22,840 nucleotides of DNA from a virus. Position 1 is the first letter of the stretch, and each line of letters begins with the position of its first letter. A model generated the notes under the pieces. That model did no database searches. It saw only the letters and a list, made by a program, of their open reading frames with translations, and was not told where the DNA came from. This document shows, piece after piece, positions 1-22,840 of the stretch. The position numbers were made by a program, and so were the translations under genes. The stretch is from positions 1 through 22,840 of the IMG/VR virus record IMGVR_UViG_3300028025_001494. One strand, given 5' to 3'.

Positions 1-36
1 CTAAAAAACTGGGGAAAGGCTGTGGGAAATGAGTAA
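1..36 (+). CDS. 3' end of an upstream gene, frame uncertain
   Basis: The window opens inside a gene running rightward. Two frames stay open to a stop. One reads ...NWGKAVGNE and stops at 34-36. The other stops at the TGA at 30-32, which overlaps the next ATG in an ATGA arrangement. Too little is visible to name the product or to choose between the frames. Confidence 0.3.
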   Translation, partial: LKNWGKAVGNE

Positions 37-277
37 TGAATCAGAACTAAAGGGTCAAGCACTTGTTGAGCATCTGATCTTTATGGGTGCCTTAGAGATG
101 GACGGCATTGACAGCGATACTGGTGAAATGATATACTCTATTACAGATAAGTTGCAGCATGTATCTCCAGATATGTACGAAATCTTGACTGAAGAGTTCC
201 AAGAACGAATGTATGAAATGATTTATGCTGGACCACAGGTCATGAAGTGGAAGTTTGATATGGGGTTTTTTAAGTGA
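29..277 (+). CDS. Small phage protein, paralogue of the 13204-13533 gene
   Basis: This encodes an 82-residue acidic protein with no known catalytic motif. The core pattern is GALEMDGIDSDTGEMIYSITDK followed by an acidic helical stretch. The same order (GAIEV..ID..SGE.LYS.TDK..E..PELYEE) recurs in the 109-residue protein at 13204-13533, so the two are paralogues. From memory, similar proteins occur in many tailed phages near packaging or head genes, without an assigned role. This copy lacks the C-terminal extension of its partner. The next gene starts at a GTG that overlaps its stop by 4 bases, so the two are probably translationally coupled. Function unknown. Confidence 0.8.
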   Translation: MSNESELKGQALVEHLIFMGALEMDGIDSDTGEMIYSITDKLQHVSPDMYEILTEEFQERMYEMIYAGPQVMKWKFDMGFFK

Positions 278-426
278 GTAAGTTATATGCTAACGAGGTT
301 TGGCTTCGTAAAAGATACCTTATGGACAAGAAAACTCCAGAAGAGATTGCAAAAGAGTCTGGTGCAAGCGTAGAGACTATTTATGTTTATCTAGCCAAAT
401 TTGGATTAAGGAAGTCAAGACGATGA
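274..426 (+). CDS. 50-residue helix-turn-helix protein
   Basis: A short gene starts at GTG 274, in a GTGA overlap with the upstream stop, and ends at TGA 424-426. The protein begins MSKLYANEVWLRKRYL. Its core, TPEEIAKESGASVETIYVYL, has the spacing of a resolvase- or sigma-type helix-turn-helix: a first helix (PEEIAKES), a turn (GAS) and a recognition helix (VETIYVYLAKFG). The tail is basic (LRKSRR), as expected for DNA contact. It lies two genes upstream of a DUF3310 gene and three upstream of the small terminase. It may be a small DNA-binding regulator or a packaging accessory; the sequence does not decide. Overlapping stop and start codons on both sides support it as a real gene. Confidence 0.7.
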   Translation: MSKLYANEVWLRKRYLMDKKTPEEIAKESGASVETIYVYLAKFGLRKSRR

Positions 427-548
427 GTAAAACAAAAAAGATATTAGTTGGACTAGGGATTGCTGGTGCAGTAGGAATTACCTATGTAGTAACAGCACTA
501 AGAGGTTTGCCAGAAGTATTTGATTGGGAAGAGGATGACAATGAGTGA
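423..548 (+). CDS. 41-residue single-pass membrane protein
   Basis: This starts at ATG 423, in an ATGA overlap with the preceding stop, and ends at TGA 546-548. A short basic N-terminus (MSKTKK) is followed by about 20 hydrophobic residues (ILVGLGIAGAVGITYVVTAL) and an acidic tail ending WEEDDNE. That layout suggests one transmembrane helix with the acidic tail outside by the positive-inside rule. No family is recognised. Its last bases contain the ribosome binding site (GAAGAGG, 528-534) and the start codon of the next gene, so it sits in a coupled translation string. Confidence 0.65.
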   Translation: MSKTKKILVGLGIAGAVGITYVVTALRGLPEVFDWEEDDNE

Positions 549-783
549 TAATCTAACAATTACGGTTGACCAAGTTAACCATCCAACACACTATACAACT
601 GACCCATCTGGAGTTGAGTGTATTGAAATTACTCGTCACCGTAACTTTAATATCGGTAATGCTTTCAAGTACCTATGGAGAGCAGGGCTTAAAGATGAAT
701 CAAAGACCATTCAAGATCTTGAGAAGGCTATCTTCTATATTAAAGATGAGATCAATAGACTAGAAGGAAAGTATGACAACTGA
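541..783 (+). CDS. DUF3310 family protein
   Basis: An 80-residue protein with the DUF3310 signature: VNHPTHY, then GVECIEITRH, then IGNAFKYLWRAGLKDE, and finally DLEKAIFYIKDEI. The asparagine-histidine-proline-x-histidine-tyrosine start and the YLWRAG block are diagnostic. The family is widespread in phages and has been called nucleotide-kinase-like, but its role is not established. I chose ATG 541 because GAAGAGG at 528-534 lies six bases upstream. In-frame alternatives are 520, which has no ribosome binding site, and 535, which abuts it. The 3' end overlaps the next gene by 11 bases. Confidence 0.85.
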   Translation: MSDNLTITVDQVNHPTHYTTDPSGVECIEITRHRNFNIGNAFKYLWRAGLKDESKTIQDLEKAIFYIKDEINRLEGKYDN

Positions 784-1309
784 AGAAGATTTAGTTAAGC
801 ATCTTGACCAAGTAAACACTGTTGTTAGTGAATACTTAAAGGGCAACGATCCAACAGTAATCTCTAAAGAGTTAGACATTCCACGCACTCGTGTAGTCAC
901 ACTGATTAATGAGTGGAAAGCAATGGCTTCTGATAATGCTGCTATTCGTGCTCGTGCTAAAGAGGCTTTAGTTGGTGCCGATACACACTACAGCAAACTT
1001 ATTACAAAATCCTATGAAGTTATTGACGAAGCATCTATGACTAACAATCTTAGCGCAAAGACTGCTGCTATCAAACTTGTGATGGACATTGAGTCAAAAA
1101 GAATTGATATGTTGCAGAAGGCTGGTCTTCTTGAGAACAAGGAACTAGCAGAAGAGATGGTTGAGATTGAACGCCGTCAAGAGGTTCTTGTTGGGATTCT
1201 TAGAGATATTGCATCTGAGCATCCTGAAGTCCGTGACATTATTATGCAACGCCTATCTGCAATTGCAAGAGAAGGAGAAGTGATTACAGTTGTCCACGAT
1301 GTTCAATGA
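773..1309 (+). CDS. terS: Probable terminase small subunit
   Basis: A 178-residue, mostly helical, charged protein directly upstream of the large terminase, with overlapping ends. Residues about 27-50 (DPTVISKELDIPRTRVVTLI) form a helix-turn-helix suited to recognising packaging-site DNA. The central part (residues 60-140) is rich in heptad-like helices, as expected for the oligomerisation core of a small terminase ring. The identification rests on position, size, N-terminal DNA-binding motif and helical content, not on a unique motif. The start at ATG 773 is preceded by GAAGGAAAG. A role as a separate regulator is possible but less likely given the neighbour. Confidence 0.7.
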   Translation: MTTEEDLVKHLDQVNTVVSEYLKGNDPTVISKELDIPRTRVVTLINEWKAMASDNAAIRARAKEALVGADTHYSKLITKSYEVIDEASMTNNLSAKTAAIKLVMDIESKRIDMLQKAGLLENKELAEEMVEIERRQEVLVGILRDIASEHPEVRDIIMQRLSAIAREGEVITVVHDVQ

Positions 1310-3077
1310 GTTCCTTGAAGTACTTAAAGAGAACCATTTTATTGAAAAGCCTGTTGACGCAAAAACATTTGTTGAGTCTCCAGAATATCTTGGGCAGCCA
1401 CCACTTTCAGATATCCAATATCAAATTGTAGAAGCAATGAGTCAGATTTACCGTAAGGAAGACCTAGTTGATATTATGGGTCAGGCTGAGGGCGAAGCAT
1501 ACTTTAAAAAATACACAAAGAATGAAATCATTCTGCAACTTGGCAAGGGATCTGGAAAAGACTTCGTTTCAACAGTAGCCTGTGCATATACCGTATACAA
1601 ACTATTATGCCTTAAAGACCCTGCTGTTTATTATGGCAAGCCTGCAGGAGATGCTATTGACATTATTAACGTTGCTATTAACGCTCAACAGGCAAAGAAC
1701 GTTTTCTTTAAAGGTTTTAAATCAAAGATTGAAAGATCCCCATGGTTTGCTGGAAAGTACAATGCAAAAGCAGACTCAATTGATTTTGATAAATCTGTAA
1801 CTGTTTACTCTGGACACTCAGAGCGTGAATCACATGAGGGCTTGAACTTGTTTATGGCAGTACTTGATGAGATCTCTGGTTTTGCATCTGAGGTTGGAAC
1901 TGGAAATGAGCAGGGTAAGACTGCTGATAATATCTATAAGGCATTTCGTGGTACCGTAGACTCTCGTTTCCCTGATCTAGGCAAGGTTGTTTTGCTTTCA
2001 TTCCCACGTTATCAAGGAGACTTTATCTCACAAAGATACGAAGCAGTTATTGCTGAAAAGGAAACTGTTGAGCGTAAGCATACATTTATTATGAATGAAG
2101 ACTTGCCACATGAAGATCCAGGTAATAGGTTTGAAATATCATGGGATGAAGATACAATTCTTTCATACAAAATTCCAAGGGTATTGGCATTTAAAAGACC
2201 TACATGGGAAGTAAACCCTACCCGTAAGATAGATGACTTCAAGATTGCATTCTATACAGACTTAGCAGATGCCATGATGCGTTTTGCATGCATGCCTACC
2301 TATGCTTCTGACGCATTCTTTAAGGATAGAACTAAACTAGAGAAGGTTATGACTCTTCGCAATCCGCTTGATCAGTTTAGAAGGTTTGATGAGTCATTCA
2401 AGCCAGACCCAGACAAGGTTTATTATATCCACGCTGACCTTGCACAAAAGCATGACAAGTGTGCAGTAGCAATTGCACATGTTGACAAATGGGTGAACAT
2501 TCAGGTAATTAAAGATTACGAACAGGTAGCGCCAATGGTTGTTGTAGATGCAGTAGCGTGGTGGGAACCAAGAGCAGAAGGACCAGTAAATCTATCTGAT
2601 GTAAAGAATTGGATTATTAATCTTCGTAGAGAAGGTTTTAATCTTGGCATGGTTTCCTTTGACCGTTGGCAATCATTTGATATTCAGAATGAGTTGCAGG
2701 CAGTTGGAATCAGAACTGAAACTGTTTCTGTTGCAAAAAAACACTATGAAGATTTAGCAATGATGGTCTATGAAGAGCGTGTAGCAATTCCTATGATTCC
2801 TATCTTGCTAGAAGAAATGTCTGAGTTAAAGATTATGAAGGGTAATCGTGTAGATCACCCTAGAAAGAAGTCTAAAGACTTGGCAGATGCTTTGGCTGGA
2901 GCAGTATTCGGGGCTATCTCACATACCCCAAAGACTACTAATACAGTTATTGAAGTACATACTTGGTCCTCATCTTCCGCTCAACTTGCGGAGAAGAAGA
3001 GATCTATGGTAGAATTAGAACCTAAGCAAATGACGGACGATGTTCGTGATTTCTTAGACAAATTCAATCTAATATAA
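1299..3077 (+). CDS. terL: Terminase large subunit (packaging ATPase and nuclease)
   Basis: About 592 residues, a normal size for this family. The ATPase half shows a Walker A motif, GKGSGKD (residues 82-88), and a Walker B strand with catalytic glutamate, LFMAVLDE (184-191). The nuclease half has an RNase H-like acidic set: D380 in IHADLA, D455 in SFDRW, and D527/D530 in SKDLADAL. The enzyme would pump DNA into the prohead and cut concatemers. ATG 1299 overlaps the small-subunit stop. A TTG at 1290 gives three extra residues and sits 12 bases after GGAG, so the start is uncertain. Portal, scaffold and capsid genes, which often follow terL, are not the next genes here. Confidence 0.95.
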   Translation: MFNEFLEVLKENHFIEKPVDAKTFVESPEYLGQPPLSDIQYQIVEAMSQIYRKEDLVDIMGQAEGEAYFKKYTKNEIILQLGKGSGKDFVSTVACAYTVYKLLCLKDPAVYYGKPAGDAIDIINVAINAQQAKNVFFKGFKSKIERSPWFAGKYNAKADSIDFDKSVTVYSGHSERESHEGLNLFMAVLDEISGFASEVGTGNEQGKTADNIYKAFRGTVDSRFPDLGKVVLLSFPRYQGDFISQRYEAVIAEKETVERKHTFIMNEDLPHEDPGNRFEISWDEDTILSYKIPRVLAFKRPTWEVNPTRKIDDFKIAFYTDLADAMMRFACMPTYASDAFFKDRTKLEKVMTLRNPLDQFRRFDESFKPDPDKVYYIHADLAQKHDKCAVAIAHVDKWVNIQVIKDYEQVAPMVVVDAVAWWEPRAEGPVNLSDVKNWIINLRREGFNLGMVSFDRWQSFDIQNELQAVGIRTETVSVAKKHYEDLAMMVYEERVAIPMIPILLEEMSELKIMKGNRVDHPRKKSKDLADALAGAVFGAISHTPKTTNTVIEVHTWSSSSAQLAEKKRSMVELEPKQMTDDVRDFLDKFNLI

Positions 3078-3120
3078 ATTTTCTGGTCACAAGACTGGAA
3101 TAAAACAAACGAGGAGAAAG

Positions 3121-4845
3121 ATGAATTCATTCAAGAAACTCGCATTGGGCATCGCTGCAGCCTTGTCCTTCGCAACCCTTTCTGCCCTGCCGTCACAGGC
3201 TGCTGTAAATGCAGACACGATTTCTATTGATACAGCAGCAGATGCTGTATTCACTGGAGAATCTGCTACAGCAGTAATCACTGTTTCGTTCTTGGCACAA
3301 ACAACATCAGATACAGTCACTGTGACTTCTTCTGTTACTAGCCTTCCAGTAGGGTCTGCATCACTTGCAACTCTATCTGTACAGGAAACATCTAGTGCAG
3401 CAGTTGTCCTAGGCTCTGGTAACTATTCTGCTAACATTGCTTCAACAGCAAATACAGCAACATATGTAACTGCAAAGATCAAGGCTACAGTAGATGCTCC
3501 AAGCATCGCTGGTACCTATGTTTATAAGTTTACGCCTTCTCTAGGTACAGGCTCAACTGGTGGAGTTAACTCTGCAGCAGTTGTATGGACAGTAACTGTT
3601 ACTGCTCCAGACCTTAAGGCTTCTGCAGCAACATCAACTTCAATCCTTAATAAGGGTGAAACAATTTCTGCAACAGCAGACGCAGAGGTATTTGCTCCAA
3701 AGGCAACTGCTTCGGATGCAGTAGCAGTAATTGCTATTACACAGAAGAATGCAGCAGGTGCATCAGCATCAGAATCTTTGACAGCAATTGTCTCAGGTTC
3801 AGGTCTCATCGGAACTGGTTCAAACCATGCAACTATCACAGCACAAGGTCGTGCACTTACAGTTGCTAACGGTCAGTACATCGGTATCTTCTCTGATAAC
3901 ACATCAGGAGTTGGCACTGTTACTATCACAACAGCATCAGGCGTTGTCCTTGCTACTGAGAAGGTAACATTCTATGGAGATATCACTGCTATTACAACAA
4001 CAGTAAAGCCTGTTCTTGCAGCAGGATCAAACTCTGAAGCAGTCGTTGCAGTTGCATACGATGCAGCAGGAATCCCTGTTGGAAACGGAACACTATATGT
4101 TGTTTCTGATTCAGCAGCAGTTGTTAGCAACGCATACACACCGATTACAATTGTTGACGGTGTAGCAAAGGGTACTCTTACAGGAGTCACTACAGGCACA
4201 GCAGGTATCAAGGTATCAACAGGCTCAACAGCCACAACAACTGGAGCAGTAGTTTCAAACACTGCATCTACACGTGTTGAAGGAACTGTAGCATCTGTTA
4301 AGATTGATTTTGATAAGGCTACATATGCAGCAGGGGAACTTGCTACAATTACTGTAACACCTCTAGATGCTAAGGGACTTATCCTTTCTGCAAAGACACA
4401 CGCAAACCTTCTTGCAACTGGTGGAATTACTTCATCGTACGCATTTGGTGCAGCAGGTGACACACTAACTGCAACCTCAGTAACAACAGATGCTACTGGT
4501 ACAAAGACATACAAGGTCTACATGCCACTAACAGATGTTGCTATCAAGGTAACTGCAACTGGTGGAACAGCACTTCCAACTGCTGGACAGGTAGAAGTAT
4601 CTGCTACAGCAAGCGTTGTAACTGGATCATCCACAACAAACGCAACTCTCGCTGCTCTTATCGCACAGGTAACAGCAATGCAGACAATGTTTGATGCTAT
4701 CAAGGCTGAGGCTGCTGCTGCTAAGGCTGCTGCTGATGCTAAGGCTATCGCAGATCGTGCTGCTTTTGTAAAGCAGTATAACGCTCTTGCTACAAAGTGG
4801 AACAAGAAGAATCCAAAGGCAAAGGTTGCACTTCTAAAGAAGTAA
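3121..4845 (+). CDS. Secreted Ig-like surface protein with signal peptide
   Basis: A 574-residue protein. Residues 1-28 form a clear Sec signal peptide: basic start (MNSFKKLA), hydrophobic core, and probable cleavage near SQAA/VNA. The rest is Ala/Thr/Val/Ser-rich beta-type sequence with spaced segments resembling immunoglobulin-like surface or S-layer repeats. The final 65 residues switch to an alanine-rich coiled coil (IKAEAAAAKAAADAKAIADRA) and a basic end (WNKKNPKAKVALLKK). It has almost no cysteine and no enzyme motif. GAGGAG at 3111-3116 precedes ATG 3121. A strong terminator follows, so it ends a transcription unit. Mature phage capsid proteins do not normally carry a Sec signal, so it may instead decorate the infected cell. 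Whether it derives from a host S-layer gene cannot be settled here. Confidence 0.75.
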   Translation: MNSFKKLALGIAAALSFATLSALPSQAAVNADTISIDTAADAVFTGESATAVITVSFLAQTTSDTVTVTSSVTSLPVGSASLATLSVQETSSAAVVLGSGNYSANIASTANTATYVTAKIKATVDAPSIAGTYVYKFTPSLGTGSTGGVNSAAVVWTVTVTAPDLKASAATSTSILNKGETISATADAEVFAPKATASDAVAVIAITQKNAAGASASESLTAIVSGSGLIGTGSNHATITAQGRALTVANGQYIGIFSDNTSGVGTVTITTASGVVLATEKVTFYGDITAITTTVKPVLAAGSNSEAVVAVAYDAAGIPVGNGTLYVVSDSAAVVSNAYTPITIVDGVAKGTLTGVTTGTAGIKVSTGSTATTTGAVVSNTASTRVEGTVASVKIDFDKATYAAGELATITVTPLDAKGLILSAKTHANLLATGGITSSYAFGAAGDTLTATSVTTDATGTKTYKVYMPLTDVAIKVTATGGTALPTAGQVEVSATASVVTGSSTTNATLAALIAQVTAMQTMFDAIKAEAAAAKAAADAKAIADRAAFVKQYNALATKWNKKNPKAKVALLKK

Positions 4846-4860
4846 TCTAGTCCAACAATT

Positions 4861-4890
4861 AGGGGAGTCTAGCGATAGGCTCCCTTTTTT
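4861..4890 (+). terminator. Rho-independent terminator
   Basis: A nine-base-pair stem (4863-4871 with 4876-4884, one G-U pair) closes on a GCGA tetraloop of the GNRA class and is followed by six T residues. It lies 16 bases after the stop of the secreted surface protein and should end that transcript before the next promoter. Confidence 0.88.
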
Positions 4891-4901
4891 GTACCATAAA
4901 A

Positions 4902-4910
4902 TGATATAAT
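4902..4910 (+). promoter_or_regulatory. Extended -10 promoter for the PA14/coiled-coil gene
   Basis: TGATATAAT, a perfect -10 hexamer preceded by TGN, lies just after the terminator. No good -35 is seen, which an extended -10 can tolerate. Transcription would begin near 4917, about 31 bases before the probable start codon. Confidence 0.65.
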
Positions 4911-4947
4911 AGGGTTATCAAACATCTTGGAAAGGGTGTGACCCAAC

Positions 4948-7581
4948 ATTAAATCTTTCCTACTAAAGAGTGGTTTGGTGGGACTATTAGTGGTTTTGTG
5001 GCTTATCATAGCCCCTGCTGACTCTGCCCACGCATTAGACGAGGTAACCTCTCAGGTATCAACATCAGACACAGCCACAGCCACAATTTCAGCAGGATCT
5101 ACAGTAGTTATTCAAACCCCAACAGCCATTATTGAGGCAGCACAGACTGCTATAACTCAGGCTGAAAGTGCCACGGCACTCATAGAAACCCAAGCAATAG
5201 CCATTACAAGCCCTACAGAGACCATTACAGCCACTATCACACAGGCCCAGGACTCAATATTACAGGCTCAGACAGTAGTAGATAGTGCTACTGTGGCAAT
5301 GGCTCAGGTTGATTCTGCTACCGTTTTGGTTACTGAGGCTGAGGAAAATGTTGCAGTACTAGAAATAGCCGTAGACTCTCAAACTGCTACTGTTGGTTTG
5401 ACACAGACAATTGTAGATAGTGCTACTGCCACAGTAAGTGCAAACACTACACCTGGACTTGAGGTTACTATTTATAGAAACCCTGGAACCAACGCATCCC
5501 CAACAATGGGTGGAACAGTTGCTTATACTGGTACTGATACAAATGGTATTGATGAACAGTGGGGTGGTGGTGGTCCAACAGTTAATGGTGCTACAACTAC
5601 AACTACTGAGACATTTAATAACAATCGTTTAAATACAAATATTGGAATTACAGTTAATGGAACTCCAGTTTCAACAACAAACAATAGCAATGTATATATT
5701 GGATCTATTGGATTCCCTGGGCCAGGGCAAGATCCATCATTAACTTTTTATGGGGCTACAGCAAATACTTTAGTAACGCTACCAGCAAATACAACTTCTG
5801 CAAGTTTTCAGATGTTTGCTAAAAATGGCGATTCAGTAGGAACAGTTACCTATAGCGATGGAACAACAGAGCCATTTACACTTCAGCATAATGTTAGTTC
5901 TGAATACACTAACTATGTTAATACAGAAACATTTACTGCTCCTGCAGGAAAAACAATTTCAACAATCCTTATTCCAGCAAACTGGGACTACTACGCTATA
6001 GATAATGTGTCTGCCAGCAGTGTATCTACAACAACAGTTACAGAAGATTTTCAGGTAAAGTGGGAAGGTATCTGGACTCCACAAACCACGGGAACACAAT
6101 ATATTACAGCACCAGCAGATGACGGAGTACGACTATACCTTGATAATGAATTAGTTATTGATGACTGGTTTGATAAGGGTGGTGGAGGATCTACTGCAGA
6201 TGTTATGACTACCGCTGGTGTATCAAAGCAATTTAAAATGTGGTACTACGAAAATGGTGGAGGAGCAGCAGTATCTTTAATGAGATACACAGGCTCTGGA
6301 TGGGAAGTTATTCCTGCATCAGAATTTAGTACAACAACTGCTACACCACAACAACTTCAAGCACTTGCAACTGCAAGAAATAATCTTAATATTGCACAGG
6401 GAGCACTTGATATTCTTGAGTCTGACTTGACAACGGCAGAAGAAGATTTAATTGAAGCAGAAGACAATCTGCAAGATGCTCAAGATGATCTAGACTCACT
6501 TTTATTACAGGTTGGAACTGCAGTAAGTATTATGAATAATAAAGTTTCATATGCAAATACAACAGTTAGCCAAACACTTGCTAACGAAGAGGCTGAAAGA
6601 CAAGCAGCAGAGCAGGCACGACTAGCAGCAATTGCAGCAGAGAATGCTCGTATTGCTGCACAGCAAGCGTACGAAGCAGAGCAGGCTAGAATCGCTGCAG
6701 AAGCAGCAGCAGCCAAGGCAGAAGCAGATCGTATAGCAGCAGAAGAGGCTGCAGCAAAGGCAAAGGCTGAAAGAATTGCTGCTGAAGAGGCTGCAAAAAA
6801 GGCAGAAGAAGAAAGAATTAAGGCAGAAGAGGAAGCCGCTAAAGCCAAGGCAGAAGCAGAAAAAGCAGAAGCAGAAAGACTAGAAGCAGAAGCAGAGGCA
6901 GCAATACAAGCAGAAGAAGATGCAAAGGCTGAAGCAGAAGCAAAGAAAGCAGAAGAAGAGGCTGCTAAACAAGCAGCAGAAGATGCTAAAGCAGAGGCTG
7001 AAGCAAAAGAAAAAGAATTAGAAAATGCTAAGGCTGAGGAGGAAGCAGCAAAGGCTGAAGAAGAAAAATTAGATAAGATTCTTGAAGATGCTAAAGAAGG
7101 TAAAGAATTAACTGAAGAACAAAAAGAAGTTCTTGTTGAGGCACTACTTGAAGACCTTAAGCCTGGAGAATCTATCTCAGCAGCAGAAGTAAAAGCATCT
7201 GGAGTATCTTATTCAGATCTTCCACCAGAGACACCAGTTGCAGTTAGAACATCTGAGTCTGGTGAAGTACTTGTTATTACTGCAGAAGTTGCTGCAAATG
7301 TAGAACTAGTTCAAGATCCAGGAGCATTATTAGAGGCAGCACTTACTGATCCAGGAGCAGCATTAGCAGCACTTGGAAGTATTGGTGCTGATATGACAGA
7401 AAGCGAAAGAGAAGAAGCAACGGATATGGTTGTAGCCACAGTTGTAGCAGCAGGAGCAGCAATTAATGCAGCAGCGGTTGCAACAGGTGGCGCAACAGGT
7501 GGTAGCACAGGTGGTGGAGGAAGTTCTGGTGGAGGCTCAGGTAGCAATTCACCAGGTTCAAGAGGAGGAAGAAGATGGTAA
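4948..7581 (+). CDS. Secreted PA14-domain protein with long coiled coil
   Basis: An 877-residue protein if read from ATT 4948. Domains in order: Sec signal peptide (residues 1-29, ending PADSAHA); a Thr/Ala-rich helical region (to about 155); a beta-rich region; a PA14-like domain at roughly 367-461 (WEGIWTPQTTGTQY, then ADDGVRLYLDNELVIDDWFD); a very long Ala/Glu/Lys coiled coil at about 480-715; a small acidic domain; and a Gly/Ser-rich end finishing GSRGGRRW. PA14 domains usually bind carbohydrate. The layout suggests an extended surface adhesin or fibre. ATT is proposed because it restores a basic signal-peptide start (KSFLLKSG). The only later in-frame start codon, TTG 4975, would remove it. 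Between 4929 and 4944 a GGAAAGG motif is partly folded in a GGGT/ACCC hairpin. Function unproven. Confidence 0.8.
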   Translation: MKSFLLKSGLVGLLVVLWLIIAPADSAHALDEVTSQVSTSDTATATISAGSTVVIQTPTAIIEAAQTAITQAESATALIETQAIAITSPTETITATITQAQDSILQAQTVVDSATVAMAQVDSATVLVTEAEENVAVLEIAVDSQTATVGLTQTIVDSATATVSANTTPGLEVTIYRNPGTNASPTMGGTVAYTGTDTNGIDEQWGGGGPTVNGATTTTTETFNNNRLNTNIGITVNGTPVSTTNNSNVYIGSIGFPGPGQDPSLTFYGATANTLVTLPANTTSASFQMFAKNGDSVGTVTYSDGTTEPFTLQHNVSSEYTNYVNTETFTAPAGKTISTILIPANWDYYAIDNVSASSVSTTTVTEDFQVKWEGIWTPQTTGTQYITAPADDGVRLYLDNELVIDDWFDKGGGGSTADVMTTAGVSKQFKMWYYENGGGAAVSLMRYTGSGWEVIPASEFSTTTATPQQLQALATARNNLNIAQGALDILESDLTTAEEDLIEAEDNLQDAQDDLDSLLLQVGTAVSIMNNKVSYANTTVSQTLANEEAERQAAEQARLAAIAAENARIAAQQAYEAEQARIAAEAAAAKAEADRIAAEEAAAKAKAERIAAEEAAKKAEEERIKAEEEAAKAKAEAEKAEAERLEAEAEAAIQAEEDAKAEAEAKKAEEEAAKQAAEDAKAEAEAKEKELENAKAEEEAAKAEEEKLDKILEDAKEGKELTEEQKEVLVEALLEDLKPGESISAAEVKASGVSYSDLPPETPVAVRTSESGEVLVITAEVAANVELVQDPGALLEAALTDPGAALAALGSIGADMTESEREEATDMVVATVVAAGAAINAAAVATGGATGGSTGGGGSSGGGSGSNSPGSRGGRRW

Positions 7582-7754
7582 GAGTAATAAAAAATATAAT
7601 AAAAGATCTGATAGATCAGGCATGGACTCTTCTTGGAATGTTTATTGCCTGGGTTGTGTTAGATGGTAGTGCTAAAACTATAGTTGGCTATGGAATTGTA
7701 GCAACAACAGCACTATGGATTATAACTAGTCCATTTAGAAACAAGGAGGAATAA
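7575..7754 (+). CDS. 59-residue two-helix membrane protein
   Basis: ATG 7575 lies inside the end of the previous gene, after a purine-rich GGAGGAAGAAG. The protein begins MVRVIKNIIKDLIDQ, then has two hydrophobic segments (AWTLLGMFIAWVVL and IVGYGIVATTALWII) joined by a short polar turn, and ends in a charged tail (RNKEE). Its stop shares a base with the next ATG (TAATG). Two short helices with a charged tail fit a class II holin or a holin-associated protein, but no family motif is certain. It is the first of three consecutive small membrane-protein genes. Confidence 0.7.
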   Translation: MVRVIKNIIKDLIDQAWTLLGMFIAWVVLDGSAKTIVGYGIVATTALWIITSPFRNKEE

Positions 7755-7981
7755 TGAAAGAAAAGATTATGTATATCCTTGCTGCAGGTGTAATGGTTGC
7801 AATTGTTATAGCAATTGTTGGCGATTACGTAGTTGCAGGAATTGAAACGGTATCTACAGGAGAACCAGTAGAAGTATCATCTGATGTAATGACCCTAGTT
7901 CAGACAGCACTTGGTGGTGTTATTGGAATTATTGGTGGGTATTTTGGTGCAAAAGGATCAAAGAAAGGAGAAGACGAATGA
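7754..7981 (+). CDS. 75-residue holin-like membrane protein
   Basis: Two hydrophobic segments (MYILAAGVMVAIVIAIVGDYVVAG and LVQTALGGVIGIIGGYFGAKG) flank a polar loop with acidic residues, and the C-terminus is charged (SKKGEDE). This is the general layout of small phage holins. It starts at the TAATG junction with the preceding gene after AAGGAGG at 7743-7749, an almost perfect ribosome binding site. Its stop overlaps the next ATG (ATGA). No catalytic residues are visible. The lytic enzyme lies more than 3 kb away, so the lysis assignment is tentative. Confidence 0.7.
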   Translation: MKEKIMYILAAGVMVAIVIAIVGDYVVAGIETVSTGEPVEVSSDVMTLVQTALGGVIGIIGGYFGAKGSKKGEDE

Positions 7982-8277
7982 ATAGCATAACAAATATTTG
8001 GAATATTCTAATGCGTATTGTTGCAGTATTTGCAGCAAATGCATTAGCAGTAATCGGTGCAGGTGCAATCGCAGGAATTTCAGTAGCAAAGGCTATGACA
8101 GTTGCTGGACTCAGCGCAGTAGCAGTTGTTGTTGAGAAGTTGGCTCGTGCATTTATGGATGACGGCAAACTTACAAGAGATGAAATTAACGCAGCATTTT
8201 CTACCACAGACAAAAATGCAGTAACAGTGCAGGATGCAGCAGTAGAAATACGCAGAAAAAGATCAAAGACAGCATAA
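7978..8277 (+). CDS. 99-residue membrane protein, possible holin
   Basis: The first 55 residues hold one or two hydrophobic helices (ILMRIVAVFAANALAVIGAGAIAGISVA and TVAGLSAVAVVVEKLA). A soluble tail (FMDDGKLTRDEINAAFS, then EIRRKRSKTA) follows. The DDGKLTRDEINAAF stretch has an EF-hand-like run of acids but is too short and irregular to call. Similar small proteins are common beside lysis genes in actinophages, from memory. It is coupled to the preceding gene by an ATGA overlap and is the last gene before a new promoter. Holin, antiholin or another membrane role are all possible. Confidence 0.65.
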   Translation: MNSITNIWNILMRIVAVFAANALAVIGAGAIAGISVAKAMTVAGLSAVAVVVEKLARAFMDDGKLTRDEINAAFSTTDKNAVTVQDAAVEIRRKRSKTA

Positions 8278-8297
8278 TTAAACATCTTTGACCCTAT

Positions 8298-8327
8298 TTG
8301 ACAGCCCCTTCCAGGGAATGGTATACT
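8298..8327 (+). promoter_or_regulatory. Sigma-70-type promoter upstream of the Ntn hydrolase
   Basis: TTGACA (8298-8303) and TATACT (8322-8327) are separated by 18 bases. The predicted transcript starts near 8334 and gives a leader of about 24 bases with GGGAGGGG before ATG 8358. Confidence 0.75.
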
Positions 8328-8357
8328 TGAAAGTATATAACTGGGAGGGGTTTCTGC

Positions 8358-8888
8358 ATGACTTGTATTGCAGTAGTTCGTGATGAAATAAACAATAAGA
8401 TCTATATGGCTGGAGATCGTGGTGCATCTGACGATGGTACCATTCTAGCATTGACAGCACCAAAAGTGTGGAAATTGGGTCCATACTTAATTGGCTATGC
8501 TGGATCAATGGATGGTGAGCGTTTGCGCTATAACTTCAATCCTTATGTCCCAGATATTAAAGACACAGATAAGTTTATGCAAACCAAGTTTATTAAACAA
8601 CTTAAGCAATTCTACACTGATTGGTGGGTTGATACTGGTAAAGATGCAGACTTTGGCTTAATTATTGCTGTGCGTGGAGAAATCTATGAGCATAGTGCTG
8701 GAGATATGTCTTTATCTAAATATACAACTCCGTTTTTAGCAATGGGATCAGGTGCAGAATATGCAATGGGTCATCTTGATGCCACTCAAAAAGCAAAAGA
8801 TGCTCGTAAGCGTGTTGTTGGTGCAGTAAATTCTGCAATTAAATTTAGCCCATCCTGCATGGGTCCAGTTGACGTAGTAAGCATTTAG
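8358..8888 (+). CDS. Proteasome-like Ntn hydrolase
   Basis: A 176-residue protein of the proteasome beta / HslV fold. Loss of the initiator Met would expose Thr2 as the N-terminal nucleophile (MTCIAVV). D20 in AGDRGAS and K36 in APKVWKLG stand where the catalytic Asp17 and Lys33 of proteasome subunits lie. GYAGS (46-50) matches the glycine strand after the active-site lysine. The protein is shorter than host 20S beta subunits and has no propeptide, as in HslV. Related proteins are frequent in phages of Actinobacteria and Firmicutes, mostly uncharacterised. It has its own promoter and a good ribosome binding site. Substrate and assembly state cannot be read from sequence, and no partner ATPase gene is in the window. 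Confidence 0.85.
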   Translation: MTCIAVVRDEINNKIYMAGDRGASDDGTILALTAPKVWKLGPYLIGYAGSMDGERLRYNFNPYVPDIKDTDKFMQTKFIKQLKQFYTDWWVDTGKDADFGLIIAVRGEIYEHSAGDMSLSKYTTPFLAMGSGAEYAMGHLDATQKAKDARKRVVGAVNSAIKFSPSCMGPVDVVSI

Positions 8889-8897
8889 GGGTATACT
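8869..8897 (+). promoter_or_regulatory. Promoter giving a leaderless mRNA
   Basis: TTGACG (8869-8874) and TATACT (8892-8897) have an ideal 17-base spacer. The -35 lies in the 3' end of the Ntn hydrolase gene. The expected start point, seven bases after the -10, is 8904, the A of the next ATG. No ribosome binding site exists between. Confidence 0.75.
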
Positions 8898-8903
8898 TAT
8901 AAT

Positions 8904-9104
8904 ATGGAAGAAACACTAGCAGATAAAGAGTGGAAAGATTTTGATAAGTGGATTAATGAGGGGTTAGATCGGGGATGGATTTCAGATCCCTACTGTAATA
9001 CTCATGATGGTGGTTATCAATATATGTCAGAAGAAGAAGTAGAAGAGTGGGACCAAGGTGGAGACCCATGTTGTCATGTAGTACGATTAATGATTGGAAA
9101 CTAA
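8904..9104 (+). CDS. 66-residue acidic protein, probably leaderless
   Basis: A small acidic protein with many Trp and Asp/Glu residues. The central motif GWISDPYCNTHDGGYQYMSEEE is followed by EWDQGGDPCCHVVRLM. Three cysteines and two histidines might bind a metal, but the spacing matches no zinc finger I recognise. From memory, similar short proteins occur in many actinophages as conserved hypotheticals. The promoter's -10 box lies only six bases upstream and there is no Shine-Dalgarno sequence, so translation probably starts at the mRNA 5' end. Function unknown. Confidence 0.75.
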   Translation: MEETLADKEWKDFDKWINEGLDRGWISDPYCNTHDGGYQYMSEEEVEEWDQGGDPCCHVVRLMIGN

Positions 9105-9105
9105 A

Positions 9106-9768
9106 ATGAAAACAAAGTCAGTAGTAGTAAGTTTAGCACTAGTAGCAGGATCACTATTTTTTGTTGCACCTTCAGCACTTGCTGGAGAGTGTTCTGTAGA
9201 AGATCCATGCCAAACATATGCAATGGTTGATGGCAGTGGGGTGGTTACAAACATTATTGTTTGCCAGCCATCTGTATGCGGATCAGGAACATTTGCTGGT
9301 TCACGAGTTGTTCCACAAGTTGCAGCAAGTTCTCAAGGACAGAATCAAGGTGGATATTTAAATCTAAACGGGGCACCAGTAACTGAATCAAATGGCGTAT
9401 TTACTGTTACAAATCCGAGCCCTACTGTAAACTCAAGCACAACACAGTCTCAAGGGGTTCAGACAGAAATTGTAACAACATTTGAGCCAGGAATAACAAG
9501 TTCATTTACATTCAACGATACAGTTGGAAAGCCTGATGGTCGTCCAACAATGACTACTAATCCTATTGATAACTCAATTGGCGCTACCTTATCAGTAACA
9601 GAGTTTGAAAGTTCAGAAACTGAAACTGTTCGCTCTGAAGAGGTTGCAGTATTTGAGAAGCGTGAGACAGAACAGTTTGTTGAACTAACACTTCAACTAA
9701 ATAATCTACAAAAGATTATGCGTAACTGGAACTGGTTTAAAATGTCTCTAATAGGTTGGTTCCTATAA
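9106..9768 (+). CDS. Secreted cysteine-containing protein with signal peptide
   Basis: A 220-residue protein. Residues 1-26 form a Sec signal peptide (MKTKS, hydrophobic core, PSALA cleavage before GEC). The mature start has four closely placed cysteines (ECSVEDPC, then VCQPSVC) that could form two disulfides outside the cell. The middle is Ser/Thr/Asn-rich and low in charge, followed by an acidic helical region (TEFESSETETVRSEEV). The end is short and hydrophobic (NWFKMSLIGWFL), perhaps a membrane anchor. ATG 9106 follows GGAAA by several bases. A TTG at 9094 is in frame but would put acidic residue Glu2 in the signal start. It is the third signal-peptide protein in this window. Role unknown. 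Confidence 0.75.
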   Translation: MKTKSVVVSLALVAGSLFFVAPSALAGECSVEDPCQTYAMVDGSGVVTNIIVCQPSVCGSGTFAGSRVVPQVAASSQGQNQGGYLNLNGAPVTESNGVFTVTNPSPTVNSSTTQSQGVQTEIVTTFEPGITSSFTFNDTVGKPDGRPTMTTNPIDNSIGATLSVTEFESSETETVRSEEVAVFEKRETEQFVELTLQLNNLQKIMRNWNWFKMSLIGWFL

Positions 9769-9778
9769 CATAAGGTTT

Positions 9779-9851
9779 TGGGCTGTAACTCAGTTGGTAG
9801 AGTGGCGAACTGTTAATTCGCAAGTCGTAGGATCGAGGCCTACCAGCCCAG
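9779..9851 (+). tRNA. tRNA-Asn (GTT)
   Basis: A complete cloverleaf: acceptor TGGGCTG with CAGCCCA, D stem ACTC/GAGT, anticodon stem GCGAA/TTCGC with loop CTGTTAA (anticodon GTT at 9812-9814), T stem GTAGG/CCTAC and discriminator G. The T loop reads ATCGAGG, with A in place of the usual first T. The 3' CCA is not encoded. Confidence 0.92.
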
Positions 9852-10029
9852 CAGTGTAGTGACTAACACTCGGTTATATCAATCGTGAATAAGATATGTA
9901 GGAACTGTCACGAAAAGACAGACGGTACTAACCTTACCGCAGGGACAAGGGTGCCCATGGTTGCTACTACTCGTAGGATATCTAGCGTAGAGTCAGTAGG
10001 GAAATGCTTGTCACATTTTGCCTACACAT

Positions 10030-10101
10030 GTCTCCATCGTCTAATGGTTAGGACTCCAGATTTTCAATCTGGCAACAGGGGTTCAACTCCCCTTGGAGAT
10101 A
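10030..10101 (+). tRNA. tRNA-Glu (TTC)
   Basis: Acceptor GTCTCCA pairs with TGGAGAT, with a G-U pair at the end. The D arm starts TCGTCTAATGG, typical for Glu. The anticodon stem CCAGA/TCTGG holds loop TTTTCAA with anticodon TTC. The T arm has a normal TTCAACT loop. No CCA is encoded. The 178 bases between this gene and tRNA-Asn hold several short inverted repeats but no tRNA that I can fold. Confidence 0.92.
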
Positions 10102-10191
10102 CGATACTAAGGTTGCGTTGCAGGTATAGAGACTGACTCCCGACGGGGACAACTGGAGGACAACGGGCTTATGTAAATCCTCATGTATTAA

Positions 10192-10227
10192 GATTAGTAA
10201 GTTAGTCTGCTCGTAGACTTACTAATC
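10192..10227 (+). repeat. Perfect inverted repeat between tRNA genes
   Basis: GATTAGTAA (10192-10200) pairs perfectly with TTACTAATC (10219-10227). A further GTCT/AGAC pairing inside closes a GCTCGT loop, with a short bulge on one side. It ends four bases before tRNA-Gly and has no T run, so it is not a standard terminator. It could be a processing signal in a polycistronic tRNA precursor. Confidence 0.6.
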
Positions 10228-10231
10228 ACTT

Positions 10232-10302
10232 GCGGGTGTTGCATAATGGTAGTGCCTCTGCCTTCCAAGCAGATAGTGCCAGTTCAATTCTGGTCACCCG
10301 CT
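10232..10302 (+). tRNA. tRNA-Gly (TCC)
   Basis: Acceptor GCGGGTG pairs with CACCCGC. The anticodon stem TCTGC/GCAGA holds loop CTTCCAA, anticodon TCC. The T loop is TTCAATT and the discriminator T. A CCA follows directly at 10303-10305; the other complete tRNA genes in the window lack it, so its presence may be chance. Confidence 0.93.
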
Positions 10303-10306
10303 CCAA

Positions 10307-10393
10307 GGAAGATTGGCTGAGTGGCTTAAAGCAGTCGGTTGCTAACTGACCGTAGAATAAAATCTACCATAGGTTCAAATCCTATATCTTCCG
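10307..10393 (+). tRNA. tRNA-Ser (GCT)
   Basis: Acceptor GGAAGAT pairs with ATCTTCC. The anticodon stem GTCGG/CTGAC (one G-U) holds loop TTGCTAA, anticodon GCT. A long variable arm (GTAGA/TCTAC) identifies a serine-type tRNA. The T loop is TTCAAAT and the discriminator G. It begins one base after the CCA of tRNA-Gly, so the two are probably cut from one transcript. Confidence 0.94.
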
Positions 10394-10397
10394 CATA

Positions 10398-10406
10398 TGC
10401 TATAAT
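10398..10406 (+). promoter_or_regulatory. Extended -10 promoter for hsp20
   Basis: TGCTATAAT begins five bases after tRNA-Ser, so any -35 would lie inside that gene. The predicted start point is near 10412-10413, exactly at the first leader hairpin. The same nine-base box occurs at 11280, 13538 and on the minus strand at 22704. Confidence 0.75.
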
Positions 10407-10411
10407 AGTAT

Positions 10412-10461
10412 TGTACTGCCTACGGGGGTACATTAACTTATTCGCTTGAAAGGGGAATAAA
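10412..10461 (+). promoter_or_regulatory. Two-hairpin hsp20 leader, candidate ROSE-like RNA thermometer
   Basis: Hairpin 1: TGTACT (10412-10417) pairs with GGTACA (10427-10432), and CC/GG pairs close a TAC loop around a G-G mismatch. Hairpin 2: TTATTC (10438-10443) pairs perfectly with GAATAA (10455-10460). Above it lie a G44-G54 mismatch and CTT/AGG pairs around a GAA loop. Hairpin 2 buries most of the Shine-Dalgarno GAAAGGGG (10448-10455). The anti-SD arm contains TCGCT (10442-10446), which matches the UYGCU element of ROSE thermometers, where a G-G pair opposite the SD is known. The base pairing is visible in the sequence; the temperature response is inferred. Confidence 0.65.
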
Positions 10462-10878
10462 ATGGTAAATAATTTCGCTATGGATCTATTCAATGATCCT
10501 TTTTTTATTGGCTTTAACAGAGAACTTGGTCGTCTCAATACCGCACATAAGGTAAACTCACAATCATATCCTCCATACGATCTTCTTAAACTAGATGAAG
10601 ATACATATCGCCTGTCAATTGCAATTGCAGGTTTTACAAAAGATGATATTGATGTGTCAGTAGATAATGGAACCCTCATTATTAAGGGAGAAATTATTGA
10701 AGTAACAGATGCTGAAGTTGTTCACAAGGGAATTGCTGGTCGTAAGTTCACACGATCATTTGCTCTTGGAGAGTATATGGAAGTAACTGGGGCTGAACTT
10801 AAGGATGGCATGCTACATATCAATGTAGACCGTATTGTTCCTGAAGAGAAGAAGCCAAAGACAATTAAAATCAAGTAG
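10462..10878 (+). CDS. hsp20: Small heat shock protein (Hsp20/IbpA-like)
   Basis: A 138-residue alpha-crystallin-type chaperone closest in pattern to IbpA. The N-terminal arm contains DPFFIGFNRELGRL and SQSYPPYDLLKL. The crystallin core shows YRLSIAIAGFTKDDIDV, then LIIKGEI, then GIAGRKFTRSFALGEYMEV and ELKDGMLHINVDRIVPEE. The tail has KPKTIKIK, with the I-x-I motif that docks between subunits. It would hold unfolding proteins in soluble oligomers without ATP. Hsp20 genes are known in cyanophages and other T4-like phages, so phage carriage has precedent. The gene is controlled by an extended -10 promoter and a structured leader that hides its ribosome binding site. Confidence 0.93.
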   Translation: MVNNFAMDLFNDPFFIGFNRELGRLNTAHKVNSQSYPPYDLLKLDEDTYRLSIAIAGFTKDDIDVSVDNGTLIIKGEIIEVTDAEVVHKGIAGRKFTRSFALGEYMEVTGAELKDGMLHINVDRIVPEEKKPKTIKIK

Positions 10879-10888
10879 TACAATATAG

Positions 10889-10978
10889 GTAGTCCCTACA
10901 CAGGACCTTAGAGATGGTTTAGTTACCCATTTGTTTGACCGTGGCCATCGTGCCTGGAACACCTGTGTAGGGCTCTAC
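10889..10978 (+). ncRNA. Candidate structured RNA bounded by an 11-bp perfect inverted repeat
   Basis: CCCTACACAGG (10894-10904) and CCTGTGTAGGG (10962-10972) are perfect inverted repeats. GTAG/CTAC pairs extend the stem outward past a small internal loop. The enclosed 57 bases can form an inner helix, GATGG (10913-10917) with CCATC (10945-10949), among other pairings. It begins just after hsp20 and ends 12 bases before the -10 of the HNH gene. There is no T run, so it is a poor intrinsic terminator. It matches no RNA family I recognise. It could be an RNA element, a DNA site for a dimeric protein, or a homing-related site. Confidence 0.45.
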
Positions 10979-10989
10979 TATTTTAGGTG

Positions 10990-10995
10990 TATAAT
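10990..10995 (+). promoter_or_regulatory. -10 box of the HNH gene (leaderless or nearly so)
   Basis: A perfect TATAAT ends eight bases before ATG 11004, so the predicted transcript has only about 0-3 leader bases. There is no Shine-Dalgarno sequence in TAAGATCT between them. No convincing -35 is seen. Confidence 0.55.
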
Positions 10996-11003
10996 TAAGA
11001 TCT

Positions 11004-11279
11004 ATGTCAGAGAAAGAATTAGCAGTTTTCAATAAACAGCAATTCAAAAACCGTCTGAGAGAAATCAAAGAGGCGAGTGGCTGTACTGACTGCGGAGAAT
11101 CTAATCATATTGTTTTAGATTTTGATCACATAAGAGATAAAAAATATAATGTTTCAAGAATGATTCACGATGGATTTTCTTGGGCAGCAATCAAAAAAGA
11201 AATATCAAAATGTGAAGTAGTATGTGCAAACTGTCATAGGATTAGAACTCATAATAGGTTGACAAAGAAAACAGCCTAG
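11004..11279 (+). CDS. Free-standing HNH endonuclease
   Basis: A 91-residue protein with a zinc-supported HNH fold. CTDC (C27, C30) and CANC (C74, C77) supply a likely zinc site. DFDH (D41-H42) and CHRIRTHNR (H78, H83) supply the beta-beta-alpha metal-site residues. A helix with SWAAIKKEI lies between. HNH enzymes of this size are often homing endonucleases that nick or cut phage DNA and spread their own gene; some assist packaging. It stands alone between hsp20 and the endolysin, next to the long inverted repeat. The likely promoter is almost at the start codon. Confidence 0.87.
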   Translation: MSEKELAVFNKQQFKNRLREIKEASGCTDCGESNHIVLDFDHIRDKKYNVSRMIHDGFSWAAIKKEISKCEVVCANCHRIRTHNRLTKKTA

Positions 11280-11288
11280 TGCTATAAT
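11259..11288 (+). promoter_or_regulatory. Strong promoter for the endolysin
   Basis: TTGACA (11259-11264), an 18-base spacer and TATAAT (11283-11288) preceded by TGC: a full consensus with an extended -10. The -35 lies inside the end of the HNH gene. The predicted leader is about 20 bases and includes AGGAGG. A strong independent promoter fits late lysis expression. Confidence 0.85.
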
Positions 11289-11315
11289 TAAAGAACTAAC
11301 TTTAGGAGGTTATAT

Positions 11316-12104
11316 ATGGCTGTCAAAGGCTCAGTAGAAGCAATTATTGAAGTTGCAAAGAAAGAAATTGGAACAATTGAAGGTCCAAAGGATAACGAAA
11401 CAAAGTACGGTAAGTGGTCTGGTGTAAACTTCCAGCCATGGTGCCAGTCATTCGTATCATGGACAGCATTCACATCAGGACTAGATGCAAAGAAATACCC
11501 AAAGACTGCTTCAACAGTAGCAGCAGCAGATTGGTTTAAGAAGAATAATCGTTGGGCAGATGCTCGTAATGATGATCCAACTCCAGGAGACTGGATCTAT
11601 TTTGATTTCCCAGATGATGGTGTAAATCGTATTTCACATGTTGGTCTATGCATTAAGAATAATGGTGATGGAACAATCCAGGTTATTGAAGGAAACACTT
11701 CAGGGACTGCAAAGGGAGACCAACGCAATGGCGGAATGTGTGTAGAGAAGACTCGTGCTTATGTAAAGAATAAGAAGGGTATCCTCAATGCAGTAGTTGG
11801 TTGGGGTCGTCCAGTTTATGCTGGAGAAGAGAACGCTCCACTACTATCTAAGGCTGGAGTTGCTACAGAACCTGTAAAGACTGCTACAAAGCCTAAGAAG
11901 GCTGCTGTTACAGGGTTTAAGCCACTTAAGAATGGTTCAAAGGGTACTGGTGTAAAGACAGTGCAAACTCTTCTTGGCATTAAAGCAGATGGCTCATTCG
12001 GTCCAGGTACTGCAAAGGCTGTTCAAGACTTCCAAAAGAAGGCTGGACTACCTACAACAGGTGTAGTTGATCAAGCAACGCTAAAGGCATTGAAGGCTAA
12101 GTAA
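11316..12104 (+). CDS. Endolysin: CHAP amidase/peptidase plus peptidoglycan-binding domain
   Basis: A 262-residue two-domain lytic enzyme. The N-terminal CHAP domain (about residues 5-165) has the catalytic cysteine C43 in PWCQSF and histidine H108 in ISHVG, with GDWIYFDF between. A Lys/Ala-rich linker (about 170-195) leads to a type 1 peptidoglycan-binding domain (about 197-262: LKNGSKGTGVKTVQTLLG, then DGSFGPGTAKAVQDFQKKAGL). It would cut peptide crosslinks or amide bonds of host peptidoglycan during lysis. No signal peptide is seen, so it needs a holin for release. It has a perfect AGGAGG site and its own strong promoter. The stop overlaps the next gene (TAATG). Confidence 0.93.
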   Translation: MAVKGSVEAIIEVAKKEIGTIEGPKDNETKYGKWSGVNFQPWCQSFVSWTAFTSGLDAKKYPKTASTVAAADWFKKNNRWADARNDDPTPGDWIYFDFPDDGVNRISHVGLCIKNNGDGTIQVIEGNTSGTAKGDQRNGGMCVEKTRAYVKNKKGILNAVVGWGRPVYAGEENAPLLSKAGVATEPVKTATKPKKAAVTGFKPLKNGSKGTGVKTVQTLLGIKADGSFGPGTAKAVQDFQKKAGLPTTGVVDQATLKALKAK

Positions 12105-12286
12105 TGCCAATATATGAATATAAGTGTGAATGCAATGGCAAACCTATAGCATTTAACACAAGTATTGCAAACTATAAAGAGAGTTATCCTTGCGAGGAGT
12201 GTGGTGCTGATATGAAACGGCACTACACCCCCGTAGGGGCTCAGTTCACTGGTTCGGGTTTTTATTCCACAGATAACAGAAAGTAA
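12104..12286 (+). CDS. FmdB-like zinc ribbon protein
   Basis: A 60-residue protein starting MPIYEYKCE, the characteristic opening of the FmdB zinc-ribbon family. A second pair of cysteines follows in CEECG (with C8 and C10 as the first pair). The C-terminal block VGAQFTGSGFYSTDNR matches the conserved end of that family. FmdB-type proteins are called putative regulators, but no biochemical role is firm. Translation is coupled to the endolysin through a TAATG junction. A short CCCC/GGGG palindrome lies inside the coding sequence. Confidence 0.85.
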   Translation: MPIYEYKCECNGKPIAFNTSIANYKESYPCEECGADMKRHYTPVGAQFTGSGFYSTDNRK

Positions 12287-12289
12287 GGG

Positions 12290-12295
12290 TATACT
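12290..12295 (+). promoter_or_regulatory. Possible -10 box abutting the next gene
   Basis: GGGTATACT ends directly before ATG 12296. The same GGGTATACT string is the -10 context of the 8904 gene. Transcription from it would start near 12302, so it points to a start at ATG 12302. The -35 is poor. Confidence 0.4.
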
Positions 12296-12301
12296 ATGAA
12301 G

Positions 12302-12550
12302 ATGATGACTGAAGAAGAAGTAAAAGTTGTAGAGTGGCAACTATCACCAAAAGATCGTTGTGATTCTTGTGCAGCAGAAGCATTGGTAAAGGTAACAGGT
12401 TTAACTGGAGAACTAATGTTTTGTGGTCATCACTATAACAAGATCATGGATAATCCTGAAGGATACAAGGGTATGATGGCTTTTGCTATTACAATTCTTG
12501 ATGAGCGTGATAAGTTAATTGAAAATAAAGCAAAAGGAGTCTCGTACTAA
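12302..12550 (+). CDS. DUF7455-like small zinc protein
   Basis: About 82 residues. The pattern LSPKDRCDSCAAEALVKV, then TGELMFCGHHYNKI, then ILDERDKL matches a small protein conserved in actinobacterial genomes (DUF7455), where C-x2-C and C-x-H-H probably bind zinc. Its function is not known in hosts or phages. Three in-frame ATGs exist at 12296, 12302 and 12305. I chose 12302 because a -10 box abuts 12296, which would put the mRNA start at or near 12302. The stop overlaps the next ATG (TAATG). Presence of this family supports an actinobacterial host. Confidence 0.75.
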   Translation: MMTEEEVKVVEWQLSPKDRCDSCAAEALVKVTGLTGELMFCGHHYNKIMDNPEGYKGMMAFAITILDERDKLIENKAKGVSY

Positions 12551-12957
12551 TGTATGAATATTATGTAAGAAAAGTAGAGAATGTTGTAGATGGAGATACC
12601 ATTGACGTTCTTATTGATTTAGGATTTGATATCCTGTTTGCATCAAGAGTTAGACTGGCTGGTATTGATACCCCTGAGTCTCGCACAAAGGATGTTGCTG
12701 AGAAGGCACTAGGCCTAGAAGCCAAGGAGTACCTAAAGAAGGCTCTTAAGGATGCTAAGTCTGTCATTATTAAGACTGAAAAGATGGATTCATCTGAAAA
12801 GTATGGTCGCATTTTGGGCTGGGTATATGTAGATGGTAACACTGTTTCCCTTAATGACATGATGATCAATGATGGTTATGCATGGGGATACCTAGGCGAT
12901 GCCAAGGTCAAGGACTTTGATGCCCTTGCAAAGGCAAGAAAGAAGTCAGGCAAGTGA
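12550..12957 (+). CDS. Thermonuclease-like nuclease (SNase family)
   Basis: A 135-residue protein with the staphylococcal nuclease fold. VVDGDTIDV provides calcium-binding aspartates, RVRLAGIDTPESRT the first arginine and a glutamate, and SEKYGRILGWVYV the second catalytic arginine. These match Asp21, Arg35, Glu43 and Arg87 of the model enzyme. It lacks a signal peptide, so it should act in the cytoplasm, for example on host nucleic acid or in phage DNA processing. It is embedded in a string of overlapping genes after the endolysin unit. The stop overlaps the GTG start of the thioredoxin gene. Confidence 0.92.
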   Translation: MYEYYVRKVENVVDGDTIDVLIDLGFDILFASRVRLAGIDTPESRTKDVAEKALGLEAKEYLKKALKDAKSVIIKTEKMDSSEKYGRILGWVYVDGNTVSLNDMMINDGYAWGYLGDAKVKDFDALAKARKKSGK

Positions 12958-13202
12958 GGAATATCCTATACTTTACCGCTGACTGGTGTAATCCTTGCAA
13001 GAAGACAAAGCCTATTGTTGAGGAACTTAATCGTGACTCAGGCACAACAAAATTTCAAGTAATAGATGCTGACTCAGAAATAGATTTGGTAAAGTCTTTT
13101 GAGGTTAGATCTATACCAACCTTCATCGTTATTGAAGATGGAGAAGAGATTAAAAGAGTTTCAGGTGCTCAAACAAGAGAGCAACTAGAGGAACTCATGT
13201 AG
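12954..13202 (+). CDS. Thioredoxin-like protein
   Basis: An 82-residue, slightly short thioredoxin fold. The active site is WCNPCK (residues 11-16) instead of the usual WCGPC, and the cis-proline loop is SIPTFIV. A GTG start at 12954 overlaps the nuclease stop (GTGA). Phage thioredoxins or glutaredoxins commonly reduce ribonucleotide reductase or serve as processivity factors; neither partner is in this window. The Asn in the active site should shift its redox potential, by an amount that cannot be read here. Confidence 0.9.
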   Translation: MRNILYFTADWCNPCKKTKPIVEELNRDSGTTKFQVIDADSEIDLVKSFEVRSIPTFIVIEDGEEIKRVSGAQTREQLEELM

Positions 13203-13203
13203 C

Positions 13204-13533
13204 ATGAATGAGCCAGATCCTGAGATTTTTGATATGCTCCTATTAAATGGGGCTATTGAGGTTTCTTCAATTGATCCAATAAGTGGTGAGTTTTTGTACT
13301 CAATGACAGATAAAATGAATGAACTTATGCCAGAGTTGTATGAGGAGCATATGAATGAGGTTAATGGTCAGATCATGGCGCTTTGGGAAGATGGATTTTT
13401 AAAAATTGATCTTTTTGATATCAATCCTATGGTTGTCTTGACAGAAAAGGCATTTGACCTCAAAGAACTTTTAAAAATGGACACAGAGTCTTTAGAATAT
13501 CTAAACGAAATCAAGCGCTTACTGGCAAAGTAA
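13204..13533 (+). CDS. Phage protein, longer paralogue of the 29-277 gene
   Basis: A 109-residue acidic protein. The core NGAIEVSSIDPISGEFLYSMTDK, then MPELYEEHMNEVNGQIMALWEDGFL, aligns along its length with the 82-residue protein at 29-277. This copy adds about 30 residues (NPMVVLTEKAFDLKELL...), which look like a conserved C-terminal part of the family. From memory, such proteins are found widely in tailed phages near packaging or head genes. It begins one base after the thioredoxin stop and is followed by a promoter. Function unknown. Confidence 0.78.
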   Translation: MNEPDPEIFDMLLLNGAIEVSSIDPISGEFLYSMTDKMNELMPELYEEHMNEVNGQIMALWEDGFLKIDLFDINPMVVLTEKAFDLKELLKMDTESLEYLNEIKRLLAK

Positions 13534-13537
13534 AGTC

Positions 13538-13546
13538 TGCTATAAT
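13538..13546 (+). promoter_or_regulatory. Extended -10 promoter for the mosaic protein gene
   Basis: TGCTATAAT, identical to the hsp20 and endolysin boxes. The -35 is weak (TTACTG, 16 bases upstream). The predicted leader is about 20 bases and contains AGGAGG. Confidence 0.7.
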
Positions 13547-13572
13547 CAGTATATAGGTCTAGGAGGATCATT

Positions 13573-14616
13573 ATGCCGTATAAAGTTGGAGCAAAAGGCT
13601 CATTTGGGTGCTCTGGCTACCCTGCACTCAAAGAAGGTACAAATGAAGTAATGGGATGCCATACTTCAAGAGCAGAAGCAGCAGCACAAATCTATGCAAT
13701 TAATCGCAGTGAAGGTAACATAGGTAAGTCTATGCCAAACCTTAAAGAAGGCGATTTTGCTATGACTGCACACGGTGGAGACGAAGAGTTCCATATTGGT
13801 CAAGTAGTTCACGTAATGCGTGAAGGCATGCTTGGTATTCCTGGTGGAGAATATACACTTGAGGCAACTCCTGAAAATCCTGCGGTACTTATTCAACTAT
13901 TTGAACAAGATGAGAGTGGACTATGGGAAGCAACAAGAACATACTCAGCATGCACAATGAGTCTTTTTATTGCAATTGATCCACTTCCAGTTGAGCCAGA
14001 ACTTACAATTGAAGATATGCCAAACATGAACGCACAGCCAGAACTTGTGGACGCATATGATAACTCTATTGGTAAGTCAGAATGTTGTCCAGAAGATATC
14101 TCTAAGCAAGCACCTTGCTGGGATGGCTATGTGCAGCGTGGGATGAAGCCTGGAGAAGGTGGCAAGATGGTTCCTAACTGTGTACCTGCTGCTAAAGCAG
14201 ATGATCTATACGAGGATGATGACACAGTTGTTTATGAAACAGATTCAATCAATAAGGCAGAAGGATACTCTCCACCTGCTGGTGCACGATCTGCAGCACG
14301 TAAAGCAATTAAATTTAAGGAAGATGGTAAGGCAACAGGAGCAGGAACTGCAGTTGGCTGGACTCGTGCAGGGCAGTTAGCAAGAGGAGAAACAATCTCT
14401 CTTAGTACTGTTAAAAGAATGTATTCTTACTTCTCACGGCATGAGGTAGACAAGAAGGGCAAGGACTGGGCAAACCAGGCTAACCCATCTAATGGCTATA
14501 TTATGTGGCTTGCATGGGGCGGAGACGCTGGTTTTTCATGGGCAAGAGGAATCGTTGAGCGTGAAAAAAGTAAAACAGTTTGGGTAGGAAGCGCATTTAG
14601 TTTTAGAAAGAAGTAA
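13573..14616 (+). CDS. Mosaic phage protein of three recurrent head-gene modules
   Basis: A 347-residue protein built of separate blocks. Residues 1-50 (PYKVGAKGSFGCSGYPALKEGTNEVMGCH) form a cysteine-containing module. Residues about 55-140 look like a beta-rich domain (KEGDFAMTAHGG). Residues about 170-215 contain APCWDGYVQRGMKPGEGGKMVPNCVP. Residues about 235-335 (YSPPAGARSAARKAIKFKEDG, then SLSTVKRMYSYFSRHEVDKK, then WLAWGGDAGFSWA) form a domain often found at the end of phage prohead proteases and related proteins. No protease triad is visible. Its own extended -10 promoter and AGGAGG suggest strong expression. A head, DNA-binding or maturation role is inference. Confidence 0.75.
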   Translation: MPYKVGAKGSFGCSGYPALKEGTNEVMGCHTSRAEAAAQIYAINRSEGNIGKSMPNLKEGDFAMTAHGGDEEFHIGQVVHVMREGMLGIPGGEYTLEATPENPAVLIQLFEQDESGLWEATRTYSACTMSLFIAIDPLPVEPELTIEDMPNMNAQPELVDAYDNSIGKSECCPEDISKQAPCWDGYVQRGMKPGEGGKMVPNCVPAAKADDLYEDDDTVVYETDSINKAEGYSPPAGARSAARKAIKFKEDGKATGAGTAVGWTRAGQLARGETISLSTVKRMYSYFSRHEVDKKGKDWANQANPSNGYIMWLAWGGDAGFSWARGIVEREKSKTVWVGSAFSFRKK

Positions 14617-14618
14617 GT

Positions 14619-15038
14619 ATGGAATATTTACTTGTTGTGGGCTTGACAACCGTTGCTACTTGGTCTATAATTAAAGTAGTAACTAAAAATAAATATAAAA
14701 CTTTTAATCAAGTTATCTATCGCCAAAGTGATATGCATAAAATGATGAAAAGGTTTTTTACTTATGAGTTGCCACCAGAACAAGGATTGTCTTCTCAGTT
14801 GCAAAAGCGACAAGAAGAGAGTACAATTAAAGTATTGGTTGTAGAAGATCAAGCATATTGGGTGGCGAGTAATATATTTTATGTTGCTAATGTTGAAGAT
14901 GGTGCACCAGTGCCAGAATCAGCAAAGCCAGTAGATACAACTGATATGTCAAAAAAAGATGTTGAAAAGATGTTATTCATATTGGATAACCTAAAAGGTG
15001 GGAATAAACATGATAGTGGCAGTACAGGGAACAACTGA
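14619..15038 (+). CDS. N-anchored membrane protein
   Basis: A 139-residue protein. One N-terminal hydrophobic helix (MEYLLVVGLTTVATWSIIKVV) is followed by a basic stretch (TKNKYK) and a soluble domain of about 110 residues containing KVLVVEDQAYWVASNIFYVANVEDG. The C-terminus is polar (GGNKHDSGSTGNN). The layout is N-out/C-in. No family is recognised. It starts two bases after the mosaic gene stop. A consensus promoter lies within its first 50 bases and could yield a shorter soluble form from ATG 14736 (MHKMMKRFF). Confidence 0.65.
   Translation: MEYLLVVGLTTVATWSIIKVVTKNKYKTFNQVIYRQSDMHKMMKRFFTYELPPEQGLSSQLQKRQEESTIKVLVVEDQAYWVASNIFYVANVEDGAPVPESAKPVDTTDMSKKDVEKMLFILDNLKGGNKHDSGSTGNN
14643..14671 (+). 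promoter_or_regulatory. Consensus promoter inside a coding sequence
   Basis: Perfect TTGACA (14643-14648), a 17-base spacer and perfect TATAAT (14666-14671). It lies inside the membrane-helix codons of the 14619 gene. It would drive the downstream run through WhiB and the holin candidate. Confidence 0.65.
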
Positions 15039-15360
15039 CTTTAATGATTATCAAGTCTTTCTTCGTGCAATGAGCGTTGCTCTTTCTTGCATGAAAGATG
15101 ATGATAATGAGTTTGTTATTTATTCAGTAGGTCCTGCAAGAATTAACTCTTTTGTTTCAGAGTTTTCAAACCTTTCTGAAAGAGGCATGAAGGCTCGTGG
15201 TAAGAAGATTAAATTCTATAAAGCACCTATGTCATGGGTAGAAGAAAATATGAGTTACGTAAACTACTTTGCATTCTTAAGTACTCCAAAGCAAACAAAC
15301 TCTAAGTTAGTTGCACAGGCAGAACTTAATAATGTTGAAGTTGGAATCTTTAGATACTAA
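15010..15360 (+). CDS. Conserved hypothetical, possibly SLOG/Rossmann-like
   Basis: A 116-residue protein. It opens with a beta strand and glycine turn (MIVAVQGTTDFNDYQVFLRAM). Another strand follows with FVIYSVGPARINSFVSEFS, then KIKFYKAPMSW and a final NNVEVGIFRY. The order recalls SLOG-type nucleotide-binding proteins related to DprA and DUF2493, which open with a G-x-R-x-F/D-F motif and carry a G-A-R-G loop; here those motifs are only partly kept. I chose ATG 15010, seven bases after AAAGGTGGG. A GTG at 14998 is in frame. It overlaps the previous gene by 29 bases. The fold call is tentative. Confidence 0.65.
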   Translation: MIVAVQGTTDFNDYQVFLRAMSVALSCMKDDDNEFVIYSVGPARINSFVSEFSNLSERGMKARGKKIKFYKAPMSWVEENMSYVNYFAFLSTPKQTNSKLVAQAELNNVEVGIFRY

Positions 15361-15371
15361 AAGGGGTAGAG

Positions 15372-15581
15372 ATGATTATTAAAGACTTGGCTACAATGGA
15401 AAAGATCGTAGCAAAAAACAGCAACCTCAAGTGGGTAGGTTGGGATGTTCTAGAACTCAAGAAAACTAATCTTGGCAGAACAGATGTAGGTGGAATTCGT
15501 ATCAATGATCAGTGGTACATTAAGAAAACTTTTAGTCCTTCTCGTAATGGCTGGGAGATTCCAGGCAAGTATAAGGAGTAA
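15372..15581 (+). CDS. 69-residue conserved hypothetical
   Basis: A small basic protein: LATMEKIVAKNSNLKWVGWDVLEL, then DVGGIRINDQWYIKKTF, then NGWEIPGKYKE. The aromatic and lysine pattern suggests a small beta-strand domain. From memory, similar proteins recur in actinophages beside WhiB genes, without known function. AAGGGG precedes ATG 15372 at a normal distance. Two bases separate its stop from the WhiB start. Confidence 0.7.
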   Translation: MIIKDLATMEKIVAKNSNLKWVGWDVLELKKTNLGRTDVGGIRINDQWYIKKTFSPSRNGWEIPGKYKE

Positions 15582-15583
15582 AC

Positions 15584-15868
15584 ATGAAGCAGCATCTATG
15601 GAAAGACGATGCTCCATGCAAAGACCTTGATACTAATATATTTTTTGATAAATATGAGGACGAAGTTGAGTCCAGATTTTTAGTTGATGCTTTATGTATG
15701 CAGTGTCCACTAGCAAGAAAATGTTTTGCTAATGGTGTATCTGGAAAAGAGTGGGGAGTTTGGGGTGGTGTATATCTTGAAGATGGTAAAGTCTCTAGAG
15801 AATTCAACAACCATAAAACTAAGGCAGACTGGGCAGACACATGGCAAGTATTGACAATGGATAAATAA
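15584..15868 (+). CDS. whiB: WhiB-family iron-sulfur transcription regulator
   Basis: A 94-residue WhiB-like protein. The four cluster cysteines are C12, C38, C41 and C47 (C-x2-C-x5-C after a long first gap). The family turn motif is GVWGG (residues 58-62), followed by a weakly basic tail (EFNNHKTKADW). WhiB proteins hold a 4Fe-4S cluster and act on the host sigma factor region 4; the family is restricted to Actinobacteria and their phages. Mycobacteriophage TM4 WhiB is a known precedent that alters host gene expression. AAGGAG lies upstream of ATG 15584. Its targets cannot be read from the sequence. Confidence 0.93.
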   Translation: MKQHLWKDDAPCKDLDTNIFFDKYEDEVESRFLVDALCMQCPLARKCFANGVSGKEWGVWGGVYLEDGKVSREFNNHKTKADWADTWQVLTMDK

Positions 15869-15869
15869 A

Positions 15870-16100
15870 ATGTATACAGATTCAATGAAGAGAGCATTTC
15901 ATGCCGTACAAGCACCTAAAGGCTTTTCGGTTCAACTTATTGACAATGAGCACTTCCTTACTATAAAATTAGATGAAAGACATTTTGCTGGGCTTACACA
16001 TGATGAAAAGATTGGGGCCTTACAATATGTTGTTCAACTAAAGAATGCTTTAGAAATGGAAGGTGCAATTGTTTTGGTCACTAGAGAGGCGCTGAAGTAA
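15870..16100 (+). CDS. 76-residue conserved hypothetical
   Basis: A small protein with mixed alpha/beta pattern: FHAVQAPKGFSVQLIDNEHFLTIKLDERHFAGLTHDEKIGALQYVVQLKNALEMEGAIVLVTREAL. It begins one base after the WhiB stop and ends at TAATG with the next gene. No motif is recognised. ATG 15885 is an alternative start. Its place directly after WhiB may mean a related role, but there is no direct evidence. Confidence 0.7.
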   Translation: MYTDSMKRAFHAVQAPKGFSVQLIDNEHFLTIKLDERHFAGLTHDEKIGALQYVVQLKNALEMEGAIVLVTREALK

Positions 16101-16525
16101 TGGAGAATATACTAATCATTTCGCTTGGTTCTTCTTTGGCTGTAGTTTTTGTTGCATATTTAATTACACTGAAGAAATTAATTTCATCAAAGAAAATATC
16201 AAACAAACTATACATTGATAACTTTGCTTTAGAAGAATATGTAAAGTTATTACAGAGCAATAAAGAAGATAAGAGCGATCAGCAAATACATCAGGAAAAT
16301 TTCTTAAAGTTTTTATCTGATTCTCGTGACTGGGCTTTTGAATACATTGAAGAGTTTCAGGCTGGATTAGATGAGTTTGTTTCATCAATTGAGCCAGAAA
16401 TCAACTACTTTAAAGAGTATGGAGATATAATTTCAATGTCTCCTAATTATTATTCATTAAAGAAGATAGTTGAAGAGTATGAAAAGTTAAAAAAGTTGCT
16501 TCCTAAACAGGAAGAACAGCAATAA
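16100..16525 (+). CDS. Membrane-anchored coiled-coil protein
   Basis: A 141-residue protein. One N-terminal helix (ILIISLGSSLAVVFVAYLITL) is followed by a basic segment (KKLISSKKISNK) and a long helical, acidic region (LLQSNKEDKSDQQIHQENFLKF to EEYEKLKKLLPKQEEQQ). The layout, one anchor and a cytoplasmic helical domain, resembles a spanin-less lysis accessory or an antiholin-like factor, but nothing decides. It is coupled to the previous gene (TAATG) and lies just upstream of the r1t-type holin candidate. Confidence 0.65.
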   Translation: MENILIISLGSSLAVVFVAYLITLKKLISSKKISNKLYIDNFALEEYVKLLQSNKEDKSDQQIHQENFLKFLSDSRDWAFEYIEEFQAGLDEFVSSIEPEINYFKEYGDIISMSPNYYSLKKIVEEYEKLKKLLPKQEEQQ

Positions 16526-16544
16526 ATATATCCTAGGAGGAAAT

Positions 16545-16817
16545 ATGAATAAGAAGACACAGGCACTACTAGCGTCATATGGTCGCTCAGTACTTGCATC
16601 AGGACTTGCGCTATACATGGCGGGAGTTACAGATCCAAAGGATCTATGGACAGCACTAGTAGCAGCGATTGCGCCAGTAGCACTAAGAGCAATTAACCCT
16701 AATGATAAGGCATTTGGAGTACTTCCAGATGTTGAAGTTGTAGAGAAGGCTCTTAAGTCTGCAAAGGCACCAGTCAAGAAGAAGGCTGTTGCAAAGAAGG
16801 CTGCGCCGAAGAAGTAA
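16545..16817 (+). CDS. Candidate holin with basic tail (r1t-like)
   Basis: A 90-residue protein. A first helix (ALLASYGRSVLASGLALYMAGV) and a second (LWTALVAAIAPVALRAIN) are joined by TDPKD, the general form of r1t-type holins. The end is strongly basic and repetitive (KAPVKKKAVAKKAAPKK), as in many actinophage holins, and could bind the membrane or nucleic acid. AGGAGG precedes ATG 16545. A terminator follows, so it is the last gene of the rightward unit. It is one of four small membrane proteins that could be the holin; its fold fits best. Confidence 0.7.
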   Translation: MNKKTQALLASYGRSVLASGLALYMAGVTDPKDLWTALVAAIAPVALRAINPNDKAFGVLPDVEVVEKALKSAKAPVKKKAVAKKAAPKK

Positions 16818-16832
16818 GTCTATAAGTAGTTA

Positions 16833-16861
16833 GGGCCAGTCTTTTTAGGCTGGCTCTTTCT
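16833..16861 (+). terminator. Rho-independent terminator, weak U tract
   Basis: GGGCCAG (16833-16839) pairs with CTGGCTC (16850-16856) with one G-U, followed by TTTCT. It lies 15 bases after the holin candidate and ends the long plus-strand unit. Confidence 0.7.
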
Positions 16862-16862
16862 A

Positions 16863-16871
16863 TGCTATCAT
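16863..16871 (+). promoter_or_regulatory. Extended -10 promoter for the plus-strand glycosyltransferase
   Basis: TGCTATCAT is one base off the recurrent TGCTATAAT box. The predicted start is near 16878, two bases before ATG 16880, so the mRNA should be nearly leaderless. An upstream in-frame ATG at 16862 overlaps this box and is unlikely to be used. Confidence 0.55.
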
Positions 16872-16879
16872 GGAGATAT

Positions 16880-17566
16880 ATGTCAACAACAGCCCTAATT
16901 ATGTGTACTTATATAAGGTTTGAGAACCTTAAGACTACTTTAGACTGCATAAAAAATCAAACTAATAAAGACTTTGACTTTTATATTGTAGACAATTCTA
17001 ATAATAGCGAGAAGTTGTCAAAGTATTTAAATAAATTTGGACAAGGCATAGGTATCTCAGTTCACAGTTATAATAATGAGTTTAAACAATTTAGTAGGTT
17101 TCTACTTGCAAGAGATTTAGCAGAGCAAGGCTATGAAAATGTTATTTTTATTGATGACGACGAAATACTTCCACATACATTCATACAAGAGTGTCATGAT
17201 CAATATGATCAGACATGTTTAAAATCTTTTTGGGCTCACAGAATAAATGCAAGATATAAAAGAAAGATTAAGATTGAGCGTGATGAGTATGGTAATTATG
17301 CTGGTACTGGTGGCTTAGTATGTGACATAAAACTATTTCTTAATGAAGACTTCTTTGACTGCCCTGAAGAATATTGGATTATTGATGATCTATGGCTATC
17401 CTATTATGTATTGAAGTTTACAGACTATAAGATTAAAGAACTCAAAACAGATATTAAGTTTATTAAAGATAGGAAGGCAACATTCCTTACGCTTGGAGAT
17501 TTAAAACAAAGGTTCTCCGAAGAGTTTATCCTTCCAGAATCTGAAGGTATTGATCCCTTAGAATAG
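16880..17566 (+). CDS. Family 2-like glycosyltransferase
   Basis: A 228-residue GT-A fold protein. The start STTALIMCTYIRFENLKTTLDCI matches the first strand and helix of family 2 enzymes. FYIVDNSNNS and the metal-binding IDDDE (D92-D94) follow, with FDCPEEYWIIDDLWLSYYV in the acceptor region. It would transfer a sugar from a nucleotide donor in the cytoplasm. It is the only plus-strand gene of the glycosylation region and runs into the minus-strand operon; the last 41 bases of the two coding sequences overlap tail to tail. ATG 16880 was chosen over 16862 because the latter sits on the -10 box. Confidence 0.87.
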   Translation: MSTTALIMCTYIRFENLKTTLDCIKNQTNKDFDFYIVDNSNNSEKLSKYLNKFGQGIGISVHSYNNEFKQFSRFLLARDLAEQGYENVIFIDDDEILPHTFIQECHDQYDQTCLKSFWAHRINARYKRKIKIERDEYGNYAGTGGLVCDIKLFLNEDFFDCPEEYWIIDDLWLSYYVLKFTDYKIKELKTDIKFIKDRKATFLTLGDLKQRFSEEFILPESEGIDPLE

Positions 17567-18557
17567 ATGGGTCAAAGTTTTCAAACCCAATAGTTGCAGC
17601 CTTTTCTTTTTGTAACTGCTTATCGCTATTAACATATCTATCAATCTTTTTACCAAGTTCTCTAACATCTGCTTCATATACATCAAGTTTAATTCTTGTC
17701 ATAAGTGTGCTAACCTTACTAGATGATACAAGCCAGTCCTTTGGAAGTATCTGGTTATTTGGAGATATGTCTGTCATAAAAACAGGAAGACCACTTACCA
17801 ATGCCTCATTCATTGGCAAGCAAAGTCCAGCGTATCTTCTTGGAAGAATCATTGCATCAAAGCCATCATACATTGCAGAACGACTTTCAACATTTCCTAT
17901 CTCAACTGTAAGCCTAGAGTCTTTATAGTTAATGTTTAGTTCGCTCTGGCTTCTAATAACTAATTCATAATCAGCCTTGGAGTGACGAAGCATATCAATG
18001 ACAGTTTGAGTACCGTTTCTATCCTGTGAGGCAGCCTTGCCACCAATATGAAGCAGCCTATTATGGTCTTTAGATAGGTTATTCTCTCTTACAGACTTAA
18101 ACTCATCAGTGTCAACAGGCGGCGGTATATGAACAACAGTGGTCTCATTACCAAATCTAGCAATGATATCATCTACCTTCCAATAACTTGGAGATATCAT
18201 ATAGGTAGGCAAAGGCATATCTGGCTTATTTAGATGATCAAGGAACTCATAGTTGTACTGCATTAAGGTTTTAACCTTACGTCTTTGAGCCAGGTGAATG
18301 AAGTGTGGATGATAAAAGGTTTCGCAAGTAAGAACAGAGTTTAGACCATCCATAAACATAGACACTTCTTGCTTTGTAGGAAAGCCATTGGTCATTGTGA
18401 CATTATATCCGTCATACCATTCTGGATGCTGCTCATTATTATTAAACTTTGCAGAGTTAATAAGAAGGATTCTGTCAGGATTAAGCATTCTAACTAAATC
18501 TCTTGTTTGATTACCAAGCCCTGTGTTGTCACATCTTGCAATCATTCCAAATGTCAT
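17526..18557 (-). CDS. GT-B glycosyltransferase (family 4-like)
   Basis: A 343-residue protein with two Rossmann-like halves. The N-terminal part has MIARCDNTGLGNQTRDLVRML, resembling acceptor-side sequences. The C-terminal part has LLHIGGKAASQDRNGTQTVIDML and a donor-site region ending FDAMILPRRYAGLCLPMNEALVSGLPVFMTD, with the E-x7-E-like acidic residue and GLP turn of family 4 enzymes. It is the last gene of the minus-strand operon, coupled to the upstream gene by an ATGA overlap. It would act on a sugar nucleotide in the cytoplasm. Donor and acceptor are unknown. Confidence 0.85.
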   Translation of the reverse strand: MTFGMIARCDNTGLGNQTRDLVRMLNPDRILLINSAKFNNNEQHPEWYDGYNVTMTNGFPTKQEVSMFMDGLNSVLTCETFYHPHFIHLAQRRKVKTLMQYNYEFLDHLNKPDMPLPTYMISPSYWKVDDIIARFGNETTVVHIPPPVDTDEFKSVRENNLSKDHNRLLHIGGKAASQDRNGTQTVIDMLRHSKADYELVIRSQSELNINYKDSRLTVEIGNVESRSAMYDGFDAMILPRRYAGLCLPMNEALVSGLPVFMTDISPNNQILPKDWLVSSSKVSTLMTRIKLDVYEADVRELGKKIDRYVNSDKQLQKEKAATIGFENFDPSILRDQYLQILEG

Positions 18558-19285
18558 TCAGTATATCCCCAAACATCGTCATCTTGTGTAAACTTTCTTG
18601 TACCTGCACGACCATCTAAGTGATATGAGCGCTTGATACTGCCTTCTGGATGGTAGATCCAAAGTTTATGCTTATCCCATCCGTCATCTTGAACTACTCC
18701 ATGAAACTTATCTTCAATGAATGTTCTTTCATCGCAAGCAGGAAGCACTACTTCTCTATAATACTTACTTAAACTAAGATGCGGTCTTTGGCTCCACTGA
18801 ATAGTTTTCATAAATCCATCTTCAAGCCCAAGCATAAGATGATCATGTTCAACAGGAATTGATACTTCAAAGTGAAAACGAATAGTATTTGCTTTTTCAT
18901 ACTCAAGCATGTCTAAACATTTCTGCCAATCAATTTCCATATCAGAAGTTATTGGTGCATCTCCTTCTACATAAAGTATTGCTGCGGTTTGAACAAGTCC
19001 AATAGTTTCTCTCATCATGTTTGTTTGATGGCTGTGCTCATCAAATATAATTGGCAAAACATTTTTCCATTCATGAAGACATTTCCACAGAACCTTGCTC
19101 TTAAACTGATCGTAATCTTCTTTGCGTTCCAGCCTTTCTTCCCTTAGCCCATCAATTTGTAAAATGATCTCATTATTTGGAAAATGGCTACGAATAGAAA
19201 GGATTGTCTCATCAAGTATAGTTGTATCTGGATGACTTGGCAAGATTGATGTTACAACAACTATAGTTATATTATCTTTGTTCAT
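18554..19285 (-). CDS. GT-A-like glycosyltransferase
   Basis: A 243-residue protein. The start NITIVVVTSILPSHPDTTILDETILSI and the strand EIILQIDGL resemble family 2 enzymes. The central VEGDAPITSDMEIDW has an acidic pair where the DxD metal motif lies, here E-G-D. The C-terminal part contains HFEVSIPVEHDHLMLG and WGYTE. From memory, phages with surface-sugar clusters often carry such genes. It overlaps the neighbours by 14 bases (start) and 4 bases (stop), so it belongs to the operon. Specificity cannot be read. Confidence 0.75.
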   Translation of the reverse strand: MNKDNITIVVVTSILPSHPDTTILDETILSIRSHFPNNEIILQIDGLREERLERKEDYDQFKSKVLWKCLHEWKNVLPIIFDEHSHQTNMMRETIGLVQTAAILYVEGDAPITSDMEIDWQKCLDMLEYEKANTIRFHFEVSIPVEHDHLMLGLEDGFMKTIQWSQRPHLSLSKYYREVVLPACDERTFIEDKFHGVVQDDGWDKHKLWIYHPEGSIKRSYHLDGRAGTRKFTQDDDVWGYTE

Positions 19286-20132
19286 GTAAGTCCTTCATAA
19301 TCTCAATAGAAAAATCTCTTTTATATTTAATCCACCAACTAACAATCTTATGCATATTGTTAGGGTACTCTAATAGAATTCCTGGCAAAACTGAATTTAA
19401 CTCACCCCAGTTATTCATTTTCTTAATTGGTAAATCATCTGGGTATACAAATGTAAAATAGTCTTGTTCTACACCCTTGGAATCAATAAGATCTCCAATA
19501 GGCATTGCTAACATTTCTATTGATTCAAAGAACCTAAAGGTATCAATTACCTGTGCTCCAGCGGGGCAAGGAGCCACCTTAGTCTTTGATAGTGTCTCGT
19601 AGTAGTCCTTTGGCTTTTGGCCCTGTGCAAAGCCTGCTGTGGGCTTGTAATGGGCATTTGGTAGAGACTCCATAGCCTGACCTAACTCTTTTCTACGGTC
19701 ATGAGTAATCTGCCCACCAAAATAAACATCATATTCTTTAGTAGGATAATTAGGCAAATTATCTTTTAAATGTTGTGGAACTCCAACAAAAAACTTATTA
19801 TATTTTTTGTGTTTTTGATGAGGGTATTGAACCCATATAGAAATATTTGGATGATCTATCTTATCTATATTAAACTTAGCAGACTCATCACCTGTAATAA
19901 ACAATACAACCCTACTAGAGTTTTGAAGTTGCTTAGAGATGTAAGCCTCTTTGCCAGCATTGCCTTGTCCAGGTATCACCACAAAACATCTTTCCTCATT
20001 TGGAATTGAGTCAACTGTTAGTTGCTCTACTCCATTTCTTTCAAAGGTTGATCTTAATAGTTCATAGTCCCACTTACCGTCTGCAGAGTCAAGAGGATTT
20101 ACTGAATATAGATATGCTTTAGGCTTGTTCAT
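19272..20132 (-). CDS. Exostosin-like glycosyltransferase
   Basis: About 286 residues. The C-terminal block KVAPCPAGAQVIDTFRFFESIEMLAMPIGD matches the donor-binding segment of exostosin/GT47-type and related GT-B enzymes (aPCG..D..RF.E....G.iPv). The first part has PNEERCFVVIPGQGNAGKEAYISK and WVQYPHQKHKKYNKFFVGVP. I chose ATG 20132 (MNKPKAYLY) because GAGG lies upstream of it. ATG 20150 is in frame (six more residues) but has no ribosome binding site. Its start overlaps the end of the methyltransferase gene. Substrate unknown. Confidence 0.75.
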   Translation of the reverse strand: MNKPKAYLYSVNPLDSADGKWDYELLRSTFERNGVEQLTVDSIPNEERCFVVIPGQGNAGKEAYISKQLQNSSRVVLFITGDESAKFNIDKIDHPNISIWVQYPHQKHKKYNKFFVGVPQHLKDNLPNYPTKEYDVYFGGQITHDRRKELGQAMESLPNAHYKPTAGFAQGQKPKDYYETLSKTKVAPCPAGAQVIDTFRFFESIEMLAMPIGDLIDSKGVEQDYFTFVYPDDLPIKKMNNWGELNSVLPGILLEYPNNMHKIVSWWIKYKRDFSIEIMKDLHEQR

Positions 20133-20832
20133 AGTAAAGATGAACCTCATGCTGATAGTCTAGAATTGTTTCTGTATATCCAATTTCTTTAATCCATTGT
20201 CTTAAGTTATATAGTGATTCATCCCATTGTTGCAGCATAAATTCTGGATGACCAGATAACCAAATCTTAGGTTTGTATTCTCTTAGCACCTTCTCAGCAC
20301 CACCAAGCACACGCCACTCACTACCTTCTACATCTAAAGAGATAGCCGTAGGAGCCTGAATCCCATGATCATATACACAAGAATCTATAGTAATCTGTCC
20401 ATATGTATCTCCTTCAAGGTATAGTTCTTTAAATCCATGGGCTGCTTCAATTACATTATTAACTTCTGGTGGCCATTCGTTGTAATAAATTCTTGCAAGA
20501 TCATTTATCTTATCAGATGCAAAGCCAGGGATACATACCATAGGAAGTTCTAGATTATTTGCAGTCCAAGTTGCAGGAAAGTGTGACCAAACTTTAGGAT
20601 TTGGTTCAAACAAAACTACTTCTGCACCCCACATTTGACACAGTGCTGGGAACTCTCCCTCTTCTGCACCAACATAATATACGGTGTCACCTTTGCCAAT
20701 ACGTTCTGACATATGTTTTAGTCTTGGCTTTTCCCAACCGCTTGGAAGATACCATTCTGCTCTATCTGCACGATGCTTTGGTAGCACTATTTCAAACTCT
20801 CCATTTAATACTGCTCTAACCATTTCTGTCAT
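20119..20832 (-). CDS. FkbM-family methyltransferase
   Basis: About 237 residues. The S-adenosylmethionine fold is marked by GDTVYYVGAEEGEFPALCQMWGAEVVLFEPNP (glycine loop and acidic strand end). A later ISLDVEGSEWRVLGGAEKVL motif is diagnostic of the FkbM family, followed by KIWLSGHPE. FkbM enzymes methylate hydroxyls of sugars or polyketides. Beside glycosyltransferases and an epimerase, O-methylation of a sugar is likely. ATG 20832 gives an ATGA overlap with the epimerase stop. An upstream ATG at 20844 is also possible (four more residues). Confidence 0.87.
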   Translation of the reverse strand: MTEMVRAVLNGEFEIVLPKHRADRAEWYLPSGWEKPRLKHMSERIGKGDTVYYVGAEEGEFPALCQMWGAEVVLFEPNPKVWSHFPATWTANNLELPMVCIPGFASDKINDLARIYYNEWPPEVNNVIEAAHGFKELYLEGDTYGQITIDSCVYDHGIQAPTAISLDVEGSEWRVLGGAEKVLREYKPKIWLSGHPEFMLQQWDESLYNLRQWIKEIGYTETILDYQHEVHLYYEQA

Positions 20833-21713
20833 TTTTGAATCCATTCCATTAGAGATACCTTTGGCATCCAGCCAGTTAAATCTTTAAACTTTTGATTTGA
20901 AGCAAGTGTTTCTTGCACTTCTCCAACTCTTGGCGGGATAAACTTAATATCATTTGAAATGCTATTAGCAAGATCTAAGATAGAATAGTTACTACCAAAT
21001 CCAATGTTATATACTTCTCCAAAACCAGAAGTTAATTCAGAGGCAATTATATTTGCATCAATAACATCTGATATGTGGGTAAAGTCTCTTCTTTGTGAGC
21101 CATCTCCAACTACTGTTAAAGGCTTTCCTTCTCCGTGCTGCTTCATAAATAGACCAATTACTGGTGCGTACTGACCTTTAAGTGGCTGCCTGTTACCATA
21201 TACATTAAAGTATCTAAGAGATACAGTCTCCAAACCATATAGGTTGTAATAAACTCTTGCCAAGTTTTCTCCAAAAACCTTTGCTGTTGAGTATGGTGTT
21301 AGTGGATCAGATGGCTGTGTTTCTATATTGGGTATAGATGACTTCTTTCCATAGGCAGAGGAAGTGCTTGAGTATATAAATCTTTTTACATTATTTACCC
21401 TAGAAAGTTCAAGAATATTTGCAGTACCTACTGCATTTGATTCAATAGACTTTCTTGGATTGAGGATTGCTGGCTGAATTCTGGCATCTGATGCAACATG
21501 AAACACATTATCAACACCTACAAAAAGATCCTTAATGTCTTCATAGTTGCAGATATCATACTTATAATTTTGAGCCTTATCATTCCAGTAAAATGTTTCA
21601 TGACATTCAGCAGATTCGTTATCTATACAGATAACTTCATGACCTAAACTAATTAGTCTATCTACTAGGTTTGAACCAATAAATCCTGCTCCACCTGTAA
21701 CCAAAGATTTCAT
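20829..21713 (-). CDS. NAD-dependent nucleotide-sugar epimerase/dehydratase
   Basis: A 294-residue extended short-chain dehydrogenase. TGGAGFIGS (residues 6-14) binds NAD. DN at 31-32 follows the second strand, SSTSSAYG contributes the catalytic serine or threonine, and PYSTAK supplies Tyr141 and Lys145. RYFNVYGNRQ and the RRDFTHISDV motif are typical of UDP-sugar 4-epimerases (GalE/WbpP-like). It would make an activated sugar for the neighbouring transferases. It is coupled to the CgeB-like gene by TAATG. Epimerase versus dehydratase specificity cannot be settled without alignment; the YSTAK context favours epimerase. Confidence 0.9.
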   Translation of the reverse strand: MKSLVTGGAGFIGSNLVDRLISLGHEVICIDNESAECHETFYWNDKAQNYKYDICNYEDIKDLFVGVDNVFHVASDARIQPAILNPRKSIESNAVGTANILELSRVNNVKRFIYSSTSSAYGKKSSIPNIETQPSDPLTPYSTAKVFGENLARVYYNLYGLETVSLRYFNVYGNRQPLKGQYAPVIGLFMKQHGEGKPLTVVGDGSQRRDFTHISDVIDANIIASELTSGFGEVYNIGFGSNYSILDLANSISNDIKFIPPRVGEVQETLASNQKFKDLTGWMPKVSLMEWIQK

Positions 21714-22669
21714 TAGATGCCTAACTCTTTAAGTATTTCTTTCCATCTATGAACATATGTGTGATCTTTTTTAGTTCTTTCATGGCCATTTAATCTAATG
21801 CGTTCTCTATCAAGGCTATCGTCAAGATACTTGTCTACCTTAGATTTTAGATCTTCTAGGTTGCCATGCTCATAGAAAACAATTTCATTGCCATCTTCAA
21901 AGTAATCTTCAAGCCCAACAATGCGAGGGTAGATAGTGAATCCACCACGACCAGTAGACTCAAATAACCTATCGCTAGTATAGTAAGGATACTTAAAGTC
22001 AATGTTTAGACTATCTCCAACTGCAACCTTGCTCTGTGCATAAATCTTATTTAGTTCATCACCACGTACTGTACCAGTATCTCCATCTCCACCTACATGA
22101 AGGAACCTATCTCCATATGTTTTTCTTAAAAAGTCTATTAGTTCTGAGCGATACTTGTGCTCATGGTGATACCTCTTGCTTCCAACAAAGATAACATCAT
22201 ACTTAAAGTCATATGGGTTATAGGCTTCATGGATGTAGCATTCTTTGTCATAGACACCAGCAGGAATAAAGTGACCCTTTACGCTGGTGTTCTCATTAAA
22301 CCAGTCTGCCATAAGTTTATCTACAGTAAAGAAATGTCCAATTGTCTTATAGAAGTTATCTTCTTTAAGATCTTTTTGACGGTCAAGACCAAACCAAAGA
22401 TCAAGGTGATAGGTGATTGTTGGAACGCCTGCCTGCTTTAGTTGAAGCAAAACATTGTCCATCGTAATACGACCAGTTGTTTCCCAGCCGTGAGTGTGTA
22501 CCCAGATAAACAGATCTGAGTCTAAGGCCTGGTCAAGGATGACATGACTCTTTGCCTTTCTTTCCTGCAATTTTACAACGGTATGTCCAAGAGATTCAAG
22601 ACTCTTAACATGGTGATTCTCACTACTATAAGAAACCTCAAAGTTTCCTAGAAAAACAATTTTAGCCAA
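21713..22669 (-). CDS. CgeB-like glycosyltransferase
   Basis: A 318-residue GT-B protein of the CgeB type. The start AKIVFLGNFEVSYSSENHHVKSLESLGH is followed by FIWVHTHGWETT, TYHLDLWFGL and HFIPAGVY. A donor-side half has VIFVGSKRYHHEHKYRSELIDFL and YYTSDRLFESTGRGGFTIYPRIVGLEDYFEDGNEIVFYE, with the E-S-x-G-x-G block characteristic of this group. It is the first gene of the minus-strand operon. Translation starts at TTG 22669, after AAAGGGG, and an extended -10 promoter lies just upstream. Sugar specificity is unknown. Confidence 0.88.
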   Translation of the reverse strand: MAKIVFLGNFEVSYSSENHHVKSLESLGHTVVKLQERKAKSHVILDQALDSDLFIWVHTHGWETTGRITMDNVLLQLKQAGVPTITYHLDLWFGLDRQKDLKEDNFYKTIGHFFTVDKLMADWFNENTSVKGHFIPAGVYDKECYIHEAYNPYDFKYDVIFVGSKRYHHEHKYRSELIDFLRKTYGDRFLHVGGDGDTGTVRGDELNKIYAQSKVAVGDSLNIDFKYPYYTSDRLFESTGRGGFTIYPRIVGLEDYFEDGNEIVFYEHGNLEDLKSKVDKYLDDSLDRERIRLNGHERTKKDHTYVHRWKEILKELGI

Positions 22670-22695
22670 CGAATTACCCCTTTTAGTTTCATTCT

Positions 22696-22704
22696 ATTAT
22701 AGCA
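22696..22704 (-). promoter_or_regulatory. Extended -10 promoter of the glycosylation operon
   Basis: The minus strand reads TGCTATAAT, identical to the boxes of hsp20, the endolysin and the mosaic gene. The leader is about 20 bases. No -35 is clear. It begins seven bases downstream of the tRNA-Arg gene. Confidence 0.7.
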
Positions 22705-22710
22705 TCTTTG

Positions 22711-22783
22711 TGTCCCAGGCAGGATTTGAACCTGCGACCTTTACCTTAGAAGGGTACTACTCTATCCACTGAGTTACTGAGAC
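22711..22783 (-). tRNA. tRNA-Arg (TCT)
   Basis: On the minus strand, acceptor GTCTCAG pairs with CTGGGAC (one U-G). The D stem is ACTC/GAGT. Anticodon loop CTTCTAA gives TCT. The T stem GCAGG/CCTGC has loop TTCAAAT, and the discriminator is A. The base pair at the bottom of the anticodon stem is a G-A mismatch. No CCA is encoded. Confidence 0.9.
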
Positions 22784-22787
22784 TTGG

Positions 22788-22840
22788 TACGCCAGGTAGG
22801 ACTTGAACCTACGATAACCGAATTATGAGTTCGGGGCCTT
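22788..22840 (-). tRNA. tRNA with CAT anticodon, 5' part outside the window
   Basis: On the minus strand the visible part has anticodon stem CCGAA/TTCGG with loop CTCATAA (anticodon CAT), T stem GTAGG/CCTAC with TTCAAGT, 3' acceptor half CTGGCGT and discriminator A. It lacks the three G-C pairs next to the loop that mark initiator tRNA, so it is elongator Met or a tRNA-Ile read after lysidine modification. The first bases are cut by the window end. Confidence 0.85.

Follow-up and report, generated by a model that had tools for sequence, protein, structure and literature searches.

A two-hairpin, ROSE-like leader of phage hsp20 genes and its probable role as a translational switch

The DNA analysed in this study (the window) is the virus record IMGVR_UViG_3300028025_001494 of IMG/VR, positions 1 to 22,840 (22,840 nucleotides). 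On its plus strand, an hsp20 gene at 10462-10878 encodes an IbpA-like small heat shock protein of 138 amino acids (Pfam HSP20, 9.6e-18), for which the best NCBIfam model is IbpA at 103 bits, under that model's cut-off of 212. A tRNA array (Asn, Glu, Gly, Ser) lies directly upstream at 9779-10394, and tRNA-like 3' ends were also found just before the hsp20 promoter in several related contigs. Along its entire length, the terminase shares 54% identity with that of large Streptomyces phages, and the annotated relatives of the endolysin are mainly Streptomyces phage lysins; judged by these relatives the phage appears to resemble actinophages, which fits the term used in the initial annotation of this DNA. 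In one whole-collection scan of bacterial genomes, the window Hsp20 found only nine distant relatives, none of them actinobacterial.

Adjoining the 3' side of the tRNA-Ser gene, a predicted extended -10 promoter element, TGCTATAAT, occupies 10398-10406 on the plus strand (TG at 10398-10399, TATAAT at 10401-10406), with a transcription start predicted near 10412-10413. The initial annotation had predicted this start from the extended -10 box, and a -10 element of the TGnTATAAT type precedes nearly all distinct window-type leaders. Additionally, the spacing between the end of the -10 box and the bulged G of the first hairpin (described below) is 10-12 nt in 116 of 122 distinct leaders, so that the mRNA would begin with this hairpin. 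Elsewhere in the window, at 11259-11340, a perfect TTGACA-18-TGnTATAAT promoter stands before the CHAP endolysin gene, whose leader, TTAAAGAACTAACTTTAGGAGG, has a small hairpin at its start, adjoining the Shine-Dalgarno (SD) sequence.

The hsp20 leader (10412-10461) consists of two hairpins, hairpin 1 (10412-10432) and hairpin 2 (10438-10460), separated by the A/U-rich linker TTAAC (10433-10437), which reads AUUAA(C/U/A) in most leaders. Folded as a single sequence, the leader reaches -15.4 kcal/mol (z = -1.9, with 9 of 200 shuffles equally good), which is only moderately better than chance; because of this low z-score, conservation was used to decide whether the structure is real. A protein search with Hsp20 in viral contigs yielded more than 590 relatives, of which 80 with 83-92% identity were kept. 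Both hairpins are kept in 78 of 78 related leaders, a few of them incomplete at contig ends, so that the SD-blocking stem is retained in these homologous leaders. The earlier description of two adjacent hairpins in a leader of about 50 nt is exact to the base. A fortuitous fold, conserved by recent common descent, would agree with the z-score of -1.9, but the chances of this explanation are negligible: the element is common to proteins as low as 33-42% identical, and it is refuted by compensatory changes that greatly outnumber those in shuffled and slid controls (below).

Hairpin 2 (TTATTC-G-CTT / GAA / AGG-G-GAATAA) is ROSE-like in form and hides the SD GAAAGGGG (10448-10455), which ends six bases 5' of the ATG at 10462. 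TTATTC (10438-10443) pairs with GAATAA (10455-10460) and C10445-T10447 with A10451-G10453 around a GAA loop, while G10444 faces G10454 in the predicted fold, both guanines being kept in nearly all window-type leaders. The anti-SD strand carries the U(U/C)GCU motif (TCGCT, 10442-10446), conserved opposite the SD in phage hsp20 clusters, and within 10441-10457 UUCGCUU pairs against AGGGGAA. The sequence and the fold bear out the initial annotation to the base on the two paired segments, the G-G mismatch, the hidden SD and the UCGCU element.

An exact pattern search for hairpin 2 returned at least 120 stretches, and at least 201 copies of the 23-nt hairpin, either exact or as a two-base variant (GGAGG), were found in the viral contigs fetched. 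According to BLASTP, 198 of these lead into hsp20; the remaining three are incomplete at contig ends and begin like hsp20. The proteins behind the copies diverge to about 33% identity while the 23 bases stay. Among the copies found, variation was limited to one two-base variant (AAAGGGG to AAGGAGG) and one single-base change, so that the SD occurs only as AAAGGGG or AAGGAGG, the two bases changing together; on inspection, each form can still make seven pairs with the usual anti-SD of bacteria, the intermediates being weaker. In one group of leaders (L246), the basal C-G pair is replaced by U-A. Hairpin 2 is nearly invariant with its loop included, which is more than a simple thermometer needs and counts against the reading preferred below.

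The near-invariant palindromic arms downstream of a promoter are also what a DNA operator would show, in which the inverted repeat TTATTC-N11-GAATAA would bind a repressor in a manner comparable to CIRCE and HrcA. This explanation is highly improbable, as the copies occur only at hsp20 starts with fixed strand and spacing, many relatives lose the arms and keep UYGCU and the SD, the loop and the SD inside the repeat are constrained, and hairpin 1 covaries as RNA. The CIRCE/HrcA operator itself (TTAGCACTC-N9-GAGTGCTAA) was ruled out because its repeat is different, and also on the grounds of strand, spacing and covariation.

Hairpin 1, with which the transcript is predicted to begin, is composed of UGUAC-U, the bulged G10418, CC(UACG)GG and a closing strand that runs to A10432. 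RNAfold draws a symmetric internal loop here; comparison with relatives gives a single bulge instead, in the form GUAC-U-[G10418 bulged]-CC-(UACG)-GG-G-GUAC with a UNCG tetraloop. A total of 124 distinct leaders parse into a lower stem, one bulged base, an upper stem of 2-3 pairs and a 4-base loop, and the bulged base is G in 123 of them; a bulged G stands at the same position in the Rfam ROSE_3 consensus and in the E. coli ibpA and ibpB leaders. Covariation was assessed on 99 leaders aligned to a covariance model from a small clean alignment, because MAFFT had misaligned hairpin 1 when applied to mixed leaders. Since such an alignment is fitted to the structure, a control with slid partners matters and was used along with shuffled controls. 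Overall, 96.4% of cells pair, changes on both sides occur at nine pairs, and the number of double-change cells is 163, compared with 38.5 +/- 6.3 in shuffled and at most 28 in slid controls; hairpin 1 covaries strongly. The compensatory changes that the initial annotation had proposed to look for in the 10438-10460 stem are thus strong in hairpin 1, but that stem itself is nearly invariant.

More distant leaders were obtained by searching with divergent members and with named phages, and were found before hsp20 genes of cyanophages, pelagiphages and phages of Methylophilales, Agrobacterium and Sinorhizobium. Most of them are without the exact hairpin 2 and keep CU(U/C)GCUU, followed after 3-9 bases by AAGGAG just before the start; the same bulged-G hairpin lies upstream, with UUCG, GAAA or GUAA loops in the cyanophages. 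U(U/C)GCU opposite the SD persists in homologous phage leaders to about 30-45% protein identity. For a quantitative comparison, 56 phage hsp20 clusters (75% protein identity) were set against 89 SD-led genes of other kinds from these loci and against 2800 shuffles. UYGCU opposite the SD is present in 48 of the 56 clusters (2/89 other genes, 1/2800 shuffles), the bulged-G hairpin under a strict definition in 44 (1/89 and 89/2800, respectively), and both together in 39 clusters, with none among the other genes or the shuffles. When the bulged base is left free, it is G in the best hairpin of 57 of 62 hsp20 clusters, and three non-IbpA outgroups are among those without one. One Vibrio phage leader (L339) has neither UYGCU opposite the SD nor the bulged-G hairpin. 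A model of ten cyanophage leaders finds the window leader as the best match in the 22.8 kb (16.1 bits, with a rough E of 0.009), and this cyanophage-only model also matches many other phage leaders. In these comparisons, a ROSE-type leader accompanies phage hsp20 genes almost universally, across very different hosts.

The cyanophage hsp20 leaders (L355-L434) present the same leader behind different promoters, TATAAATA, TATAATTA and TAATATATA. In 57 of 59 cases the promoter stands 8-9 nt upstream of the bulged G, a fixed distance, and the predicted RNA start thus stays the same although the type of promoter varies. Additionally, two chromosomal SAR86 ibpA genes (L346 and L347) have a leader with UCGCU opposite the SD and a bulged-G hairpin upstream, and score below the Rfam ROSE_3 cut-off; it seems that Rfam misses many ROSE-like elements.

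ROSE thermometers control small heat shock genes of proteobacteria, set a UYGCU element against the SD and contain a G-G pair there. They also have at least one stable hairpin 5' of the thermosensing one, a place taken in the window by the covarying hairpin 1. At gathering cut-offs, Rfam recognizes only tRNAs in the window, and a cmscan of 10300-10600 with all 4227 Rfam families at E <= 10 returned no ROSE or thermoregulator family. The scan with the Rfam ROSE models suggested in the initial annotation thus came back empty, ROSE_3 (RF02523, gathering cut-off 43 bits) having no match to the window at E <= 10. The same model reaches 20-34 bits, below threshold, at several phage hsp20 leaders, the Methylophilales phage leader scoring 34.1 bits. 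RF02523 matches Pseudomonas ibpA DNA at 69.2 bits in an UNVERIFIED record named 'Pseudomonas phage Y7'; this match probably reflects Pseudomonas host DNA, and the sequence was used solely as a stand-in for P. aeruginosa ibpA. A preQ1-II match (16.4 bits, gathering score 47) was rejected because it had no ligand-pocket support and covered mainly the promoter, SD and AUG.

In its plan, the window leader is like ROSE_3 of Pseudomonas ibpA: two hairpins in a leader of about 50-60 nt before an IbpA-type gene, a hairpin I that combines a single bulged G with an upper stem of 2-3 bp and a loop of 4 nt, and U(U/C)GCU (UCGCU in the ROSE_3 consensus) against the SD in hairpin II. It differs from ROSE_3 in the 6-bp UUAUUC/GAAUAA base and GAA loop of hairpin 2, in its extended -10 promoter, the promoters of Pseudomonas ibpA having been deduced to be of the sigma-32 type, and in its carrier, a phage resembling actinophages, and the window scores nothing against the model. 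Given a ROSE_3-like plan with a failed family score, the leader was filed as a divergent ROSE-like variant and not as a member of RF02523. The ROSE-like character proposed at the outset is supported by UYGCU opposite the SD in relatives, the ROSE_3-type bulged-G hairpin 1, the IbpA-like protein and the match to the cyanophage model. The remark in the initial annotation that no ROSE element was known from an actinophage also agrees with the outcome of literature searches in open-access publications, which turned up no description of a ROSE element before a phage hsp20 gene.

FourU thermometers likewise cover the SD of a heat shock gene with a hairpin, but the strand opposite the SD is UUCGCUU in the window leader, with no UUUU. 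A hairpin over the SD is also found at hsp17 of Synechocystis (PMC4477652), with one hairpin compared with the two described here. The known phage RNA thermometers, namely lambda cIII, the SP-beta blyA fourU element and the sigma-70 thermometer of a gut phage (PMC11182007), are similar to the hsp20 leader in being phage-borne structures over a ribosome-binding site, but they involve other motifs and genes, none of them ROSE-like or linked to a small heat shock protein.

The two-hairpin ROSE leaders of Pseudomonas are proven thermometers, in which hairpin II melts and suffices alone; the role of the 5' hairpins was left open, with hairpin I proposed as a stabilizer of the ibpA mRNA (PMC3669281). 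At 37 C, the computed stability of hairpin II is -5.2 kcal/mol for the window, near the values of -4.7 for P. aeruginosa and -4.6 for E. coli. The in-silico melting proposed in the initial annotation was run with ViennaRNA and gave no opening near 37-45 C, nor at any temperature below about 70 C, for the window leader or its hairpin II alone; the model leaves the ROSE hairpins of E. coli and P. aeruginosa, the proven P. aeruginosa element included, equally unmelted, so this result neither supports nor refutes thermosensing.

The encoded protein provides a further link to IbpA. In E. coli, IbpA binds its own 5' UTR and represses its own translation, an activity that cannot do without R93 and also requires an aromatic residue at position 34 (PMC10474464). 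The window protein keeps the equivalents of both residues, Tyr36 (10567-10569) and Arg94 (10741-10743) aligning with Y34 and R93 of E. coli IbpA. Among the phage cluster representatives, the R93 equivalent is Arg in 55 of 57 and all 57 have Tyr or Phe at position 34, whereas position 93 of E. coli IbpB is Gln. Across 30 gammaproteobacterial Hsp20 genes, R93, Y34 and UYGCU before the SD are present in nine of nine IbpA-type genes, compared with R93 in 0/21 and UYGCU in 1/21 of the others. Therefore, the IbpA-type protein and the ROSE-type leader go together in bacteria as well as in phages. Of the nine IbpA-type leaders, only some show a clear bulged-G hairpin, which is thus not obligatory for IbpA genes. 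Both E. coli leaders resemble the phage leader in having TCGCT opposite the SD and an upstream bulged-G hairpin, GGACGC[G]CC(TGAT)GGGTGTTC in ibpA and ATGCTC[G]CC(GTCA)GGGAGCAT in ibpB, but they are longer and have more hairpins; in addition, this comparison draws on self-repression demonstrated for gammaproteobacterial IbpA only.

The reading preferred here, and considered probable, is that the leader is a divergent ROSE-like, cis-acting translational switch of phage hsp20 that heat would open and that Hsp20 itself would probably close. Under this model, transcription would start at the foot of hairpin 1, so that a stable hairpin caps the 5' end of the mRNA, and hairpin 2 would pair the SD with the UUCGCUU strand through a helix containing G-G and G-U pairs. 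With hairpin 2 closed, little Hsp20 would be made; heat would loosen the imperfect hairpin and allow the ribosome to bind. On the analogy of IbpA in E. coli, phage Hsp20 in its free form would probably bind its own leader, most likely at the bulged-G hairpin, and keep translation off until misfolded protein draws it away and releases the mRNA. On this analogy, self-repression by Hsp20 would be an equally live mechanism beside thermosensing.

A purely protein-operated operator, in which the leader is bound, mainly at the bulged-G hairpin, by Hsp20 or some other protein of the phage that represses translation while temperature has no direct part, would account for the invariance of the bulged G amid a covarying stem, for the near-invariance of hairpin 2 including its loop, for its high computed melting, and for the conservation of R93 and Y34 in the phage Hsp20s, given that IbpA represses its own mRNA (PMC10474464). 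It is nevertheless judged unlikely, because proven thermometers are recognized by their UYGCU opposite the SD and because temperature is sensed by hairpin II alone in Pseudomonas (PMC3669281). A considerably less probable explanation is that hairpin 1 serves as a 5' stabilizer of the mRNA and that hairpin 2 only tunes a fixed, unregulated translation from a strong ribosome-binding site. The position of hairpin 1 at the predicted start, which window-type phages share with cyanophages that use promoters of other types, is consistent with stabilization, as is the function proposed for hairpin I in Pseudomonas (PMC3669281), but the UYGCU motif, the bulged G and the restriction to hsp20 genes would be left unexplained.

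Extending the preferred reading of a heat- and Hsp20-responsive switch, the bulged-G hairpin could be a sequence- and shape-specific docking site for IbpA-type small heat shock proteins, the leader and the protein together forming a single self-regulating module common to gammaproteobacteria and to phages that infect actinobacteria, cyanobacteria, SAR11, methylotrophs and rhizobia. This extension is put forward tentatively, the balance of probability being against it; if true, it would account for the unexplained 5' hairpins of ROSE elements and would make the phage switch a combined sensor of heat and protein aggregation. ROSE elements have been described from proteobacteria, whereas the ROSE-type leader accompanies hsp20 in phages of very different hosts, some of them resembling actinophages. 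Phage RNA thermometers are few, with blyA counted as only the second (PMC11182007), and on the present comparisons viruses appear to use a ROSE-type RNA switch widely, which points to phages adjusting a chaperone to heat or to damaged protein in the course of infection. Natural variants, available in the hundreds, show a hairpin 1 that covaries around an invariant bulged G, a pattern that bacterial alignments had not revealed, and they make the function of the ROSE 5' hairpin and the recognition of mRNA by IbpA directly testable.

Two other features of the window were observed. Between hsp20 and the next open reading frame, at 10876-10995, CCCTACACAGG and CCTGTGTAGGG form an 11-bp stem around about 60 nt; the region folds at -38.8 kcal/mol (z -2.2), has no Rfam match, is not a simple terminator and is possibly a small structured RNA. 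On the minus strand, a block of sugar genes at 17526-22669 includes glycosyltransferase matches and a match to NAD-dependent epimerase / GDP-mannose dehydratase, and perhaps serves glycosylation of the host surface or of the virion.
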